From Halorutilus salinus (lineage in GTDB: Archaea; Halobacteriota; Halobacteria; Halobacteriales; Halorutilaceae): a stretch of 64,000 bases of DNA. The position numbers and the translations under genes are program-made. The stretch is taken from NCBI RefSeq assembly GCF_026242195.1, contig NZ_RKLV01000004.1:1-64000 (forward strand). Reading direction: 5' to 3'. The notes beneath the pieces are model-generated. The model was not told the origin of the DNA. It did not search any database and was given only the letters and a program-made list of their open reading frames with translations. Shown in pieces: positions 1 to 64,000 of this stretch; positions within the stretch are counted from its first letter, which is position 1; every line of letters begins with the position of its first letter.

Positions 1-138
1 AGGCGTGCGTTTTTTGTCATAGGCACTCAGAAAACGCCACGCCTCATTCTTCATTCATTCCTTATCTGAACACCGCCCCTCACGTAGTATACGATATGCT
101 TCCCGTATCAAATCCATATATGCGCAAACGAATCGTGA

Positions 139-294
139 GGTGATAAGAATTGCGTTGAATATCCACAACAGCTGAGACCTCTATTTGAAGGTATATTGAA
201 AATTAACACCGTCGAAGATTTACTAACATCTATTTTAGCATCTATAATTTTATTTGGATACTTAATTAAGCATAATAGACTGAAAGCGACCTAA
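139..294 (+). other. possible 3' remnant of a membrane-protein gene
   Basis: The first 323 bases hold no complete gene. One plus-strand frame stays open from just after a TGA at 136-138 to a TAA at 292-294. It has no convincing start, and its second half reads as one hydrophobic helix (LLTSILASIILFGYLIK) followed by a short basic tail. It could be the 3' end of a gene lost to rearrangement, or chance in AT-rich DNA. I do not recognise a family. The stretch lies next to the decaying polysaccharide cluster, which makes a gene remnant plausible. Confidence 0.2.
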
Positions 295-323
295 TTGATT
301 CCTTAGTAACAAGCAGCAGAAGA

Positions 324-1589
324 TTATAGGATGTCTTGTAATACGGTCATCAATTCGCTAGTATTTATGTAAATATCGGAATTTTTGTTATTATTTTTAT
401 CATCAAGTGAATCTCCGATTAGATAGTCATATTCCAGGTCTTGCTCACTTGCGATTATGTGCCAAGGCAATAGACGGGTATCTAGAGGCCATCCTCTAGG
501 AAGTATCGGAATAATCGTGGCACTGTCCGCGAATATTACATTAGCAAAAGCACTCCCGGTTGGTCCTAAGACGACCTCAGCCTGATCGAAAAGTCTTATT
601 TGATCTTCAGTAGTTAGCTCTTCGGGGCGGAAAATTTCGAAGCCAAAATTCCGTACTGTATCCGAGACCTCATCGAAGTTGATGATTTTTCTTCTTTCTT
701 GTCCTTGCCTAGAGACGAAAACTCGCCTACAAAATTCGTTCTTATCCAAATCGATCCTTGACTTCATCTGTTCTCCCACCCATTTCCTGTCCGACGGTTG
801 ATATTGCTTTTCGTGGCTATGGACGTAATTCAACTTCGGAACGACTAATCTTGAGACAGTGGCTGATCTCTTATCCCATTCAATCCAGTCGGAGGAAGAG
901 AAACCCAAAAGTCGGAGCGTATCAATCGCCCATGACGGCGGATCTTTTTTTAATAGAATGAGCGGTTTCCGTCCTGTCTTATCGTAGTAGTGCTGACAAG
1001 CTCGCAGCCGTGGTAAGTCTTCAAGTAACCAATGACCGAAGTTAATATAATTGTTGTGGCTTCCCCCGTGTCGAGGAACCAGATTTATTAAAACGTCATA
1101 ATCTGTGTCGGCTTCATGACCACCTATGACGGGCCAAGTAATTTCTCGTAGTTTTTCTTGTGGAGTTAGACTGTCAAATGCCTCTAACAACCGATTTTTT
1201 AACATTGGCTCAGTTCCCATTTCCTCAAGTATATATTTGCCATCACTTGTTCGGGACAGAGCGCGATCCCCAATCAGTCTAGCTCCGGACAATTCGCAAA
1301 CAAAAGATGGATCCACTCTATGAGTCCCAATGTGTCCCCGCATTTTTTCCGGCACCCTACCATTCAGAGGCGGTGAAATCTCGAATTCAGTTCGAGAACC
1401 ATAGTACCATATCTTATCCTCCGCGCTGCAAATCGATTTCAGGCGTTCTCTGTCAATTACACCATATGGATTATAAACATCCACTGCCCCACGTTTTGTT
1501 TTTCTTTTAACGTACTCGGGCGAATTTTTTATAATATATTTTAACCCTTCTTTCTCCCAAGCTGTTTTTACGTCGTTCACGAGCGACAT
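324..1589 (-). CDS. GT61-family (DUF563) glycosyltransferase
   Basis: Probable glycosyltransferase of family GT61 (older name DUF563, capsular polysaccharide biosynthesis). It would transfer a sugar during assembly of a surface glycan at the cytoplasmic face. The 421-residue protein shows family hallmarks: FGHWLLEDLPR around residues 184-194, FVSRQ around 291-295 and LGPTGSAFAN around 341-350, which is the conserved C-terminal nucleotide-sugar-binding region. No signal peptide or membrane helix is seen. It starts with ATG. It is the only recognisable glycosyltransferase in this island and points away from the divergent rmlA gene, so the two probably share the intergenic promoter region. Family assignment is good; donor and acceptor are unknown. 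Confidence 0.8.
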   Translation of the reverse strand: MSLVNDVKTAWEKEGLKYIIKNSPEYVKRKTKRGAVDVYNPYGVIDRERLKSICSAEDKIWYYGSRTEFEISPPLNGRVPEKMRGHIGTHRVDPSFVCELSGARLIGDRALSRTSDGKYILEEMGTEPMLKNRLLEAFDSLTPQEKLREITWPVIGGHEADTDYDVLINLVPRHGGSHNNYINFGHWLLEDLPRLRACQHYYDKTGRKPLILLKKDPPSWAIDTLRLLGFSSSDWIEWDKRSATVSRLVVPKLNYVHSHEKQYQPSDRKWVGEQMKSRIDLDKNEFCRRVFVSRQGQERRKIINFDEVSDTVRNFGFEIFRPEELTTEDQIRLFDQAEVVLGPTGSAFANVIFADSATIIPILPRGWPLDTRLLPWHIIASEQDLEYDYLIGDSLDDKNNNKNSDIYINTSELMTVLQDIL

Positions 1590-1699
1590 TTTGATGTCCT
1601 TGTAGTAGTGGGGGGGTGAATTTTCATTATCCTTTCGATAGCGAACCCCTGCGCCTATAATAATTAAATCTTATTCATTGAGACGTCCTCATCAGGGAG

Positions 1700-1707
1700 T
1701 TTAAATA
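1700..1707 (+). promoter_or_regulatory. TATA box of rmlA
   Basis: TTTAAATA lies 34-41 bases before the rmlA ATG, matching the archaeal TATA element. A start site about 26 bases downstream of its centre would give a leader of roughly 10 bases. Inferred from sequence only. Confidence 0.45.
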
Positions 1708-1740
1708 CTTTCGTCCACGCGATATGCATGTGACTGAACA

Positions 1741-2454
1741 ATGAAAGGAGTCATACTCGCCGGCGGTCGAGGAACGCGACTGCGTCCTGTAACCTATGTT
1801 CTGAACAAGCACATCCTACCTGTCTACGACAAGCCGATGATCTTCTATCCGGTCGAAACCCTTCTTTCGGGAGGGATTGACGAGATTATGGTGATTAGTA
1901 CCCCCCGAGACATAGGTGGATACATACAGCTGCTGGAGGAAGAATACGATGCGAACTTTAGTTATCGAGTCCAGAAAGAACCTGGCGGTATAGCCCACGC
2001 GCTGTCGCTGGCAGAAGAATTCGTGGAGGATACTGCTGCGGTCATACTAGGAGATAATGTGATACTCGAAAATTTGGCGGAGGAATTTCGCTCTTTTGAA
2101 GAGGAAGATAGCGGCGCAAAGATATTCCTCAATGAAGTCGACGAACCAAAAAGGTATGGGGTTGCTGAGCTGAATGAAAATGGTGAAATAGATAGTCTCA
2201 TTGAGAAGCCTTCATCGCCTGAAACAAACAACGCGGTTATAGGACTCTACCTTTATCGAGCCGATGTTTTCGAGCGAATCAGGGAACTTGAACCTAGTGA
2301 CAGAGGCGAGTATGAAATCACAGATGTCAACAAGGGATATCTTCAAGATGATGATTTGGAATTTGCGCGCATTGAAGGAGAATGGTTTGACGTTGGAACT
2401 CCCGAAGGATTGTTCAAAGCTAGCCAGTGTGTCCGGAAGAAACGTACAAATTGA
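1741..2454 (+). CDS. rmlA: glucose-1-phosphate thymidylyltransferase (short RmlA type)
   Basis: Makes dTDP-glucose from glucose 1-phosphate and dTTP, the entry step to dTDP-deoxysugars. The 237-residue protein begins with the nucleotide-binding loop LAGGRGTRLRP (residues 6-16), followed by LPVYDKPMIFYPVE, a signature of RmlA rather than of GalU or GlmU enzymes. A DVGTPEG motif lies near the C terminus. At 237 residues it is shorter than bacterial RmlA (about 290), as common in archaeal versions. It starts at ATG with a TATA box upstream. It lies with a NeuD-like acyltransferase and a DegT aminotransferase, which together suggest an acylated amino-deoxysugar; RmlB was not found here. Confidence 0.85.
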   Translation: MKGVILAGGRGTRLRPVTYVLNKHILPVYDKPMIFYPVETLLSGGIDEIMVISTPRDIGGYIQLLEEEYDANFSYRVQKEPGGIAHALSLAEEFVEDTAAVILGDNVILENLAEEFRSFEEEDSGAKIFLNEVDEPKRYGVAELNENGEIDSLIEKPSSPETNNAVIGLYLYRADVFERIRELEPSDRGEYEITDVNKGYLQDDDLEFARIEGEWFDVGTPEGLFKASQCVRKKRTN

Positions 2455-2507
2455 TGACGTCACGGATCATTTTCTGCTCCGATATTAATACCTGAGTTGA
2501 GTAAGCT

Positions 2508-3125
2508 CTATATCTCGTCGGCTGGGACTCCTACCACTGTCGTGTCTTTGGGGACTGGGTTCGTGACGACAGCACCGGCTCCCACAACAGCTCCATCCCC
2601 TACTGAAACCCCGTCGACCACAACTGCTCCTGCTCCTATATATGCCTTTTTCCCTATCGTAACCTCTCCAGCGAGCGTCACGTTGGGTGTGATAGTCGCC
2701 CCCTCTTTTATATGGGTGTCATGTGAAATATTGACGCAACTGTCGACAAGTACGTGAGATTCTATCTCTGCATCGGGACCAATATAACTTCTTGAATTTA
2801 TCATTGTTCCTTCTCCGATGACAGATGTTGACGAGACGGTAGTCTTTGAATCAATTGCGGAAAAGAAGTCGTAGCCATACTTCTCGACTCGATTCGCTAA
2901 CTCAAGACGCGGCTCCCCTCTCCCGAGTGCCACTATACACCTGTCTGTTTCTGGATCAAATTGTTCAAGTTGCCGGTAGCCCCCTACAACCTCGACATCG
3001 CTTATTTTCGTACCTGGTTCACGTACATCATCAACGAATATTACTCTGTCTTCGTACCCGCTCCGACTGAGAATATCAAGCACAACCCTTCCTTGGTTTC
3101 CAGCGCAATAGATTATGTTCGTCAA
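2508..3125 (-). CDS. NeuD/PglD-like sugar O- or N-acyltransferase
   Basis: Acyltransferase of the NeuD/PglD family, which acetylates a nucleotide-linked amino sugar. The N-terminal part (about residues 1-80) has the Rossmann-like sugar-binding fold typical of NeuD, beginning IIYCAGNQGRVV. The remainder is a left-handed beta-helix of hexapeptide repeats (for example ATITPNVTLAG, GAVVVDGVSVGDG, GAGAVVTNPVP). A conserved active-site histidine sits in NISHDTHI. The only usable start is TTG, since an in-frame TAG lies just upstream. It converges on rmlA, and its most likely substrate is the product of the nearby DegT aminotransferase (inference). Confidence 0.75.
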   Translation of the reverse strand: MTNIIYCAGNQGRVVLDILSRSGYEDRVIFVDDVREPGTKISDVEVVGGYRQLEQFDPETDRCIVALGRGEPRLELANRVEKYGYDFFSAIDSKTTVSSTSVIGEGTMINSRSYIGPDAEIESHVLVDSCVNISHDTHIKEGATITPNVTLAGEVTIGKKAYIGAGAVVVDGVSVGDGAVVGAGAVVTNPVPKDTTVVGVPADEI

Positions 3126-3232
3126 CGTTTTTGTTGTATCTGTTCTCTAGTGATAAGTACTTTCGGAAGGTGCTATTTGATGCGTCTCACAGGAGTGCCG
3201 TGGAATAAACATGGGGTTTTATTTCTCTGATT

Positions 3233-4608
3233 TCAATTATGTAGATAATTCAGACAATAATAAATTCCCCGTTCATATGTATCCGGATCCTTATCAAACA
3301 GTATATGTCCTCCTATTTCAGCATTATTGTAGTGCGCCTTGTGAGGACCTTCAAGAATCCATTTAAATAGCCGAGGATCTATGTGCAACGTCACAGCTCT
3401 TTCGGGAGATGACCCAATTTCTGACTCAGGAATAAGCTCGTAACCCCTACCGTCAAAGGGAAGTTTAAGAGAAGCTTCTTCTACCAATGGTATATAAACT
3501 ATCTTGTCAGTCTTGAATTCAACATCTAAGCGTTTTTCGTTGAAGTTTTTGAAGGCACCTTCAAGTAGATTATTGAGTTCCTCAAGTGTCGGTATTTTTC
3601 TGACTCATATTCGTATGAGCGTTCTTGGAGTTCATTTCTGATATATTCCCACTTCTTTTCTTTATCAATGGGCTCGTATTCGGATGATTTTTCCTTGGTA
3701 GTTATGTCGAAGAAATTTCCCTGATTCAGCAGGACCATCTCCGTGGCATCCTGGACCGATTCACCTGCTATATCTTGATAGTACTTTTCTGCCTCGGAAA
3801 ATGATGGGGTTGGGTGATACAAATTCCGCTCCGCGAGGTTGCCGGCAAGAACTACGCTTGAAGCAAAAGGAATGACAACATCAGGTGAGAGTGTTCTCAC
3901 AAACCCGAGCACATCTTCCATTGATTCTTTGATAATACGCTCGCGCTCCGACAGCATTTTTTCGTGACTCAGGTTAATCATAAAGTGTGGATATATTCCA
4001 GCAGACCCTGCTTGGACAAGCAAGCAGTTAATTCCATTAAAAGTTCGCTTGACACGCCTTGCAGCTCGTTGGGTAAACGGCCATCTACAGTCGTTTGCGT
4101 TGACAAGTACTTCTTCTTCGTTATCAAAGACCCCCATCGTGTCGATGTACGTGGACCCCTCCGTCGCTTTCTTTTCCCCGGCTTTGTCTTCTCCGAACCA
4201 AGTGCACCCGAAAAGTTTCTGACAAACTTCCGGATTACAGTCATCGGAAGCATAGATACTCAGGTGCAAGTCGCCTTCAAGATGATGTCTTTCACCATGC
4301 GACAGTTCGTTCACGTCAAAACCCATGCGCTCGATATTCTTTTTGACGTAATCCCATTTAAAGTCATGTATAAATACGGGAATGTCAGAGTCGAGTTCTT
4401 TCAGAGTGGGATGATGCAAATGATCCGGGTGAATGTGTGAAATATAAATATAATCAATGTCAGCATACTCTTCAGGAGAGAAATCTACCGGGGGGTAATG
4501 CGCCCAAGAACCGTAGTACGTCTCCCCCTCTAGCCAGGGGTCACAGAGTATTTTAACACCTTTGTCTTCCACAAGTACAGTTGAATGCGCAATGTATTTT
4601 ATTTTCAC
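3233..4608 (-). pseudogene. MBL-fold hydrolase (CMAH/UlaG-like), frameshifted
   Basis: A metallo-beta-lactamase-fold protein split by one frameshift. The first part begins at a GTG (4608-4606; KIKYIAHSTVLV follows) and carries the metal motif HIHPDH. It runs into a stop shortly after the T5 run at 3595-3599 (A5 on the coding strand). Adding one A restores the frame: ESEK-IPTLEELNNLL continues through the track to 3233. The restored tail has the family's C-terminal segment, with a conserved HYNNAEIGGH stretch. Related proteins occur in surface-sugar clusters and resemble the hydrolase core of CMP-Neu5Ac hydroxylase. Whether the indel is real, phase-variable or a sequencing error cannot be told here. 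Confidence 0.75.
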
Positions 4609-5123
4609 GGGAAAGATAGTTGCGCTGGTGTGTAAAGAATGCTTCGGAAAACACGGTAGCATCCGGATAAGTAGTTTCCGCGGGACTACGGATGGATAAT
4701 TGTCCCAATTTTGACCGTTGCAATAATAGTCATGGCATATTATTTAGAATGCTCTCACCCCGGTATCATCTGATCCTGTCTGTTTATGAACATCGCCGAG
4801 AACACAGAGCACCAGTCTCAAACACGATATTTGATCTACGGTCACACTGAATGAGCATGGTTAAATTTTGACTACCGGTACTCGCAGCATCTATTCACTA
4901 TTTTTCAAAAACCAAATTCAAGCCGAAGTTTTTGAAAGAATAGGCTATTTTGACTGTCGAATAGGAAAGTTACTATAATTTCTTGTCTGTATTCTTTATT
5001 TCAGTTATCTATTTCTGTCTGTAAACTATAGTGATTCAGCTACCTGCGTTCTTGCTTTGATATTCCTCTCCAAGGACTGGAAACGAAACGCATAAGTCCA
5101 ATCCTGAAGAATCAATAACTGTT
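4609..5123. other. AT-rich intergenic region without a recognised gene
   Basis: About 515 bases between the divergent MBL-type gene and the sugar epimerase. It is clearly AT-rich. A short open stretch around 4880-4977 could be read, but it matches nothing I recognise. The region must hold the two divergent promoters; no single TATA box stands out. I see no RNA gene or repeat in it. Confidence 0.5.
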
Positions 5124-6053
5124 ATGGTAGTTGTCGTAACTGGGGGTGTCGGCTACATAGGCTCCCGATTGATCCGAGAAATACCCGACCACCCACGTTT
5201 TTCCGGTGAAACCGTTCGAATACTTGATAATTTCAGGCAGCCCAGATATCACTCTCTGTGGAATCTCCCATCCTACGCGGATTATGAGTTCGTTGAGGGG
5301 GACATACGTAACGAGAAAGTTGTTGAGACTGCTCTTGAGGATGCGGACACAGTCTTTCATCTCGCCGCAGTAACCAACGCACCCGAAACTTTCGATATAC
5401 CGGAAAAAACTTGGGAGGTTAATCATAAAGCAGCCGTTGATCTGTTTGATGCCTCGAAGGAGGCGGGGGTTGAGAACTTCGTCAATGCGGTTACGTGTTC
5501 TGTCTATGGTCGCACCGAAGAGAAAATCACAGAGGGATTTGACTGCGATCCTGAATCTCCCTATGGAGAGGCAAAACTAGCGGCTGAACAGGAAATGTTT
5601 GAGCGACACGACGGCAGTATAGAGTTGACGGGCCTCCGGTTGGGTACCGTATATGGGTGGACAAGAGGCATGAGGTTCGACACGGTTGTCGACAAGTTCT
5701 CGTTGCTGGCTGCGACGGGGCAGCCGCTCACCGTTTATGAAGGAGCAGAGGATCAAAAGAGACCGTACCTCCATGTCCAAGACGCAGTCAGATCAATGCT
5801 TTTCGCTGCGGAACAGCTGGGGGACGGAGAGGCATATAATGTCGTCGGACAGAACGCTCGTCTTCAGGATGTTATTGATGCTATAGAACATCACTTCCCA
5901 AACGTTGAAATTGGATACACAGAAGCGGAGCAACTTAATCAGTTGTCGTACATTGTCAACGACAAAAAAATACGGTCAGAGGGTTTCGAAACCGCTTACA
6001 CACTTGACCAGGGGGTCGAGGAATTAGCTGACAAATTCCGTGCTTTTGTGTAG
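5124..6053 (+). CDS. NAD-dependent nucleotide-sugar epimerase/dehydratase (extended SDR)
   Basis: Extended short-chain dehydrogenase acting on a nucleotide sugar, in the cytoplasm. The 309-residue protein starts with the NAD-binding loop GGVGYIGS (residues 7-14). It has DIRN for the adenine-binding acidic residue, FHLAAVT, and the catalytic pair in TCSVYG and SPYGEAK (YxxxK). The length fits UDP-glucose 4-epimerase-like or dehydratase enzymes, but the substrate cannot be fixed from sequence. ATG start. It converges with the DegT aminotransferase gene and belongs to the same AT-rich sugar cluster. A second gene of this superfamily, at 8568-9475, is a pseudogene, so this may be the remaining working copy for the pathway. 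Confidence 0.8.
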   Translation: MVVVVTGGVGYIGSRLIREIPDHPRFSGETVRILDNFRQPRYHSLWNLPSYADYEFVEGDIRNEKVVETALEDADTVFHLAAVTNAPETFDIPEKTWEVNHKAAVDLFDASKEAGVENFVNAVTCSVYGRTEEKITEGFDCDPESPYGEAKLAAEQEMFERHDGSIELTGLRLGTVYGWTRGMRFDTVVDKFSLLAATGQPLTVYEGAEDQKRPYLHVQDAVRSMLFAAEQLGDGEAYNVVGQNARLQDVIDAIEHHFPNVEIGYTEAEQLNQLSYIVNDKKIRSEGFETAYTLDQGVEELADKFRAFV

Positions 6054-6129
6054 ATAATATGATCCGGTTGTCTCCCCCGTGATTGAAAGACTATCACGGG
6101 TAGGAGGCTATACAAATCACTTATCCGAA

Positions 6130-7230
6130 TCAAAAGAATGAAACTATCTCTTCTGATATGTTTTCGATGTCCTTGTTATCCAAATTTACATGAAATGGTA
6201 AGGTGAGGATTTTGTCGGCTATCTTCTCGGTAACAGGTAGATCCCCCCTCTCATATCCCCATTCCTCGCTATAATAGTTGGTGAGATGAGATCCTTCATA
6301 GTAGACTTCCGTAGGGATTCCGTGCTCATCTAAGTGAGATCTGAGCTCCTGCCTTTTCTTTCGGTCGGGTAGACAAATATTATACAGAAAGTGTACGGAT
6401 TTTTGATTAGGAGGAACGGTCGGAATTTCTATTTCATTCACTTCTGTCAGCATATTATCGTACAGTCCCGACAGTTCTCTTCTTCTTTCAATGAATTCAT
6501 TTAGCTTGGACATCTGAGCCACCCCAATAGCGGCATGAATTGAAGACATCGCCAAATTTAGACCCCAATCGACATACTCTCTCTGACTATTGCGCCCATG
6601 CACTCGGAATTGCCTGACTTTTTCGGCGATGTGCTCGTTGTCTGTCACCACTACCCCACCTTGGCCGGTTGTGATAATCTTGTTAAATGCGAAACTGAAG
6701 GTGGCTGCGTCACCGAATGAACCAGCTGGTTCTCCGGAACATGTTGCTCCCAGAGAGTGTGCTGCGTCTTCAAGCAAAAAAAGCCCGTGCTCCTCAGCGA
6801 GGTCACGAAGCTCACGAATTTCGGCAGCAACTCTCCCTGCAAAATGAACCGGGATAATACCGGCAGTCTCTTCAGTTATTTTACTTTCAACATCTTCGAC
6901 ACTGAGTGTGAATGAGTCCTGTTCGATATCAGCGAATACCGGTTGACCACCTGCTGCGACTACCGCGTTCGGGGTAGCCTGATACGTGAAAGAAGGGAGG
7001 ATTATTTCCTCATTTCTGATACCAAGACTTTCGAGTGTCGCGTAGAGTGCCGAAGTTCCGGAGTTAACGGCTATGACATGTTCTCGATCAGTCACATCCG
7101 CTACCTGCTGTTCGAGATTTTCAATCTCTGGACCTTTTACCCACCAAGACTCGCGCTCCAGAACCTTCAGTACCGAGTCTATTATTTGTTCATCCGAGTA
7201 AGATTGAAAAAGATCGTACTCATACGTCAT
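6130..7230 (-). CDS. DegT/DnrJ/EryC1/StrS sugar aminotransferase
   Basis: PLP-dependent aminotransferase that converts a nucleotide-linked keto-sugar into an amino sugar. Motifs: NSGTSALYATL (PLP phosphate site), LPSFTYQATPNAV, EDAAHSLGA with the aspartate that contacts the PLP ring, and SFAFNKIITTGQGG with the internal-aldimine lysine. I chose the ATG at 7230 over the longer frame to 7323, because the protein from MTYEYD onward matches family length (366 residues) and a TATA box sits about 30 bases upstream. With RmlA and the NeuD-like acyltransferase it suggests an N-acylated amino-deoxysugar. The specific keto-sugar is unknown. Confidence 0.85.
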   Translation of the reverse strand: MTYEYDLFQSYSDEQIIDSVLKVLERESWWVKGPEIENLEQQVADVTDREHVIAVNSGTSALYATLESLGIRNEEIILPSFTYQATPNAVVAAGGQPVFADIEQDSFTLSVEDVESKITEETAGIIPVHFAGRVAAEIRELRDLAEEHGLFLLEDAAHSLGATCSGEPAGSFGDAATFSFAFNKIITTGQGGVVVTDNEHIAEKVRQFRVHGRNSQREYVDWGLNLAMSSIHAAIGVAQMSKLNEFIERRRELSGLYDNMLTEVNEIEIPTVPPNQKSVHFLYNICLPDRKKRQELRSHLDEHGIPTEVYYEGSHLTNYYSEEWGYERGDLPVTEKIADKILTLPFHVNLDNKDIENISEEIVSFF

Positions 7231-7256
7231 TGTCCTATATGATAGTCTCTTGTCTA

Positions 7257-7265
7257 GATATATAA
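7257..7265 (-). promoter_or_regulatory. TATA box of the DegT aminotransferase gene
   Basis: Read on the minus strand, TTATATATC lies about 31 bases before the ATG at 7230. This predicts an almost leaderless transcript and supports the shorter start. Confidence 0.5.
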
Positions 7266-7455
7266 GCGAAGCGGAATCTCCCAAGCCATTCATAACCCAA
7301 AATAAGGACTGGTGAGCCATCATCCCCCGGGGACTATTGTATTGAAAAATAATTCATCCTTCGCCATTATACTGTTCAGCTTCTCGTGTTCTCTAGGGGT
7401 GCCGACGGGGCGGGTTTCATTGTCGGTTTCGACGAGACTGTATTCAGATACCGGA

Positions 7456-8424
7456 TCATCGATACCCCAGTGCTTCAAGTTGGTCTTCGATGTTTTCGGT
7501 GTCGTATTCATCAGTAACAGGTGGTTCCGAAACAGTCTCCCTTCTGGTCTCAAAAGGAAGCTCAAGCCACGGGACCTCTCTTAGTTCCGGGACATCTATG
7601 TTGTCGTAGTGTCCGAAGTCGTACTTGTGCCACTGGTTCCCCCATCGGCTGTGAAGAAACTTCATCCACCGTGGCATTCCCTCACCTAGCAACTCGCCGT
7701 GGTCTGCTATGACAACCACCTTGCCGTCAACCTCTTCTATCAACGGCTGGATCGCCTCTGTTACGTACTCAAGGTTTTCTGTGTACACGTCCCGCATCAC
7801 GGAAGCCTCCACTTCTCCCTCTCTGGCTGCTTCGTAGTTTCGGTAAGGCGAATCCGGAGGCAGTTCGTCGCCGTCCTTGAATATGTGCGGGACGTGCGGC
7901 GGGAGAAAATGTACTATATGCCGTTTGTTCGGGTACTCCTCGTGTAGTTCTATTGCCTTTTCTACTACCGGTTCAGGGTCGGTTAAACCTCGTTGGTTTT
8001 CCTGCCCCTGCTTCTTCCGTTCGTCTTCGTGCCACATTCCTACCAGTTTGTGGATGTCGAGATACTCCTCTCGACTTCCTACCACCGGATTCGCTGACAG
8101 GTATACGACATCGTGGGCGCGACGCCCTCCGAAATTGCGTTTGACGAAGTTGGCTGTAGCCGACGCGACCGATCTCTTTTTCGTTAGAGATTCGGAGTCG
8201 GATACTTCGACCACCTCCGAGAAGATGTCGTACCTCCCACAGTCAAGGATGACTAACGTATCCCAGTCTTCCTCTAAAACGTGGGTTCCGGTATCGTCGT
8301 AGGTCAAGCCCAGGATTTTTCTGTTCAAATTATGCAAGCCGGTGCGGTAGAGGAAATAATCGCGTATCCCTCGACCAACCTCAGTAAACCCGCCCTCCTC
8401 GTACAGTTCCCTCAAACGGCTCAC
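7456..8424 (-). CDS. sulfatase-like hydrolase/transferase of a glycan cluster
   Basis: Alkaline-phosphatase-superfamily protein of the sulfatase type, common in haloarchaeal glycosylation clusters. It may remove or transfer a phosphate, phosphoglycerol or sulfate group on a glycan. Of 322 residues, the N-terminal metal site reads VILDCGRYD (near residue 58), the later one VVVIADHGE (near 240), and PHVPHI adds histidines. The nucleophile position holds Cys-Gly rather than the classical sulfatase C-x-P-S-R motif, so formylglycine chemistry is not assured. No export signal is visible. The start is GTG, about 26 bases downstream of a TATA box, which implies a leaderless mRNA. Confidence 0.7.
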   Translation of the reverse strand: MSRLRELYEEGGFTEVGRGIRDYFLYRTGLHNLNRKILGLTYDDTGTHVLEEDWDTLVILDCGRYDIFSEVVEVSDSESLTKKRSVASATANFVKRNFGGRRAHDVVYLSANPVVGSREEYLDIHKLVGMWHEDERKKQGQENQRGLTDPEPVVEKAIELHEEYPNKRHIVHFLPPHVPHIFKDGDELPPDSPYRNYEAAREGEVEASVMRDVYTENLEYVTEAIQPLIEEVDGKVVVIADHGELLGEGMPRWMKFLHSRWGNQWHKYDFGHYDNIDVPELREVPWLELPFETRRETVSEPPVTDEYDTENIEDQLEALGYR

Positions 8425-8445
8425 ACGGAAGTGGTAGTCGTGCAG

Positions 8446-8454
8446 TAATAAATA
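8446..8454 (-). promoter_or_regulatory. TATA box of the sulfatase-like gene
   Basis: On the minus strand TATTTATTA is centred 26 bases before the GTG at 8424. That spacing is the archaeal TATA-to-start distance, so transcription probably begins at the start codon. Confidence 0.5.
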
Positions 8455-8567
8455 GTTTGTGAAGGATGGTGTATCCTTCCGGTTCTTTGGATCTACCGTC
8501 GCCGAATACGCCGAGCAGGTTTCCTACCCACAGGTTAATAGGGTGAGCAGGCTCTTTGTGAATACAG

Positions 8568-9475
8568 ATGGATATTCGAAACAAGTCGGTGTTGGTCACC
8601 GGAGGTGCGGGCTTCATAGGGTCTCACGTAGTCCAGAAACCGGCAGAAAAAACAAGATAGAAGTGATAGACAGCCTGGGCTTCGGAGAGAGAGGACGCCT
8701 CCCAGAGAGCGTGGAACTCCACGAAATAGACTTACTCAACCGGGACGAGGTCTCCGAAGCTATGAGTCCGGACACGGACATCGTCTTCCATCTGGCAGCA
8801 AACTCCGACGTAAGAAGTGGCGCAGGAAACCTACGACTCGATCTTGAACAGAACACCGTAGCCACGAACAATCTTCTGGAAGCCATGAAAGAGACAAGTG
8901 AAAAAAGATAGTGATCACTTCGCCCTCTACGGTCTACGGAGAAGACGTCCCCGTCCCGACACCCGATGACTATGGAACACTGGAGCCCATATTCTTTTAC
9001 GCGGCGTCGAAGCTGGCGTGCGAGAGTCTGTGTACCGTGTACAAAGGAACCTCCGACTTCGAGGCTCGGAATTTCATCGCCAACGTGGTTGGACGACATG
9101 GTCACAGTGTCTTGCCAGACTTCGTGGAGAAACTCAGGCAGAACCCCGACCGGAGATACTTGGGGATAGGGAGCAGAGGAAGTCGTACATACACGTGGAT
9201 GATTGTGTTGAGGAATACTGCACGGCGTGGAGAACGGCGACGAAGAAATATACAACGTCGGGAGCGTCGACACGGTATCCGTCACGGAAATAGCTGAGGT
9301 GGTGAGCGATGAACTTGGTCTCGACCCGCAGTTCGAATACACCGGCGGAGAGCGGGGCTGGGAAGGTGACGTTCCGCGTATGCGCCTGTCAATTGAGAAG
9401 CTAAAATCGACCGGTTGATAGCCTAGTCACGGCAGTCGCGAAAGCATGAGAAGAGCCGCGCGTGATATCATATGA
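8568..9475 (+). pseudogene. decayed NAD-dependent sugar epimerase
   Basis: Remains of an extended SDR epimerase broken into at least five frame segments. The ATG at 8568 begins VLVTGGAGFIGSHVV, the NAD loop, then hits TAG. The next frame supplies DIVFHLAANSDV. The next, near 8911, supplies STVYGEDVPVP and FYAASK, the catalytic Tyr/Lys region. The next supplies RKSYIHVDDCVEEY, and the last DEEIYNVGS through LKSTG. The tail then shows TGA and TAG at 9416-9421, followed in the same frame by ESMRRAARDII and a final TGA, the usual epimerase ending. The TGA most likely replaced a Trp codon. It is clearly non-functional; sequencing error alone would not explain so many lesions. Confidence 0.85.
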
Positions 9476-9507
9476 GGACAGTCTCACGTCAGAGAACGTT
9501 ACGTATT

Positions 9508-11301
9508 TTATCCTTTCGACTGTATAGCGTAAAGCTCAGCGTACTCGCCTTCGTCTTCGAGTAGCTCCTCGTGCGAACCGGATTCAACTACTTCACCGTC
9601 TTCCAGCGTATATATCGTATCGGCGTTCTTGACCGTCGAAAGGCGGTGCGCGATTGCGATGATGCCGTAGTCGCGGTCCATCGCCTCTATCGAAGCCTGT
9701 ACCTCTTTCTCCAGACTGGAGTCTAAGTCACTCGTCGCTTCGTCGAGTACCAGAAAGTCTGCATCCTTTAGCAACGCACGCGCAAGAGCGACACGTTGAC
9801 GTTGTCCCCCCGATAGACGCACGCCGTCGTCACCTAACTCCGACTCGTATCCGTTCGGTAGGTCGTCCAAGAACTCGTCGACCTTCGCTATTTCGCAGAC
9901 GCGCTCCACCTCTTCCCGAGATGCGTCGCGGTTACCTACGGTAACGTTCCCCTCTAAACTGTCGTTGAACATGAACGGATCCTGACGTACAAGAGCGATA
10001 CGTGATCGCCACTCATCGATATCGTATTCGTCTATAGGCACCCCATCGCCGAGTATCTCGCCCTCGTCCGGGTCATACATCCGTGCCAACAGCGACACCA
10101 CTGTTGACTTACCTGCGCCTGACTGTCCGACGAAAGCGACGAAACCGCCGCGTTCCACGCCGAACGTGATGTCGCGGAGAACCTGTTCTTCGTCGTTGTA
10201 CGAGAAACGGACGTTGTCGAACTCAACGCGTTCGACCTTCGATACGGTGCGGTCTCCCGACTCTTCCTTTCGTTGCGTCAGTTCGTCGAGGAAGCCCTGT
10301 GTCCGTACGAGATGTGATATATGACCTTCGAGATTGTACACCTGACTGTTAAGACGGCTCACGAGCGGTGAGAGCCTGAACATAGCGAGTAAGAAGATAC
10401 CGAGTTCCCCCAGCGACAGACCCGTGAACACGAAGCCGAAGTATATCAGACCGAACAACACAAGCGTTGTAGTGAGATCGTAGAAGTTCTGAACCCCTAC
10501 CTTGTTTCGCTCCAGGCTGATGCTCGAAACGACGTACTGTCGAACGGATTCACGGAAGCTGTCAAATATCTCTTCGGTGAGACCGAAAAGCTTCACATCA
10601 CGTATACCCTGGGTTCCTGCTTGTGCAGTCTGCTGTACGGTTTCGTTCGCTTCCGCTACCCTGTTCCCTACGGTGTATGCAGGCTCTATGACGTACCTCA
10701 TGAGAAACGTGATACCGCCCAAGAGTGTTAGTGCGAAGAGAGCCATGGTAGGAGCCACGTAGAACATAACCGACAGGTAGACGAGGGCGAGAAACATGGT
10801 CTCCATCGACCGTACGCCGAACTTGATAGTACTTCCCGAGTACCTTGTCTCTGTGACTATGGAGTTTAGTATGTCGTCGGAACCCTCCTCATCGAAGTAT
10901 CCCACCTCTGCGTCAAGAGCGGCGTTGAGCGTTTTTGTACGCAGATCCCCCTCGTACCGTTTCTGAAGGATAGCCCTGAACCATCCAACCAGAAACGAAG
11001 CGGTAAAACGTACCGTCATCACTCCGGCGACGCCGAGGATCAGAAACTCAAGCGTAAACGGTATACCGACCGACTCGTATGCCGTTAGGAACATTCCGAG
11101 GAAGCCACCTGCCTCCGTAATAGGCTCCTCCGCCTGTGCGACCTCAAGTATGGGCCAGATGAAGCTGAGACCGATGCCCTCAAGAAATGCCGTGAAACCA
11201 CCTAAGACAGCTATAGTAGCTGTGAACTTCGGGTTGTAACGTGCAACACGAGCCAACGCTTCTATCTTTTTTCGTAGGGAGAGATCTCCTGTGTCGCTCA
11301 T
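9508..11301 (-). CDS. ABC exporter, fused permease and ATPase (MsbA/flippase type)
   Basis: Half-transporter with a type-IV ABC exporter fold. Residues 1-310 form six membrane helices and the intracellular loops. Residues from about 350 form the nucleotide-binding domain with Walker A GQSGAGKST (near 392), signature LSGGQRQR (near 498), Walker B FLVLDEAT (near 517) and the switch histidine in IIAIAHRL. It would work as a homodimer. In a glycan cluster the most likely cargo is a lipid-linked oligosaccharide or polysaccharide (inference from location). ATG start. It lies just downstream of the epimerase pseudogene and faces it. It appears intact. Confidence 0.85.
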   Translation of the reverse strand: MSDTGDLSLRKKIEALARVARYNPKFTATIAVLGGFTAFLEGIGLSFIWPILEVAQAEEPITEAGGFLGMFLTAYESVGIPFTLEFLILGVAGVMTVRFTASFLVGWFRAILQKRYEGDLRTKTLNAALDAEVGYFDEEGSDDILNSIVTETRYSGSTIKFGVRSMETMFLALVYLSVMFYVAPTMALFALTLLGGITFLMRYVIEPAYTVGNRVAEANETVQQTAQAGTQGIRDVKLFGLTEEIFDSFRESVRQYVVSSISLERNKVGVQNFYDLTTTLVLFGLIYFGFVFTGLSLGELGIFLLAMFRLSPLVSRLNSQVYNLEGHISHLVRTQGFLDELTQRKEESGDRTVSKVERVEFDNVRFSYNDEEQVLRDITFGVERGGFVAFVGQSGAGKSTVVSLLARMYDPDEGEILGDGVPIDEYDIDEWRSRIALVRQDPFMFNDSLEGNVTVGNRDASREEVERVCEIAKVDEFLDDLPNGYESELGDDGVRLSGGQRQRVALARALLKDADFLVLDEATSDLDSSLEKEVQASIEAMDRDYGIIAIAHRLSTVKNADTIYTLEDGEVVESGSHEELLEDEGEYAELYAIQSKG

Positions 11302-11475
11302 TTGGTTGGTTGATAACTTTGTCCTTCTATAATAAGGATACTGCTTCTAAAGCCTAATGAATCTAAATAGGTTCCCTTTCGACTCACCGAGGCTTGCGCT
11401 ACCTGCGTTCGAACCCACGCCAGCCGCTATGTTCTAACCCCACACATTATTACAAAGGGCTATATATTAGCTGTT

Positions 11476-12201
11476 ATGCAAGCCGTAGTACTAGCCGCGG
11501 GCAAAGGAACTCGCCTTGAACCGCTCACGGACGACAAGCCAAAGCCTCTCGTCGAACTCAACGGACGCCCTATACTCGAAGACGTATTCGACAACCTCAT
11601 AGAGATAGGCGTCGACGAGTTCGTGGTCGTTGTCGGGTACATGAAGGAGAAGATAATCGAGCGGTACGAGGATGAGTACCGCGGCGTGCCCATCACGTAC
11701 GCCCACCAGCGCGAGCAGAACGGGCTTGCGCACGCCCTCCTACAGACGGAGTCGCACGTCGACGGCGACTTCGTTCTGATGCTCGGCGACAACATCTTCC
11801 GTGGAAACCTCGGCGATGTGGTCAACCGTCAGCGCGAGGACCGAGCCGACGCGGCGTTCCTCGTCGAAGAGGTTCCGTACGAGGAGGCTTCGCGTTACGG
11901 GGTCTGTGACACCAACGAGTACGGCGAGATAGAGCGCGTCGTAGAGAAGCCCGACGACCCGCCGTCGAACCTCGTCATGACCGGATTCTACACCTTCACG
12001 CCCGCAATCTTCCACGCGTGCCATCTCGTACAGCCGAGCGACCGCGGCGAGTACGAACTGACGGACGCTATCAACCTCCTCATACAGTCGGGGCGCACCA
12101 TCGATGCGATACGTCTCGACGGCTGGCGCACCGACATCGGTTATCCGGAGGACCGTGACGAGGCGGAGGAACGTATACAGGAGGCGAAGGCTACCGAGTA
12201 A
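11476..12201 (+). CDS. aglF: AglF-like sugar-1-phosphate nucleotidyltransferase
   Basis: Nucleotidyltransferase that charges a sugar 1-phosphate, probably forming UDP-glucose. The 241-residue protein opens with VVLAAGKGTRLEPLT (residues 4-18) and KPKPLVELNGRPI, the dNTP/UTP-binding loop and conserved lysine. MLGDNIF carries the metal aspartate, and DIGYPED lies near the end. Size and sequence style match AglF, the haloarchaeal glucose-1-phosphate uridylyltransferase of N-glycosylation. The UDP-glucose dehydrogenase about 1 kb downstream would use its product. Unlike RmlA at 1741 it lacks the LPVYDKPM signature. GC content is that of the main genome. The symbol rests on similarity and context. 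Confidence 0.75.
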   Translation: MQAVVLAAGKGTRLEPLTDDKPKPLVELNGRPILEDVFDNLIEIGVDEFVVVVGYMKEKIIERYEDEYRGVPITYAHQREQNGLAHALLQTESHVDGDFVLMLGDNIFRGNLGDVVNRQREDRADAAFLVEEVPYEEASRYGVCDTNEYGEIERVVEKPDDPPSNLVMTGFYTFTPAIFHACHLVQPSDRGEYELTDAINLLIQSGRTIDAIRLDGWRTDIGYPEDRDEAEERIQEAKATE

Positions 12202-12215
12202 CCCGCTCAAGCTTG

Positions 12216-12794
12216 CTACGGTAGGTACTCCGGATCAACGTACGCGGAACAGTCGATGGGTACCCCTTTCCACATCATACCGATAGCTCTGTAGCCGTCC
12301 CACCCCTCCATTTCGATAATCGCCTGGTTCGTTTCGCAGAACTCCTCTTTCGACACCATGCCGTTGTCGTAGGCTATGTACAGCGGAAACGCCGGTGACG
12401 GTGTCTTCACCCCGTAGCCGTTCGGTTCAGCCGTCTTTCTTATCGAGTCTCTCCCGTCCCCGTCCATCACAAAGACAGCATCGTACTCGTCCCCCTGCTG
12501 TGCTATCTGAATCCTCAGCGACTCTTCTCCGGCGTTCTTCCCGTGCGGCTTCGGAACCGTGTTCACGAGAGACAAGCTACCGTCTTCTATCCCTTCCAAC
12601 GCGTGCTTGCTCCCTTCGTACCTGTACCGGTCCCGCGAACCTTCCGGAGAAGCCTTCCCCTCCTTGACGTGTCTTTCGAGTTCTTTCTTGACGACGTATG
12701 TCGTGTCCATCCTGATGTTGAAGAAGATGGTGTCCCGGAGTTCGGTGTTACCGATAGCTATCAGCGCGTCCGTGTCTATCAGAAGACGCCCCAT
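12216..12794 (-). CDS. PIN-domain toxin of a toxin-antitoxin pair
   Basis: Probable RNase toxin with a PIN-like nuclease fold, larger (192 residues) than classical VapC. Acidic residues that would bind metal sit in LLIDTDALIAIG at the N terminus, GEESLRIQI near residue 95 and VFVMDGDGR near 112. The antitoxin's stop and this ATG share one base (TGATG), so they are translationally coupled; the GTG one codon earlier is less likely. The gene order, antitoxin first, is that of type II systems. A second, related pair lies at 16437-17392. The target RNA is unknown. Confidence 0.65.
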   Translation of the reverse strand: MGRLLIDTDALIAIGNTELRDTIFFNIRMDTTYVVKKELERHVKEGKASPEGSRDRYRYEGSKHALEGIEDGSLSLVNTVPKPHGKNAGEESLRIQIAQQGDEYDAVFVMDGDGRDSIRKTAEPNGYGVKTPSPAFPLYIAYDNGMVSKEEFCETNQAIIEMEGWDGYRAIGMMWKGVPIDCSAYVDPEYLP

Positions 12795-13096
12795 CACTCG
12801 ACGATGTACTGAGAGGTGTCTCTTTCTGCCATCTCGGACGTGTCTTCCTTCATCCGCTCTATGTCGTTCAGTTCGTCGCCCAGTGCCACCTCTAACGCGG
12901 CTTTTGAGATTTCGCCTCTCTCGTACATCTCGTACAGTTCTATCTTCTCGTCGTCCGATAGTATCTCAGGTATCAGACGTTCCATAGCCACCCTGCCGAC
13001 CTCGCTCTCGTTCAGTCCGCCCACGCGGATCTCTTTGAGCACGTTAAGTACCTCTTTGATAGACTTCGATCTGAACTGAACCGTGTCTTCTTCCAT
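12794..13096 (-). CDS. UPF0175-like antitoxin
   Basis: Small acidic protein (100 residues) directly upstream of the PIN toxin and coupled to it. The segment IELYEMYERGEISKAALEVA resembles the helix-turn-helix region of UPF0175-type antitoxins, as does AYYDGRIDHSIAEDILG in the antitoxin at 16437. It would bind and silence the toxin and repress its own promoter. The start is ATG, with a TATA box 27 bases upstream, so the mRNA is probably leaderless. Confidence 0.6.
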   Translation of the reverse strand: MEEDTVQFRSKSIKEVLNVLKEIRVGGLNESEVGRVAMERLIPEILSDDEKIELYEMYERGEISKAALEVALGDELNDIERMKEDTSEMAERDTSQYIVE

Positions 13097-13118
13097 AACG
13101 ATGGTTCGGGACCAACGA

Positions 13119-13127
13119 GTATAAATC
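13119..13127 (-). promoter_or_regulatory. TATA box of the 12.2-13.1 kb toxin-antitoxin operon
   Basis: GATTTATAC on the minus strand is centred 27 bases before the antitoxin ATG, the spacing expected for a leaderless archaeal transcript. Confidence 0.5.
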
Positions 13128-13179
13128 TGTGGTAACAGTAATACATGTAATACAAACGTCCGACCACGGGTTCCTCGTA

Positions 13180-13198
13180 ACAGTTATGCGGTAACTGT
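13180..13198. repeat. inverted repeat upstream of ugd
   Basis: ACAGTTA and TAACTGT form perfect 7-base arms around a 5-base spacer, 16 bases before the ugd ATG and between the divergent toxin-antitoxin operon and ugd. The position suits a regulator site for ugd; no regulator is identified. Confidence 0.4.
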
Positions 13199-13213
13199 CC
13201 ATACCACGGGTAG

Positions 13214-15907
13214 ATGAAAGTCTCCGTCATAGGAAGCGGTTACGTCGGAACCACCGTCGCCGTCTGTCTCGCCGAACTCGGTCACGAGGTCGTCAACGTC
13301 GACATAGACGGGGATACTGTCGCGTCGATGAACAACGGCGTCGCGCCTATACACGAACCGCGACTCGGCGAACTCGTTGAGGAACATGCCGAAAGCGGGG
13401 CACTGCGCGCGACGACCGAGTACGACGCCGTCCGTGAGACGGACGTAACTCTCATCTGTCTCCCGACCCCCTCGCGCGACGACGGAGCCGTAGACACCTC
13501 GGTTGTCGAGGAAGGCGCGCGGTCGGTCGGCGAAGCGCTCGCGGGGAAGGACGGCTACCACGTCGTCGGCGTAAAGAGCACCGTCGTTCCGGGTACGGTT
13601 GAGGATGCCGTCGTCCCTGCCGTTGAGGAAGCATCGGACAGGAGCGTCGGCGACGGCTTCGGTGTCGTGTCGAACCCCGAGTTTCTGCGCGAAGGTACCG
13701 CAGTCGACGACTTCCTCGACCCCGACAAGGTCGTTGTAGGCGCTTCGGACGGACGTGCGCGCGATGTCCTACGCCGACTCTACGAACCGCTTCTCGAACG
13801 TTCCGACGCGGAGTACGTCGAAACGGGTGTGCGCGAGGCGGAGACGATAAAGTACGCCAACAACGCCTTCCTCGCCTCGAAGCTCTCCGTCGTCAACGAG
13901 ATAGCCAACGTCTGTAAGGAAGCGGGTGTCGACTCGTACGAGGTCATGGACGCGGTGGGTATCGACCACCGTATATCGTCGTCGTTCACCCGCTCCGGAC
14001 TCGGATGGGGAGGGTCGTGCCTCACCGGGGACGAGCGTGTAATCGTGAAGGACAACGGCGAGACGGAACATACGACCCTCGCGGAGTTCTACGGCGAGTA
14101 CGCCGCGAACGACGAACTCGACGATGTGTCGGTGCTGAGCCGTGGTGACGACGGTTCGTGGGCGTTCAAGCCCGTTGTCGCGGCGACGCGGCGTGAGTAC
14201 GACGGCGAACTCCACACGTTCCACACGAGCATGAACAAGACCGTCACCGTCACGCACGACCACCCGATGCTAACCGTCGAGAACGGCGAAACCGTCGTGT
14301 GTGAAGCGCGTGACCTCTCCGAGGGCGACGCGCTACCGGTCCTCGACAGCATCCCCGAAGACTCCGTCGGAGCCTTCGATCTGATCGGGTACGCCGAAGG
14401 GTCGTCCGATTTCGACGAGGACTCCGTCTACCTGAAGCCGACGGTCGACCTCAAAGAACACAAGGACGAACTCCGTGACGCTCTCTCCGAGTACAACGAG
14501 GCGTTCGGCTACGACAGGGTCCACGAGTTTGTCCGTAACGGATACCTGAGTCTTGACGCCTTCCTCGCCGCCGAGGACGAACTGCCGCTCTGTAGGACAG
14601 ACGTTGCGTTGTACACGACGGTGGGTGGAGGGCAGACGTACGTTCCCGCTGTTCTCGACGCCGACGAGGATTTCTGGAGGTTTATCGGGTACTACATCAG
14701 CGAAGGACACGTCGCTGACGACGACTCCGGTCACGGCTCCAAGACTCGTCGCCGTGTCTTCCTCAGCTTCCATCCTTCGGATGAGCAAGAGTACGTCGAA
14801 GACGTCACGTCGTATCTTGACCGTATCGGTGTGCGCCACAAGACGCGGACGAAGGAGACGACGACGGATATCGAGGTATCGAGCCGCGTTCTCGCGGGCT
14901 TTCTCGAACATATCGGCTGTGGAACCGACTCTTACACGGCGCGGATTCCGGACGCGGCGTACGACGAACCCGCCCAAAACCGTCTCGCTCTCCTCTCCGG
15001 ACTGTTCCGCGGTGACGGACACGTTGAGTACACGAACCATTCGAACGCCGTCGTTTACGACTACGGCTCCGTGAGTGAGGAGCTGATACAGGGTATGCAG
15101 GTTCTCCTCCACAGCCTCGGTATCGTTCCGAGCTATAAGTCATCGCGTTCCGAGAAGTCGACGCAGATGGCGCATTTCCTCCGGGTTAGTTCGAAGGGGC
15201 AGGTCGCCGCGCTGAAGGATATCTATCTCCCGTCTGAACGCGAGAGGATAGAACGACGGCTGAACAGCTACGACCGCGAGGTCGCACCGATGGGGTACGC
15301 CGCGGACGGAGGGATGACAACCGTAAGCGTGCGCGATACCGTGGTCGAGGAGGAGACGACGGACGTATACTCACTCGAAGTCGAAGATAGCCACAACTTC
15401 GTGACGACCGATGGACTCGTCGTCCACAACTGCTTCCCCAAGGATGTCGATGCTCTCCGTTCGTTCGCGCGTTCCGAGGGCTACGAAACCGAGCTACTCG
15501 ACGCCGTCGTGGACGTAAACGACAGACAGGCGCACCGCGCGGTCGAACTCCTGCGTAGACACGTCGAACTCGACGGTGCGCGTGTCGCTGTACTTGGACT
15601 TGCGTTCAAGCCACAGACGGATGACGTCCGTAACTCGCGTGCGCTCGACGTTATACGGCTCCTCGACGAACGGGGCGCTGACGTTGTCGCATACGACCCC
15701 GAGGCGACCGAGAACGCGCGTAGAGCTTTGGACATTGACGTGGAGTACGCCGACTCGGCGCAAGACGCGGTTGAAGACGCCGCCGGTATCGTGATAGCCA
15801 CCGACTGGGACGAGTTCGAGGGGATCGACGCGTCGGGTGCGGTCGTCGTCGACGGAAGACGTGTAGAGGTGAGGAACGCCGAGGTCTACGAAGGTCTGTG
15901 TTGGTAG
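13214..15907 (+). CDS. aglM: UDP-glucose/GDP-mannose 6-dehydrogenase with intein (AglM-like)
   Basis: Oxidises UDP-glucose to UDP-glucuronate with two NAD+, supplying hexuronic acids for the surface glycan. The 897-residue precursor consists of an N-extein (1-268), an intein (269-739) and a C-extein (740-897); the spliced enzyme has 426 residues, normal for the family. The NAD loop is GSGYVG (7-12). KYANNAFLASKLS is the central-domain helix with the conserved Lys and Asn, and the catalytic motif GGS-CFPKD is formed only after splicing, with Cys740 as the nucleophile. FKPQTDDVRNSRA is the UDP-binding C-terminal site. The precursor should therefore be inactive until spliced. aglF upstream would supply its substrate. 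Confidence 0.9.
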   Translation: MKVSVIGSGYVGTTVAVCLAELGHEVVNVDIDGDTVASMNNGVAPIHEPRLGELVEEHAESGALRATTEYDAVRETDVTLICLPTPSRDDGAVDTSVVEEGARSVGEALAGKDGYHVVGVKSTVVPGTVEDAVVPAVEEASDRSVGDGFGVVSNPEFLREGTAVDDFLDPDKVVVGASDGRARDVLRRLYEPLLERSDAEYVETGVREAETIKYANNAFLASKLSVVNEIANVCKEAGVDSYEVMDAVGIDHRISSSFTRSGLGWGGSCLTGDERVIVKDNGETEHTTLAEFYGEYAANDELDDVSVLSRGDDGSWAFKPVVAATRREYDGELHTFHTSMNKTVTVTHDHPMLTVENGETVVCEARDLSEGDALPVLDSIPEDSVGAFDLIGYAEGSSDFDEDSVYLKPTVDLKEHKDELRDALSEYNEAFGYDRVHEFVRNGYLSLDAFLAAEDELPLCRTDVALYTTVGGGQTYVPAVLDADEDFWRFIGYYISEGHVADDDSGHGSKTRRRVFLSFHPSDEQEYVEDVTSYLDRIGVRHKTRTKETTTDIEVSSRVLAGFLEHIGCGTDSYTARIPDAAYDEPAQNRLALLSGLFRGDGHVEYTNHSNAVVYDYGSVSEELIQGMQVLLHSLGIVPSYKSSRSEKSTQMAHFLRVSSKGQVAALKDIYLPSERERIERRLNSYDREVAPMGYAADGGMTTVSVRDTVVEEETTDVYSLEVEDSHNFVTTDGLVVHNCFPKDVDALRSFARSEGYETELLDAVVDVNDRQAHRAVELLRRHVELDGARVAVLGLAFKPQTDDVRNSRALDVIRLLDERGADVVAYDPEATENARRALDIDVEYADSAQDAVEDAAGIVIATDWDEFEGIDASGAVVVDGRRVEVRNAEVYEGLCW
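14018..15430 (+). mobile_element. intein with LAGLIDADG homing endonuclease
   Basis: In-frame intein of 471 residues inside the UDP-glucose dehydrogenase. It starts with Cys269 (CLTGDERV, block A), has VTHDHPML near residue 348 (block B) and ends with SHNFVTTDGLVVHN (blocks F and G, His738-Asn739), followed by Cys740. The splice residues are all present, so splicing should work. Between the splicing halves lie two LAGLIDADG motifs, FIGYYISEGH (490-499, acid Glu497) and LLSGLFRGDGH (593-603, acid Asp601), so the homing endonuclease looks intact. The insertion point is the codon of the host's catalytic cysteine. Inteins in UDP-glucose dehydrogenase are known from Methanocaldococcus. Confidence 0.92.
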
Positions 15908-16225
15908 TCAGTCGTCGGTGAGAACGCCGGGAAGGAACCTGTCCTCGTGCGCCTCGACACGTTCGCGTACGCCGTCGCGGGTCAACGTCTCCAACGTCTG
16001 TCGTATCCCCTCTTCGAGCGTGTGACGTTGTCCACCCACGAGGTCGAGGAAGGCGTCGTTCTCCATCTCCATCTTGTGCTCCTCGTCCTCCTCGCGCGGG
16101 TTCTCGTAATGCTTCACCTCGGCGTCGAGACCGAATTCGTCGCCGACCTCGCTTATCGTCTCCGCAAGGTCGACGATAGCGACGGGGCGCGTCACCTGAT
16201 TGTAGACTCCTTTCGATGCGTCAGG
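15908..16225 (-). pseudogene. 3' fragment of an SqdB-like nucleotide-sugar synthase
   Basis: Only the C-terminal ~105 residues of an extended SDR resembling UDP-sulfoquinovose synthase (SqdB/Agl3). The readable part runs from PDASKGVYNQVTRPV through DLAETI and the hallmark HYENPREEDEEH to LTDD. The stop is right after the ugd stop on the opposite strand. Upstream of about 16225 the similarity ends, and no N-terminal NAD-binding part is present, so it cannot be an enzyme. A GTG at 16195 could start a 95-residue peptide, but I consider that a remnant. It adds to the evidence for gene decay in this glycan island and hints that the ancestral glycan carried a sulfonated or otherwise modified sugar. 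Confidence 0.7.
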
Positions 16226-16335
16226 CGGCGGTGACCGACAACGGTTCGTTCGTCGCGGGTCTTAGCAGGTACTTTGACCTGATCTGGGAGCATGAGAGCA
16301 CCGAAACCGACGGTGTGTCAGGGTCGCCGTTCTGA
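16216..16335 (+). other. short ORF, possible regulator remnant
   Basis: A 39-residue plus-strand frame beginning ATG at 16216 and overlapping the SqdB remnant by a few bases. It contains FVAGLSRYFDLIWEHES, which looks like a genuine protein C terminus with an aromatic YFDLIWE pattern as found at the ends of some haloarchaeal regulators. No upstream domain is present. I regard it as a probable 3' remnant joined to the SqdB remnant by a rearrangement; it could also be chance. Confidence 0.2.
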
Positions 16336-16406
16336 ATCATAGCCTCTGTCTCCGGAGACCACATACCACACTTCCTATCATCCTATACGTACCGTCCACA
16401 GGAGTT

Positions 16407-16433
16407 AATTGTGTGTAGAACCTACACATAATT
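16407..16433. promoter_or_regulatory. palindromic operator of the 16.4 kb toxin-antitoxin operon
   Basis: AATTGTGTGTAG and CTACACATAATT are 12-base arms (one mismatch) around a 3-base spacer, ending 3 bases before the antitoxin ATG. The position over the expected transcription start fits autorepression by the antitoxin or its complex with toxin, the usual type II arrangement. Confidence 0.6.
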
Positions 16434-16436
16434 GCG

Positions 16437-16826
16437 ATGCCGGAGGAAAAGAAGCGCGTCGACTTCAACGCGGACGTCTCGGTCATTGAAAGCGCCGACA
16501 GCATCACTGAGGTAACCAACGATACCCGAACCGACTTCATTATCGACGCCATCAAAAACGAAATCAGGAAGCTCAGGAACGATGAAGACTTCCGTCAGGA
16601 AGTAGTCGACGCGTACTACGACGGCCGTATCGACCACAGTATAGCCGAGGATATACTCGGGGTCGAAGAGGCAACACGGATGAAACTCCTGAAGGAGTCC
16701 ATCGATAGAACACCACCGGAACCCCAACTTGAAGACAGTGTTCCAACGGATGAGGAGTTCTACGACGGCAAGGTACCGACATGGAAACCGGACGAGAGGT
16801 CCAAGTCGGCGAGCGAGGGAACGTAG
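16437..16826 (+). CDS. UPF0175-like antitoxin
   Basis: Antitoxin of a PIN-toxin pair (129 residues, acidic). Residues about 30-85 hold short helices; VVDAYYDGRIDHSIAEDILG resembles the UPF0175 helix-turn-helix segment and is related in pattern to the antitoxin at 12794. The C-terminal part, rich in Pro, Glu and Asp, is likely flexible and may wrap the toxin, as in other antitoxins. It starts at ATG directly after a large palindrome, which fits autoregulation. The toxin gene follows 8 bases downstream. Confidence 0.6.
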   Translation: MPEEKKRVDFNADVSVIESADSITEVTNDTRTDFIIDAIKNEIRKLRNDEDFRQEVVDAYYDGRIDHSIAEDILGVEEATRMKLLKESIDRTPPEPQLEDSVPTDEEFYDGKVPTWKPDERSKSASEGT

Positions 16827-16834
16827 ACCGGAGG

Positions 16835-17392
16835 ATGGCAGGGAAAGCCGTCGCAGTTGTTGATACCAACGTCCTGCTGAACCTCGCGATCCCGGTCGTC
16901 GACAACCGCTCGAAAGCACCCACCGGAGAGGATCCGTTCAAGACTCTGCTTGTTTCCTACGACATACATGTACCAGACAGCGTGCTCGGGGAGGTCACCG
17001 ACGCCTCCGGGGGCGACGATCTTCTCTCCCAAGCCGCAAAACTCGTGCTCCGAGCGGCGGACAGCCTGACAACCCATGATGTACGTGATGAGGTGGGAGA
17101 ACCGGTTGACTACGGACTTGACCGGGGTGAGTCAGAAGCGATCTGGCTGACGAACAACCGTAACGTGGACTTCTTGATCACCGACGATTTCGGCTCGACA
17201 AAATACCTCTTGCTCAACCTCGCGCTTGAAGATCGGAACAAGCTGTTTACGACCCCTCATATACTCTGTACCCTCGCCGCCGACGGTGCTCTTCATCCCG
17301 AGTACGTGGAAGAGGCTCTCACCTACTACTTCGAAACGAAATCTTGGGACGGGAAGTACGTGGGTCTGCTCCGAGAAAGATACTTACGCTGA
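16835..17392 (+). CDS. PIN-domain toxin
   Basis: PIN-fold ribonuclease toxin of 185 residues. Metal-binding acidic residues: VVDTNVLLNL (Asp near residue 9), DRGESEAIWL (Glu near 97) and FLITDDFGS (Asp pair near 113). I chose the ATG at 16835, since GGAGG precedes it closely and the PIN fold starts right there; a longer frame from 16781 would overlap the antitoxin. It forms an operon with the preceding antitoxin. It is larger than classical VapC and similar in plan to the toxin at 12216. The substrate is unknown. Confidence 0.7.
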   Translation: MAGKAVAVVDTNVLLNLAIPVVDNRSKAPTGEDPFKTLLVSYDIHVPDSVLGEVTDASGGDDLLSQAAKLVLRAADSLTTHDVRDEVGEPVDYGLDRGESEAIWLTNNRNVDFLITDDFGSTKYLLLNLALEDRNKLFTTPHILCTLAADGALHPEYVEEALTYYFETKSWDGKYVGLLRERYLR

Positions 17393-17696
17393 GAGGGTTG
17401 GAGACCGGCAAGACCTCTTGGAATGGAGTTAACCTTTGAGAAATGTCTTCCTAGAGAATTTCAATTCATAATCCCCTTCCCTTTGTGCGTCAGCTAAGAC
17501 GACATAGCAGTAACCACTACATGTTGGGGGCAATAGACGAAGACAGAGGTGGTATTTTCAGCAGACCCGGCTCAGAACATTTGATAGCCCCTCTAAAAAC
17601 TTCTAAAGAACAAATTCCTCTGCCCAAGCGGTGGCTTTCGCCGTATTACATAATACAGCTAATGTAGTATGTATACATGAGTCGCCGGAACAGATT

Positions 17697-17717
17697 CCCT
17701 GACACTGTCTGTCAGGG
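17697..17717. repeat. inverted repeat 1 (TGACA core)
   Basis: CCCTGACA and TGTCAGGG are perfect 8-base arms around a 5-base spacer. The TGACA/TGTCA core recurs in the two repeats about 200 bases downstream. Confidence 0.6.
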
Positions 17718-17880
17718 CATACTGTCGGGGAAGGGTCCAAGACAGCCGTCCAAGACATCTCGTTAGGTAGACGTACGGCTAGGCGTACGGACACGTACGC
17801 CGCGGCGCGTTTGTTCTAGACAAGGTATCCTACACAGACTGTCTATATAGTGGGTAATGGAGGAGGTTTTCCGCCGACAC

Positions 17881-17912
17881 CCTGACAGTAGACGGTGACG
17901 GACAGTGTCAGG
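17881..17912. repeat. inverted repeat 2 (TGACA core)
   Basis: CCTGACA and TGTCAGG are perfect 7-base arms around an 18-base spacer, with the same arms as repeat 1 minus one base. Confidence 0.6.
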
Positions 17913-17922
17913 ATGTTCATAT

Positions 17923-17941
17923 GGTGACAGCCACTGTCACC
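17923..17941. repeat. inverted repeat 3 (TGACA core)
   Basis: GGTGACA and TGTCACC are perfect 7-base arms around a 5-base spacer, only 10 bases after repeat 2 and just downstream of the stop of the coiled-coil gene. Confidence 0.6.
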
Positions 17942-17958
17942 TTCAGCGAACCTCACGA

Positions 17959-18636
17959 TTAGTTCCCCGTACGTTTCACGAGCTCCTCCAGCTTCCCGCG
18001 TCGGCTCTCGTCCTTGGGACGTACGAGAGCGCGTCCACCGTCCAGCTTTACCCACATTACTTCTCCGTCGGACAGGTCCATCGCCTTGTCACACGCGCGG
18101 TGTACCTTCTTTGTAGATATCTGTGAAGGTTTGTCGGCATCTAGGTCGAGATGCTGGTAGAACATCCGTTTCATACTCTCACTGACGAACCAGATGTCTC
18201 CGACCACGCGCTCACTAGACCAGCCGTCGAAGTTCCTCAGGAGTAGGACAGCCCAGGCTTCTCTCGGTGTTACTTCGTCGTCCTCCTGTAGCTGACGTAT
18301 ACTCATCTTCGAGAGCCGGTCGAAGCGCGAGAGGCTCTCGGCGTGTACCTCTAGCTCAAGTTCTTCTACTCTTGTCTCTAGATCCGTCCAGCCGTTGTTC
18401 CGGTCGTACTCGTCGAGTGTATCGCACGGCGTCTCCTTTACCGAGGCGCGTACCTTTCCGAGCTGTTTTCCGTGTGCATTTACCTCCATCTTAGTCTCGT
18501 CGAGCCTGCTTCGTAGTTGCTCAGTATCGTTGAGGAGGTTTCTGACGACGGCGGAGAGGACGGCGTTACGTCGTTCTAGACGTTCGAGGCGTCTCTGGAG
18601 GCTGTTTCCGTTTTCGGCGAGAGTGGACTTACTCAT
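17959..18636 (-). CDS. coiled-coil protein with C-terminal winged-helix-like region, plasmid/virus type
   Basis: Protein of 225 residues of unknown function. Residues about 10-75 are a long coiled coil (LQRRLERLERRNAVL and following heptads). A second helical segment lies around 100-130, and a mixed helical/beta C-terminal half (VTPREAWAVLLLRNFDGW onward) may be a DNA-binding winged helix. I chose the ATG at 18636, which overlaps the end of the upstream zinc-ribbon gene by 8 bases and implies translational coupling; a longer frame exists but lies inside that gene. Such two-gene sets are seen in haloarchaeal plasmids and proviruses. Adjacent inverted repeats suggest a replication or partition role (inference). 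Confidence 0.55.
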   Translation of the reverse strand: MSKSTLAENGNSLQRRLERLERRNAVLSAVVRNLLNDTEQLRSRLDETKMEVNAHGKQLGKVRASVKETPCDTLDEYDRNNGWTDLETRVEELELEVHAESLSRFDRLSKMSIRQLQEDDEVTPREAWAVLLLRNFDGWSSERVVGDIWFVSESMKRMFYQHLDLDADKPSQISTKKVHRACDKAMDLSDGEVMWVKLDGGRALVRPKDESRRGKLEELVKRTGN

Positions 18637-18967
18637 CGCCGCCCTCCACTTCTGCATATCTAAGGACGTGGTACTCACCTCGCGTACGTACAGCGGGAGT
18701 AGCTGTCTGTTTCGCCGTATCACGCCTCGTGATTAGGCGTCCCTCAACGACGGCTTCTTCAGCAACTCCAGGCGACCGTTCGTGTGAATGGTCTGGGTAA
18801 CAGTCTGGGCAGTATACCTCGTCTACTCTCCAATTCTTGTTGAGGTGGAACCGGGCGATTACGTCTGTACCTTTGCGGATACGTGCGTTGCACTCGGAGC
18901 AACGTGCGTGTTGGTTTGGTTGGGCGACAGGTAGACCGTCGAAGGTTTGGAGGAGGAGCTCGTTCAT
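18629..18967 (-). CDS. small zinc-ribbon protein, plasmid/virus type
   Basis: 112-residue protein with a four-cysteine zinc ribbon: CSECNAR near residue 23 and CPDC near 54. The second half is polar and has no recognised domain. It starts at ATG, with an AT-rich TATA-like sequence (around 19021-19029) about 55 bases upstream, and is coupled to the coiled-coil gene by an 8-base overlap. The function is unknown; a DNA- or RNA-binding accessory protein of an integrated element is the most likely role. Confidence 0.55.
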   Translation of the reverse strand: MNELLLQTFDGLPVAQPNQHARCSECNARIRKGTDVIARFHLNKNWRVDEVYCPDCYPDHSHERSPGVAEEAVVEGRLITRRDTAKQTATPAVRTRGEYHVLRYAEVEGGDE

Positions 18968-19228
18968 CGACTGTCTCCCCCAGCTGGCGGTTCGCTGTCT
19001 GTCGGTACTACTTTGCCTGTGTATATATTAGCTAGCATTGCTTCGGTGCTCCCGAAGCGCGGGTGGGGCGCTGCAACGCCCTGCCCATTCTAACTGAAAT
19101 GGGGCGACCACGCTTCAAACAGTACAAATGGCTATATCCTACTTATACTTAACGGATAGTTAGGGTAGATAGTAAATACGACTATGACGGGAAGTATTAA
19201 TTACTACTATACGTGTTATAATTCGTAA

Positions 19229-19441
19229 ATGGGAATAAGGGTAGACGAGAACATGGAAAAAGTTCTCGACGAATTCGCCCAGAAAGGCAACTTAACCACC
19301 GGCGCAATAGTGGAGTTTACAGGCTTATCTAGACCGACAATAACCAAGAGACTAGACAGATTGTACGCAGCTGATCATATTGAATACCTACACGAACCGA
19401 CTGCTCTCTGGCGTCTTACTGACGATCCCCGAAATGAATAA
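19229..19441 (+). CDS. small winged-helix transcription regulator
   Basis: 70-residue single-domain winged helix-turn-helix protein, similar in plan to the haloarchaeal phage PhiH1-repressor-like and MarR-like regulators. The recognition region is LTTGAIVEFTGLSRPTITKR (residues 25-44), and a short beta wing follows (HIEYLHEP, ALWRLTDD). It starts at ATG after an AT-rich promoter region. It heads a row of small accessory genes and diverges from the zinc-ribbon/coiled-coil pair, so it may repress one or both. Confidence 0.65.
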   Translation: MGIRVDENMEKVLDEFAQKGNLTTGAIVEFTGLSRPTITKRLDRLYAADHIEYLHEPTALWRLTDDPRNE

Positions 19442-19465
19442 AACTCTCCTACCACCTGGACAGCG

Positions 19466-19726
19466 ATGAAGTTCGAGGAAATAAGGAGACAGCTGGAGAG
19501 GTTCGGTGAGGTAGTAGCTTCCGGAGAAGATGGAGACATAGTCTTCACCATAGAGAGGTCATTCAAACGAGCACAAACCATCGAACGTCTCGCGACACTT
19601 GTCGACAATACGCCGAAAGCTGAGATGGTCATAACAGGGAACAGGTCTTCGGACGCTGTTGTAATGGTTCGAATCCCCTACGGTGCATTCGAGACTGTAC
19701 CGCCGTACTTCGAAGACGAGGTGTGA
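19466..19726 (+). CDS. hypothetical small alpha/beta protein
   Basis: 86 residues, no recognised family. An N-terminal helix (EEIRRQLERFGEVV) is followed by alternating strands and helices (DIVFTIER, TIERLATLVD, AEMVITG, VVMVRIPY), which suggests a compact alpha/beta fold. The start ATG lies 24 bases after the stop of the winged-helix gene, so the two are probably cotranscribed. Codon use resembles its neighbours. Confidence 0.45.
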   Translation: MKFEEIRRQLERFGEVVASGEDGDIVFTIERSFKRAQTIERLATLVDNTPKAEMVITGNRSSDAVVMVRIPYGAFETVPPYFEDEV

Positions 19727-20025
19727 AAAAACCCGATATGGGGTCGTCGGCGTATTTCAATTGGCGGTGTTCAGATAAGAATCGAAGGCGAGATTGGGAC
19801 GTTGTGAGATGGTCTTCTTCGAAACCGCGTTCCGTGTCCGGATGTTTGAGTGGCTAATCTGTGTCAGAACCATTCCATCCATGTCCTGCGAAAACAGCTT
19901 ATCTGAACGCTACCGCTCTAATCACTCTACCACTCGTGCTATGCTGGTATCGTATGTCCGACCGGACTTCCCTACAGCCCTTCTACAGAAAGCCTATTTT
20001 GCCCGACGTTGTTTCCCAGGATACG

Positions 20026-20394
20026 ATGGGTGTCTACGATAGGATTGAGTTTGACGAAGACCTGGATATCGAACTACCGGGGTTCGAAGGCGACCCTTCG
20101 GAGATAGTCTGGCAGACAAAGTCTCTAAAGGAACCGCTGCTTGAGAAGTACCGCGTCTCCGAGGACGGACGGCTTTTGAAGGAGGAGGTGGAGTACGAGG
20201 AGGTCGAAGGCGAGGAACGGGAGACCCTTGGCGACCTACCCAACCTCCCGAAGAGGCAGAAGGTACATCTCGGCTGGTCGGACGTTGAGTACCACGGAAT
20301 ATTCGAGTTCCATCGGATTGTCGACGATGAGTACCGAAGCTTCGAGGCTAAGTTTACTGATGGAAAACTAGTCGAGATTACCCGGTCGGAGTGA
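20026..20394 (+). CDS. hypothetical acidic protein, plasmid/virus type
   Basis: 122-residue acidic protein of unknown function starting MGVYDRIEFDEDLDIELPGF. I chose the ATG at 20026 because the sequence before it (from 19861) does not read like protein. The middle is rich in Glu, and the C-terminal half (HLGWSDVEYHGIFEFH, YRSFEAKFTDGKLVEI) looks like a beta-rich domain. Similar small proteins occur in haloarchaeal proviruses, though I cannot name a family. Confidence 0.5.
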   Translation: MGVYDRIEFDEDLDIELPGFEGDPSEIVWQTKSLKEPLLEKYRVSEDGRLLKEEVEYEEVEGEERETLGDLPNLPKRQKVHLGWSDVEYHGIFEFHRIVDDEYRSFEAKFTDGKLVEITRSE

Positions 20395-20407
20395 GACTCA
20401 TAGACTT

Positions 20408-20635
20408 CTAGGATGTCCTTTCTTTCAGTGTCGTTCTGAGCTCGTCGATGTGTTCGTAGTAGTACGCCAAAGCGGTATGAACGTCGCTGAGGGAGAGGTC
20501 GGGGTATAGCTGCGTTATTTCGTCGGGGTCATATCCGCTATGCTCGTACGCTACGGCGATATCCACCACCCGTATCCCTGTCCCTTCTAGGGTTGGTGCT
20601 CCGTTACTGTGTTCCTCTTCCTGTACTATCTTCAT
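20408..20635 (-). CDS. DUF433 antitoxin-like protein (orphan)
   Basis: 75-residue DUF433 protein. The family signature is clear: APTLEGTGIRVVDIAVAYEH near the N terminus and SLSDVHTALAYYYEHIDEL near the C terminus, a small helix-turn-helix domain. DUF433 proteins usually act as antitoxins of PIN-type toxins, or repress their own operon. Here no toxin gene follows downstream on the same strand, so it is an orphan. I chose the ATG at 20635, where the family begins; the upstream extension is not family-like. A truncated MazF-like gene lies divergently next to it. Confidence 0.75.
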   Translation of the reverse strand: MKIVQEEEHSNGAPTLEGTGIRVVDIAVAYEHSGYDPDEITQLYPDLSLSDVHTALAYYYEHIDELRTTLKERTS

Positions 20636-20746
20636 ACGATATACTCCGTGCGTGAGGCTTATTAAGACACCGACGATGGATTTGGTTTTTATCCGCGGTC
20701 TTGACCCCGAGGAGGTCGCGGGTATACTGTCTTCCGAGACGGCGGT

Positions 20747-20968
20747 ATGGATACTGATGATGACAGCCACCTATTCGTAGATGAGGTGGACCTACTCGTC
20801 GATGTTACCACAACCCGTCGGTCCGTAGCAATTCCGTTGTCGGAGGCGGATTTCGAGGACGAAGAGCTGCCCCGAGATAGCCATGTGAAACCTTGGACGA
20901 TCGTCACCACGTTAACCAGTGGAGTAGCTGAAGAGGCAGATGGCTTCCTCGGTGTATCTGCTGAGTAG
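20747..20968 (+). pseudogene. truncated MazF/PemK-like toxin gene
   Basis: C-terminal two thirds of a MazF/PemK-type RNase toxin. DDSHLF, VTTTRRSVAIPLSEADF, LPRDSHVKPWTIVTTL and EADGFLG follow the family's order. The N-terminal part with the conserved RGDVV and RPxLVL strands is missing, and the sequence upstream in this frame does not supply it. The readable frame starts at the ATG at 20747. A toxin without its first strands should be inactive, so I call it a remnant. No antitoxin is adjacent. The assignment rests on motif order only. Confidence 0.55.
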
Positions 20969-21232
20969 TCCGTGACCTAGCGCCCATAGTTTGGAGAGCT
21001 ATCCGTAGGAAAGGCATCCGGATACCCGAAACCGATGAATTAAAACAAGGGTATAAGGGTGACTTTAGCGGGCGTCTGTTCCGGAAGAGTCCGTCGAGAG
21101 ACTCAAACGGTATCTCATGGAGTTGTCGTAGCGAGATGCTCAGTCCGTGAAGGTTGAGTTAGCCGTCTACGGAACAGTACTCTGGAGTTTGATTATCCAA
21201 AGTATTATACTTTGCCTGTCTGTTGTATCAGT

Positions 21233-22627
21233 ATGCCTGAGTTCGTAAACCGAGAGAAAGAGCTTGAACTTCTACGAGAACTCTATAACTCCGACGAGCC
21301 CGAGCTAGCCGTAATCTACGGACGCCGTCGTCTCGGTAAGACCGCTCTCGTCAAAAAATCCGTCGAGGAGCGCGACGACGTCGTGGTATTTCAGGCGCGA
21401 CAGAAGACCAGCACACTACAGCTGAGACAGTTCATCGACGTAGCCTCCGACTCCTATCCCGGGCTGACTAAGATACGCGAAGACTGGGAGCCTGTCCTTA
21501 GTTACCTCGCCGAACAAGACGGTATCGTGGTACTTGACGAGTTCCCGTATCTCGTCGAACAGGACGAAAGCCTGCCCTCGGTCGTACAGGCACTCTTCGA
21601 CCACGAACTCAACGGCTCATCGGCGACGTTCGTACTCCTCGGCTCGTCGATAAGCATGATGGAGGAAGTAGCCCTCCTCGGAAACAGCCCTCTGTACGGA
21701 CGCCCGTCGCTCAAGCTTGACATCAGACAGCTTCAGTTCGGCGCGGCGACCGAGTTCTTCGCCGACGGATACAGCCCTGAGGAACAGGTTTTCGCATGGG
21801 GTATCTTCGGGGGTGTTCCGTACTACCTCGAAGAACTCTCGCCCGACCGTTCTCTGGGTGAAAACGTACGGCGAAACATACTGTCACGCCACGGAACTCT
21901 ACACGACGAACCCGACTATGTACTGCGGATGGAGCTTAAAGAACCGACGCGGTACTTTTCGATACTCGAAGCTATATCAGCAGGGAATACGAGCCGAAAC
22001 GAAATCGCAAACTCGACCGGGATAGAGTACAACCAGCTTTCGAAGTACCTCGACCGACTCTCGCGGCTACGGTTGGTTGACCGTCACGTGCCGGTTACGG
22101 AAGAAAAGGAGCGGAGTAAACGGAGCCGGTACCTCATCCGCGACCCGTTCTTCCGTTTCTGGTTCCGTTTCGTGTACGGTGCCGGCGACCGATACGAAGC
22201 TCTCGGCGAGGACGCGTACCACGAAATCGTGGAACCCAAGCTGGCGGACTTCGTTAGCCGCTCGTTCGAGGAGCTTTGCTGTACCGGGGTTCGAGGCTTG
22301 TATCCGGAGTACACGTTTACCGACGTAGGTGGATGGTGGTACGGTGAACACGAGATAGACGTCGTCGGTTTCACGAAGGAAGGGACGCTGGTACTCGGAG
22401 AGTGCAAGTTTCAGGACTCGAAGCAGGGATACGGTTCGTTTTCGAAGCTTCAGGAACACGCGGGGGAGCTACGGTGGACTCCGGAAGGTTCTGGTGAAAG
22501 AGACGAAGAGTACGCGCTTTTTTCGCGAAGCGGCTTCAAAAACTCCGTGGAGGAAGCGGAAAGGGAACGTGACGACCTACGCCTATTTACGGTTGAAGAC
22601 GTCGTTAGCACGCTGAACGGTAACTGA
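21233..22627 (+). CDS. archaeal ATPase with C-terminal DUF234 nuclease-like domain
   Basis: Member of the archaeal ATP_bind_2/DUF234 family (464 residues). The P-loop is YGRRRLGKTALV (29-40), Walker B is VVLDEFPYL (near 98-106). A winged-helix linker around 250-295 (NSTGIEYNQLSKYLDRLSRL) is followed by the C-terminal DUF234 domain. That domain ends with EIDVVGF and VLGECKF, the D-x(n)-E-x-K pattern of PD-(D/E)XK nucleases. The cellular role of this family is not known; a defence or mobile-element link is often suspected. I chose the ATG at 21233, just after a TATA-like AGTATTATAC. It borders the accessory region. Confidence 0.8.
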   Translation: MPEFVNREKELELLRELYNSDEPELAVIYGRRRLGKTALVKKSVEERDDVVVFQARQKTSTLQLRQFIDVASDSYPGLTKIREDWEPVLSYLAEQDGIVVLDEFPYLVEQDESLPSVVQALFDHELNGSSATFVLLGSSISMMEEVALLGNSPLYGRPSLKLDIRQLQFGAATEFFADGYSPEEQVFAWGIFGGVPYYLEELSPDRSLGENVRRNILSRHGTLHDEPDYVLRMELKEPTRYFSILEAISAGNTSRNEIANSTGIEYNQLSKYLDRLSRLRLVDRHVPVTEEKERSKRSRYLIRDPFFRFWFRFVYGAGDRYEALGEDAYHEIVEPKLADFVSRSFEELCCTGVRGLYPEYTFTDVGGWWYGEHEIDVVGFTKEGTLVLGECKFQDSKQGYGSFSKLQEHAGELRWTPEGSGERDEEYALFSRSGFKNSVEEAERERDDLRLFTVEDVVSTLNGN

Positions 22628-22800
22628 GAGAACGTCTGTCGCACATAAAATCTACCGCGGGACCGAGCAGGCAGGACGATACCGTGTGTCCTTAGCCTGT
22701 TCGCGTTCCCAAGCGCCGCGGATATCCGTCCGCTTTTTAACCGACGAAACGGACGTATCCGTATGACCGCACCGCAACCCAACGTCGTCGGGAGGCTACG

Positions 22801-24141
22801 ATGGTAGACGTCGCCCTGTCGGTTACGCGTCTCCTCGTGGCACTCTTCCTCGTACTGCTCAACGGCTTCTTCGTAGCGTCGGAGTTCGCGTTCGTACGTG
22901 TCCGCGCGACCGCCGTCGAACGCCTCGTCGAGGAAGGGCGCAGGGGTTCCGCGACGTTACAGGAGGTGATGGACAGCCTCGACGACTACCTCGCCACGAC
23001 ACAGCTGGGCATCACGATAGCGTCGCTCGGTCTCGGGTGGGTCGGCGAACCCGCCGTCGCGTCGCTCATCGAACCCGTCGTCTCGCCGTTGCTTCCCGCG
23101 GACGCCGTGCACCTCGTCGCTTTCGCTCTCGGATTCGGCTTCATTACGTTCCTCCACGTCGTCTTCGGCGAGCTCGCGCCCAAGACGGTCGCAATCGCAG
23201 AAGCCGAACGTCTGTCGCTTTTCGTCGCGCCGCCCATGAAGTTCTTCTACCTCCTGTTCTACCCCGGACTCGTCGTCTTCAACGGAACGGCGAACGGCTT
23301 CACGTCGCTCTTCGGCGTGCCGCCCGCATCGGAGACGGAGGAGACGCTCGAAGAGCGTGAGATACGCCGCGTCCTCGCGCGTTCGGGCGAGGAGGGGCAC
23401 GTCGACACCGTCGAGGTCGACATGATAGAGAGCGTCTTCGAACTTGACGACATCGTCGTCCGCGAAGTTATGGTACCCCTACCCGACGTCGTGAGCGTGC
23501 CCGCGGACGCGTCGCTCGCCGAACTCACGAAGACCGTCCTGGATGAAGGACATACGCGGTACCCCGTCGTCGCCTCCGACGACCCCAACGACGTCGTCGG
23601 CTTCGTCGACGCAAAGGATATCCTGCGCGCGACCGCGAAGTTGGACGAAGACACGACGGCGGAAGGGAGCAACACAACCGCGGAAGACATCGCACGCGGG
23701 ATCGTCGTCGTGCCTGAGACGACGACCGTAAACGACCTCCTCCTCCGGTTCCGCGAGGAACACCAGCAGATGGCTGGGATCGTCGATGAGTGGGGTTCTT
23801 TCGAAGGTATAGCGACCGTTGAGGATACCGTCGAGGCGGTCGTCGGCGACCTGCGCGACGGGTTCGATGTCGATGAACGCGAACCCGGTGTACGCGAAAC
23901 CGAGGACGGCTACGAGGTCGACGGCGGCGTCTCCCTTTCGGCTGTCAACGACCAACTCGGCGCGCGGTTCGAGAGCGAGGGTTTTGAGACGGTCGGCGGT
24001 TACGTACTCGACCGTCTAAGCCGCGTCCCTGAGGTCGGCGACACCGTAGAGACACCCGGACACGTCGTCGAGGTCACGTGCGTCGACGGCGCGCGCGTCT
24101 CCGAGGTCGTCGTCCGAGGGAAAGAAGGATCCGACGGATAG
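22801..24141 (+). CDS. CNNM/HlyC-type membrane protein (DUF21, CBS pair, CorC_HlyC)
   Basis: Membrane protein of the CNNM/CorC family, probably involved in Mg2+ or related ion efflux. Residues 1-190 are the DUF21 transmembrane domain (for example LLVALFLVLLNGFFVASEFAFV, here cited only by its residues 10-31). Residues about 215-340 hold two CBS motifs (DDIVVREVMVPLPD, ARGIVVVPETTTV) that bind adenine nucleotides, and about 355-440 the CorC_HlyC domain. The 446-residue length is normal. It is followed by a small gene on the opposite strand. Transport substrate is inferred from the family. Confidence 0.85.
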   Translation: MVDVALSVTRLLVALFLVLLNGFFVASEFAFVRVRATAVERLVEEGRRGSATLQEVMDSLDDYLATTQLGITIASLGLGWVGEPAVASLIEPVVSPLLPADAVHLVAFALGFGFITFLHVVFGELAPKTVAIAEAERLSLFVAPPMKFFYLLFYPGLVVFNGTANGFTSLFGVPPASETEETLEEREIRRVLARSGEEGHVDTVEVDMIESVFELDDIVVREVMVPLPDVVSVPADASLAELTKTVLDEGHTRYPVVASDDPNDVVGFVDAKDILRATAKLDEDTTAEGSNTTAEDIARGIVVVPETTTVNDLLLRFREEHQQMAGIVDEWGSFEGIATVEDTVEAVVGDLRDGFDVDEREPGVRETEDGYEVDGGVSLSAVNDQLGARFESEGFETVGGYVLDRLSRVPEVGDTVETPGHVVEVTCVDGARVSEVVVRGKEGSDG

Positions 24142-24142
24142 C

Positions 24143-24274
24143 TCAGTCGTCGGATAGGCGTTCCTCACGCCTCTTCCGGCTCAGCTTCTCCCATATCTCG
24201 GCGCATCCCGCACCGTCGTCGAGTTCGTCGAAGGAGTCTTGACCGCTGTCGCCCTTCTCGTTACCGTCTGTCAT
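24143..24274 (-). CDS. small conserved haloarchaeal-type protein
   Basis: A 43-residue ORF on the minus strand, ATG at 24274, stop TGA at 24145-24143, placed tail to tail with the CNNM-type gene (1 base apart). The sequence ends GAGCAEIWEKLSRKRREERL after an acidic N-terminal half. The CAEIWEKLS motif recalls small conserved proteins common in haloarchaea, though I cannot name the family. It is one exon-like clean frame with an upstream AT-rich stretch. Function unknown. Confidence 0.55.
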   Translation of the reverse strand: MTDGNEKGDSGQDSFDELDDGAGCAEIWEKLSRKRREERLSDD

Positions 24275-24379
24275 CGGTTACTGTACGCGCGCTACGTACA
24301 TTAAACCCTCGTTCGCGGAAATACTCGCCGTCCGTCTCCGATCCGTATCCCTTTAAATCAAGGGGGACGTTTTGCTTCC

Positions 24380-25720
24380 ATGGGTCTACTCGACAAGTTC
24401 ACAGGGGATGATGGACCGAGCGTCGCCTTCGTCGGCATCGACGGCGTACCGGCGCGGGTTCTACGCGACGGTATAGAACGCGGCTTCACACCTAACATCG
24501 CCGAGATAGCCGAGAACGGGACGTTCGCGGGAATCGACTCTACGGTACCCCCGGAATCAAGCGCGTGTTGGCCTGCGATGACGACAGGGACGAACCCCGG
24601 AAAGACGGGCGTTCTCGGCTTTCAGGAGCGCAGGCAGGGTAGTTACGAGACGTACGTCCCTCTGTCGCAACACGTCGACGGCGAACGCGTCTGGAACGTC
24701 GTGGGCGATGCGGGAGAGCGCTCCGTCGTCCTCAACGTTCCCGTGACGTACGAACCCGAGGACATCGAAGGGACGCTCGTATCCGGCTTCCTGACGCCGA
24801 CGGTCGACGACGCCTCCGCCGACGAACGCGTCGTAGAGTACCTCAAGTCATCGGACTACCGTATCGACACCGACGCGTCGTTGGGGCACGAGGACAAGCG
24901 CGAGTTTCTCGACGACGCTTACGAGACGCTCGAATCCCGAGAGGACTCCTTCCACCAGTTCATGGACGAGGACTGGTCTCTGTTCTGGGGCGTCGTGATG
25001 GAGACCGACCGCGTCAACCATTTCCTTTACGAGGACTACGACCGCGACGGAGAGCTCGCCGACGAGTTCGTCGAGTTCTACGAACGCGTCGACGAGGTGA
25101 TAGGCGGTATACGTGAACGTCTCGACGACGAGACGGTGCTCATAATCGCGGCGGATCACGGATTCTGTACGCTCGACTACGAGGTCGACCTCAACGCGTG
25201 GCTTCGGCGTGAGGGCTGGATGTCGCTCCCTGACGACGGCGACTCGCTCGACGACATCGAAGGCGGTACACGCGCCTACTCGCTCATACCCGGACGTTTC
25301 TACATCAATCTCGAAGGACGCGAACCGCGCGGCACCGTCTCCGAGGACGAGTACGACGACGCACGCGACGAACTCGCCGACGAACTCCGCGCGCTCGAAG
25401 ACCCCGACGGCGAGCCGGTCGTCGAACGTGTCGTGCGCAGAGAGGACGCCTACGACGGCGACAGCTACGAACGCACGCCCGACCTCGTCGCCATACCGAC
25501 GCGCGGACACGACCTCAAGGCGGGCTTCGACGCCGATGCGGAGGTATTTTCGAAAGGCGCGCGCAACGGCATGCATACGTTCGACGACGCCGCGTTCCTC
25601 GTTGAGGGCGCGGACGTGGACGCGACCGACGCCGACATACTCGACGTAGCGCCGACCGTCCTCGACCTTCTGGATATCGACGCGCCTGAACCGACCGACG
25701 GCGAGACTCTGGTTCAGTAG
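24380..25720 (+). CDS. alkaline phosphatase-superfamily phosphodiesterase/pyrophosphatase
   Basis: Type I phosphodiesterase/nucleotide pyrophosphatase family, 446 residues, cytoplasmic (no signal). The metal site is FVGIDGVP near residue 18. The nucleophile region is PPESSACWPAMTTGTNPGK (residues 58-76), WSLFWGVVMETDRVNHF supplies Asp/His ligands, and LIIAADHGF the second metal site. Members hydrolyse phosphodiester bonds in nucleotides or glycan precursors; the substrate here is unknown. ATG start. Its 3' end abuts a truncated VapB-type antitoxin gene on the other strand. Confidence 0.8.
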   Translation: MGLLDKFTGDDGPSVAFVGIDGVPARVLRDGIERGFTPNIAEIAENGTFAGIDSTVPPESSACWPAMTTGTNPGKTGVLGFQERRQGSYETYVPLSQHVDGERVWNVVGDAGERSVVLNVPVTYEPEDIEGTLVSGFLTPTVDDASADERVVEYLKSSDYRIDTDASLGHEDKREFLDDAYETLESREDSFHQFMDEDWSLFWGVVMETDRVNHFLYEDYDRDGELADEFVEFYERVDEVIGGIRERLDDETVLIIAADHGFCTLDYEVDLNAWLRREGWMSLPDDGDSLDDIEGGTRAYSLIPGRFYINLEGREPRGTVSEDEYDDARDELADELRALEDPDGEPVVERVVRREDAYDGDSYERTPDLVAIPTRGHDLKAGFDADAEVFSKGARNGMHTFDDAAFLVEGADVDATDADILDVAPTVLDLLDIDAPEPTDGETLVQ

Positions 25721-25721
25721 G

Positions 25722-25895
25722 AAGGTTTAGCTCGTCGAACGATGTGTCGATACCCTTCCCCGCGAGGTCGGAGAAGTCCTCGGGGTCGTCCGACGTGAGA
25801 CGTAGAACGACGTCCGTGAAGCTCTCGCTCTCTTCCTTCCTGCTCCTCAGACGTTCGTACGCCTCGTCGGTCAGCGAGATGTTCTTACTGACCAT
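25722..25895 (-). pseudogene. truncated VapB-type (DUF217) antitoxin gene
   Basis: Start of a VapB-like antitoxin of the DUF217/UPF0330 family: VSKNISLTDEAYERLRSRKE, then SFTDVVLRLT and DLAGKGIDTSFDEL. Family similarity stops near 25735. The frame then continues without a stop, antisense through the 3' end of the phosphatase gene, down to 25515, giving an Arg-rich sequence with no family resemblance. The VapC partner that should follow is absent. It looks as if a recombination event joined the antitoxin's middle to the phosphatase end and deleted the toxin. The N-terminal ribbon could still bind DNA if expressed. Confidence 0.65.
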
Positions 25896-25934
25896 ATACG
25901 TACAGGTACACAGACCTCGGTCAAAAGGCTGTTG

Positions 25935-26894
25935 TCACATATACCCGAGATCGCGGAGACGCTCCATCAGATCCTCCTTGTCCTGCGCTCGTCCCGCACG
26001 CTCGGTCGTTCCTTCGAGATCCTGTAGCCATGCGGGTTCCTGCGCGCTCTTCTCGGTCGAAACCTCGCTACCCAGCGAACGGAACCCCTCGAAGTACTTG
26101 GGCGAGACGGGCACGTCGTCCTGCGTGATACCTACGGGAAGGTCGTCGTAGCCCTGCGGCACGTAGCCCTCGTCGGGGTAGCCTTCGACCGTCTCGGGTA
26201 CGACGTAGTTCCAGAACGCGTCCCAGACCGCCTCCTCGTCGAACTGGAGAATCGGGTGGATACGATCGTGGGGCGGGTAGATGTCGGGGTCGTGGCGCGG
26301 CGAAAAGAAGGTCTCGTCCTCGCGCGCCTCCTGTTCGTCCCACCGGACGCCCGAAATGATGCCGTCGATTCCGTGCTCTTCGATAGCGTTGTTGAGCGGC
26401 ACGGTCTTGAGAAGATGGTTGCCGACGTAAGTGTCGAGGAGGAACGGGAACGTATCGTCCTCGTACTCCAGAATCTCGCGCACGTGGTGCTGGTTCTGTT
26501 CGTTGAGATCCTCGACACGTACCTCGTCGCCGGGTTCGTCGGCGAGTTCGCGCACGTCGTTGTTGCGTGCATAGACGACGTTGATGCCCCACTCGTCCGC
26601 CCATTTCTCGACGAAGCCTATGATGTCGTCGAAGTGCTGGAAATGGTCGATAAAGACCGCCGTCGGCGTGTCGAATCCGTACTCGTCGGCGACCTCCTTT
26701 ATGAAGTAGAGTGTGAGCGTTGAGTCCTTTCCCCCCGTCCACATAACGGCGGGGTTGTCGTACTCCTCCAGACCCTTCGTCGTCACCTCTATCGCCTTCT
26801 GCATCTTACGGTCGAGCGTCGTGTAGTCGCTCGGCGACTCACCTTCTCCGTCGGTGTACTCCACGTCGACGTACTCCGGGAAGCCTTCTGACAT
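25935..26894 (-). CDS. PAPS reductase-like / ATP-pyrophosphatase-family protein
   Basis: Member of the phosphoadenosine phosphosulfate reductase family (adenine nucleotide alpha hydrolase fold), 319 residues. The PP-loop is WTGGKDSTLTL (near residue 56). The conserved second part reads GIDGIISGVRWDEQEARE, followed by FFSPRHD and RIHPILQF. The redox cysteine motif of true PAPS reductases is not seen, so the reaction may differ, for example thiolation or sulfur transfer. I chose the ATG at 26894 (MSEGFPEYV), which begins the family region; a longer frame runs into the divergent PAP2 gene's upstream region. Haloarchaeal homologues have this length. Confidence 0.75.
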   Translation of the reverse strand: MSEGFPEYVDVEYTDGEGESPSDYTTLDRKMQKAIEVTTKGLEEYDNPAVMWTGGKDSTLTLYFIKEVADEYGFDTPTAVFIDHFQHFDDIIGFVEKWADEWGINVVYARNNDVRELADEPGDEVRVEDLNEQNQHHVREILEYEDDTFPFLLDTYVGNHLLKTVPLNNAIEEHGIDGIISGVRWDEQEAREDETFFSPRHDPDIYPPHDRIHPILQFDEEAVWDAFWNYVVPETVEGYPDEGYVPQGYDDLPVGITQDDVPVSPKYFEGFRSLGSEVSTEKSAQEPAWLQDLEGTTERAGRAQDKEDLMERLRDLGYM

Positions 26895-26979
26895 GCGGCT
26901 ACGTACCTCGTGGTTCGACAAGAATCTGGCGTCTTGGACTACCGACAGATTCACGTTCGACAAGACGGTGGTCAGGTAC

Positions 26980-27795
26980 ATGACGGATGTCGGAGGGGTC
27001 GACGCTGTCAGGGCGGTTCAGGATATCCTCCCACCCGCGGTGCGTGACGTCTTTGTTGTCGTCACCCATCTCGGAGACCCCGTCTTACTCGGTCTCCTTG
27101 TCGTCGGCTTCTACTACACGCGGCGTGACGAAACGGGGGGCTTCGTCTTCGGTCTCGCCACCGGGGCGGTCGGTCTCACCGCGGGACTCAAGGGTGCCAT
27201 AGCGCGCCCCCGACCGCCGACAGGGTTACACGCCGTTGCGGAGTCGGGGTACGCGTTACCGAGCGGTCACGCTCTTGGCTCCACCGTCGTACTGTTCGCG
27301 CTCGCGGAGACGGTCGATGTCGCAAGCCGTCGCGCCCGTTACGCAGTCGCGGCGGTCACCGTCGGTCTCGTCGCACTGTCGCGCGTCGCTATCGGCGTAC
27401 ATTTCCCCGTCGATGTCGTCGCGGGCGTCGCCGTCGGGGGTGTCTACCTCGCCGTCGTCAGCTACGACGGCTACGACGCCGAGATCGCCTTCTCCGCCGC
27501 GGTTACTGTCGCCACCATCGGCGTCGCACTCGGCTCCGAATACCGTCTCGCAGAAGCCGTCGGTATACCCCTCGGCGGCTACGTCGCCTACCACGCCGTC
27601 GCCGACAGGTACGACTTCGCCGACCTACTGACCGACGGAGACGCCGTCCTCGTCGCACTACTCCCCGCCGTTGCTCTGGGTATGGTACTCCCGGCTGGGA
27701 CGGCGACACTCGCCGAGACGGGCGTGTACGCTACCGCGACCGCCGGCGTCTTCCTCGCGCCTCATGCCATGGAGAGGGTGCGCCAGTGGTTGTAG
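26980..27795 (+). CDS. PAP2-superfamily membrane phosphatase
   Basis: Membrane phosphatase of the PAP2/undecaprenyl-pyrophosphatase-like superfamily, 271 residues with about eight hydrophobic helices. The three catalytic motifs are present in order: KGAIARPRPP, PSGHALGST and SRVAIGVHFPVDV. It may dephosphorylate polyprenyl or phosphatidyl phosphates at the membrane surface, and could recycle the lipid carrier used in glycosylation (inference). The ATG at 26980 was chosen over an upstream GTG that would overlap the divergent PAPS-reductase-like gene. Next gene follows 69 bases downstream. Confidence 0.8.
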   Translation: MTDVGGVDAVRAVQDILPPAVRDVFVVVTHLGDPVLLGLLVVGFYYTRRDETGGFVFGLATGAVGLTAGLKGAIARPRPPTGLHAVAESGYALPSGHALGSTVVLFALAETVDVASRRARYAVAAVTVGLVALSRVAIGVHFPVDVVAGVAVGGVYLAVVSYDGYDAEIAFSAAVTVATIGVALGSEYRLAEAVGIPLGGYVAYHAVADRYDFADLLTDGDAVLVALLPAVALGMVLPAGTATLAETGVYATATAGVFLAPHAMERVRQWL

Positions 27796-27864
27796 GTACG
27801 CGCCGACGCTGTGGAGAAACGTAGTTGCGCCCATCTTTATGTCTCACGCGTACGACGAAACCTT

Positions 27865-28860
27865 ATGAACCAGCGCCGCGGTTTCCTGCTCCTCATCATA
27901 ACCGTTTCGTCGTTGCTCGCGCTTCTCGTACTCCTACCGTTCGTCGAGTACATAATCGCGTCCGTTCTCCTCGGATACGTGCTCTACCCGATGAAGGAGA
28001 GGCTCAGACCGTACCTCGGCGAAAGCGTCTCGTCGTTCCTACCTATCGTACTCGCCCTCTTCCTTCTCGTCGTACCTCTGACGGTTGCGAGCGTCGTGGT
28101 CGTACAGGACGCCGTGGAGCTTTCGCGTAATATCGACGCCACCTTCGATGTCACCGCCGTCGAAGACGTTGTATACGAGTACACGGGTGACAGGGTCGAT
28201 ATCTCCGAGACGCTCGGCTCCGCGGTGGAACGTATAGGACGTGCACTCGTCGGCAGTCTATCACAGGTCTTCGGTCTCGTCTCACGCGTCCTTCTCGGCA
28301 CCACGTTGTTCATCTTCCTACTCTACTACGTCCTCAAGGACGGCGAGGAGTTCGTCGTATGGTCGAAGGATGTCTTCCCCCTACCGCCCGAAATCGCCGA
28401 CCGTCTCTACGACCGTCTCGGCGAGATGACGGCGGCGGTCGTCTACGGTCATCTGCTCGTCGCCGTCGTTCAGTCGGTGCTCACGGGCGTGGGTCTCGTA
28501 GCCGTCGGCGTCCCCAACGCCCTCTTCTGGACGTTCATGATGGTGTTCCTCGCCATACTACCTATCGTCGGCGTCTTCTTCGTCTGGGGTCCTGCGTCCG
28601 TCTACCTCGCACTCACGGGAGAGGTCGGCGCGGGCGTGGCGCTCGCCGTCTACGGTGTCACTCTCGTCAGCCTTTCGGACAACTACCTCCGATCGTACCT
28701 CGTCGACCGTGACATGGGTCTCAACCCCGGCGTCGTCCTTGTCGGCGTTCTCGGCGGCATCTACGCCATGGGGGTGATCGGTCTCTTCATAGGACCCGTG
28801 ATACTCGGCGCTTTCAAAGCCACCCTCGCAGTCTACAAGAACAACTACGAGTCGCTCTGA
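27865..28860 (+). CDS. AI-2E family (PerM-like) membrane transporter
   Basis: Membrane protein of the AI-2E transporter/PerM family, 331 residues with about eight helices: two near the N terminus (LLIITVSSLLALLVLLP), a soluble segment around 80-130, then a helical block to the end. The conserved C-terminal half includes GVPNALFWTFMMVFLAILP and NPGVVLVGVLGGIYAMG, typical for the family. Family members export small molecules or ions; the substrate is unknown here. I chose the ATG at 27865. The 3' end overlaps the convergent SLOG-family gene by 16 bases. Confidence 0.8.
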   Translation: MNQRRGFLLLIITVSSLLALLVLLPFVEYIIASVLLGYVLYPMKERLRPYLGESVSSFLPIVLALFLLVVPLTVASVVVVQDAVELSRNIDATFDVTAVEDVVYEYTGDRVDISETLGSAVERIGRALVGSLSQVFGLVSRVLLGTTLFIFLLYYVLKDGEEFVVWSKDVFPLPPEIADRLYDRLGEMTAAVVYGHLLVAVVQSVLTGVGLVAVGVPNALFWTFMMVFLAILPIVGVFFVWGPASVYLALTGEVGAGVALAVYGVTLVSLSDNYLRSYLVDRDMGLNPGVVLVGVLGGIYAMGVIGLFIGPVILGAFKATLAVYKNNYESL

Positions 28861-29291
28861 GCCTCGACGCGTTCGACCGCCTCGTGCGGTGTCCGTACCT
28901 CCTCGACACCTTCTACGTCGTGCGTACACAGACCGACGACGTTCCTTCCGAGTACGAGCGCGTGGGCTATCTCCGAAAGTGTTCCGTACGCTCCGTCGAC
29001 TGCGACGACCGCCTCGCCGTTTAGGACGACGAGCGCGTTACGCGCGTGCCCCATGTTGGTCGCCACGGGTACGTCGATGTAGTCGTTCGCCTCGTCAGTG
29101 TCGTCCCCGGAGAGAACGCCGACGGTACGTCCGTTCTCCTCCTTTGCGCCGCGACATACCGCCTCCATGACGCCGCCGTATCCGCCGCAGACGACCGTGT
29201 GTCCGCGCGAGGCGAGGAGGCGTCCGAGTTCGCGCGCCTCGTCGTACGTCTCGTCGTCGACGGTCGAACCGCCTATGACGCTCACGCGCAT
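28845..29291 (-). CDS. TIGR00725/LOG-like nucleotide-binding protein (SLOG fold)
   Basis: 148-residue Rossmann-like protein of the LOG/TIGR00725 group. It shows VIGGST near the N terminus, the HTVVCGGYGGVMEAVCRGA block (GGYGGVM is the PGGxGTxxE-related phosphate site), and AVDGAYGTLSEIAHAL. LOG proteins cleave nucleotide 5'-monophosphates to free bases; the shorter TIGR00725 subgroup is not characterised well. ATG start. It lies just 3 bases from the methyltransferase gene upstream, so the two form an operon. Confidence 0.75.
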   Translation of the reverse strand: MRVSVIGGSTVDDETYDEARELGRLLASRGHTVVCGGYGGVMEAVCRGAKEENGRTVGVLSGDDTDEANDYIDVPVATNMGHARNALVVLNGEAVVAVDGAYGTLSEIAHALVLGRNVVGLCTHDVEGVEEVRTPHEAVERVEAQSDS

Positions 29292-29294
29292 ACG

Positions 29295-29834
29295 TCAGTT
29301 CTGCGCGAGGGCGAAAGACCAGTCGTCGAAGGTTAGAACGTCCATACCGTCGTCGCGTGCCTTCTCGACCGCTGGCGAACCGTCGGCGTTGTCGATACCG
29401 AGGTAGGCGTCGTCGGAGAGAAGCGGACGGACGTTCTCGTACTCCTCGGCGTGCTGTTTGGTCGGTGTCGATACGAAGATAAGGTCGAATCCGCCTTCGA
29501 GCGTCGGTACGTACTCAAGAGAGTCGTCGGTGACAACCTCGACACGGTCACCGACGCCCGCCCCCTCGACGTGTTTACGCGCGCCGCGTGCGCTCGACTC
29601 TTCGACCTCTACGGCGACGAGTTCTCCGTTCGCCTCGTCGGCGAGACCCTGCGCTATATAGAGCGACGTTGTCCCCTCGTACGCACCGATTTCGAGACAA
29701 CGGTCGGGTGATGTGGCGCGCACGACGCTGTAGACGAGGGCGTCGACGGGTCGGGGTGTTACACTGCCGGGGCTACGTTCGGCGATACGCCGTACTATCT
29801 CCTTCAGACGGTCGTTCTCCTCCGCGAAGTACAT
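29295..29834 (-). CDS. SAM-dependent O-methyltransferase
   Basis: Class I methyltransferase of the COMT-like O-methyltransferase family 3, 179 residues. The SAM-binding motif I is CLEIGAYEGTTSLY (near residue 46), motif post-I is LVAVEVEE and the metal/active-site region is DLIFVSTPTKQHAEEY. Usual members have about 220 residues, so this is a compact form. Substrate unknown. It is upstream in an operon with the LOG-like gene. The ATG at 29834 is the only good start. Confidence 0.7.
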   Translation of the reverse strand: MYFAEENDRLKEIVRRIAERSPGSVTPRPVDALVYSVVRATSPDRCLEIGAYEGTTSLYIAQGLADEANGELVAVEVEESSARGARKHVEGAGVGDRVEVVTDDSLEYVPTLEGGFDLIFVSTPTKQHAEEYENVRPLLSDDAYLGIDNADGSPAVEKARDDGMDVLTFDDWSFALAQN

Positions 29835-29888
29835 GTTCGAAGGTAGCGCCGTCGGTATAAGGAACTGACGAAGGCGGTGTTTGTTGCT

Positions 29889-30680
29889 TCATCCCGTGTC
29901 GACGCGTTCGAAGATCAACGACGCCGCCCAGACGAAGATAACCGTAGCCACGACAAGGACGACCGTTTCGCCCCCGTCAACCTCGCCCTCTATGAGAATC
30001 GAGTTAGGGTCGAAGTACCGCGGGAGAGTAAAAAGACCTACAGCGTCGCTGTCGGTGTCGCGTGTCACGGCTTCGACGATGTACATGCCTGCGATACCCC
30101 CGAAGCCGAGAACCTGTGCGCGCTGTTCACCGTCGACGACACACGAGACGAGGACACCGAACGAGGCGCATCCCATGAGGTAGACGGCACCGACCGAATG
30201 GAGAAGAACGAGGTTCGTTAGCTCCACCGACTCGCCTATGGCTTCGACGGAGACGACGACTGTAACGAGCGTCAGAAGGGAGACGACGACGGCGTCGGGG
30301 ACGGTCGAAAGAAACTTCTCGAAGACTATACGTCTTCTCCGTACCGGGTTCATCAGCGTGAGTTCGATACTCCCGTTCTCCACCTCGCCCGCGATAAGCG
30401 AAGCCGACGAGTACGCGAAGTACGCGCCGAGTATAAGCATCCACGTCATACGGTATACCTCTATGATGAGGAAGCCCTCCACGGTGGCGATGGAGACGTC
30501 GCCGCCTACAGCCGCCGACACAGCGTCGGGTAGCTCCTGTACGTAGCTCTCTAACCCCTCCGTCTCCTGTACGGAAGGGAAGATACCTACGACCAACCCG
30601 ACCATGCCTGACATGGCGACGCCGACAGCGATCGCCCGGCGTGCGTGTCTCCGCGCCTCGAAACGCGCCGTCTCAAGCAT
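29889..30680 (-). CDS. ABC-2 type exporter permease
   Basis: Integral membrane permease of an ABC-2 exporter, 263 residues with about six helices (for example AIAVGVAMSGMVGLVVGIFP near the N terminus and ETVVLVVATVIFVWAASLIF at the end). Between them lie a large extracellular loop and the coupling-type segment NGSIELTLMNPVRRRRIVFEK. It pairs with the ATPase gene just upstream, whose last 8 bases overlap its start, so both are translated together. The cargo is unknown; see the surface protein at 31572. Confidence 0.8.
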   Translation of the reverse strand: MLETARFEARRHARRAIAVGVAMSGMVGLVVGIFPSVQETEGLESYVQELPDAVSAAVGGDVSIATVEGFLIIEVYRMTWMLILGAYFAYSSASLIAGEVENGSIELTLMNPVRRRRIVFEKFLSTVPDAVVVSLLTLVTVVVSVEAIGESVELTNLVLLHSVGAVYLMGCASFGVLVSCVVDGEQRAQVLGFGGIAGMYIVEAVTRDTDSDAVGLFTLPRYFDPNSILIEGEVDGGETVVLVVATVIFVWAASLIFERVDTG

Positions 30681-31569
30681 AGTAATGCATAAACAGGTCT
30701 TCGAGTGTCGTCTCGCGCACCGAAAGGTCGACGACCGTCTGTTCGGCTATACGTTTCATCACCGCGTCGTAGTTCCCCGTCGCAACCATGCTTAGACGCG
30801 TCTCGCCGCCTTCGGTAGGCTCCTCTAACTCGACCTTCTCTACACCCTCTATCTCGAACGCCGAGGTATCGACACGTCCCGCGGTCTCTATCTCCAGAAC
30901 CTTACCGCTCATCGAGACCACCTCGTCGATATCCTCGATACCCACCATCTCGCCGTCACGTATTACGCCTACGCGGTCGGCTATCTTCTCGACCTCGCTA
31001 AGTATATGTGATGAGAAGAAGACGGTCGTTCCGGCGTCGGTCTCGTCGAGAAGGAATTCGTAGACACGTCTCTGCACCAACGGGTCGAGACCGCTCGTTG
31101 GCTCGTCCATTACGACGAGGTCGGGGTCGTGCATAAAAGCCTGTACGAGAGCGAGCTTCTGCTTGTTACCCGTCGAGTACTCGCCCACCTTCCGTCCGAG
31201 AGGCGGCGTAAACGTATCGGCGAGTTCGTCGCGTCTCTCGCCGCCCCGCATCGACTCGAAGTAGTCGAGTATGGCGTCGCCCGTCATCTTCTCGTGGAAG
31301 CTCGAACCGCTCGGCACGTAGCCGACTTTGCGTTTCGCCTCGACAAGCGCGTCGCCGTCGGTAACGTCGTAGCCGAGTATACGCGCGTCGCCTTTGTCAG
31401 GCTTGAGGAAGCCGAGAAGGAGACGTATCGTCGTACTCTTTCCCGCACCGTTGGGACCGAGGAAGCCGAATATCTCGCCCGTTTCGACCTCAAAGCTCAC
31501 CTCCTCGTTCGCCTTAACATCGCCGTAGTACTTGCTCAGACCGTCTACATGGATCGCTTTCGCCGTCAT
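30673..31569 (-). CDS. ABC-2 exporter ATPase subunit
   Basis: ATP-binding subunit, 298 residues. Walker A is GPNGAGKSTTIR (near residue 39), the signature region is EYSTGNKQKLAL, Walker B LVVMDEPTSGLDP (near 155) and the switch histidine sits in FFSSHIL. The last ~80 residues form the extra C-terminal domain typical of CcmA/NatA-like exporter ATPases (LEIETAGRVD and following). I chose the ATG at 31569, two bases after the stop of the surface-protein gene, which fits the operon. The signature motif STGNKQKL departs from LSGGQ, as in several haloarchaeal ABC-2 ATPases. Confidence 0.85.
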   Translation of the reverse strand: MTAKAIHVDGLSKYYGDVKANEEVSFEVETGEIFGFLGPNGAGKSTTIRLLLGFLKPDKGDARILGYDVTDGDALVEAKRKVGYVPSGSSFHEKMTGDAILDYFESMRGGERRDELADTFTPPLGRKVGEYSTGNKQKLALVQAFMHDPDLVVMDEPTSGLDPLVQRRVYEFLLDETDAGTTVFFSSHILSEVEKIADRVGVIRDGEMVGIEDIDEVVSMSGKVLEIETAGRVDTSAFEIEGVEKVELEEPTEGGETRLSMVATGNYDAVMKRIAEQTVVDLSVRETTLEDLFMHYYA

Positions 31570-31571
31570 AC

Positions 31572-33194
31572 TCACCCACCTATCATATCCCTGCCGTAGA
31601 CCCACCACCCCAGACCGATGAGGAGCGCGGCTACGACGCCGAGGAGTATCAGGTTCTCGTAACGAGCCGAACCCTCGCCTTCAGCTACTTCGAGACGCGC
31701 CACCGAGTTCGTCGTCAACGTCTCACCCGTCGAGTCGGTGTACCTGACCGTGAACGAAGCCGGGTAGGGACGCGTCGTCGCATCGCTCTCTGCGTCGACG
31801 ACGAAGACGACCTCAGCCGAACCGTTCGGCTCCACGTCGCCGACGAACGCCTCCGTGTACTCTATCTCGACGGGTTCGCCCGACTCAGCACCGACCGACA
31901 CGTTGCTAACGGGGTCGTCGAGACGGCTGGTTAGCTCGAAGACGACGTCCGTCTCGGCTCCGGGTCCGACCACCGCCTCACCCTCGACGGCGGTAACGCC
32001 GAACGCGTCGCGCGTCTCGTCCACTCTGGCGTCGAAACGTAGCTCGTCGGCGACGTACCTGTCCCCGTCGCGCGTGTACGCCGGCTCTACGACGAACGGT
32101 ACCTCCGAGACTACACCCACGGGCGAGGAGATGCGGAACGAGAACCGGCGTGTCCCGTTCCCCGACATGTCACCGAGGGCTACGCCGTCGCCACGTATCT
32201 CGAACCTGTCACCGACGCCTTTCAGGACGACGTCCTCAACATCCCCTCCGAGGCTGACGACCTCGCCCGAAACACGTCCAACGCCACCTGCGCGCAGACG
32301 CGCTTCGACGTTACGGAGAGAGAAACGTTGCTCCTGCTCAGGCGATACGGATGCGGTCGTCCGCGCGACACGGTCGACGCCGCGCCGATCCTCGTACATA
32401 ACGCGGAGGTCGATGGGGCGCGGACGGAGGTTCGTGTCACGGCTGAAAGACACGGGTAGCTCGGTACCGACGGCTTCTCCGGATGGCACGTCGCCCGCGT
32501 CGACGGAGGCGTTCGTCGCGCCGTCGAACCTCATGGAGCCGTCGGGTGAAACAGCCCTGACCGTCGCGTCGCGTGCCGTCCCCTCGCCCGTGTTGTGTAA
32601 GGCCACTGTTACGTCGCCCGATTCGCCTATACGCGTCCCTGTTCTCGCCGAGGCGTCGAAACGCGCGTCGTTTCTTACACGTAGCTCCACCCTCTGGCGC
32701 TCGTCCTCCCGTATATCGCTCATACTGCTCGTGTCGCCGTACTCGACGATCCGCGTGTAGTCGTACTCGACACGCGCCGAAAGACCGTACGTACCCGCGT
32801 CTATACCCTCGTCAACGTCGAGACGTACCTCGAAAGGACCCGTCGCGCCCGGCGGAACGTCACCGACGGGCTTCTTCGCCGTAACCACCTCGATACCGTC
32901 GTTACGGCTCGTGAACTCAACCGTCGTCGCACGCGCTGTCGTCACCCTGTCGACGTACTCGGGCGGACCCGACCGGCGTATGCTTCCTTCGTTGAGTATA
33001 TGAAACTCGACGACGTTCTCCTCGCCCGGTGTGAGCACGCCCTCGGACACGACAACCTCCAGATCCGGGTTTCCGACAACCTCGCCTGAACCGGAGCCGC
33101 GTACGTACACGTCTTCCTGTGCGGCACCGACGCCCGTGAAGACCGCGAAGACGGCGACTGTGACGAAAGCAAACAGTACTGTAGAAGAGCGCAT
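31572..33194 (-). CDS. COG1361-type (CARDB/NEW3-like) surface protein with C-terminal membrane anchor
   Basis: Secreted or surface-anchored protein of 540 residues. A Sec-type signal peptide (residues 1-25, hydrophobic core FAFVTVAVFAVFTGV, cleavage near GAAQ) is followed by several beta-sandwich repeats of the CARDB/NEW3 type, seen as repeated phrases such as VALHNTGEGTARD, PVSFSRDTNL and FELTSRLDDPVSNVS. A single helix, LLGVVAALLIGLGWWVYG, ends the protein with a short positive tail. It heads the operon with the ABC-2 ATPase and permease, an arrangement common in haloarchaea; it may work as the extracellular part of that exporter (inference). Confidence 0.75.
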   Translation of the reverse strand: MRSSTVLFAFVTVAVFAVFTGVGAAQEDVYVRGSGSGEVVGNPDLEVVVSEGVLTPGEENVVEFHILNEGSIRRSGPPEYVDRVTTARATTVEFTSRNDGIEVVTAKKPVGDVPPGATGPFEVRLDVDEGIDAGTYGLSARVEYDYTRIVEYGDTSSMSDIREDERQRVELRVRNDARFDASARTGTRIGESGDVTVALHNTGEGTARDATVRAVSPDGSMRFDGATNASVDAGDVPSGEAVGTELPVSFSRDTNLRPRPIDLRVMYEDRRGVDRVARTTASVSPEQEQRFSLRNVEARLRAGGVGRVSGEVVSLGGDVEDVVLKGVGDRFEIRGDGVALGDMSGNGTRRFSFRISSPVGVVSEVPFVVEPAYTRDGDRYVADELRFDARVDETRDAFGVTAVEGEAVVGPGAETDVVFELTSRLDDPVSNVSVGAESGEPVEIEYTEAFVGDVEPNGSAEVVFVVDAESDATTRPYPASFTVRYTDSTGETLTTNSVARLEVAEGEGSARYENLILLGVVAALLIGLGWWVYGRDMIGG

Positions 33195-33234
33195 CGCCTA
33201 CAGTTAACGCCGGCGGTGTATCAGTCTTACCCCG

Positions 33235-33888
33235 TCAGAGTGACAGGTATATCTGGAGCACGCCCGCGGCGACGATGACGACACCCGCCGCCTTCTCCAC
33301 CTTTCGGGCGTAACCGCCGACCTTTTCGACACCGAACCCGTGCCCCACCGCAGTCGCCACCGTGACGCCGACCATGAGAACACCGAAGCTCGCGGCGTAC
33401 GTTCCGAGCACTGCGACGGTTCCGACGGGTGAGTACGTCACCGACTGAAGAACGACGGAGATAAAGACGGGCGCGACACATCCCGCCGCCGCGACGGCGT
33501 ACAGGGCGCCGAAACCGACGAACCCCGCGACCGTCGCACGTCTCCGGGGTAGTTCGACATGCCATCCGAATCCGCGTCCTGAGACGACGGCAACTCCGAA
33601 GACGACGAGTACGACGCCGACGCCGGCTTCGAGATAGACGAGATAGGGTTCGAGTGCGTTCCCTACACCGACTGCGACGACAGCGAGGACGGCGAAGACG
33701 ACGAGAACACCGAGGCTCGCGGCGAGACCACGTAGAAGAGCGCCACCGAGCGGCGTTTCGTCACCCTCCTGAGTCGCGGCGTAGTAGCCGACGTATCCGG
33801 GGAGGAGTGCGTACGCGCACGGCGAGAAGAAGGTGAGTATACCCGCGCCGAGTGCGACGCTCATACCTCCGGCGAACTCAGCCGTCAT
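33235..33888 (-). CDS. ccdA: CcdA-like cytochrome c biogenesis / thiol-disulfide membrane protein
   Basis: Membrane protein of the CcdA/DsbD-beta family, 217 residues and six helices. It carries reducing power from cytoplasmic thioredoxin across the membrane to an external thioredoxin-like partner. The conserved cysteines are in FFSPCAYALLPGYVGYY (near residue 23) and AAAGCVAPVFISVVLQS (near 136). The start overlaps the stop of the TlpA-like gene by 4 bases (33885-33888), so the partner is clear. Together they likely reduce apocytochrome, copper-protein or other exported cysteines. Confidence 0.85.
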   Translation of the reverse strand: MTAEFAGGMSVALGAGILTFFSPCAYALLPGYVGYYAATQEGDETPLGGALLRGLAASLGVLVVFAVLAVVAVGVGNALEPYLVYLEAGVGVVLVVFGVAVVSGRGFGWHVELPRRRATVAGFVGFGALYAVAAAGCVAPVFISVVLQSVTYSPVGTVAVLGTYAASFGVLMVGVTVATAVGHGFGVEKVGGYARKVEKAAGVVIVAAGVLQIYLSL

Positions 33889-34397
33889 AGAGCCGACTCG
33901 ATAGACCCGACTATCTCGTCCGCCGTCTTACGTCCCGTCCCGGACGAGACGACACGGTTCCGGGCGTCGACCACGACTGTCGTCGGTACACCCGCGGCGT
34001 CGAGCGTCTCGGTGAGACGCAGGTCGCCGTCGACGCCCACCGTCCACGAACCCCCGTTTTCGCGCCACCAGTCGGCGACCTCGTCGCGCGTGACCGTATG
34101 ACCGACAGGTTCGTTAGAGACAGAAAGGAACTGTACACCGTCGCCGACCTCACCGTGCGCCTTAGCGACCTCGTCCATCATACCTTCGCAGACGGTGCAC
34201 CATGTTGCGAAGAACTCGACGAACGTGACCTCGCCGCGTCGTGGTACCTGCGCAACGCCCTCTTCGCTACCCGGCGCGTCGAGCGTCTCGACCTCTACGG
34301 GCTTCACGGATTCGTCACCCTGCATACGGCTGTACGCCGCGCCCGCACCGAGGGCTGTAACGCCGAGCGCGCCCGCGACGAAGTCACGTCTACGCAC
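33885..34397 (-). CDS. TlpA/ResA-like thioredoxin-fold protein, exported
   Basis: Exported thiol-disulfide oxidoreductase, 170 residues. The N terminus has a twin-arginine-type signal: RRRDFVAGALGVTALGAGAA. The thioredoxin fold carries the active site in FFATWCTVCEGMM (CxxC near residues 67-70) and the cis-proline region in AAGVPTTVVVDAR. The start is GTG, since the only nearby ATG (34401) runs into a stop. It is first in the operon with ccdA, which would keep it reduced. Its targets are unknown. Confidence 0.8.
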   Translation of the reverse strand: MRRRDFVAGALGVTALGAGAAYSRMQGDESVKPVEVETLDAPGSEEGVAQVPRRGEVTFVEFFATWCTVCEGMMDEVAKAHGEVGDGVQFLSVSNEPVGHTVTRDEVADWWRENGGSWTVGVDGDLRLTETLDAAGVPTTVVVDARNRVVSSGTGRKTADEIVGSIESAL

Positions 34398-34528
34398 GCA
34401 TACCGCCCCGTGACCTGCGTGAGGTTTCCATCACTCAACATACGACCCCCAAACCTAAAAGCTCAGAGGTACGTCTCTCTAACTTTCCTCCGCAAACCAT
34501 ATTCGGGACGCGGACGTAGCACGGATGG

Positions 34529-35158
34529 ATGACGTACGTCGGAAGCAAGATAAACGTGCTTATGCTCCTCGTCGTCGTGGTTTCGGTCGCCGCCGTCGCG
34601 GGCGCGACCGTCTACTATCAGGAGCAACTCGAATCGATGGATCAGAACGTCGACCAGCGACAGGAGAGGGTTGAGGAGCTAAAGGCGGAGCTGAGCGACG
34701 CGCGGAGCGAACTCGACTCGACGGAGCAGGAGCTACAGCAGGCGCGTACCGACATAGAGGATCTGACAGGCGTCGAACAGGAGATACGCGACGTCGAGCA
34801 ACGTAACACACAGCTCCAGCGCGAGATACAGCAGACGGAGAGCCGTCTTCAGTCGGCGCGTTCCGACCTACAGGAGACACGTGGAGAGCTTCAGGATCTG
34901 AGAAACGGTGTACGGAACCTCGCGAACGAAATCGGGTACGGCGGAGACTCGCTTTCGGAGATACGGAGGGGCGTCGAGAACCTGCGCGACGAGCGCGACC
35001 GTCTGGAGGGCGACGTGCAGAGCCTCCGGAGCGAGGTCGATACGCTCGATAACCAGGTCAGCCGTCTCCAGAGCGACTTCGATGCCGTACAGAACAGGTG
35101 TCTCGAAGCCGCACAGGAGGCGGGCGAAGCCTACTCGCAGGACGACTGCTTTATATAA
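34529..35158 (+). CDS. membrane-anchored coiled-coil protein
   Basis: 209-residue protein with one N-terminal helix (VLMLLVVVVSVAAVAGATVYY, residues about 10-30) followed by a long coiled coil to about residue 195. The heptads are rich in Glu, Gln and Arg (for example QERVEELKAELSDARSELD). It ends with two cysteines, CLEAAQE and DDCFI. The topology is probably N-in with the coil outside, since few positive residues follow the helix (inference). No family name; such proteins may have scaffold or cell-shape roles. It is divergent from the TlpA/CcdA operon. Confidence 0.6.
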   Translation: MTYVGSKINVLMLLVVVVSVAAVAGATVYYQEQLESMDQNVDQRQERVEELKAELSDARSELDSTEQELQQARTDIEDLTGVEQEIRDVEQRNTQLQREIQQTESRLQSARSDLQETRGELQDLRNGVRNLANEIGYGGDSLSEIRRGVENLRDERDRLEGDVQSLRSEVDTLDNQVSRLQSDFDAVQNRCLEAAQEAGEAYSQDDCFI

Positions 35159-35267
35159 CGGTGAGGTGTTCTACCCCCTGCGTGTCACGCTACCGGGTCG
35201 GTGGGGCTGAACAACCGGTGTTCAGACAAGCGGGAGTATACCACAGTTCGCGTACCGAGGAAGCTTC

Positions 35268-35687
35268 TTATCTCCTTCGTAGAAGATCCGGTAACTTGGT
35301 CGCATCGGTGCTGTCGGGGCTGTACCGATCGAGCGCTCCTGTTTTTGACAGTGCATCCGGGGCGTCGGAGCCCTCAGGATCGGCGCGCATATCCTTTTCA
35401 TTCTCGATAGTATCTCTCACGGACTTCACCCAGCCTTCGTCTGCAAACCCGTTCGGTGAGTCTTTCCGTTGGGTATCAGAGTCATGATGAACCCCCTCGT
35501 CAAATGCGAGTTCTATTAGGCTCTCGTCTCTGCCTCCTTCGAACTCAGTTAGCAACCTCTCAAGCTCGTCTTCACAGTCCTTCCCTGTGGAGGATGTGAC
35601 CCCCAGTACATAAGCCCGCTTTAGAGCCTCGTCGGGGGTTATAGAGTCCCAGTCGCGTCCGAACAGTCGTTCGTACAGGGTACTCAA
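35268..35687 (-). CDS. unknown partner protein of the KaiC-like ATPase
   Basis: 139-residue acidic protein without a recognised family. Its N-terminal half (LYERLFGRDWDSITPDEALKR as start, then helices to about residue 75) looks folded, and the rest is polar and probably disordered (GSDAPDALSKTG, DSTDATKLPD). The start codon is TTG and overlaps the stop of the KaiC-like gene by four bases (TTGA), so it is translated by coupling with the ATPase. This strict coupling suggests the two proteins act together, with this one perhaps the regulator or target. Confidence 0.5.
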   Translation of the reverse strand: MSTLYERLFGRDWDSITPDEALKRAYVLGVTSSTGKDCEDELERLLTEFEGGRDESLIELAFDEGVHHDSDTQRKDSPNGFADEGWVKSVRDTIENEKDMRADPEGSDAPDALSKTGALDRYSPDSTDATKLPDLLRRR

Positions 35688-36370
35688 GACTCCACCTTCT
35701 GTTCCGGATGAACCTGCAACCCATCCTCGGAGAAAGACACCTTGCGTATATCAGTATCTATGTCTGTACCTCTCATCTTTATTACCTGTATCCCTCTTTT
35801 CATCTTCCCTCCCTCAAGGAAGTTATGTAGGAATATAACCCCATGAGACAGGTAGTGCTCGTCCGAGTAAGAGCTCGGATCCGTCATCTCGGATATAAGT
35901 AGTACCGTCGCGTCAGTCTGTTTCAGCTCTGTAAGGAATCCGGTGACTTCCTCCGAGGCATCGCTAAAGAAGTAATCGAGCAGTATCATCGAGTCGATTA
36001 TTACCCGATCGATGTTGTTCGAGTCTATCAAGGAGGTAAGTCTCTGTGTGACGCCGCCTCCCCTCCCGAACTCAATAAGCGTTTGATCATCTATCTCCGA
36101 GTGTAGGTTGAGGAAACGGAAGTTGCTTGAGTCTAAGGTTCTCTCAAACCCGAAGCTGTAGTTACCCATGTCATCGGTCAGCTCTTCCTGTGTCTCATGT
36201 AGGGTGACAAACAGTGTCTTCTCACCTAGACCGACCCCCTGGGTAGCGAAGTGCGAACAGAACGTCGTCTTTCCGCTTCCAGGGGGGCCGCTTATTACGT
36301 AGAGCCTGTCCTGTATCAGTCCACCGTTAGTAAGCTCGTCAAACCCCGGAACCCCTGTTGAAACGCGCAT
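35684..36370 (-). CDS. KaiC/RAD55-family ATPase
   Basis: RecA-superfamily ATPase with a single KaiC-like domain, 228 residues. RVSTGVPGFDELTNGGL is the family's N terminus, followed by Walker A SGPPGSGKTTFC (near residue 27), the catalytic-glutamate-type strand LHETQEEL, and Walker B RVIIDSMILLD (near 117). Archaeal single-domain relatives act in signal transduction. I chose the ATG at 36370 because the family starts there and a TATA-like element lies 26 bases upstream; the ATG at 36394 is an alternative. The downstream gene overlaps by 4 bases. Confidence 0.75.
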   Translation of the reverse strand: MRVSTGVPGFDELTNGGLIQDRLYVISGPPGSGKTTFCSHFATQGVGLGEKTLFVTLHETQEELTDDMGNYSFGFERTLDSSNFRFLNLHSEIDDQTLIEFGRGGGVTQRLTSLIDSNNIDRVIIDSMILLDYFFSDASEEVTGFLTELKQTDATVLLISEMTDPSSYSDEHYLSHGVIFLHNFLEGGKMKRGIQVIKMRGTDIDTDIRKVSFSEDGLQVHPEQKVES

Positions 36371-36392
36371 ACTACCTATAACGAACTGTTGC

Positions 36393-36400
36393 ATAAAAAT
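36393..36400 (-). promoter_or_regulatory. TATA-like element of the KaiC-like operon
   Basis: On the minus strand ATTTTTAT is centred about 26 bases before the ATG at 36370, which predicts a leaderless transcript and argues for that start. Confidence 0.4.
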
Positions 36401-36410
36401 CCCCCACCCT

Positions 36411-36641
36411 TTGGAGGTACTGCTGTTGATAGAGTATCTTAACGGCGTCATACATAACGGCAGTGTTCAAATAAGCGAAAGTATATTACAGCAAAGAACT
36501 TACTGTAAGTTAATATCGGAAGACCTCCGTGCTATTACGATTGACGATGAGGGGTTTGAGTTGGTGACGCAGGTGATGGTAGAGTACGACTGTGACAGCG
36601 TAGCTAAGACGATCGAGAAGTCAGCCAACGTCGCTCCGTAA
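36411..36641 (+). CDS. doubtful small ORF
   Basis: A 76-residue frame with a TTG start and no recognised domain. The protein reads fairly naturally (SEDLRAITIDDEGFELVTQV), with neither a strong acidic bias nor a signal peptide. It lies between the KaiC-like operon (divergent) and the tRNA gene, in a stretch of about 500 bases that otherwise holds nothing I can identify. It could be a real small gene or a remnant. Confidence 0.25.
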   Translation: MEVLLLIEYLNGVIHNGSVQISESILQQRTYCKLISEDLRAITIDDEGFELVTQVMVEYDCDSVAKTIEKSANVAP

Positions 36642-36875
36642 AAAGACGAGTATGGACCAGCTCAAATCGGCTGGATACCTCAACGACTATACAGTAAAAT
36701 TACCCTCATCTTAAAACATCTTCTCATCTGAACACCTCCGTACTCCAAAAGGACAACTTGACCAACCCACGGTAGAGTCCGGCACGTACTCTGTTTCGGC
36801 AGGAACAGTTTTAGCGGAATCGGGGCTACGCTATCGGGCGTTTTGGTGGCACCGGATACGGGCAAGAATCCACTC

Positions 36876-36947
36876 TGGACCCGGCGGGATTTGAACCCGC
36901 GGCCTCCCCCATGCCAAGGGGGTGATCTACCCCTGATCTACGGGCCC
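36876..36947 (-). tRNA. tRNA-Ala (anticodon GGC)
   Basis: A 72-base gene on the minus strand folding into a full cloverleaf. The acceptor stem pairs GGGCCCG with CGGGTCC (one G-U) plus discriminator A. The D stem is GATC/GATC. The anticodon stem is CCCCC/GGGGG around TTGGCAT, giving anticodon GGC. The T stem is GCGGG/CCCGC around TTCAAAT. No intron; the 3' CCA is not encoded. The anticodon reads GCC and GCU codons for alanine. Confidence 0.95.
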
Positions 36948-37025
36948 GCGGTTCGTGTTACGTCCGACCGGGGCTTATATCTTGCTTTGTAGACCGAGAG
37001 ACGACGGCGTCTCGAGTCTGTGCCG

Positions 37026-38768
37026 TCAGTCGTGACGTGTCACGGCGTCGGGGAGTCCGACGACCTCGACGGGTTCGGAGTTGTCGGGGGAGTAGACGAC
37101 CATCTCGCCCTTACCCATGTACGGTACGCGGTCTTCGAGTTCGGACGGTATGTTGAGACTGCGTATGGCGTCCTCGTCGCCGAGGTTGAGCGCGATACGC
37201 GTGTTTACCTGTTTGAAGACGGGGTCTGCGATGTCGCCGGGATCCTGCGTGATGAGGAACAGACCGAGGCGCTCCTTACGTCCCTGTTTCGCCGCCTCCG
37301 CGAACCTGCCCTTGATAACGCGTCCCTGCGCTGTATCCGTGTCGGCGAGGAAGTTATGCGCCTCGTCGAGGGCGAGGACGAGGGGTGTCTCCTTTATATT
37401 TTCGCGCCCGCCCGTCGATAGCTTGTTGTCGACGAGAAGCGATGCGAGCGCGAGTACGACGACCTCCTCGGCGCGCGACTTGGTTACGTGGTACGTCGGT
37501 ACGACGCTGAGCGCTCCGGGACGTACGAAACGGTCGAGTATCTCGTCGTCGGTGACCGGGGGCGCGGGCTGATCGAATACGCGTGAGAAGATAGGGTTCT
37601 CGGCGACCTTCCGTTTGAGTGCGTTGTACGTCGCCTCGTGCGCCCTCCCGGTTTCGATATACTCCTCGGCGTTCGCGGGATCCATCACGAAGTCCGAGAA
37701 GTCTTCGTACGTCGGTTCGTCGGCGGCGCGGAAGTAGTCGGTGAGGAGCGTTCTTAGAACCATCGTCTGTTGCTCGCTTAGCTCCGCGCCCGCGAGCAAC
37801 CACGGGTTTTCGTCCGCCATCTCGAAAGGTACGGAGAACTCAATCTGGGGTGCGCGGTGGTTGGCGTCGTAGTCGAAGCCGTCTACATCGGGTACGAATG
37901 CCGTCGTGTCTTCGTATCCGCCGTACTCGACGCCCTCCGCTTCCCAGCGCCGTTTCGTCTCGTCGTCTACGTCGGGGTCGTCGTGCATCTGTGCGTACTC
38001 GTTCTGAGGATCGAAGACGACGACAGCGGGGCGGCGACGCGCACCGTCGACGCGGTAACGCGAACCGAGGAACTGGCGCAGGACGTTCTTTGCGTTGTGG
38101 CTCTTTCCGCTTCCCGTCCCGCCCGCGATCAGGGTATGTCTGAAAACGAGGGGTTCGGCGTCGCCGTAGTCGTCGTGTAGACGGTAGTCGATCGTGGGCG
38201 GCGAGGCTGAGGTACGTACCTTCCTTCCGCCGACGGCGAGATGTCCGACGAAGACGCCGTCCGACGGTATGTCGAGACCCGTCTTCATCGCCCCCTTGTC
38301 CGTGGCGCGTTCGACGCTGGCGTTGGGCTTAGGCACGCGGTCGGGCATCCTGCGGTCGTCGCCCGACACGACGGCGACGGCTTCGAGTGACGCGATAAAC
38401 TTGTAGTCAGCCTCGTCGACGCCGTCGGACTTCATCGCACGGCGCGCCTGTATCTCGTTCGCGTCGTCGGTGTCGAACTGCTGTGCGTAACGTAGACCCC
38501 CGATACGTGTCAGAAGTACCTCATCGTCGGGGTAGGTCACGACGAGGTAACGTCCGACACGTATACCTTCCCTGTTTCCGACGGTGACGTACGCCTTGAG
38601 GCGGGGGTCGTCGCCGACCTCGATACCGTCGCCCGCGCAGACCACACCGAGACCTTGTGGTGACGGCGGGTCGGTATCCATACGGTCGAAGCCGTCGGCT
38701 TCCTGTCCGTCGGTTCCGGTTACGTCGCTAACCTCGTCCTCGAAGTCTCCGAGATCCGACCCTGACAT
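37026..38768 (-). CDS. HerA-type ATPase (DUF87)
   Basis: Hexameric DNA-translocating ATPase of the HerA/FtsK group, 580 residues. The N-terminal HAS-barrel-like region (about 35-190) is followed by Walker A AGGTGSGKSHNAKN (near residue 216), DPQNEY, Walker B LVLALDEAHNF (near 461), and the arginine-finger-bearing sensor LITQDPGDI near 510. HerA works with the nuclease NurA and the Mre11-Rad50 complex in double-strand-break end resection; no nurA, mre11 or rad50 is in this window. The start ATG is preceded by the divergent peptidase gene 84 bases away. It may instead be a HerA paralogue with another partner. Confidence 0.8.
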   Translation of the reverse strand: MSGSDLGDFEDEVSDVTGTDGQEADGFDRMDTDPPSPQGLGVVCAGDGIEVGDDPRLKAYVTVGNREGIRVGRYLVVTYPDDEVLLTRIGGLRYAQQFDTDDANEIQARRAMKSDGVDEADYKFIASLEAVAVVSGDDRRMPDRVPKPNASVERATDKGAMKTGLDIPSDGVFVGHLAVGGRKVRTSASPPTIDYRLHDDYGDAEPLVFRHTLIAGGTGSGKSHNAKNVLRQFLGSRYRVDGARRRPAVVVFDPQNEYAQMHDDPDVDDETKRRWEAEGVEYGGYEDTTAFVPDVDGFDYDANHRAPQIEFSVPFEMADENPWLLAGAELSEQQTMVLRTLLTDYFRAADEPTYEDFSDFVMDPANAEEYIETGRAHEATYNALKRKVAENPIFSRVFDQPAPPVTDDEILDRFVRPGALSVVPTYHVTKSRAEEVVVLALASLLVDNKLSTGGRENIKETPLVLALDEAHNFLADTDTAQGRVIKGRFAEAAKQGRKERLGLFLITQDPGDIADPVFKQVNTRIALNLGDEDAIRSLNIPSELEDRVPYMGKGEMVVYSPDNSEPVEVVGLPDAVTRHD

Positions 38769-38852
38769 ACACCCAGATGCGCACGGAGCGACAAGAGGCT
38801 ATCGGCGGTGGACGACGGAAACGCATATCCGGGGCTTCGACGTACGTCCGTC

Positions 38853-40004
38853 ATGGACAGATACGAAGGTGTCGACGCCCTTCTCGACGGGTACGACGGA
38901 TACCTCCACGTCGGCAACGAGGATGACGAGGATACCGTCTACCTTTCGGGGTTCGACGCGCCCGACGACTTCACGTTCCTGCGCGTCGACGGACGCACCG
39001 TCCTACTCGTCTCGGCGCTAGAGTACGGACGCGCCGAGAACGAGGCACGCGCCGACGAGGTACGGCGCACGGGCGAGTTTATCGACGGCGACAGACGGGG
39101 TGACGACGAGGCGCGTGCAGACGCGCTCGCCGAGTTCCTCGATGAGTACGACGCGCACGACGTCGCGGTACCTCGCGGGTTCTCGCTTTTCACCGCCGAC
39201 GCGTTACGTGAACGCGGCTACGGCGTCGAAACCGTCGCCGACCCCGTCGGTGAGGCGCGTGCGGTCAAGGACGACGGTGAGATAGACGCGATACGCAGGA
39301 CACAGGAGGCGAACGAGGAGGCGATGGGATCGGTGCGGTCGGTTCTCGAAGAGGCGGAGGTACGCGACGGCGGCGCGCTGTACCACGACGGCGAACCCCT
39401 CACCGCGGATCGGATAAAGACGGAGATAGAGGTGGCGCTCGTACACCAACGGTGTAAGCTCAGCGACACCATCGTCGCGCCAGGTGAGGGCGGCGCGGAT
39501 CCGCACTGGCGCGGCGAAGGTACGGTACGCGCCGGAGAACCCGTCGTCGTCGACATATTCCCACGGGGCGACGAAGGCTACTTCGGCGACATGACACGCA
39601 CCTTCGTCGTCGGCGAACCGTCGGAGGAGGTACGGGCGATGTACGAAACGACCGTTGAGGCGCAGGAAGCGGCTTTCGACGCGCTCACCGAGGGCGCTGG
39701 CGTGACGGGCGAGGAGGTACACGGTGCCGTCTGCGATGTCTTCGAGGAGGCGGGGTACGCGACGACGCGCGACGACGCCACCGAAGGCTTCATACATTCG
39801 ACGGGACACGGTGTCGGACTCGAAATACACGAAAGTCCGCGTCTCTCCGAGGGGGGCGGTGAACTCAGCGCCGGAAACGTCGTCTCCGTCGAACCCGGCT
39901 TGTACGTACGCGGAACGGGCGGTGTGCGTGTCGAGGATCTTGTCGTTGTGCGCGAGGACGGCTACGAGAACCTGAACGACTACCCCAAGAGTCTCGTCGT
40001 ATGA
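38853..40004 (+). CDS. M24-family aminopeptidase (Xaa-Pro peptidase)
   Basis: Cytoplasmic metallopeptidase of the pita-bread fold, 383 residues, probably cleaving Xaa-Pro bonds. The N-terminal creatinase-like domain spans about 1-145. The catalytic domain has all five metal ligands: two Asp in VVDIFPRGDEGYFGDMTRTF, His in STGHGVGLEIHE, Glu in SVEPGLY and Glu in GVRVEDLVV. I chose the ATG at 38853 (MDRYEGVDALL); an upstream GTG at 38808 would add 15 residues. Its last four bases overlap the next gene's start (ATGA), so the two are coupled. Confidence 0.85.
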   Translation: MDRYEGVDALLDGYDGYLHVGNEDDEDTVYLSGFDAPDDFTFLRVDGRTVLLVSALEYGRAENEARADEVRRTGEFIDGDRRGDDEARADALAEFLDEYDAHDVAVPRGFSLFTADALRERGYGVETVADPVGEARAVKDDGEIDAIRRTQEANEEAMGSVRSVLEEAEVRDGGALYHDGEPLTADRIKTEIEVALVHQRCKLSDTIVAPGEGGADPHWRGEGTVRAGEPVVVDIFPRGDEGYFGDMTRTFVVGEPSEEVRAMYETTVEAQEAAFDALTEGAGVTGEEVHGAVCDVFEEAGYATTRDDATEGFIHSTGHGVGLEIHESPRLSEGGGELSAGNVVSVEPGLYVRGTGGVRVEDLVVVREDGYENLNDYPKSLVV

Positions 40005-40903
40005 AGAAGCTCTCCGAGTACGTCGTTCTCGCCTTCGTTTTCAGCTGGACGGTCGCCGCGGTCTACCGTTTCCTCGGTGGTAGGGTAGACGACCCGGCGT
40101 TCGTCGCTGTCGCGGTCGTCTACATGTTCGGTCCTCTCGTCTCCGTCTCTGTCGTCCAGATCCGGAGGGGCGAACGCGTCGCCCCCGCCGTCGGTGCACG
40201 TATATCCCTCAGCCCTTGGCTCGTCGTGGCTTGGCTAACGCCCGCGGTCGTCGCGTTACTCGCCGTCGCCTTCGCCGTCGCACATCCCGACGGCGGTCTC
40301 GTGACGAGCGCCGCTACGGTCGTGGAGTCGTACGGTCCGTCGTTTAGCGCAGAGCGCGCCGCCTCCATGACACGTAGACTACGGGGCGTTCCTCTCTCTT
40401 TCGTGGTCGGCTCTATACTCGTAACCGGACTCATCGCGGGCGCAACGGTCAACGCAGTCGCGGCGTTCGGTGAGGAAGCGGGCTGGCGCGGTCTTATGCT
40501 GTACGAGCTAAGCGACGAGAGCTTCTGGCACGCCTCCGCCCTCATCGGTCTGACGTGGGGAGTCTGGCACATCCCTCTCGTCGTACAGGGCTACAACTAT
40601 CCGTCGGCACCCGTCGTCGGTATCTTCGCCATGGTCGCTTTCACGCTCCTCGCAACGCCGCCGTTGAACTACGTACGTCTCAAGGCGGGTACCATCGTAG
40701 CGCCGTCGACCTTCCACGGTACGGTAAACGCGACGGCGAGCGTCTCCGTGGTCGCGGTCGGTGGCGTCTCACGTCTCGTGACAGGGGCAGGCGTCGCGGC
40801 GATGGCTGGACTCGCAACCGTAAACGTCGTCATGGTGGTATACGACCGTCGGAAAGGCGAAGGGGTTACGTCGTCAAGGCTGTCGGAGTCGCTCGACGTA
40901 TGA
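40001..40903 (+). CDS. CPBP-family intramembrane metalloprotease
   Basis: Intramembrane protease of the CPBP (Rce1/Abi) family, 300 residues with about eight helices. The catalytic motifs are EEAGWRG (EExxxR, near residue 158) and a histidine in WGVWHIPLV (near 188). A third conserved region reads ASTFHGTVN-like, here APSTFHGTVNA. Family members cut prenylated or other membrane proteins; the archaeal substrates are not known. It overlaps the peptidase gene by 4 bases, so both may act in protein processing. Confidence 0.85.
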   Translation: MKKLSEYVVLAFVFSWTVAAVYRFLGGRVDDPAFVAVAVVYMFGPLVSVSVVQIRRGERVAPAVGARISLSPWLVVAWLTPAVVALLAVAFAVAHPDGGLVTSAATVVESYGPSFSAERAASMTRRLRGVPLSFVVGSILVTGLIAGATVNAVAAFGEEAGWRGLMLYELSDESFWHASALIGLTWGVWHIPLVVQGYNYPSAPVVGIFAMVAFTLLATPPLNYVRLKAGTIVAPSTFHGTVNATASVSVVAVGGVSRLVTGAGVAAMAGLATVNVVMVVYDRRKGEGVTSSRLSESLDV

Positions 40904-40943
40904 CATACGTCTCCAAAAAGTATTCAAAGGAAGCGGGGTAAGG

Positions 40944-41005
40944 TACGAAGGAGCCCGTCGCCCATGGAGGTGAAGCGGTAAAGATCCGTTCAGGGCTCCT
41001 TCGTA
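40944..41005. ncRNA. long perfect hairpin, possible structured RNA
   Basis: TACGAAGGAGCCC (40944-40956) and GGGCTCCTTCGTA (40993-41005) form 13 perfect base pairs around a 36-base loop. The loop itself contains a smaller hairpin, near 40972-40990 (GAAGCGG/CCGTTC with one bulge). It lies between the CPBP protease gene and hisH, where no protein gene is seen. It could be a small RNA, a processing or termination structure, or a relic of a mobile element. It does not fit a tRNA, and I do not see C/D boxes; no ACA lies at the correct distance for an H/ACA RNA. Confidence 0.45.
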
Positions 41006-41118
41006 GGCGTAAGTACGCGCTCAACACGTTTATATTCTATCCCCTTACCCCACCATCGTGCTACACCGTCGCACCCTGACAGCGTAACCCTTTTGCTCGC
41101 ACGCACCGCGTATCCGGC

Positions 41119-41751
41119 GTGGAAGTACGTATCGTCGACTACGGTCTCGGAAACCTCCGGAGCGTCACACGCGGTCTCGAACGCGCGGGTGCCTCCGTCG
41201 AGGTTACCGACGAACCCGCTGAGATAGACGACGCGGAGGCGCTCGTCCTTCCGGGCGTCGGCGCTTTCGAGGAAGGTATGGAGGGAGCGTCGGAGGTACG
41301 CGACGCACTCGTAGACGCCGCCGAAGACACGCCGCTTCTGGGCGTCTGTCTAGGTATGCAGATGCTTATGACCGAAAGCGAAGAAGGCGAAGGCGACGCC
41401 GCCGAAGGTCTGGGTCTCGTCGAGGGTCGCGTCGTCCGTTTCCCCGACGGCGTCGGCAAGGTTCCTCATATGGGATGGAACACGGTCGATGTCGAGAACG
41501 ACCATCCCGTTGTCGAAGGCGTCGACGGCGAACACGTCTACTTCGTGCATTCGTACTATGCGACGACAGAGGACGGCGAGGAGACGGTCGCAGAGACGGG
41601 GTACGGCGGTGAGGACGACACCGTCCGTTTCTCGTCGGTGGTCACGAACCGACGTGGTAACGTGGTTGGGACACAGTTCCATCCGGAGAAAAGCGGCGTG
41701 GCGGGTCTACGTGTCCTGCGTAACTTCGTCGAGTTCGGTTCGGGATACTGA
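41119..41751 (+). CDS. hisH: imidazole glycerol phosphate synthase, glutaminase subunit
   Basis: Glutamine amidotransferase subunit of the histidine pathway. It releases ammonia for HisF, which forms imidazole glycerol phosphate and AICAR. The class I GATase triad is present: Cys77 in GVCLGMQML, and His and Glu in QFHPEKSG near residue 190. The family's N terminus VDYGLGNLRSV and LPGVGAFEEGM are clear. Start codon is GTG. HisF is not in this window, so the his genes are scattered, as is usual in haloarchaea. Length (210) is normal. Confidence 0.95.
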   Translation: MEVRIVDYGLGNLRSVTRGLERAGASVEVTDEPAEIDDAEALVLPGVGAFEEGMEGASEVRDALVDAAEDTPLLGVCLGMQMLMTESEEGEGDAAEGLGLVEGRVVRFPDGVGKVPHMGWNTVDVENDHPVVEGVDGEHVYFVHSYYATTEDGEETVAETGYGGEDDTVRFSSVVTNRRGNVVGTQFHPEKSGVAGLRVLRNFVEFGSGY

Positions 41752-41783
41752 GGTTTATTAGCCTCGCGGACGTAACGTTGGTA

Positions 41784-42863
41784 ATGTCGAAGAAGACGCT
41801 CGGTATAGCCGTAGTTCTTCTCGTAGGGGTTCTGTCGGGGATGGTTGTTCAGGGTGTCGTGTCACAGCCGGCGACCGAGACACCGCAAGCCGCGCCGCTT
41901 GACAACGTCGAGTACGAAACCGGTCAGGCGTACGCCAACCTGTACGACGAGGTTATAGGCTCCGTCGTTTCGGTTCGTGTAAACGCCGCGTCGGGACCTG
42001 CCCAAGGCTCCGGCTTCGTCTACGACTTCAACGGTCATATAGTGACCAACCAGCACGTCGTGAGAACCGCGGACGAGGTTGAGGTGCGTTTCAGCAACGG
42101 TGACTGGAGACGCGCCGACGTAATCGGGACGGATATCTACACAGACCTTGCCGTCCTAGAGGTCGACGAAGTACCCAACGGGTCAGAGCCTCTCCCGCTT
42201 GCCGAGGAGGGGTACTCTCAGGGCACACCCGTGGCGGCGCTCGGTAACCCGCTCGGTCTGGAGGGTTCCATAACGAGCGGGATCGTCAGCGGTCTCAACA
42301 GATCGATGCGAACGGAGGACAACTTCGTCATACCCGATACGGTGCAGACGGACGCGGGTATCGACCGAGGTAACAGCGGCGGTCCTCTCGTAACGCTCGA
42401 CGGCGAGGTTGTCGGTGTCAACCGTGCGCGCCAAGGGGCGAGCATCGGCTTCGCCGTCTCTGCGGGTCTCGCAAGGGACGTCCTGCCTGAACTCATACGG
42501 AACGGCGACGCGGAGCATCCGTACATGGGTGTATCGACCATCGATGTCTCACCCACGATCGCAAACGCCAACGGTCTCGGAGAACCCCGCGGTGTCCTCG
42601 TGGCGCAGACGCCCGACGGCGGACCCTCCGACGGTGTTCTGCGTGAGAGCGAGGAGGGCGAGTACAACGGGATCAACGTCTACGTCGGAGGTGACGTTAT
42701 AGTCTCCGTCGACGGTACTAGTATAAACTCCCACGAGGAGCTCTCGCGTTACCTGATGCTCCGTACTGAGCCGGACGAGACGATCGACGTAACGGTTCTA
42801 CGTGACGGCGAACGCGTGACGGAGCAGGTGACGTTGGCGACGCGACCCGATCCCTCGGCTTAG
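41784..42863 (+). CDS. HtrA/DegP-type serine protease with PDZ domain
   Basis: Membrane-anchored trypsin-like protease for protein quality control outside the cell membrane, 359 residues. The N-terminal helix LGIAVVLLVGVLSGMVVQG (residues 6-24) is an uncleaved anchor or a signal peptide. The triad is His91 (TNQHVV), Asp121 (TDLAVLEV) and Ser198 (RGNSGGPL). A PDZ domain follows from about 240 to 350 (GVLVAQTPDGG, GGDVIVSVDG). I chose the ATG at 41784 over a TTG two codons upstream. The single PDZ domain is typical of archaeal and DegS-like forms. Confidence 0.9.
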   Translation: MSKKTLGIAVVLLVGVLSGMVVQGVVSQPATETPQAAPLDNVEYETGQAYANLYDEVIGSVVSVRVNAASGPAQGSGFVYDFNGHIVTNQHVVRTADEVEVRFSNGDWRRADVIGTDIYTDLAVLEVDEVPNGSEPLPLAEEGYSQGTPVAALGNPLGLEGSITSGIVSGLNRSMRTEDNFVIPDTVQTDAGIDRGNSGGPLVTLDGEVVGVNRARQGASIGFAVSAGLARDVLPELIRNGDAEHPYMGVSTIDVSPTIANANGLGEPRGVLVAQTPDGGPSDGVLRESEEGEYNGINVYVGGDVIVSVDGTSINSHEELSRYLMLRTEPDETIDVTVLRDGERVTEQVTLATRPDPSA

Positions 42864-42933
42864 TTCGTCGTTCGTCGAACGCGGTTTCGTCAATCTCCGT
42901 AAGGCATTTACGCGGTGAAGATGACCTAAGCGT

Positions 42934-43647
42934 ATGCCCGGACAGGTAACGAAGGAGCCGGCGGAGGAGCTAACACGGCGTATCGCGGGTGAGGTGGTTC
43001 TAAGCGACGACGCGGGGGCGACACTGCGCAAATGGCGCGAGGACTTCGACGTCTCGCAGTCGGAGCTAAGCGAGGCTCTCGACGTCTCGAACAGCGTCGT
43101 TAGCGACTACGAGAGCGGGAGGCGGTCGTCGCCCGGTATCGGTGTCGTGCGACGTATCGTAGAGGGTCTCGTCGATATAGACCTACGCCGCGGCGGCGAA
43201 ACCCTACGGAGGTACCGGCGTATACTCGGCGCGGGGTTCGAGGGCGGCGCTGTAAAGGATCTGCGTGACTACGAAAAGCCCGTCTCTCTCGACAGGTTCC
43301 ACAAGGCGGTCGACGCCCGTAGCATAGTCGAGGAGCACAACGAGATAAAGGGTCATACGGTCATCGACTCGATGGAGGCGATACGATCGTTCTCCGGCGA
43401 GGAGTTCGCACAGCTATACGGATGGAGTACGGAGCGCGCGCTCGTCTTCACCAACATAACGCGGGGGGAGTCGCCACTCGTGGCTGTACGCGTCACAAAC
43501 CTCAAGCCGTCGGCTGTCGTCCTGCACGGGATCAGCCGCGGCGAGGTATCTAAGGTTTCGGAGGAGATAGCACGTCTCGAAGGCGTCTCCCTGAGCTACA
43601 CGACGACCGAACTCGGCGAGGTACTCGAAAGCTTGGAGGAGGTGTAG
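42934..43647 (+). CDS. archaeal XRE-type transcription regulator of the mevalonate entry genes
   Basis: 237-residue regulator. The helix-turn-helix is in residues about 38-65 ([20 protein letters not shown], then [10 protein letters not shown]). A C-terminal domain from about 130 ([38 protein letters not shown]) probably senses a ligand. Proteins of this build lie beside the archaeal HMG-CoA synthase gene in several archaea, and here the HMG-CoA synthase ATG follows 1 base after its stop. It is thus likely to control the mevalonate entry operon (context inference). Confidence 0.75.
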
Positions 43648-43648
43648 G

Positions 43649-44683
43649 ATGGGCGCAGGTATCGTCTCCTACGGCGGCTACGTTCCGCGTTACAGGATAC
43701 GGACGGAGGAGATAGCGCGCGTCTGGGGCGACGACGCCGACGCCGTCGAAGGCGGTCTACGTGTCGGGTCGAAGAGCGTCCCCGACGAGGACGAGGATAC
43801 GGCGACTATAAGCGTCGAGGCGGCGCGGCGTGCGCTCGACCGCACGTCGGTCGACGGAGACGGTATAGGCGCTATATACGTCGGGAGCGAGTCGCATCCG
43901 TACGCAGTCAAGCCGACGGCAACGATCGTGGGCGCGGCGGTAGGTGCGACGCCTCTGATGACGGCGGCGGACATGGAGTTCGCGTGTAAGGCGGGAACGG
44001 CGGGTATACAGGCTGTACTCGGTCTCGTCGAGTCGGGGCGTATCGACAACGGCATGGCGATAGGCGCGGACGTTTCGCAGGGCGCGCCCGGCGACGCGCT
44101 CGAATACAGCGCCGCCGCGGGCGGTGCGGCTTTCGTCGTCGGTGACGAGAACGTCGTAGCCGAGATCGAGGACACCATCTCGTACACCTCCGACACACCT
44201 GACTTCTGGCGACGTGAGGGCGAACGTTATCCACAGCACGGCGAACGTTTCACGGGTAAGCCCGCCTACTTCAAACATACCGAGGGCGCGAGCAACGAGC
44301 TTCTCGACAGGCTGGATGCGTCGCCCGACGACTACGACCACGCCGTCTTCCACCAGCCAAACGGCAAGTTCCCCGCACGCGTAGCCGAGTCGCTGGGTTT
44401 CGACGAGGAGCAGTACGCGACGGGTCTTCTCGCGCCCGATATAGGCAACACGTACAGCGGCGCGTCCCTCCTCGGTCTCGTCGCTGTTCTCGACGAGGCG
44501 GAGGCGGGCGAACGTATCTTCTTCGTGTCTTTCGGTTCGGGCGCGGGGAGCGACGCCTTCTCGTTGACAGTCCGCGACGGGATCGAAGAGAAACGCACGG
44601 GTCTGCGCGAGACGTTGGAGGATGTTGAGTACGTCGACTACGCACAGTACGCCAAACACAAGGGTAAGATAAAGGACGAATAA
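43649..44683 (+). CDS. hydroxymethylglutaryl-CoA synthase, archaeal type
   Basis: Condenses acetyl-CoA with acetoacetyl-CoA to HMG-CoA, the first committed step to isoprenoid lipids. The archaeal short form (344 residues) of the thiolase superfamily. The catalytic Cys is Cys113 in [11 protein letters not shown], His lies in [10 protein letters not shown] (near 231), and the C-terminal motif [11 protein letters not shown] matches. It overlaps the thiolase gene by one base (TAATG), and the DUF35 gene follows. In methanogens these three proteins form one complex that passes acetoacetyl-CoA directly. In this gene all active-site residues I can check are present. Confidence 0.9.
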
Positions 44684-45858
44684 TGCAAAGGAACGTAGCA
44701 GTCGTCGGTGTTGGACAGACCGCCTTCGGGGAGCACTGGGAACGCTCATTCCGCGACCTTTTCGTGACCGCAGGGGTGCGCGCTCTCGAAGACGCAGGCG
44801 TGGGTGGCGACGAGATAGACGCGATGTACGGCGGAAACATGAGCGCGGGACAGTTCATCAGACAGGAGCATGTCGCGGCGTTGATCGCCGACTACGCGGG
44901 TCTGGCGACGGAGGGTGTGCCCGCAACGCGTGTCGAGGCGGCGGACGCTTCGGGAGGACTCGCCTTCAGGCAGGCGGTTCTCGACGTTGCAAGCGGCGCT
45001 TCGGACGTCGTCGTTGCGAGCGGTGTTGAGAAGATGACCGACCTCGGAAGCGACGAGACCAACGACGCGCTCGCTGGAAGCGCCGACCGCGAGTGGGAGG
45101 TGTTCGGGGGCGGCAACGTCGCCGCGCTTTACGCACTGATGGCGCGCGCCCATATGAACCGTTACGGGACGACGCGGCGCGAGCTTTCACAGGTCGCCGT
45201 AAAGAACCACCGGCATGCGTCGGGCAACGAGTACGCACAGTACACGAACGAGGTTAGCGCAGAGGTCGTCGAGTCCACGCCTTACGTCGCGGAGCCGTTA
45301 CGCGCCTTCGACTGTTCGCCCGCAAGCGACGGCGCGGCGGCTGTCGTCGTCGTACCCGCCGAGGACGCAACGGCGTACGTCGACGACCCCGTCTACGTAG
45401 AGGCAACCGAACAGGCGAGCGATAGCCTCACCGTACACGACAGACGTGACATAACCGCTCTCGACGCGACGAGCGAGGCGGCGGAGCGCGCATACGCCGA
45501 GGCGAACTTCTCGCCGGGTGACATCGACTTCGCCGAGGTTCACGACTCGTACACTATCGGCGAAGTTCTCGCAGTCGAGGATCTCGGGTTCGCGGAGAAG
45601 GGCGAAGGCGGGGGTTTCATAGACGAGGGTCGCGCCTCCGTCGGCGGAGAGACGCCCGTAAATCCGTCGGGCGGTCTCAAGGCTTGCGGACATCCTCTTG
45701 GCGCAACGGGTGTCAGACAGGTCGTCGACGCGACGCGTCAGTTACGCGGTGACGCGGGGACGCAGGTCGAAGACGGTTCGGTAGCCGTGACGCAGAACGT
45801 CGGCGGAACGGGCGGTACAGCGGTAGTGAACGTTCTCTCCGACGGAGGTTCTGTATGA
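44683..45858 (+). CDS. archaeal acetoacetyl-CoA thiolase-like protein (nucleophile Cys replaced by Asp)
   Basis: Thiolase-superfamily protein (391 residues) of the type that feeds HMG-CoA synthase. The C-terminal catalytic blocks are present: VHDSYTIGEVL with the active His (usually HDCFT), and GGLKACGHPLGATG with the second Cys and His. At the nucleophile position, usually a Cys in a CASG motif, this protein has Asp88 (AADASGG; codon GAC at 44944-44946). Without that Cys normal thiolase chemistry should fail, so the protein may serve as a structural partner, or use other chemistry. It overlaps both neighbours and is part of the regulator/HMGCS/thiolase/DUF35 operon. Confidence 0.8.
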   Translation: MQRNVAVVGVGQTAFGEHWERSFRDLFVTAGVRALEDAGVGGDEIDAMYGGNMSAGQFIRQEHVAALIADYAGLATEGVPATRVEAADASGGLAFRQAVLDVASGASDVVVASGVEKMTDLGSDETNDALAGSADREWEVFGGGNVAALYALMARAHMNRYGTTRRELSQVAVKNHRHASGNEYAQYTNEVSAEVVESTPYVAEPLRAFDCSPASDGAAAVVVVPAEDATAYVDDPVYVEATEQASDSLTVHDRRDITALDATSEAAERAYAEANFSPGDIDFAEVHDSYTIGEVLAVEDLGFAEKGEGGGFIDEGRASVGGETPVNPSGGLKACGHPLGATGVRQVVDATRQLRGDAGTQVEDGSVAVTQNVGGTGGTAVVNVLSDGGSV

Positions 45859-46247
45859 CAGCGCCACGTTTCTGGAGAAACATAGAGCAGAGGTACAGGC
45901 TCGTAGGAACCGAGTGCAGAACGTGCGAAACCGCATACTTCCCGCCGCGCGAACTCTGCCCCGACTGTAGACGTGGCGGCGACGTCGTCGAGAAGGAGTT
46001 TTCGGGCGAGGGCGAGGTCGTCTCTGCGACGGTGGTTCACGAGGCTGTCGGCGACTACGACTCGGAGACGCCGTACACGGTCGCCGTCGTAGAACTCGAA
46101 GAAGGCGCACGCCTCACGACGCAGGTGGTAGACGACGGCGAGGACGACGTCGAACCCGGCGACAGCGTCGAGGCTTGTTTCCGTCGTGTAAGCGACCAAG
46201 GCGACGAAGGCATCGTGCAGTACGGAACGCGTTTCAGACGCGTCTGA
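45855..46247 (+). CDS. DUF35 Zn-ribbon/OB-fold scaffold protein
   Basis: Small scaffold protein (130 residues) that holds thiolase and HMG-CoA synthase together in the archaeal complex and shares its CoA site. The zinc ribbon has Cys21, Cys24, Cys35 and Cys38 (ECRTCET, LCPDC). The OB fold follows (VSATVVHEAVGDY, TPYTVAVVELEEG, GDSVEACFR). It overlaps the thiolase stop by 4 bases (ATGA) and its own 3' end overlaps the convergent phosphohexomutase by 14 bases. It is last in the operon. Confidence 0.9.
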   Translation: MTAPRFWRNIEQRYRLVGTECRTCETAYFPPRELCPDCRRGGDVVEKEFSGEGEVVSATVVHEAVGDYDSETPYTVAVVELEEGARLTTQVVDDGEDDVEPGDSVEACFRRVSDQGDEGIVQYGTRFRRV

Positions 46248-47532
46248 CAGCCTCGCGGACGACCGAGAGAAGGCTCGAAGAGAGGTCGTCGTCGCCCTCG
46301 GAGTAGACACGGACGTACGCCTCCGTACCGCTCGCGCGTACGAGGAACCAGTCGCCGTCGCCGAGATCGACACGTATACCGTCAGGGGTGTCGAAGCCCC
46401 CGTCGTAACGTTCGCGTAACGTCTTCTCAACCTCCTCCATCACCTGTTCCTTCTTACCGTCGTCGCACGGAACCGACTTCTTACGTACATCCGTGTCACG
46501 TAGACCGTCGAACACGTCGGCGTTGTCGGCGTACGCCGCGACGACCTCCGCCGCCGAGACGGTTCCGTCGACCCATCCGCCGAACCCCGGAAAGACGTGT
46601 TTCCAAGGCTCAGCGGCGAAGACGACGTCGTTGTCCCGAACAGCCTCCGAGACGGTGCCGAGTTCGACGCGTCTTACCCCACCCCCGGCTTCGCGTACCG
46701 TATCGTCGACGCGGGGTGACGTGTTCGGTGTCGTAAGAACGGTACCCGTACCCCCAGAGGTAACGTGTCGACGTGCAAGAACCGCTAGAACAGCGTCCTC
46801 CGAAACCACGCCGTCGGCGTCTACGACGACGAGTCTGTCAGCATCGCCGTCGTGCGCGAGTCCGAGGTCGAAGCCTCGACGGTCTACAAACTCCACGAAG
46901 CCGTCGAGTGATTCGGGGGTCGGCTTCGAGCCACGTCCCGGAAACGAGGGGTCGGTCTGTGCGTTAACAGCGACGACGTCGCAACCCATGGCTTCGAGAA
47001 CGGGTACCGTCGTACGCGCACCGACGCCGTTGGCGGTGTCGACGGCTACACGTAGGTCGGCGGTCGTGTCGACGTACCCCGTCGCGTCTTCGACGTACTC
47101 GGATACGATGGAGCGGGTCTGTGCGGTATCTGCGGTCGTCCAGCCGTCCCACGGCGGCGTCTCTACTTCATCCGCGAGTTCCGCCACGCGTTCCTCGTCA
47201 TCGGCGTCGAACTCGCCGCCGTCGGGTCTAAAAAGCTTGACGCCGTTGTCCTCCGCCGGGTTGTGGGACGCCGTCACCGCCACGCCGTGCGCACCCCGGT
47301 CGCGCGCCGTCCAAGCGACGAGATGCGTGGGTACCTCGCCGAGACGTGTAACGTCGCATCCTACCGCCTCGGCACCCGCGACGAACGCCGACACGAGCGA
47401 ACCGCCCGTGTAACGTCCGTCGCGTCCCACGACGACGGCGTCCGCGACTGTTCCTACTGCGTGTCCGAGACGGAGAACGAGGGACGGCGAAACCTCTTTT
47501 ATGCTTCCACGCGCACCGGCTGTTCCGAACAT
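46234..47532 (-). CDS. phosphohexomutase (phosphoglucomutase/phosphomannomutase family)
   Basis: Interconverts hexose 6- and 1-phosphates (glucose, mannose or glucosamine), supplying sugar 1-phosphates for the nucleotide-sugar enzymes in this window. Four domains are visible: phosphoserine loop TASHNPAEDNG with Ser89, the metal loop DGDADR near residue 230, the sugar-binding loop in VVFAAEPWKHVFPG (usual core GEESGH, here AEPWKH), and the phosphate-binding RASGTEAYVRVY near 400. The altered sugar loop means the substrate is uncertain. Length of 432 fits the archaeal branch. It converges with the DUF35 gene. Confidence 0.8.
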   Translation of the reverse strand: MFGTAGARGSIKEVSPSLVLRLGHAVGTVADAVVVGRDGRYTGGSLVSAFVAGAEAVGCDVTRLGEVPTHLVAWTARDRGAHGVAVTASHNPAEDNGVKLFRPDGGEFDADDEERVAELADEVETPPWDGWTTADTAQTRSIVSEYVEDATGYVDTTADLRVAVDTANGVGARTTVPVLEAMGCDVVAVNAQTDPSFPGRGSKPTPESLDGFVEFVDRRGFDLGLAHDGDADRLVVVDADGVVSEDAVLAVLARRHVTSGGTGTVLTTPNTSPRVDDTVREAGGGVRRVELGTVSEAVRDNDVVFAAEPWKHVFPGFGGWVDGTVSAAEVVAAYADNADVFDGLRDTDVRKKSVPCDDGKKEQVMEEVEKTLRERYDGGFDTPDGIRVDLGDGDWFLVRASGTEAYVRVYSEGDDDLSSSLLSVVREAVRRV

Positions 47533-47557
47533 AGAGGCTGTTGGAAGACTGACGACA

Positions 47558-48235
47558 CTACTCTTTCGGTGGTAAACCGGCGTCGCGGCGTACTTCGCGT
47601 ACTATCTCGGCACCCGCGCTCGCGCCTATACGTGAAGCACCCGCTTCGAGCAGACGGTGTGCGGTCTCCGCGTCACGTATACCACCGCTCGCCTTTATTC
47701 GTGCGTCGTCACCGACGGCGTCGGACAGGAGACGGACATCCTCGACGGTCGCACCGCCGGGGGCGTACCCCGTACACGTCTTGATGTAGTCGACGCCCGC
47801 CTCGACGCAGAGATGCGCTGTCCTGCGTTTCTCATCGTCGTTTAACAGACCCGTCTCGACTATCGCCTTCGTCGTCGGCGCTGTGTCTACGACACCGCGT
47901 ATGTCACTGATGAAGCCTTCTTCGTCACCCGAAAGGAACGCGGAGACGTTACATGCGACGTCTATCTCGGTTGCGCCCGCGTCGACAGCCTCGCGCGCCT
48001 CGTACGTCTTTACCGACGGCGTCGTGGTTCCGTGAGGAAAGCTGACGACGGAAACCACCTCTCCCTCGAACACGTCGGGCACACGGTTAAGACGCGACGG
48101 AGGCAGGCAGACGTTTGTCCCGTAACGCACCGCCTCATCGATCGCACGGTCTACATCGTCAGCCGTATGACTCTTACCGAGAACCGTATGGTCGATGAGG
48201 GACGCGAACCGTTCTACGTCCGTTTCGGCGTCCAT
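47558..48235 (-). CDS. deoC: deoxyribose-phosphate aldolase
   Basis: Splits 2-deoxyribose 5-phosphate into glyceraldehyde 3-phosphate and acetaldehyde, in nucleoside catabolism. The 225-residue TIM barrel has the Schiff-base lysine in YIKTCTGYAPGG and the second lysine in IKASGGIRD; IDVACNVSAFLSG precedes. Its start overlaps the stop of the large surface-protein gene by a single base (TGATG), so it is coupled to it. A nucleoside phosphorylase lies just beyond that gene on the opposite strand, giving a functional link. Intact and of normal length. Confidence 0.92.
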   Translation of the reverse strand: MDAETDVERFASLIDHTVLGKSHTADDVDRAIDEAVRYGTNVCLPPSRLNRVPDVFEGEVVSVVSFPHGTTTPSVKTYEAREAVDAGATEIDVACNVSAFLSGDEEGFISDIRGVVDTAPTTKAIVETGLLNDDEKRRTAHLCVEAGVDYIKTCTGYAPGGATVEDVRLLSDAVGDDARIKASGGIRDAETAHRLLEAGASRIGASAGAEIVREVRRDAGLPPKE

Positions 48236-50325
48236 CAGTCGCGTCTTCCAAGACCAACCGCGACGACGGCGAGGGCTACGAGCGCCACGAGGGCACCGAA
48301 TCCGGGTAGCGGCGAACCGTCGCCGGTGCCATCCTCTTCGACACCGAGGTACTCAGCCGCAGATGAGGTGTCCATCTCAGGGAACTCACGATCCCAGTCG
48401 CCCGGAAGGTTGACCGCCGTCTCGTCGTTGACCTCTTCGAGCGACCGGACAGACTCACCGGACGGATCGTCGACGAGCGAGTCGGACTTGACGTAGGTGG
48501 ATGTCGTACCGTTCTGAGTCGTGCCGACGGTTTCCGTAACACCGTATCCGGTTAGGGACTGTATCGCTGAACTAAGAGCGGTTCCGTTTTCGAAAGCCGC
48601 GCCCCCCTCAACGCTCCATTTTCCGTCGGAGACGGTCGCGTCCATCTTTGCGACACGGAAACCCGACTCGTTGATATGACGTATGACGGAGGCGTTTATT
48701 TCGTCGGAGCCCCGTAACGCGCTTTCGTACGCCTTCAGCGTCGTCTGATACCCCTCGGCGAGGGCTTCGCCTTCGGTTTCCCAGTCCATACTGCCTTCGA
48801 TCCCCGCGTCCGTTGTCGAAGCCGTAAGTTCGAACGACGAGTTAGCGATGGGAACGCCGCGGTTCTCCAGCTCTGTGACGTAGCTCTCCCAGTTCTCGGT
48901 CGTATGGCTTATGTCGGCGGTTACCGTAGCCGTAGCGCCCGAACCGCCGCCTGAGCCGAAGGGCGACGAAGCCGAGGAGCCGCCCTGTGACTCAAGGCTA
49001 CCCGACCACTCCCACCGCGAGACGAGACCCGCGGCTTCTGCGGCTTCCATCTGTTTCTGGGACATGTTGATTACCTCGTCAAAGTAGCCCTCGGAAAGGA
49101 ACGGTGACGAGGAAGCTCCGCCCATTGCATCCGCTCCCGGATCGGCTCCGGACGGCTGTAGCTCCGACGAGAGGCGCATGAACGAGGTGAACACGTCGTT
49201 GTAGTTCTCAACGTCAACCGACCAGTTGAGTTGGGTTCCGTTTTCGCCCGAAACGGTCGCGAACGAGAGACGGTTGACCGTGAGGTTACGTATCCCTTGA
49301 GCAACCTCGTCAACGGTCTCCTGCGACGCGTTAGCCGACATGTCCTCGGCAAGCGCATCTGCGATGCCCTCCTGGACGCCCGTGTACTCAACGGTGTACT
49401 CGACATCTATCAGCGACTCGTTTGTGGTCGAGCCTAAGCCGCTCTCGACGGTGACGTTCTCGAACGAGTACGATTCGAGCGTCAGGTTGGCGGTAGCGCT
49501 GACGTTCTCTGCGAACGCGGTGTACCGCGCGCTCAACGTATCCTCGGCTCTTTCACGCGTACCCCACTCCTCCGCAGGGTCGGTACGCGAAGGCTGAATC
49601 GCCCTCGGCTCGTTCCCCGTCCCTGTGCCGGGGTCGTCGGGGAACTGTGGCTCACCGCGTACGATACGGCGTTCCCTTGCGTCGAGGACGTAGCCGCCGT
49701 TGTTCTCGGTCAGATCGAACCTGCTAACCTCACGGACGGACGAACCTCCGAGACTCATCCGGTAGTTGACCGAGCCTGACGACGTAAGCCGGTCGGGTTC
49801 GGTGACTATCTCGCCCTCGGTGGTCGCCGTCGGTGCGAGGGCGGCGAGACCCGACGAAACCGTCGCGTCGAGCTGTGCGTCGAGCGACGAGTCGGTGGAG
49901 TCCGACCGGCTCGTGACATCAAGGGTCATCTCTTCGAGCATACCCGTATCATCAGCCGCGAAGCTACCGTTCGCCATCCAGGACGTAGGCTCAGCCTCGA
50001 AGGAGAAGTCGCCCGCGAAGCCCTCGCCAGCCGTTCCGTTTGCGAGGAGATGTACAAGACCCGTCGACATATCCGCGCCGAACGTTACCGACCCGTTCGT
50101 GTCGCCTGTACCGTTGTAGACGAGTACGCCGCTACCGTCCTCTCTTACGTAGACCGCATCCGCGGCGTTGCCCCCTTCCATCTCCCCGAAGCCGCCGTCG
50201 GAGACGCCTGCACCCGGCTCCTGACCGCCTTCGAACTGTGCTGTCGCCGCCGAAGCACCGACGACTGTCAGTGCTACGACAGCCAACGTCACGAAAACCG
50301 TCGTTCGTTTCTTACGTGTCTGCAT
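48235..50325 (-). CDS. PGF-CTERM-anchored surface protein
   Basis: Exported protein of 696 residues. A Sec signal (TVFVTLAVVALTVVGASA, residues 8-25) leads the chain, and the C terminus shows the archaeosortase A tripartite signal: PLPGFGALVAL helix and terminal GRRD. There are many N-glycosylation sites (N-x-S/T). A Gly/Ser-rich linker near 470-485 separates domains. The segment around residues 390-560 is homologous to the protein at 51171-52130, for example TTENWESYVTELENRGVP here against SENTATYLEELRDTGVP there. The ATG at 50325 follows an AAGGAG ribosome-binding site. It is coupled to deoC downstream. Function unknown. Confidence 0.8.
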   Translation of the reverse strand: MQTRKKRTTVFVTLAVVALTVVGASAATAQFEGGQEPGAGVSDGGFGEMEGGNAADAVYVREDGSGVLVYNGTGDTNGSVTFGADMSTGLVHLLANGTAGEGFAGDFSFEAEPTSWMANGSFAADDTGMLEEMTLDVTSRSDSTDSSLDAQLDATVSSGLAALAPTATTEGEIVTEPDRLTSSGSVNYRMSLGGSSVREVSRFDLTENNGGYVLDARERRIVRGEPQFPDDPGTGTGNEPRAIQPSRTDPAEEWGTRERAEDTLSARYTAFAENVSATANLTLESYSFENVTVESGLGSTTNESLIDVEYTVEYTGVQEGIADALAEDMSANASQETVDEVAQGIRNLTVNRLSFATVSGENGTQLNWSVDVENYNDVFTSFMRLSSELQPSGADPGADAMGGASSSPFLSEGYFDEVINMSQKQMEAAEAAGLVSRWEWSGSLESQGGSSASSPFGSGGGSGATATVTADISHTTENWESYVTELENRGVPIANSSFELTASTTDAGIEGSMDWETEGEALAEGYQTTLKAYESALRGSDEINASVIRHINESGFRVAKMDATVSDGKWSVEGGAAFENGTALSSAIQSLTGYGVTETVGTTQNGTTSTYVKSDSLVDDPSGESVRSLEEVNDETAVNLPGDWDREFPEMDTSSAAEYLGVEEDGTGDGSPLPGFGALVALVALAVVAVGLGRRD

Positions 50326-50331
50326 ATTTTT

Positions 50332-50337
50332 CTCCTT
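50332..50337 (-). promoter_or_regulatory. ribosome-binding site of the PGF-CTERM gene
   Basis: AAGGAG on the minus strand, 6 bases before the ATG at 50325. A clear Shine-Dalgarno is unusual in this window, where most first genes look leaderless, and it decides the start against the longer frame from 50478. Confidence 0.65.
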
Positions 50338-50463
50338 GTAGCGATCGTGAACCGTAGACCACTTTAAGACTTCGGAGGCGCAAACGCGTGTTTTTCCAAC
50401 GGTCGTCAACCCCATCCCCGAACCTTTCGATGGTGATTTGCACGGGGAGCGCGAAGCCGGCGT

Positions 50464-51183
50464 ATGAAACAGCCGCATATACTCGTCGAAGAGGGCGCGG
50501 TAAACGGAACCGTACTTCTACCCGGCGACCCCGGACGTGTCGACAGGATAGCCCAGTACCTCGACGGTGTGGAGCATCTATCCGACAACCGTGAGTACAG
50601 GCTCGTCAACGGAAGCTACAACGGAAGCCCCCTTACGGTCTGTTCGACTGGAGTCGGTTGTCCGAGCGCCGCTGTCGCAGTCGAGGAGCTTGCGAACGTC
50701 GGTGCGGAACGTCTCGTACGTGTCGGAACGGCGGGCGGTCTACAGTCTGAGATGAACACAGGGGACATCGTGGTGGCGACGGCGGCGGCGAAGTTCGACG
50801 GAACGACAGAGAGGTACGAGAACGTCGAGTACCCCGCCGTCGCGTCCCTCGGTATCGTCAACAGCCTCGTAAACACAGCCGAACGCGAGGGTCAGGACGT
50901 ACACGTCGGACCTGTCGTGACCGACGACGCCTTCTACGCCGAGGACGAGATAGCCTTCGACTGGGAGGAGGCACGTATGCTCGCAGTCGAGATGGAGGCG
51001 GCGGCTATATTCACGCTCGCGCGGCGTCTGGGTCTCGAAGCGGGCGGTATACTCGCCGTCGACGGGAACCTCGTCGCGGGCGAACAGAAGGGGGAGACGG
51101 AGGACGACGAACTGTCCGAGGAGGCGAAGCAGGGGGTCGAACGCGAGGTACGTGTTGCTCTTGAAGCCGTTCAGGATATGTAG
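50464..51183 (+). CDS. nucleoside phosphorylase (uridine/purine phosphorylase family)
   Basis: PNP/UDP family phosphorylase, 239 residues, splitting a nucleoside into base and (deoxy)ribose 1-phosphate. Phosphate-site glycines are in LPGDPGRVDRI, RLVRVGTAGGLQ is the family's central motif, and VEMEAAAIFTLA carries the Met-Glu that contacts ribose 2'/3' hydroxyls. Base specificity cannot be fixed, but uridine-type sequence features (GTAGGLQ) favour a uridine phosphorylase-like enzyme. DeoC across the surface-protein gene would use the resulting deoxyribose phosphate after a mutase step. ATG start; convergent overlap of 13 bases with the next gene. Confidence 0.85.
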   Translation: MKQPHILVEEGAVNGTVLLPGDPGRVDRIAQYLDGVEHLSDNREYRLVNGSYNGSPLTVCSTGVGCPSAAVAVEELANVGAERLVRVGTAGGLQSEMNTGDIVVATAAAKFDGTTERYENVEYPAVASLGIVNSLVNTAEREGQDVHVGPVVTDDAFYAEDEIAFDWEEARMLAVEMEAAAIFTLARRLGLEAGGILAVDGNLVAGEQKGETEDDELSEEAKQGVEREVRVALEAVQDM

Positions 51184-52130
51184 TACACGACGGGCGCGAC
51201 AGGAAGAGGTACGAACGCCGTCCAAGCACCGAGACGGTCGCGGAGGCTTGCCGTCGGTTCACCGTCGGTCTCGAAGTCGAGGGAGAGTGACGTCTTTCCG
51301 TCTCCGACGTTGTATCCGAGGTCGAACGAAGACCGCGCGGGCGTCGGGACGCCTGTATCACGAAGCTCCTCAAGGTAGGTCGCCGTGTTCTCCGACGTGT
51401 AGCTGACCTCGGCAGAAACCGCGCCGCGTCTGTTCTCCGCCGTCCAGTTGACCTCCTGTGCAAAGCCCGAACGTTGGCGCGCGCGCCGGAGTTTCTCAGC
51501 CCCCTCATAGCCTCTGTCGTTTAGGGAGACGGCGGACAGTGTACCGTGGTTCCGGAGATCGAAGCTCCAGTTAGCCTCCGTCTCATCGCCCCGCGATAGG
51601 TCGACAGCCGCCTCATCGACGGTCGGTGTCCTCATACCCGCCGCGTCCCTCAGACCGTCGAGGCGTGCGGTATAGTCGGCGTCGACGGCTGTTACGCCCC
51701 TGTGCTGGGTACGTTCCGAGGCGTGCGCGTCGATATAGACAGAGACCTCAGACCCGACGGTCTCGGAGACCGATGTAAGGAAGGAGTCGACGACCGCACG
51801 CACCGTTTCGGAGGAGCCAACGAAGCCGGCTACCGGAGAGTTAACCGGAACTACATGGCTACCCTCGACGGCGAAAGGGTCGTCGACTATACGGAGTTCG
51901 TGGAGTTCGGTGGGTCGTTCTCGGTACACGGTTACGTCGCCGGAGGAGACGAAACCCGACGGTGTCTCGCGTACACGCCCCTCGGTTTCGAAGAAAGGCG
52001 CGGGAAGAGCTGTCTCCTCAGCGTCGAGGCGTACGTCCAGACGCTCCGGTAGGTCAGCCTTTACTTCGACGGTACCTGACCGCGGGGCGAGATCCTCGAC
52101 GAGGCTCCGTAGCTCGGCGACGGTAAACAT
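51171..52130 (-). CDS. cytosolic-looking paralogue of the PGF-CTERM surface protein
   Basis: 319-residue protein with no signal peptide. From about residue 145 to 290 it aligns with the PGF-CTERM protein at 48235: VDADYTARLDGLRDA with VEYTVEYTGVQEG, NWSFDLRNHG with NWSVDVENYN, TSENTATYLEELRDTGVP with TTENWESYVTELENRGVP, and LDFETDGEP with MDWETEGEA. A short hydrophobic tail (AFVPLPVAPVVYYIS) ends the chain. It therefore looks like a paralogue that lost, or never had, the export and anchoring signals. No known function. It lies between the phosphorylase (convergent) and cgi121. Confidence 0.65.
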   Translation of the reverse strand: MFTVAELRSLVEDLAPRSGTVEVKADLPERLDVRLDAEETALPAPFFETEGRVRETPSGFVSSGDVTVYRERPTELHELRIVDDPFAVEGSHVVPVNSPVAGFVGSSETVRAVVDSFLTSVSETVGSEVSVYIDAHASERTQHRGVTAVDADYTARLDGLRDAAGMRTPTVDEAAVDLSRGDETEANWSFDLRNHGTLSAVSLNDRGYEGAEKLRRARQRSGFAQEVNWTAENRRGAVSAEVSYTSENTATYLEELRDTGVPTPARSSFDLGYNVGDGKTSLSLDFETDGEPTASLRDRLGAWTAFVPLPVAPVVYYIS

Positions 52131-52163
52131 CCGCGTCGAAGTCGTCGTCGCCCCGTCTAAAAC

Positions 52164-52655
52164 CTACTTGTTAACGTCGAGAACTGCGACGCGTTCGAGT
52201 ACGAGGGATTCGAGGCGGTCTTTACCGACGGCGTCAACCTCCTCGTCGGTCAGACCGAAGAAGTCGAGCAGACGCCCTTCGTCGCCGTAGTCGAAGGTTT
52301 CGGGTTCGTGCGTCAGGGATAGGATGTCGTCGACGGCGTTTTCCTCGGAACCACCGTCGACCACAAGGACGGCGTCGTGCTCTCCGGGTCGCAGACCCAT
52401 ACGTGTCGCGACGTCTATCTGGCGCGTCCCTGCGGCGTAGAGAAGAACCTCCATAGAGAGTGTGTCGGCGACGTTCTCGCCGCGGTCGAATGACCGTCGC
52501 GCCTTCTTGACCGCCTCCTCGACGTGCAGACGCGAGACGATGTAACGCGCGTCGAAAGCCTGCGCGACCACGTCGTGGTCGTCGCGTACGGCGTCGAGTT
52601 CGTCGAGGAAGTCGTCGGTGTCTTCGACGACGGCGGTACGTTCGAGGATTCGCAT
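52164..52655 (-). CDS. cgi121: KEOPS complex subunit Cgi121
   Basis: Regulatory subunit of KEOPS, which makes the t6A37 modification of ANN-decoding tRNAs; Cgi121 binds Bud32 and the tRNA 3' CCA end. The 163-residue protein shows the family core: AFDARYIVSRLHVEEAVKKA, then SMEVLLYAAGTRQIDVAT and MGLRPGEHDAVLVV. In many haloarchaea it lies beside the Hel308 gene, as here, but a toxin-antitoxin pair, a mobile element and a second broken pair now sit between the two (52.7-55.0 kb), which suggests an insertion hotspot. No other KEOPS gene is in the window. Confidence 0.85.
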   Translation of the reverse strand: MRILERTAVVEDTDDFLDELDAVRDDHDVVAQAFDARYIVSRLHVEEAVKKARRSFDRGENVADTLSMEVLLYAAGTRQIDVATRMGLRPGEHDAVLVVDGGSEENAVDDILSLTHEPETFDYGDEGRLLDFFGLTDEEVDAVGKDRLESLVLERVAVLDVNK

Positions 52656-52720
52656 ACAGGAGCGTCGGGGGCGAACGGATTAACGGTTTCGCCTCGTCAG
52701 AAACGCATATACCGGCGTGG

Positions 52721-52738
52721 TGTATACGTTCGTATACA
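52721..52738. promoter_or_regulatory. palindromic operator of vapBC
   Basis: TGTATACG and CGTATACA are perfect 8-base arms around TT, ending one base before the vapB ATG at 52740. A TATA-like CATATACC lies about 20 bases further upstream. The palindrome covers the expected transcription start, as in autorepressed vapBC operons. Confidence 0.65.
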
Positions 52739-52739
52739 G

Positions 52740-52970
52740 ATGTCGAAGACGATACGTCTCGACGAGGATGTCTACGAGGGGCTGACGGAGCGCAAACGCG
52801 ACAACGAAACGTACTCCGAGGCTGTCGAACGTCTGATAGGCGGGCGTTCGGTTCTGGGTTTGGCGGGGATACTTTCCGACGAAGAGGCGGAGGAGCTGGA
52901 GGAGGTTCTCGATGAGGTCGACGAACGCGATGCGGAGGACGACGAGGCGCTCGTGGAGGAGTTCGGATGA
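52740..52970 (+). CDS. vapB: VapB antitoxin (DUF217/UPF0330)
   Basis: 76-residue antitoxin of the DUF217/UPF0330 group. The N-terminal strand and ribbon-helix-helix (KTIRLDEDVYEGLTERK, TYSEAVERLI) should bind the operator just upstream; the acidic C-terminal half (DEEAEELEEVLDEVDERDA) should cover the toxin active site. The same family's truncated copy is at 25722. ATG start at 52740, chosen over the longer frame from 52524 because the operator and family N terminus fit. It overlaps vapC by 4 bases. Confidence 0.85.
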   Translation: MSKTIRLDEDVYEGLTERKRDNETYSEAVERLIGGRSVLGLAGILSDEEAEELEEVLDEVDERDAEDDEALVEEFG

Positions 52971-53359
52971 TACTCGACTCTTCGTTCGTAATAGATCTGA
53001 TGAAGAACGACGAAGGCGCTGTCGAGAAAGCCGCCGAACTTGAAGAGGGTGGCACGACGCTCCGCGTCCCGACTATGACCGTCGCTGAACTCTACGTCGG
53101 CGTGGGATACTCCGAGGAGGTCAGGGAGGAAGCCGACGAGATAGACCGCGCGGTCGGTTCGAAGCCTACGGTGGATATGAACGATGAGATAGCCAAGGAA
53201 GCGGGACGTATGATAGGCGGTCTCAAACGGGAGGGCGAGCCGGTAGGCAGGGGCGACGCCGTGATAGGCGCGACGGCATCGGTGCGCGGTGAGCCGGTTC
53301 TAACGAGAAACACAGCCGACTTCGAAAGGCTGGGTGTCGAGGTAGAACGTTACAGGTAG
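52967..53359 (+). CDS. vapC: VapC PIN-domain ribonuclease toxin
   Basis: Toxin partner of the preceding VapB, 130 residues. The acidic metal-binding residues are all present: LDSSFVIDLMK (Asp4), TVAELYVGV (Glu near 47), GRGDAVIGA (Asp near 98) and RNTADFERL (Asp near 116). It should cleave tRNA or rRNA when free. ATGA overlap with vapB secures coupled translation. The operon looks fully intact, unlike the PIN relic at 54556. The hairpin-rich element begins about 30 bases after its stop. Confidence 0.88.
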   Translation: MILDSSFVIDLMKNDEGAVEKAAELEEGGTTLRVPTMTVAELYVGVGYSEEVREEADEIDRAVGSKPTVDMNDEIAKEAGRMIGGLKREGEPVGRGDAVIGATASVRGEPVLTRNTADFERLGVEVERYR

Positions 53360-53390
53360 TACAGCAGAATGCCCCCGTCTTTAGGCGTAT

Positions 53391-53852
53391 ACTGAGGAAG
53401 CTCAGTTTGTCTCGCAAATCAAAGATTTGCGGGGTACGCGAATCTTCGATTCGCTTGGCTCAGAAACCTTCGATTTCTGAACGGGTGATGAATCCGTCGG
53501 ACGGTTCAACTAACCGTTAGTGTTAATACAGTCAGGAATTTAGTTGTAGTTAGGTCAACCGACCTACGGAGGCGGCTTGTCCGCCCGAAGTAACGAGGCA
53601 ATATCCGAAAGAGGTTGTGAAGGTGCATCCTAAAAGGTGTACTGTAAAACTCCCATCAAGCACGGTGAAAAAGATAACTCCGAATCTTCTTACGGAAGAT
53701 AGGAGTAACGGTAGCTTGGCACTGCCACGAACCGATATAACCGCGAACGGTGGAAACACCTGATAAGGTTGTGTCGGTTGGAAATCTTAAATTCCCAACG
53801 TGGGATTCACCCGACTTTAGGCGGGTGAGGATGTCAAGCGGGAGGATGTCAA
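53391..53852 (+). mobile_element. non-coding IS200/IS605-derived (PATE-type) element
   Basis: About 460 bases without a protein gene and with dense hairpins. At the left four follow each other: 53391-53406 (ACTGAG/CTCAGT), 53413-53431 (CGCAAATC/GATTTGCG), 53438-53454 (GCGAATC/GATTCGC) and 53460-53480 (TCAGAAA/TTTCTGA); a fifth lies at 53490-53507. At the right a hairpin at 53808-53827 (CACCCG/CGGGTG around a TTTAGG-type loop) leads into GAGGATGTCAA, the right-end style of haloarchaeal tnpB elements and their non-autonomous PATE derivatives. The right-end sequence occurs twice (53827-53837, 53842-53852). The region before it may be a relic of the omega-RNA. No TnpA or TnpB frame is left. Confidence 0.65.
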
Positions 53853-54064
53853 TGAGTGCTACCGGAACGCGCCTTGCGCGCCATGTAGACGAAGAGACCG
53901 AGTATACCGAGGACGCCGTACGCGAAACCGCGTAGCCTCGGACGCGACAAGCCACGTTTCTTTGAGTCGTCGTAGACGTAGTAGCCGACGGGTGGACCGA
54001 GGACGAGAACGTACAGAGCCACGCGTACAACCAGACCGTTGTAGGCGGTGAGTAGCTCCGTCAT
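53849..54064 (-). CDS. small membrane protein, C terminus set by the mobile element
   Basis: 71-residue protein with two hydrophobic helices (VVRVALYVLVLGPPVGYYVY and FAYGVLGILGLFVYMA) and a basic C-terminal tail. Its stop codon (53851-53849) lies inside the GAGGATGTCAA right end of the mobile element, so the natural 3' end was probably replaced by the insertion. It overlaps the stop of the upstream small membrane gene by 4 bases, so the two are coupled. Similar two-helix proteins are found in haloarchaea; function unknown. Confidence 0.55.
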   Translation of the reverse strand: MTELLTAYNGLVVRVALYVLVLGPPVGYYVYDDSKKRGLSRPRLRGFAYGVLGILGLFVYMARKARSGSTH

Positions 54065-54234
54065 CCCTCTCTACCCTCCAGACGAGGGACGGCGTAGAGA
54101 ACGAGACCCGTAAACGCCATCAGAAACGCGAATAAGACGTTCATCAGGCTCCGTGAGCCGATCGACAGGGCGTAGACGTATCCGACGCCGATAGCCATGT
54201 AGACGAGGGCGAAGAGAACGTTCGTATTCGCCAT
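54061..54234 (-). CDS. small membrane protein
   Basis: 57-residue protein with two predicted helices (NVLFALVYMAIGVGYVYAL and LMNVLFAFLMAFTGLVLYA) and an acidic-basic tail RLEGREG. I chose the ATG at 54234, since the region upstream in frame is not membrane-like and overlaps the divergent antitoxin promoter. It forms a coupled pair with the 71-residue membrane protein downstream. No family name known to me. Confidence 0.5.
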   Translation of the reverse strand: MANTNVLFALVYMAIGVGYVYALSIGSRSLMNVLFAFLMAFTGLVLYAVPRLEGREG

Positions 54235-54328
54235 GTCAGTTCTACGTCGCGTAGCTAAAAGGGCTTCCGCTCGGTAGGGCTTTGCGCCGACCGTCAGACG
54301 GATACTTCTGTAACACAAATGAGTACAC

Positions 54329-54559
54329 ATGACAGAGAAACTAAAGCCGGTTCAGGCGCGGGTACCCGAGAGCGTCGAGGACGAACTCGACCGCCTCGTT
54401 GAGTCGGGCAGATACGCGAGCAGGAGCGAGGCGATACGCGAGGCTCTTAGGAAGTTACTCGCCGAGGAAAGCCGTGGTTCTCTGCGAGAACTCGCCGACC
54501 GCGCAGGCGTGAGCGAGGAGGACATGCTCGAAGAACTCGATGACGTTAGAAACGGATGA
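54329..54559 (+). CDS. ribbon-helix-helix (CopG/ParD-like) antitoxin
   Basis: 76-residue antitoxin with the RHH fold: KPVQARVPESVEDELDRLV strand and helix, then GRYASRSEAIREALRKLL. The C-terminal tail LRELADRAGVSEEDMLEELD would contact a toxin. It overlaps the PIN gene downstream by 4 bases (ATGA), the normal antitoxin-toxin order. Because the toxin is frameshifted, this antitoxin is probably an orphan in practice. ATG start after a TAACACAAAT stretch. Confidence 0.75.
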   Translation: MTEKLKPVQARVPESVEDELDRLVESGRYASRSEAIREALRKLLAEESRGSLRELADRAGVSEEDMLEELDDVRNG

Positions 54560-54965
54560 CGAGACATACCGTCTTCGTGGACACCAACATACTCGTTTCG
54601 GGTATCTTCTTCGACGGTCCGGAAGCCGAACTCCTCGATACGAGAGGTATCCGTCTCGTAACTGCTGAGGTCTGTAAGGAGGAACTGAAGGATGTCTCCT
54701 CTCGGAAGTGGACGTCGAGGAAGGCGCACGCGAGATGCTTAACGGCGCTCTCGTGGATATAGATACAGTGCCCGAAGAGAGGTACGAAGGTAGATACGAC
54801 GAAGCCACCGAAGTCGTCGGCGAGGGAAACGACGCCGAGGTTCTCGCGTGTGTTCTAACGGTCGAACCCGACTACTTCGTGACGGGTGACGGGGATTTCC
54901 ATAACAAAGAGGTTAGGCACGCGGTCGACGTGAAGGGAACATCGGATACGCTCGCCGAACTGTAG
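54556..54965 (+). pseudogene. frameshifted PIN-domain toxin
   Basis: PIN-family toxin gene split by a frameshift near 54690-54705. The first part reads VFVDTNILVSGIFFDG through TAEVCKEELKDV, with the first Asp. The second part, in another frame, reads SEVDVEEGAREMLNG through EGNDAEVLACVL and YFVTGDGDF, with the other acidic residues. Together they span one normal PIN domain of about 135 residues; neither half alone would be active. It follows its antitoxin with an ATGA overlap. A single indel could repair it, so it is either a recent loss or a sequencing error. Confidence 0.75.
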
Positions 54966-54967
54966 TC

Positions 54968-57088
54968 TTAGAAGTCGCCTATCGAAGACTGCTCCGTCTG
55001 TTCAACCGACGCCGTCGCGTCCATCTCGTCGGCGTCTTCGTCGCGCCCCACCTCGTCGAGCACGCGTTCCGCCGTCTTGGGTCCGAGGAGGTCGGCGACG
55101 CGGTCGGCGTTAACACCGCGCAGGTCGTCGCGTGTCTCTATCCCCGCCTCGTACAGACGGCGCGCGCGTACACGTCCCACGCCGCGAACACGGACGAGGT
55201 CAAGGAGTTCGTCACGTACACCGTGCTGTACGCGGAGACGCGTCTCGTGTACGACCCTCTGATGAGGTGAGTCGACGAGCTCGGCGAGCGACTCGGCGGC
55301 GTACAGGAGCCAGTCGGCACGCTCGACACGTGTACGTACGTCGCCCGGCGCGACATCGTGCTTCTCGGCGATACGTTCCTCGTCGCGCTCGTCCGTCCAG
55401 TCGTGCAGGACGACGGCGGTCTTTAGGGACGCTAACCAGTCCTCGAACCCGCGATCGAACTCCGACGGCTGGTTGACGAGTTCGTCCTCGTGGTCCTGAG
55501 CGAAGCCGTACATCTTCTCGTCGTCGCCCTTGCGTAGGTACAGACGGTACATGTCAGGCGTATGTGCGACGGCTTCGAGAAACGTGAGGGATGTCGGATC
55601 GTCCGCCTTCCGTATCTTGTCGACGATACGTTCGGCGCTCAGAGGGTCGAGGTAGAGACGCGAAACCGTATGTCCGAGGTCGGTGGCTGTGAGTTCGTCG
55701 TCGCCTTCGACCATCTCCGCATCGCGCAGGAAGCCGAGCACGTCGTCGACAGTACCCGAAAGGTCGGCGTCCGGCTCCTGATGGGCGTAGAACGTCGCGC
55801 CGAGGAAGTCGAGGACACCCTCGCGCGACGATGCGAAGCCGCTCGCTACGGTCGAGAGGACGTGCGTACGTAACGCCTTCCTGCTCGCTAACTTCGAGTA
55901 GACAGGCTCGGGTTCGCCCTCGACGTACTTCTCGCGTAGCTCGTCGGCGTCGGCGTTACCCGCGACGAGAACCGCCTCGCCGTGAGGGTCGAGTCCCGGA
56001 CGTCCCGCGCGCCCGAACATCTGATGCACCTCCAGAACGGGTAGCGGCTCCATACCCGTGTCGCTGTACCTCATATGGTCACGGACGACGACACGGCGCG
56101 CGGGGACGTTGACGCCCGCGGCGAGCGTCGGTGTAGCACATATTGCGGCGATGTCGCGCGAGCGGAAAACGTCCTCAACCGCCTCACGGTGCTCGGAACG
56201 TAGACCCGCGTGGTGGAAGGCGACACCCCCTTCGAGACAGTTGGCGAGACGTTCGCCTGTCTCTGTCGTCGCGGAGTCACGTACCTCGTGTCCGACGCCC
56301 GACGCGCCGAAGCCGAGCGACGCGAGGCTCTCGGCGGTCGCTTCGGCGCTCCTACGTGAGTTTACGAAGACAAGCGCCTGTCCGCCACCGTCGACAGCAC
56401 CACGTACGAGCGTCTCCACGTCGTCGCCTTCCGCTGTCGTACCGTCGTCGAACTCAACGGTTCCGTCCACGGCGACGCCTTTCTTGAGGTCGACGGGTCG
56501 CCAGTCGGACTCGACGAGGACGGCATCGAGCCATCCCGCGAACTCGTCGGCGTTCGCAACCGTGGCGCTGAGTGCGACGAACTGAGGGTCCGAAAGACGG
56601 CGTAGCTTCGCCATAGTAACCTCTAAGGTCGGTCCCCTGTCGGGGTCGTCGATGAGATGTACCTCGTCGGTGACGACACACGAGACGTCACGGACCCACG
56701 AGACTCCGTTACGGACGAGTGAGTCGACCTTCTCGCTCGTCGCTACGATCACGTCGTTGTCGCCGAGCTGTTCGTCGCGTTCGTCGTAGTCGCCCGTCGA
56801 GACGGCTACGTCGACGGGAAGGCGTCGGAAGGCGTCCGCCTTCTCCGAAGCGAGCGCGCGCAAGGGGACGACGTAAAGAGCCTTTCCGCCGTCCTCAACA
56901 GCCGAAAGCATACCTATCTCCGCGATAAGCGTCTTACCGCTCGCCGTCGGGACCGCCGCAACGACGTTCTCGCCGTCGGCGACGCCCGCGTTGACAGCCT
57001 CCTCCTGAGGTGGATACAAGGATTCAACGCCGTCGGCGAGGAAGGCTTCGACCGCGTCGTCGCCCAACGGCAGGTCGCGTACGTCCAT
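54968..57088 (-). CDS. hel308: Hel308 DNA helicase
   Basis: Ski2-type 3'-5' DNA helicase that acts on stalled replication forks, 706 residues. Q motif LYPPQ (24-28), Walker A PTASGKT (47-53), DEVH box (CVVTDEVHLIDD, near 138-149), motif III SATVAN, and the motif VI HQMFGRAGRPG (near 365-375). The C-terminal winged-helix, ratchet and helix-hairpin-helix domains follow, with VRVRGVGRVRARRLYEAGI as HhH near 640. The last residues SSIGDF resemble a PCNA-interacting tail, not fully canonical (inference). It ends 3 bases after the PIN relic and is followed upstream by TiaS. Confidence 0.92.
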   Translation of the reverse strand: MDVRDLPLGDDAVEAFLADGVESLYPPQEEAVNAGVADGENVVAAVPTASGKTLIAEIGMLSAVEDGGKALYVVPLRALASEKADAFRRLPVDVAVSTGDYDERDEQLGDNDVIVATSEKVDSLVRNGVSWVRDVSCVVTDEVHLIDDPDRGPTLEVTMAKLRRLSDPQFVALSATVANADEFAGWLDAVLVESDWRPVDLKKGVAVDGTVEFDDGTTAEGDDVETLVRGAVDGGGQALVFVNSRRSAEATAESLASLGFGASGVGHEVRDSATTETGERLANCLEGGVAFHHAGLRSEHREAVEDVFRSRDIAAICATPTLAAGVNVPARRVVVRDHMRYSDTGMEPLPVLEVHQMFGRAGRPGLDPHGEAVLVAGNADADELREKYVEGEPEPVYSKLASRKALRTHVLSTVASGFASSREGVLDFLGATFYAHQEPDADLSGTVDDVLGFLRDAEMVEGDDELTATDLGHTVSRLYLDPLSAERIVDKIRKADDPTSLTFLEAVAHTPDMYRLYLRKGDDEKMYGFAQDHEDELVNQPSEFDRGFEDWLASLKTAVVLHDWTDERDEERIAEKHDVAPGDVRTRVERADWLLYAAESLAELVDSPHQRVVHETRLRVQHGVRDELLDLVRVRGVGRVRARRLYEAGIETRDDLRGVNADRVADLLGPKTAERVLDEVGRDEDADEMDATASVEQTEQSSIGDF

Positions 57089-57113
57089 CTGTACGCCCTA
57101 CGTCGCCTCCTCC

Positions 57114-58346
57114 CTAAACCGTTTCGTGACGTATCAGGGGCTTTGAGAGATGCCGACGCGCCGAAGGGGGAACCTCGTACCACCCCTCTTCGAGTTCGCG
57201 TTCTACTGTTTCCTCAACGAGTGAGTCGGCGGTTTGGTCACAGCTATCGGCGCGGCACCTGTAGCCCTGTCGGCGTCCTGCGCTCTCCATACGGCGTCCG
57301 CAACAGGTCGGCTTTACGCGACGGACGCGGTTCAAAGAGACGACGCGTAGCTTCTCGATCTTGAGCGTTCCGTCGGAGACGCTCCCGCATACGACGACAC
57401 GGTCACCTTCGCGCAACGACCGGACGGTACCGCGGAAACGACCCGTGGGTTCGAAGGCTGAGCAGTCGAGACGGACGTCGTCCTCAACTGTAAAGAACAC
57501 GTGTCCGCCCTCGCGCGTCTCCGGCGGTTCGATGACATCGCCTTCGACAATGTATGAACCGCCGTCACGTGTCTCGGTTGCACGCGCGTCTACGAGATGG
57601 GCGTCCGTCCCTTGGTTCGTACGGTAGACGGCGAGACGCTCCGCGCCCTCAACATCGACGTACGCGTTCGCGTCCCAGACGCCGCCGAAAGTTCCGCGCA
57701 GACCGTAGACGACGGGTCCGTCCGTCGCAGGCACGGCGACAACCTCTCCCGTCTCCTCGTCGACGGTGTCCCACGTCCGCGGATACGTCGCCTGATGCGC
57801 GTCGAAGAAGGAGTCGTACGAGACACGCCTCTCCTCGCCCCGTTCGTCGCGCCCGCGGTAGACGAGAAGCTCGTACGTCCAGTCTTCGAAGGCGCGCGAC
57901 GCACCGACGGCGGCGAGCGCACCTACGACACCGCGTCCGTTCTTCCATCCACGGAGACGTACGCCGTTCTCACCCGCGACACGTCGCGCCTCCTCCTGTT
58001 CCACGTAGCCGTGTACCGCCCTCTCGGTGTACCGCGCGAGCGCCTCGTTCGGTTCATCCTCTCGCAGAAAACCGACGCCGGGGTTCGTCTTGGCGTCCTC
58101 GAAGACGGCGTGTTCCTCGACCGCATCGACGACGGCGCTCTCAACGCGTTCGGGCGCATCCGTCTCGACATGGAGCGCGAGCGCGGCGTTTCCACGCGTC
58201 TTGTGCTCCACGTCGGGGTTGAGACGGACGAGGAGACGGTCACGGACGCGCGCGAACCCCGAAACACGTTCTGCGACAACCGCGGCGAGGTAGGTGGTAC
58301 ACATGCCGCGTGTCGCCGAGTCGGTGTCGTCGATTCCGACGATCAT
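57114..58346 (-). CDS. tiaS: tRNA(Ile2) 2-agmatinylcytidine synthetase TiaS
   Basis: Modifies C34 of tRNA-Ile2 with agmatine, so that it reads AUA codons; essential in archaea. The 410-residue protein starts with GIDDTDS (4-10), the ATP-binding TCKD-like domain, continues with the FLD domain (RLRGWKNGRGVVGALAAVGA), an OB fold (GTVRSLREGDRVVVCG) and a zinc ribbon with CCGRRM and YRCRADSC near the C terminus. I chose the ATG at 58346 (MIVGIDD), at which the family begins; the longer frame from 58424 adds non-family residues. It overlaps nothing and is 25 bases from hel308. Confidence 0.92.
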   Translation of the reverse strand: MIVGIDDTDSATRGMCTTYLAAVVAERVSGFARVRDRLLVRLNPDVEHKTRGNAALALHVETDAPERVESAVVDAVEEHAVFEDAKTNPGVGFLREDEPNEALARYTERAVHGYVEQEEARRVAGENGVRLRGWKNGRGVVGALAAVGASRAFEDWTYELLVYRGRDERGEERRVSYDSFFDAHQATYPRTWDTVDEETGEVVAVPATDGPVVYGLRGTFGGVWDANAYVDVEGAERLAVYRTNQGTDAHLVDARATETRDGGSYIVEGDVIEPPETREGGHVFFTVEDDVRLDCSAFEPTGRFRGTVRSLREGDRVVVCGSVSDGTLKIEKLRVVSLNRVRRVKPTCCGRRMESAGRRQGYRCRADSCDQTADSLVEETVERELEEGWYEVPPSARRHLSKPLIRHETV

Positions 58347-58484
58347 CGCCGGACGTACGCCTTCGACGGTTAAGTACCCAAAGATTCCTTCCGACGGTGC
58401 AGAGACAAAACCGCGCGAGTGCACAACGTCATCCCCACGTCTGACGTTGGAGTTATATGTTGCGTCTCCGTACGTGGGGGAAAG

Positions 58485-58685
58485 ATGTCCAGAGACCTCC
58501 GATCACGCCTCAAGGAGTTAGAGACGACCGTAGACGCGCTCACCGACGAGATAGTTGAGATACAGCAACGTCTCGACGAGATGGAGAACGCCGAGGAGAA
58601 GAGGAACGAGATAGGCGTGGGTGTCGATGAAGAGGAAGGCGAAGACGAAGGGATGAACGAGGACGACGACATATACGTGGCATAA
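58485..58685 (+). CDS. small acidic coiled-coil protein upstream of smc
   Basis: 66-residue protein: residues 1-40 form a coiled coil (LRSRLKELETTVDALTDEI, VEIQQRLDEMEN) and the rest is an acidic tail ending DDDIYVA. It begins at the ATG at 58485, about 29 bases after a TATA-like GTTATATG, and its stop overlaps the smc start by one base (TAATG), so it heads the smc-scpA operon. Small coiled-coil proteins in this place occur in haloarchaea; the coupling suggests a role with SMC. Confidence 0.65.
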   Translation: MSRDLRSRLKELETTVDALTDEIVEIQQRLDEMENAEEKRNEIGVGVDEEEGEDEGMNEDDDIYVA

Positions 58686-61600
58686 TGCACATAAAGGAAC
58701 TCCGTGTGGACGGCTTCAAGTCGTTCGGTGAACCCACCACCGTCCCTTTCTACGAGGGGTTCACGACCGTAAGCGGTCCGAACGGTAGCGGTAAGAGCAA
58801 CCTTATTGACAGCATACTTTTCGCGCTCGGTCTCGCGCGGACACGCGGTATGCGAGCGCGTCGTCTCCCCGATCTGCTTTACGACCCGCCCGAAGGTGAC
58901 GGTTCCGTAAACGAGGCGAGCGTCGAGGTCGTCCTCGACAACTCCGACCGTAAGGTGACCGAGGAAGAGATACGTTCGGCGTGCGGCGAAGTTACGGAGC
59001 CGGACGAGGTGGTCGTCAAACGCCGCATCAAACGTACGTCGAACGACTACTACTCGTACTACTACCTCAACGGTAGGTCGGTCAACCTCTCGGATGTACA
59101 GGATCTTCTGGAGAGCGCGGGCGTAACCCCCGAAGGCTACAACGTCGTGATGCAGGGCGACGTCACCGACATCATCAACATGTCGGGTACGGAGCGCCGT
59201 GGTATCATAGAGGAGACAGCGGGGACGGCGAAGTTCGACGAGAAGAAGGAGGAGGCGCGCGAGGAGCTTGAGGTCGTCGAGGAACGCGTCGACCGTGTCG
59301 AACTCGTGCTTGAGGAAATAGAGGAGCGCCTCGAAGAACTCGTCGACGAACGCGACAAGGCGGTAAGGTACAAGGAGCTAAAGGAGGAGAAGGAGGGGTA
59401 CGAGTCGTACCTGACGGCGGCGAAGCTGAGCGATGTCGAGGACGAGATAGACGGTGTCGAGGGGAAGATAGAAGCCGAGCGCGAAAAGAAGGCGCGTCTG
59501 GAGGGTGAGCTTGAGGAGCGCGAGGACGAACTCGGAGAGCTAAAGAACGAGCTTTCGGGGCTTGAGGAGGAGATAAGCACGAAGGGCGAGGACGAACGCC
59601 TCGAACTCAAGTCGGAGCTTGAGGAGATAAAGGGGCGTATATCCACAAAGACGACACGTATCGAGGACGCCGAGGAGGTGCTCGAAGACCTCAAGGACGA
59701 ACGCAGGGAGGCGTTCGTAAACGCCGACAAGGCGCGCGAGGAACTCGACGACATAGACGACGGGATCAAGGACGCAAAGGTACGTAAGTCGAGCATCAAG
59801 TCCGACCTCGCGTCGAAGGAGGACGAACTCGGCGAGGTCGAGGAAGAGATAGAGGAGGTAGAGGGCGAGTACGCCGACGTTCGTCAGGAGCTACAGGAGA
59901 AGAAGGAGAGCGTCGACGAGCTACGTGACGAAAGAAACGAGCTACAGCGCGAGAAGGATCGTCTACTCGACGAGGCTCGGCGCCGTACACGTGAGGTTGA
60001 GGAGGTCGAGAAGGAAATCGAAGAAGGGCGCGAGAAGATCGAGGACGCCGAACGTGAGACAGAGGATCTTCGTGAGAAGCTCCGAAAGGAGCGTAAGAAC
60101 CTCGAAGAACTCGAAGAGGTACGCGACGACCTGCGCGGTAGACGCGACGAGCTAAAGGACGACCTCGACGACATAGAGGAGTCCTTGCGCGCCAAGCAGG
60201 ACGAGTACGCAGAGGCTGAGGCGCGTTCGGGCGGAGGCGGTTCGTCGTACGGACGCGCCGTCTCCGCGGCGTTGAACGCCGATATCGACGGTGTACACGG
60301 TACGGTCGCAGACCTCGGTAGCGTCGCGGGCGAGTACGCGACTGCGTGCGAAACGGCGGCTGGCGGACGTATGGCGAACGTCGTCGTCGACAACGACTCC
60401 GTGGGACAACGGTGTATCGAGCATCTGAAGAGCCGTAACGCGGGACGCGCAACCTTCCTCCCGCTCAACGAGATGCACGACCGTTCGCTGTCGTCGCGTC
60501 CGCTTTCGCGCGACGGTGTGGTGGACTACGCATACAACCTCGTCGGCTTCGACGCCGAGTACGCGGGTGTCTTCTCTTACGTCTTAGGCGACACGCTCGT
60601 CGTCGAGGATATAGAGACGGCGCGCGACATGATGGGCGACCACAGGATGGTTACGTTGGACGGCGACCTCGTCGAGAAGTCGGGGGCTATGACGGGCGGC
60701 TCTAAACGCGAGTCGCGTTACTCGTTCGGCTCCAAGGGGGCTGTCCAACGTCTCGCCGACCGTATAGAGAAGCTTGAGGACGAGCGCCGGTCGGTAAAGA
60801 ACGACCTGTCGGATGTCGAGGGTCGTCTTGAGGGCGTCAACGAGGATCTGCGCGACAGACGCGACGAGGTCGGGAGGTACGAGGATCGTCTGGAAGAGCT
60901 CGAAGACGAAACCGAACGTCTCACCGCGGAGATAGATGCGAAGGAGGAACGTCTCGGAGAGGCGGAGGACGAACGCGCCGAAACGCGCGAGGAGATGGAG
61001 GAGGTCGAGGAGCGTATCGATGAACTCGGCGGTGAGATAGACGCGAAGGAAGAGACGGTCGAGGAGCTACGCACCGAACTCGAAGGCTCGCGTGTCTCCG
61101 AACTCACCGACCGTGCGGAGGAGATACGCGACGGTATCGACGCGCTCGAAGACGACCTACGCGATGTCGAGGGCGAGCTAAACGAACTCGAACTCGAAAA
61201 GGGGTACAAGGAGGACGCCATCGACGAGTATCAGGAACGTATACAGGAGATAGACACCAAACGCGACGAAAAACGCGAGGTCGTCGAAAGCCTCGGGGAC
61301 GAGATAGACGAACTCGAAGACGAGGCGGACGACAAACGCGCCGAGATAGAGGAGATAGACGAGGAGATAGGCGACCTACGCGACGAACGCGACGAAAAGA
61401 AGGAGGAGGTGGAGGAGAAGGCGGACGAGAGGGACGAGGTGCGGAGGAAGGTCGAACGCGCCGACGACCGTCTCGGTTCGTTACGCGCCGAGCTATCATC
61501 GCTCGAAGACGAGGCGGAGGAGCTACGCGACGAACTCGACGACGTACCCGACGACGTGCCCGAGTACGACGAGCTGAAGAACGAGATAGAACGCGTCGAA

Positions 61601-62245
61601 GCGAAGATGGAGGAACTCGAACCCGTAAACATGCTTGCGATCGACGAGTACGACGAGACAAAGGAGAGACAGGACGACCTTCAGGAACGTAAGGCGACGT
61701 TGGAGGACGAGAAGGCGGCTATAAACGACCGTATCGAGGGGTTCGAGGAGGAGAAACGCGAGAAGTTCATGGACGCTTTCGACGCGATAGACGACGAGTT
61801 CCGCGAGGTCTTCGAGGAGCTTTCGGACGGAACCGGCGAACTCGTACTCGACGACCGCGACGAGCCTTTCGAAAGCGGTCTGACCATAGAGGCGAAGCCG
61901 CGCGACAAGCCCGTCAAACGTTTAGAGCAGATGAGCGGCGGTGAACGTTCGCTTACGGCTCTTTCGCTCATATTCGCAATACAGCGTTACACGCCTGCGC
62001 CGTTCTACGCATTCGACGAGGTTGACGAGTCGCTCGACGCCGTCAACGTCGAGAAGGTCGCAGAGACGATCGACGAGATCGCCGACGCGACACAGTTCGT
62101 CGTCATAAGCCACAGGTCGAACATGGTCGAGAAGGCTGACCGTATCGTCGGCGTAACCATGCAGGAGGACAACGTTTCACGCGTAACGGGGGTGAAGGTC
62201 AATGACAGCGGCGACGGAGAGTCCGCAGAAGCCGGGGCAGACTGA
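58685..62245 (+). CDS. smc: chromosome segregation protein SMC
   Basis: Condensin ATPase of 1186 residues. Head Walker A GPNGSGKS (31-38), then a first coiled coil from about 165 to 515, a hinge from about 520 to 685 (SYGRAVSAALNADIDGV, RATFLPLNE, MTGGSKRESR at its end), a second coiled coil to about 1000, and the C-terminal head with signature MSGGERSLTALS (near 1083) and Walker B in FYAFDEVDESLD. It works as a dimer closed by ScpA, whose gene overlaps its end by 44 bases. Full length and intact. The coils are extremely rich in Glu, Asp and Arg, as expected in a halophile. Confidence 0.95.
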   Translation: MHIKELRVDGFKSFGEPTTVPFYEGFTTVSGPNGSGKSNLIDSILFALGLARTRGMRARRLPDLLYDPPEGDGSVNEASVEVVLDNSDRKVTEEEIRSACGEVTEPDEVVVKRRIKRTSNDYYSYYYLNGRSVNLSDVQDLLESAGVTPEGYNVVMQGDVTDIINMSGTERRGIIEETAGTAKFDEKKEEAREELEVVEERVDRVELVLEEIEERLEELVDERDKAVRYKELKEEKEGYESYLTAAKLSDVEDEIDGVEGKIEAEREKKARLEGELEEREDELGELKNELSGLEEEISTKGEDERLELKSELEEIKGRISTKTTRIEDAEEVLEDLKDERREAFVNADKAREELDDIDDGIKDAKVRKSSIKSDLASKEDELGEVEEEIEEVEGEYADVRQELQEKKESVDELRDERNELQREKDRLLDEARRRTREVEEVEKEIEEGREKIEDAERETEDLREKLRKERKNLEELEEVRDDLRGRRDELKDDLDDIEESLRAKQDEYAEAEARSGGGGSSYGRAVSAALNADIDGVHGTVADLGSVAGEYATACETAAGGRMANVVVDNDSVGQRCIEHLKSRNAGRATFLPLNEMHDRSLSSRPLSRDGVVDYAYNLVGFDAEYAGVFSYVLGDTLVVEDIETARDMMGDHRMVTLDGDLVEKSGAMTGGSKRESRYSFGSKGAVQRLADRIEKLEDERRSVKNDLSDVEGRLEGVNEDLRDRRDEVGRYEDRLEELEDETERLTAEIDAKEERLGEAEDERAETREEMEEVEERIDELGGEIDAKEETVEELRTELEGSRVSELTDRAEEIRDGIDALEDDLRDVEGELNELELEKGYKEDAIDEYQERIQEIDTKRDEKREVVESLGDEIDELEDEADDKRAEIEEIDEEIGDLRDERDEKKEEVEEKADERDEVRRKVERADDRLGSLRAELSSLEDEAEELRDELDDVPDDVPEYDELKNEIERVEAKMEELEPVNMLAIDEYDETKERQDDLQERKATLEDEKAAINDRIEGFEEEKREKFMDAFDAIDDEFREVFEELSDGTGELVLDDRDEPFESGLTIEAKPRDKPVKRLEQMSGGERSLTALSLIFAIQRYTPAPFYAFDEVDESLDAVNVEKVAETIDEIADATQFVVISHRSNMVEKADRIVGVTMQEDNVSRVTGVKVNDSGDGESAEAGAD

Positions 62246-62972
62246 GCCTGTCGACGTACTCGTCGAGATGGCGCGCGAGGGCGAGATAGACCCTTGGGAT
62301 GTCGACATAGTCGATGTCACAGACAAGTTCCTCGAAAGGCTCGACGAGGGGGACCTCGTCCGTTCGGGGCGCGCGCTTCTGTACGCGAGCATCCTTCTAC
62401 GTATGAAGAGCGACTACGTCGTCGAGGAGGACGAGGACGACGAACAGGACGACCCTGCGATGGGATGGCGCGACGGCGCGCCCCGCGACGAGGCGTTCGA
62501 CGACGGTATAGACGCGCTCGAAGCCGAGTTCGAACGCCGTCTTGAACGCCGCGACGTACGCGATAAGACGCGTCCCGAGACGCTCGACGAACTCGTGCGT
62601 GAGCTACGTGAACGCGAACGCGGTAGCTGGTGGAAGGAGAAACGCGAGTACGACACGTCGCCCGACGAGGGGATGGAGTTCCGCCCCGAACGTGCCCCCG
62701 AACCGACGACAGAGGACGCGATGGACACGGCGCACGAGGACGATATAGAGAGCCGTGTCGACGACGTACGCGACCGTCTCGCCGACGAGTTCGACCACCG
62801 TGACGAGATACTGTTTGCGGAGCTACGCGGCGAGACAAAACGCGAGACCGTAACCACGTACATCGCCCTACAGTTCCTCGCGATGCGCGACGGCGTACTT
62901 CTCGAACAGGACGAACTCTACGGCGATCTCTGGGTAAAAAGCGAAAACGAAGACCGCGAAAACGCGGAGTAA
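62202..62972 (+). CDS. scpA: segregation and condensation protein ScpA
   Basis: Kleisin subunit that bridges SMC heads, 256 residues. The N-terminal domain PVDVLVEMAREGEIDPWDVD (16-35), DVTDKFLERL and ALLYASILLRMKSDYVV are typical. The middle is acidic and variable, and the C-terminal winged helix runs from about 190 (HRDEILFAELRGETKRETV, VTTYIALQFLAMRDGVLLEQ). The ATG lies 44 bases inside smc, in another frame, so translation is coupled. No scpB lies downstream in this window, as often in haloarchaea. Confidence 0.9.
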   Translation: MTAATESPQKPGQTEPVDVLVEMAREGEIDPWDVDIVDVTDKFLERLDEGDLVRSGRALLYASILLRMKSDYVVEEDEDDEQDDPAMGWRDGAPRDEAFDDGIDALEAEFERRLERRDVRDKTRPETLDELVRELRERERGSWWKEKREYDTSPDEGMEFRPERAPEPTTEDAMDTAHEDDIESRVDDVRDRLADEFDHRDEILFAELRGETKRETVTTYIALQFLAMRDGVLLEQDELYGDLWVKSENEDRENAE

Positions 62973-62993
62973 GATTTAGCTACTACGCCGGCT

Positions 62994-63626
62994 TTACATC
63001 GACTCGTTACCGCTACCGCCGTCGGACTCGTTACCGCCGCCGTTGCCGCCGTCGGTTCCGTTCATGTCGCCGTTCATGCCACCGTTGCCGGTGTCGGTGT
63101 CGGTTTCGTTGCCGCCGTCGCCTCCGCCTTCACCTTCGACGACCTCGACGCTACCGACCATGTCCTGTGCGAGATGTACGGAGCAGACGTAGTCGTACGT
63201 GCCCGACTCCTCGAACGTGTACGTGAACTCGTTACCTTCCGTGGCGACGAGTTCGCTCTCGAACATCGGGTCGCTGACGGTTTCGGTTCCGTCCGACTGA
63301 ACGACGTTGTGCTGGCTACCGCGTCCCGTCCATACCCAGCGCACAGTCGTACCGGGGTCGACCCTGACATCAGCCGGGTCGAACTTGTAGCCGCTCGGAC
63401 CCGCTCCGACATCGACCTCAACCTCGCCCTGTCCGGTCATGTCGGAGTAGTTGCCGTCCTGTCCTGCGGTCGTGTCGCCACCGCCGCCGTTGCCGCCGTC
63501 GCCGTTGTCTCCGCCGTCGTCGGTTTCGTTACCGTCGCCGCCGTCGTCTCCACCGCCACCGAGACATCCGGTTACTCCTGCCGCCGCCGCAACGCCTGTG
63601 AACTTAACGAACTTTCTTCTGTCCAT
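62994..63626 (-). CDS. halocyanin-type blue copper lipoprotein
   Basis: Membrane-attached cupredoxin for electron transfer, 210 residues. The N terminus is a Tat signal with lipobox: DRRKFVKFTG, then VTGC with Cys21 as lipid anchor. A Gly/Asp-rich linker follows to about residue 65. The copper domain has His in GSQHNVVQS (near 104), and Cys, His and Met in YVCSVHLAQDM (near 145-155). After the domain comes an unusual low-complexity tail of Gly, Asn, Asp and Ser. It likely moves electrons to or from a terminal oxidase or other membrane partner. ATG start. Confidence 0.88.
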   Translation of the reverse strand: MDRRKFVKFTGVAAAAGVTGCLGGGGDDGGDGNETDDGGDNGDGGNGGGGDTTAGQDGNYSDMTGQGEVEVDVGAGPSGYKFDPADVRVDPGTTVRWVWTGRGSQHNVVQSDGTETVSDPMFESELVATEGNEFTYTFEESGTYDYVCSVHLAQDMVGSVEVVEGEGGGDGGNETDTDTGNGGMNGDMNGTDGGNGGGNESDGGSGNESM

Positions 63627-63701
63627 GGTTTACACCTGTAGTAGGCTATCCGGTCGCACCATATTAACGTTTATAAAAAATCCGAGAACCGAACCGTCGG
63701 A

Positions 63702-63956
63702 TTAGATGTAGTCTTCGTCTTCGAGACCGTCCATTATGTCGCCGACGAGCTCCTCAACGTCGTCGTACGGGAAGTCCTGCTGACCGCCCGCCTGCGTGTT
63801 AAGCTCCATCGCCGTCATCGAGAAGTCGCCCGACGAGAACTCGGTTTCGGGACCCTCGGGAAGCGCCGGAACGAGATCCATGGGGCTGTTTACGGGGAAG
63901 TCGGCTCCTTCGAACGCGTCTATAAGCTGTTGTCTCAGGTCGTCTTTGTCAACCAT
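63702..63956 (-). CDS. MTH865-family protein
   Basis: 84-residue protein of the MTH865-like family: VDKDDLRQQLIDAFEGADFP, then PMDLVPALPEGPET and the acidic C terminus DVEELVGDIMDGLEDEDYI. The MTH865 structure from Methanothermobacter is a small helical fold resembling EF-hand proteins; no function is established. Start taken at the ATG at 63956; an ATG two codons earlier (63962) is possible. Upstream AT-rich DNA to the window edge holds the promoter. It is divergent from nothing visible in the window. Confidence 0.7.
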   Translation of the reverse strand: MVDKDDLRQQLIDAFEGADFPVNSPMDLVPALPEGPETEFSSGDFSMTAMELNTQAGGQQDFPYDDVEELVGDIMDGLEDEDYI

Positions 63957-64000
63957 GTGCATAAGAAGTAGGTCTCACATTAATAACCGTTTATTAAACG

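Follow-up and report, generated by a model that had tools for sequence, protein, structure and literature searches.

A udp-type intein at the catalytic cysteine of UDP-glucose dehydrogenase in the haloarchaeon Halorutilus salinus

Background

Inteins in UDP-glucose 6-dehydrogenase are in print as the 'udp' allele, for which the accessible portion of Soucy et al. 2014 (PMC4071816) lists seven Halobacteria, two bacteria and six other Euryarchaeota, and which is described there as monophyletic and possibly old. A preference of inteins for active sites is likewise published, with a mean distance of 8.3 Å as against 21.1 Å for other Cys, Ser or Thr sites in the available part of that study (PMC3359363). 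The intein described here, from a 64,000-nucleotide stretch of Halorutilus salinus (contig NZ_RKLV01000004.1, positions 1 to 64,000; hereafter the window), is a further member of the udp kind. It shares its host gene and class of organism with the published allele of Halobacteria, Methanocaldococcus and others but belongs to another host lineage, and the identity of its insertion site is known from the homologues examined in this work rather than from the accessible text of PMC4071816. It offers a clean example of an intein whose own +1 splice residue is a catalytic residue of the host enzyme. One paper on a Campylobacter phage speaks of an intein as well as of a UDP-glucose dehydrogenase (PMC3322345); it was set aside because, in the portion available, its inteins lie in other genes.

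Anatomy of the interrupted gene

Table 1. Features of the interrupted UDP-glucose dehydrogenase gene and its neighbours, in window coordinates
Feature	Position	Strand	Details
ABC exporter	9508-11301		neighbour of UDP-glucose dehydrogenase gene
Sugar nucleotidyltransferase	11476-12201		neighbour of UDP-glucose dehydrogenase gene
UDP-glucose dehydrogenase (AglM type) precursor ORF	13214-15907	+	897 aa, ATG start, no internal stops
N-extein of UDP-glucose 6-dehydrogenase (AglM type)	13214..14017	+	residues 1-268, C-terminal GWGGS
Intein, class 1, with LAGLIDADG endonuclease	14018..15430	+	471 aa, precursor residues 269-739
Cys1 of intein (precursor C269), splicing nucleophile	14018..14020	+	C in 19/20 homologues; the 20th (L084) ends at a contig end
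Block B T-H-D-H (T347...H350)	14252..14263	+	T, D and H invariant, 20/20
First LAGLIDADG motif, FIGYYISEGHV	14681..14713	+	acidic residue E497 invariant, 20/20
Second LAGLIDADG motif, LLSGLFRGDGHV	14990..15025	+	acidic residue D601 invariant, 20/20; PF14528
Blocks F and G, VYSLEVEDSHNFVTTDGLVVHN	15365..15430	+	end in His738-Asn739; penultimate H and terminal N invariant, 20/20; TIGR01443
C-extein	15431..15907	+	residues 740-897 with stop; opens C740 FPKD, catalytic cysteine

Pfam searches placed dehydrogenase and intein domains in one and the same frame of the precursor, with UDPG_MGDP_dh_N at residues 1-189, the central domain at 207-284 plus a second stretch and the C-terminal domain at 792-884, and with Intein_splicing (PF14890, above its cut-off) at 278-739 and LAGLIDADG_3 (PF14528) at 590-667. 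The NCBIfam models intein_Nterm (TIGR01445) and intein_Cterm (TIGR01443) matched at 269-354 (49.1 bits, cut-off 24.5) and 717-740 (31.2 bits, cut-off 15.6), and these two matches fix the intein at residues 269-739. The original prediction had given 13214-15907 for the intein; those are the bounds of the whole gene, and the intein alone occupies 14018-15430. The domain matches had E-values from 1e-7 to 1e-184, far beyond chance, and their position in a single open frame, together with 20 homologues, ruled out a chance or mis-called frame. The exteins carry all three UDPG_MGDP_dh domains, read GGSCFPKD once joined and have AglM (NF041297) as their best NCBIfam family, yet the interrupted form, which is what was scored, reached 613.5 bits and stays below the family cut-off of 670.

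The junctions read ...GWGGS(268)/C(269)LTGDE... and ...VVHN(739)/C(740)FPKD..., so that the intein separates GGS from CFPKD. Alignment with the UDP-glucose dehydrogenase structure 3vtf, in which GGSC ends at residue 284 and SCFPKD starts at 283, equates Cys740 with the cysteine of GGSCFPKD in the mature protein, and this we take, from general knowledge of UDP-glucose dehydrogenases, to be the catalytic one. The single frame, the junctions and the alignment thus bear out the claim that the intein lies at the catalytic cysteine, with Cys740 serving both as the +1 splice residue and as the catalytic position. The further claim that the enzyme has no nucleophile in place until splicing stands only in part: the precursor lacks the correct downstream half, but GGS is followed there at once by Cys1 of the intein itself, which makes the wording imprecise.

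Conservation was assessed over 20 distinct homologues, one of which (L084) lacks the intein start at a contig end; three partial matches without a UDP-glucose dehydrogenase junction (L043-L045) and four identical copies were left out. Across the intein, 126 of 471 positions are invariant. The residues that mark class 1 inteins are all present (C269, block B TxxH at T347..H350, H738-N739 and the +1 C740), the HINT fold is indicated both by PF14890 and by comparison of a structural model with known inteins, and the two motifs with acidic residues E497 and D601 identify a LAGLIDADG (DOD) endonuclease. Many inteins have Asp at the third position of VYSLEV in block F; the window intein and all 20 homologues have Ser. 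The prediction that the splice residues and both LAGLIDADG motifs are intact agrees with the conservation of these residues among the homologues, and a comparison of the window intein with the same 20 sequences found no disabled residue in block B, F or G, the kind of mutation that had been named as evidence against it; broken splicing was rejected on this ground. From residue conservation and the intact extein frame we infer that the window intein splices.

An AlphaFold2 model of the intein alone (pLDDT 84.9, pTM 0.88) matched two LAGLIDADG inteins, TliVMA (7qss; Z 36.1, 353 aligned residues, 2.5 Å) and PI-PkoII (2cw7; Z 34.5, 421 aligned residues, 4.3 Å), in its whole fold over residues 1-471, although identity to them is only 18-21% and their host genes and sites are different. 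Structure alignment A1 used 40 of the 48 rows available.

Filled and empty alleles

Of 392 genomes drawn from the order, 18 carried the udp intein at E<=1e-40, or 17 of 391 when the source genome is set aside. A contig search of genomes returned nine loci. Six were full copies and belonged to named records, and the carriers include Halobacterium salinarum DSM 3754, Haloarcula pellucida, Halovenus carboxidivorans and one Nanohaloarchaeon. The HN/CFPKD junction occurs in 20 of 20 distinct full copies and GGS/C in the 19 that are not cut at a contig end; L099 and L100, the copies in two genomes drawn as relatives of the Nanohaloarchaeon, have it at this site too. Every homologue examined therefore has a homologous intein at an identical site in a UDP-glucose dehydrogenase gene, as expected of the udp allele. 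The intein closest to that of the window, from Hbt. salinarum, has 69% identity, so that the window copy is old and separately evolving.

When the N-extein was searched against 59 relatives, the source genome included, 52 matched at E<=1e-20, some through other sugar-nucleotide dehydrogenases; at E<=1e-60 the matches, counted as rows, came to 47 of 59, with the intein in three (the source genome, G007 and G034). G003, a genome from the family of the source organism, has the gene without interruption; identity to the joined exteins is 73.8% across 424 positions, and the alignment contains two gap positions. The N-extein search found no AglM-like match in the two genomes of the same genus, which are 64% and 88% complete. 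Intein-free rows in the analyses below are the best-scoring loci of this search of relatives and do not amount to a survey; 24-nt insertion flanks were taken from 20 filled and 28 empty alleles. Since filled and empty alleles occur in related genomes, homing and conditional splicing are testable in tractable haloarchaea.

Candidate vehicles were sought among plasmids, viruses and phages. A scan of viral contigs found no relative, plasmids gave no match, and phages gave only four records, with at most 27.4% identity and annotated as other genes or as hypothetical; a viral or plasmid carrier was rejected on these results. Some individual loci deserve mention. In the MAG J07HX64 (L040, about 3983-4001) the N-extein frame differs from that of the intein, with a shift near the junction, so that either the copy is broken or the assembly is in error. 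A second UDP-glucose dehydrogenase copy at G036:C3:78245-79038 lies in two adjoining pieces in separate frames and is perhaps a frameshifted pseudogene. The 2.1-Mb source genome is itself rich in inteins, with 15 above-cut-off matches to the intein N-terminal model, mostly outside the window and three of them in a single frame of 2517 aa.

Probable mobility of the intein

The extein tree comprised 46 rows, 18 with and 28 without the intein; L040, with its differing N-extein frame, and L084, at a contig end, were absent from the extein trees, and the long-branched L042 from the AU tests. Intein presence requires at least nine changes on this tree. Exteins and inteins gave conflicting topologies: the window extein paired with that of the intein-free G003 (support 100/100) and the Hbt. 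salinarum extein paired, among intein-bearing rows, with that of G079 (100/99), whereas the window intein paired with the Hbt. salinarum intein (97/93). In AU tests on groups picked after the trees had been seen, the window-Hbt. salinarum grouping was rejected for the exteins (p 9.9e-6) and the Hbt. salinarum-G079 grouping for the inteins (p 1.7e-4); two further tests, with groups picked in the same way, gave p 0.11 and 0.061. Identity to the window was higher for the intein than for the extein in all 17 homologues with a full extein (58.6-68.8% versus 55.1-62.8% in the 16 haloarchaeal ones).

Within the endonuclease part (positions 200-400, a range chosen by the analyst) dN/dS was 0.05-0.09 in seven of seven pairs, the value for the window pair being rough because its dS is near saturation (1.8-2.5). 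Tree conflict, purifying selection and patchy presence support spread of the udp intein by homing, as far as sequence comparison can tell, and the first two favour such spread over a fixed regulatory device. The suggestion that the element may still be active in homing is thereby well supported, if indirectly, by the number of changes, the tree conflict, dN/dS and the conserved residues.

Copies in a Nanohaloarchaeon and in genomes drawn as its relatives

Nanohaloarchaeon NHA25 carries the udp intein at the same UDP-glucose dehydrogenase site (L042:4001-5410, on a 1.03-Mb contig), with identities to the window of 55.7% for the intein and 46.4% for the extein. Among 80 genomes searched the intein was found in the same gene and site in three, namely NHA25 and two genomes drawn as its relatives (G438 and G461). 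In an outgroup-rooted tree the NHA25 intein fell among haloarchaeal inteins (90/99) and in a rooted extein tree its extein fell outside all haloarchaeal exteins present (98/98), a rooting that is weak because the outgroup branches are very long. Nanohaloarchaea are thought to be episymbionts of haloarchaea. From these trees we can only tentatively suggest, and consider doubtful, that the udp intein homes across phyla in brine communities, between haloarchaea and Nanohaloarchaea. In the accessible text of the open-licence PMC literature we found no report of the udp allele in DPANN or nanohaloarchaea, and its occurrence in NHA25 and the two genomes drawn as its relatives is a possible addition to knowledge.

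Selfish element, switch or relic

We consider it very probable that the element is a full-length class 1 udp intein, set between Gly-Gly-Ser and the catalytic Cys, that persists as a mobile selfish element. After translation, Cys1 (C269) would attack the Ser268 carbonyl, the N-extein would move to Cys740, and Asn739 would cyclise, giving a joined enzyme of 426 aa that acquires the CFPKD catalytic motif; these steps are presumed from the conserved residues and from what is known of class 1 inteins. Alleles without the intein would be cut by its LAGLIDADG endonuclease at the very conserved GGS-CFPKD site, and by such cutting the element would persist. The insertion site would add to this, in that the enzyme should be inactive unless the intein splices and imprecise loss should be harmful.

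Endonuclease decay is common among inteins, and it is conceivable, although unlikely, that the window element is vertically inherited with a dead endonuclease, its splicing retained because the host needs the enzyme. A detectable endonuclease is present in only 57.9-59.3% of Halobacteriales inteins in the table available to us (PMC10643990), and the intein model is poor over residues 333-335, which lie at the second LAGLIDADG motif; against decay stand the retention of both acidic residues, the many invariant positions, the low dN/dS of the endonuclease and the transfer shown by the tree conflict. That conditional splicing in response to salt, redox or temperature gates the supply of UDP-glucuronate, and with it surface glycan synthesis, appears very unlikely. 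Insertion at the catalytic Cys would make activity strictly dependent on splicing, as such a post-translational switch requires, and other haloarchaeal inteins are cited, in the accessible part of PMC8229266, as requiring high salt. For the window intein itself, the suggested salt dependence of glycan synthesis is unsupported. The two junctions (249-268 and 740-744, both with pLDDT <50) show little order and rank, with the C-terminus, among the poorest regions of the precursor model, which may be expected of a disrupted active site but equally of a weak or shallow alignment. Internal salt in haloarchaea is usually constantly high, the nearest relative (G003) lives without the intein, and the patchy presence of the element follows horizontal transfer, all of which speaks against a switch and leaves the mobile selfish element as our preferred reading.

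Host enzyme and neighbourhood

In the source genome (92.8% complete) the central dehydrogenase domain was detected in only two genes, one of them with the intein. The other encodes an uninterrupted nucleotide sugar dehydrogenase of 418 aa that falls below every equivalog cut-off and scores higher as a UDP-ManNAc enzyme than as AglM; no further AglM-like gene was found in this 92.8% complete genome. As the interrupted gene is the only AglM-like one found, the host enzyme is probably without a backup, and its activity would require splicing. Dependence of glycan synthesis on splicing is plausible. The neighbourhood is consistent with glycan synthesis, with a DegT-type aminotransferase, an NAD-dependent epimerase and a glycosyltransferase in addition to the neighbours in Table 1.

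On either side of the gene lies a pair of small, overlapping genes (12216-13096 on the minus strand and 16437-17392 on the plus strand), and the two are possible VapBC-like pairs. The longer gene of each had no Pfam match; by motif its start is presumably PIN-domain-like, and 16437-16826 has a weak likeness to Rv0623-like antitoxins (E 2.3e-4, below cut-off).

Follow-up and report, generated by a model that had tools for sequence, protein, structure and literature searches.

The window analysed here, a 64,000-nucleotide stretch of Halorutilus salinus DNA, contains genes for two homologous proteins, which we call LONG and SHORT, among genes for nucleoside catabolism (Table 1). Both genes lie where a preliminary description had placed them, and the coupling of LONG to deoC that it reported is also found: the LONG stop overlaps the deoC start by one base in the window (TGATG) and by four bases in a congener (ATGA). 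The nucleoside phosphorylase gene runs on the opposite strand, convergent with SHORT and overlapping its 3' end by 13 bases, while a gap of 33 bases separates SHORT from cgi121, which lies upstream in the same orientation. No Rfam elements were found in the region.

Table 1. Features of the LONG/SHORT locus in window coordinates.
Feature	Position	Strand	Basis or remark
Phosphohexomutase-superfamily enzyme, probable phosphopentomutase	46234..47532	-	nearest solved structure 9ix8
deoC, deoxyribose-phosphate aldolase	47558..48235	-	TIGR00126 208 bits, cut-off 117.3
LONG, predicted exported, PGF-CTERM-anchored, N-glycosylation-rich surface protein	48235..50325	-	696 aa; ATG at 50325, stop at 48235
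PGF-CTERM sorting tail of LONG (PGF motif, hydrophobic stretch, GRRD end)	48238..48318	-	TIGR04126
LONG region homologous to SHORT (residues 164-521)	48766..49839	-	HHalign
Nucleoside phosphorylase, PNP/UDP family, uridine-phosphorylase-like	50464..51183	+	PF01048 155 bits
SHORT, paralogue of LONG without signal peptide or sortase tail	51171..52130	-	319 aa; cytosolic composition
SHORT-specific hydrophobic, proline-rich C-terminal tail	51174..51224	-	alignment of four orthologues
SHORT region homologous to LONG (residues 43-291)	51258..52004	-	HHalign
TATA-like box TTTTAGA	52156..52162	-	25 nt ahead of SHORT ATG
cgi121 (KEOPS subunit)	52164..52655	-	NF011465 159 bits, cut-off 40

Enzymes and sorting signals at the locus

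DeoC is a member of its aldolase family, with an active-site stretch (YIKTCTG) that aligns with YVKTSTG of structure 8qps. The phosphorylase falls short of a strict uridine phosphorylase (TIGR01718, 197 bits against a cut-off of 280). The third enzyme carries the label GlmM, and scores 353 bits as such compared to 437 bits for the better GlmM (C10) of the same genome; it has the mutase motifs TxSHNP and DxDxDR (as TASHNP and DGDADR), and its nearest solved structure is the Thermococcus kodakarensis phosphopentomutase 9ix8 (262 bits, with 221 for the next). In one alignment, its VSED stretch lines up with VDED of 9ix8, the other GlmM having VEPD, so that the window enzyme keeps a Glu-Asp pair where the other GlmM has Pro-Asp. 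The authors of the work on the Thermococcus kodakarensis enzyme tied this Glu-Asp pair to pentose binding. The window "GlmM" is therefore probably better named phosphopentomutase. Since the solved structure closest to the mutase is that of an archaeal phosphopentomutase, the nucleoside-degradation "pair" of the preliminary description is really a triple: deoC and the phosphorylase are both there, and with the phosphopentomutase-like gene they would encode a full three-enzyme deoxynucleoside route.

LONG begins with a hydrophobic signal sequence (MQTRKKRTTVFVTLAVVALTVVGASAATAQ) in which basic residues give way to a hydrophobic stretch and then to small residues, the layout of a signal peptide, and its relatives have a comparable N-terminal arrangement. 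At the other end, the tail LPGFGALVALVALAVVAVGLGRRD combines a PGF motif, a transmembrane stretch and a basic end. TIGR04126 scores this tail at 29.0 bits in the genome scan and 23.1 bits with hmmscan, the latter slightly under the cut-off of 24.5, and the model is matched by 29 of 40 LONG relatives. Furthermore, the archaeosortase ArtA is encoded in the same genome (TIGR04125, 284 bits; cut-off 75). In Haloferax volcanii, ArtA cleaves PGF-CTERM proteins and anchors them to lipid (PMC7157517), and LONG would be expected to be lipid-anchored in the same way. LONG is strongly acidic, with 4.0% Arg, and contains 18 N-glycosylation sequons where 6.2 are expected, a number reached in none of 200 shuffles, which suggests that it may be N-glycosylated. 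This richness is not general in the family, as several LONG proteins have no sequons at all, and in some LONG paralogues the membrane end lacks the PGF motif.

As had been proposed, only LONG carries the export and anchoring signals. In SHORT, family and hydropathy scans detected no signal peptide, no PGF-CTERM match and no fitting hydrophobic segment. Its sequons (2 versus 1.2 expected) and its Arg content (8.8%, compared to 5.4-8.6% in seven cytosolic neighbours) point to a cytosolic location. The C-terminal tail of SHORT (WTAFVPLPVAPVVYYIS), with Trp, Pro and Val positions invariant in the four orthologues, is mildly hydrophobic (hydropathy of about 1.5 over 15-19 residues) and could still take the protein to the membrane. 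The TATA-like box ahead of SHORT recurs as CTTTAGA in two congeners, and SHORT may possibly have a promoter of its own.

The shared domain and its distribution

The homology between LONG and SHORT is well above background. BLASTP aligns the two proteins with an E value of 9e-10, and the alignment score of 44.3 bits compares with a maximum of 32.0 bits among 2,000 shuffles and 21.2 bits for the reversed sequence. Profile-profile comparison with HHalign places SHORT 43-291 onto LONG 164-521 (99.4% probability, E = 6.2e-22); the shared domain, first described as about 150 or more residues, is real and spans about 250. When the SHORT profile was searched against 394 genomes, it matched almost exclusively LONG genes. 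No further copies of LONG or SHORT were found in the genome itself. The SHORT sequences form one clade, and the data do not reject a tree in which they join the LONG proteins of their own family (p-AU = 0.42).

With respect to distribution, a single-query search of 295 genomes of the order detected LONG homologues in 75, about a quarter of the sampled haloarchaea, and five loci belong to named organisms, including Haloarchaeobius iranensis, Halorubellus salinus and Natronobiforma cellulositropha. Outside the order the LONG profile finds only PGF-CTERM tails, and a phylum-level tally is inflated by these tails alone; on this basis LONG is specific to Halobacteria. SHORT is present in each of the four genomes searched from the window's own family and in none of the 390 others.

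Pfam, NCBIfam and PHROGs hold no domain for LONG beyond the PGF-CTERM tail, and across 40 LONG proteins just five alignment columns are invariant (G, Y, W, N and T). AlphaFold2 gave models for LONG (pLDDT 81.7, pTM 0.76) and SHORT (pLDDT 77.6, pTM 0.72). The predicted LONG structure consists of about eleven antiparallel strands (residues 58-223) followed by repeated beta-beta-alpha units up to residue 615; in the SHORT model six strands are retained, followed by four strand pairs. A Foldseek search with both models returned no PDB structure with the same fold. The Fenna-Matthews-Olson protein ranks first for both and shares a long antiparallel beta-sheet with them, but its fold differs, with a TM-score of at most 0.22 against the 0.5 required. 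We also rejected assignments of LONG as a nuclease, binding protein or enzyme, given the lack of any such domain and the few invariant residues; domain and fold searches for a solute-binding-protein or nuclease domain found neither. A viral origin was likewise discarded (no PHROG match and no BFVD match).

Gene neighbourhoods in haloarchaea and in the window's family

We surveyed 44 LONG loci picked by LONG homology alone, blind to their neighbours. The nucleoside context recognized in the window is conserved among them: in 16 of the 44 loci the distance from LONG to deoC is no more than about 7 kb, usually with the two directly adjacent and convergent, and a wider nucleoside block (deoC, phosphorylase or PfkB) is found in 18, with the links spanning four families (f1, f4, f7 and f8). 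PfkB and nucleoside phosphorylase genes often share the block with deoC, and in haloarchaea PfkB acts as a ribose-1-phosphate kinase (PMC9700705). By our own estimate, a given gene would fall in such a span by chance in about 0.5% of 3.5 Mb genomes, relatives not being independent. The linkage is scattered over the LONG tree, and because explaining it takes at least six changes over the 40 tips, it is probably mostly inherited, with losses. Outside the window's genus LONG and deoC are convergent and therefore not co-transcribed. The adjacency across four families despite this changed orientation is the strongest argument for a functional tie, and could mean that deoC and LONG are bound more closely than by inherited order.

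Other genes also occur near LONG. A radical-SAM/UPF0004 gene is another frequent neighbour, a xanthine/uracil-family permease is found in another clade, possibly by chance, and a Ham1-family gene in a third. DUF63 was dismissed as a co-occurring partner, since it is universal and hence uninformative.

Within the window's family the gene order is Hel308, Cgi121, SHORT, phosphorylase (opposite strand), LONG where present, DeoC and mutase. In each of the four genomes SHORT comes after a cgi121 gene of the same orientation and adjoins the convergent phosphorylase, and hel308 is directly upstream of cgi121 in two of the four. LONG is found in the window's genome and in G037 and is absent from G025 and G009, where its flanks are kept; the latter two are incomplete assemblies, yet the LONG site itself is sequenced through in both. 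SHORT thus occurs without LONG in two of its four genomes, and LONG is therefore dispensable and SHORT fixed. The idea of an anchored and an unanchored protein forming a conserved system does not hold up against this pattern, with SHORT confined to a single family and following cgi121.

Function, alternatives and known systems

The reading that we favour, and to which we give somewhat better than an even chance, takes LONG for a surface protein anchored by archaeosortase that has a binding or scaffold role rather than an enzymatic one and is encoded in an old locus for nucleoside catabolism, and takes SHORT for its truncated cytosolic paralogue. LONG would be exported, N-glycosylated, cut by archaeosortase and lipid-anchored at the cell surface, where its predicted beta-meander and the beta-beta-alpha units after it may serve in binding or as a scaffold; this role is suggested, weakly, because signs of an enzyme are absent. 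The linkage with nucleoside genes would be inherited gene order that is partly kept by selection. SHORT would derive from the LONG family, having shed both the export signal and the anchor along with the initial beta strands and the final repeat, and would now be a cytosolic protein that has become fixed, downstream of cgi121, in a single family.

A more specific function is conceivable, though we hold it to be distinctly less probable: LONG would capture extracellular nucleosides, nucleotides or DNA fragments and pass them to a permease, with phosphorylase, mutase and DeoC degrading the sugar inside and SHORT perhaps binding the same ligand within the cell. Nothing found at these loci points directly to the sensing or gathering of nucleosides or DNA that the preliminary description raised, and LONG shows no invariant set of catalytic residues. 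The recurrent nucleoside block in four families and the whole phosphorylase, phosphopentomutase-like and DeoC set in the window fit such an acquisition module, as do the permease and the Ham1-family gene, each near LONG in one clade. It is also in line with the use of external DNA as a phosphorus source by Haloferax volcanii (PMC3929857). Against it weigh most heavily that LONG has no binding or transporter domain, that LONG and deoC are convergent in most genomes, and that two family members have lost LONG while retaining the enzymes and SHORT. In addition, LONG has no nuclease or receptor domain and no fold match, a strongly acidic LONG would be a poor DNA binder, and deoC is present in 282 of the 295 genomes, compared to 75 for LONG. 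We consider it rather unlikely that LONG is a surface receptor for the acquisition of nucleosides or external DNA with SHORT as an intracellular version of its binding domain, reporting or buffering the ligand.

It is similarly doubtful that SHORT is a partner of Cgi121 (KEOPS, t6A tRNA modification) or of Hel308 (DNA repair), its closeness to the nucleoside genes being accidental. The constant position of SHORT close behind cgi121, and of hel308 ahead of cgi121 in two genomes, agrees with such a partnership, but the TATA-like box suggests a promoter of its own, SHORT is just as constantly beside the convergent phosphorylase, and to our knowledge the KEOPS and Hel308 of other archaea manage without requiring a SHORT-like protein. 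Finally, SHORT changes more quickly than the genes around it (it is 51% identical to its counterpart in the nearest congener, versus 71-85% for DeoC and phosphorylase among congeners), as a decaying, functionless fragment of a LONG duplicate might. Yet its reading frame stays intact in the four genomes, at identities of 29-51%, and some 50 positions do not vary, on which grounds we rejected a pseudogene; both its new C-terminal tail and its upstream box are conserved as well, making decay very improbable.

Under the favoured reading of LONG as a surface binding or scaffold protein, the locus defines an archaeosortase-dependent surface family of which Pfam, NCBIfam, PHROGs and the PDB cover nothing past the tail, and which gains a confident model and a tie to a conserved nucleoside-catabolism locus. 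For the uptake of nucleosides and DNA by haloarchaea, LONG is a testable candidate. SHORT would be a case of a surface domain put to new use inside the cell. For annotation, the "GlmM" label in the window should probably give way to phosphopentomutase.

LONG resembles known PGF-CTERM archaeosortase substrates in its signal peptide, PGF motif, hydrophobic stretch, basic end and genomic ArtA; it departs from them in a body unrelated to any named family and in a locus that also holds a paralogue without those signals. We know of no counterpart of LONG or SHORT in Thermococcus kodakarensis. The deoxynucleoside catabolism of that archaeon (phosphorylase, phosphopentomutase and DERA; PMC11641776) draws on the same three enzyme families that stand side by side in the window, where they are interleaved with LONG and SHORT. 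The window, with deoC and the mutase and no PfkB gene nearby, differs from the non-carboxylating pentose bisphosphate pathway (PMC9700705), whose PfkB and uridine-phosphorylase-type genes do occur in the block linked to LONG in several haloarchaea.

Paralogue pairs and the tail of the short protein

At three loci with homologues of the PGF-CTERM surface protein (LONG) in other haloarchaea, we observe adjacent paralogues, with PGF-CTERM on one and a membrane end lacking the PGF-CTERM motif on the other; from these pairs, the LONG family seems to have undergone anchor exchange. At L048, L049, L054, L055 and L064, LONG loci from one clade, the neighbours are a DRG-type GTPase, TiaS, a helix-turn-helix protein and a xanthine/uracil-family permease. 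The C-terminal tail of the 319-aa paralogue (SHORT), WTAFVPLPVAPVV, is kept in SHORT orthologues, has no counterpart in LONG and may be a contact site for the membrane or a partner.

Coordinates of the features discussed
Feature	Locus	Position
Adjacent LONG paralogues	L060	6356-10489
Adjacent LONG paralogues	L061	6733-10737
Adjacent LONG paralogues	L062	6928-11117
SHORT C-terminal tail	window	51174-51224
HMG-CoA synthase block	window	43649-46247
Toxin-antitoxin island	window	52740-54965
VapB/PIN pair	window	52740-53359
Low-G+C stretch	window	53370-53850
Second ribbon-helix-helix antitoxin	window	54329-54559

The toxin-antitoxin island

Both the VapB/PIN toxin-antitoxin pair and the second antitoxin lie between cgi121 and hel308. 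After the second antitoxin comes a PIN-like reading frame, apparently disrupted by a frameshift. Locus comparison showed the island to be missing in G025 and G009, genomes of the same family. The low-G+C stretch (about 51%) resembles the remnant of an insertion element, and an Rfam search of it returned no match.

The HMG-CoA synthase block

HMG-CoA synthase, a thiolase and a 130-aa protein form one block. In family-profile scores, the synthase reaches 549 bits for the archaeal type versus 72 bits for the haloarchaeal type; the archaeal enzyme may have been retained in this family, with a different type in other haloarchaea.
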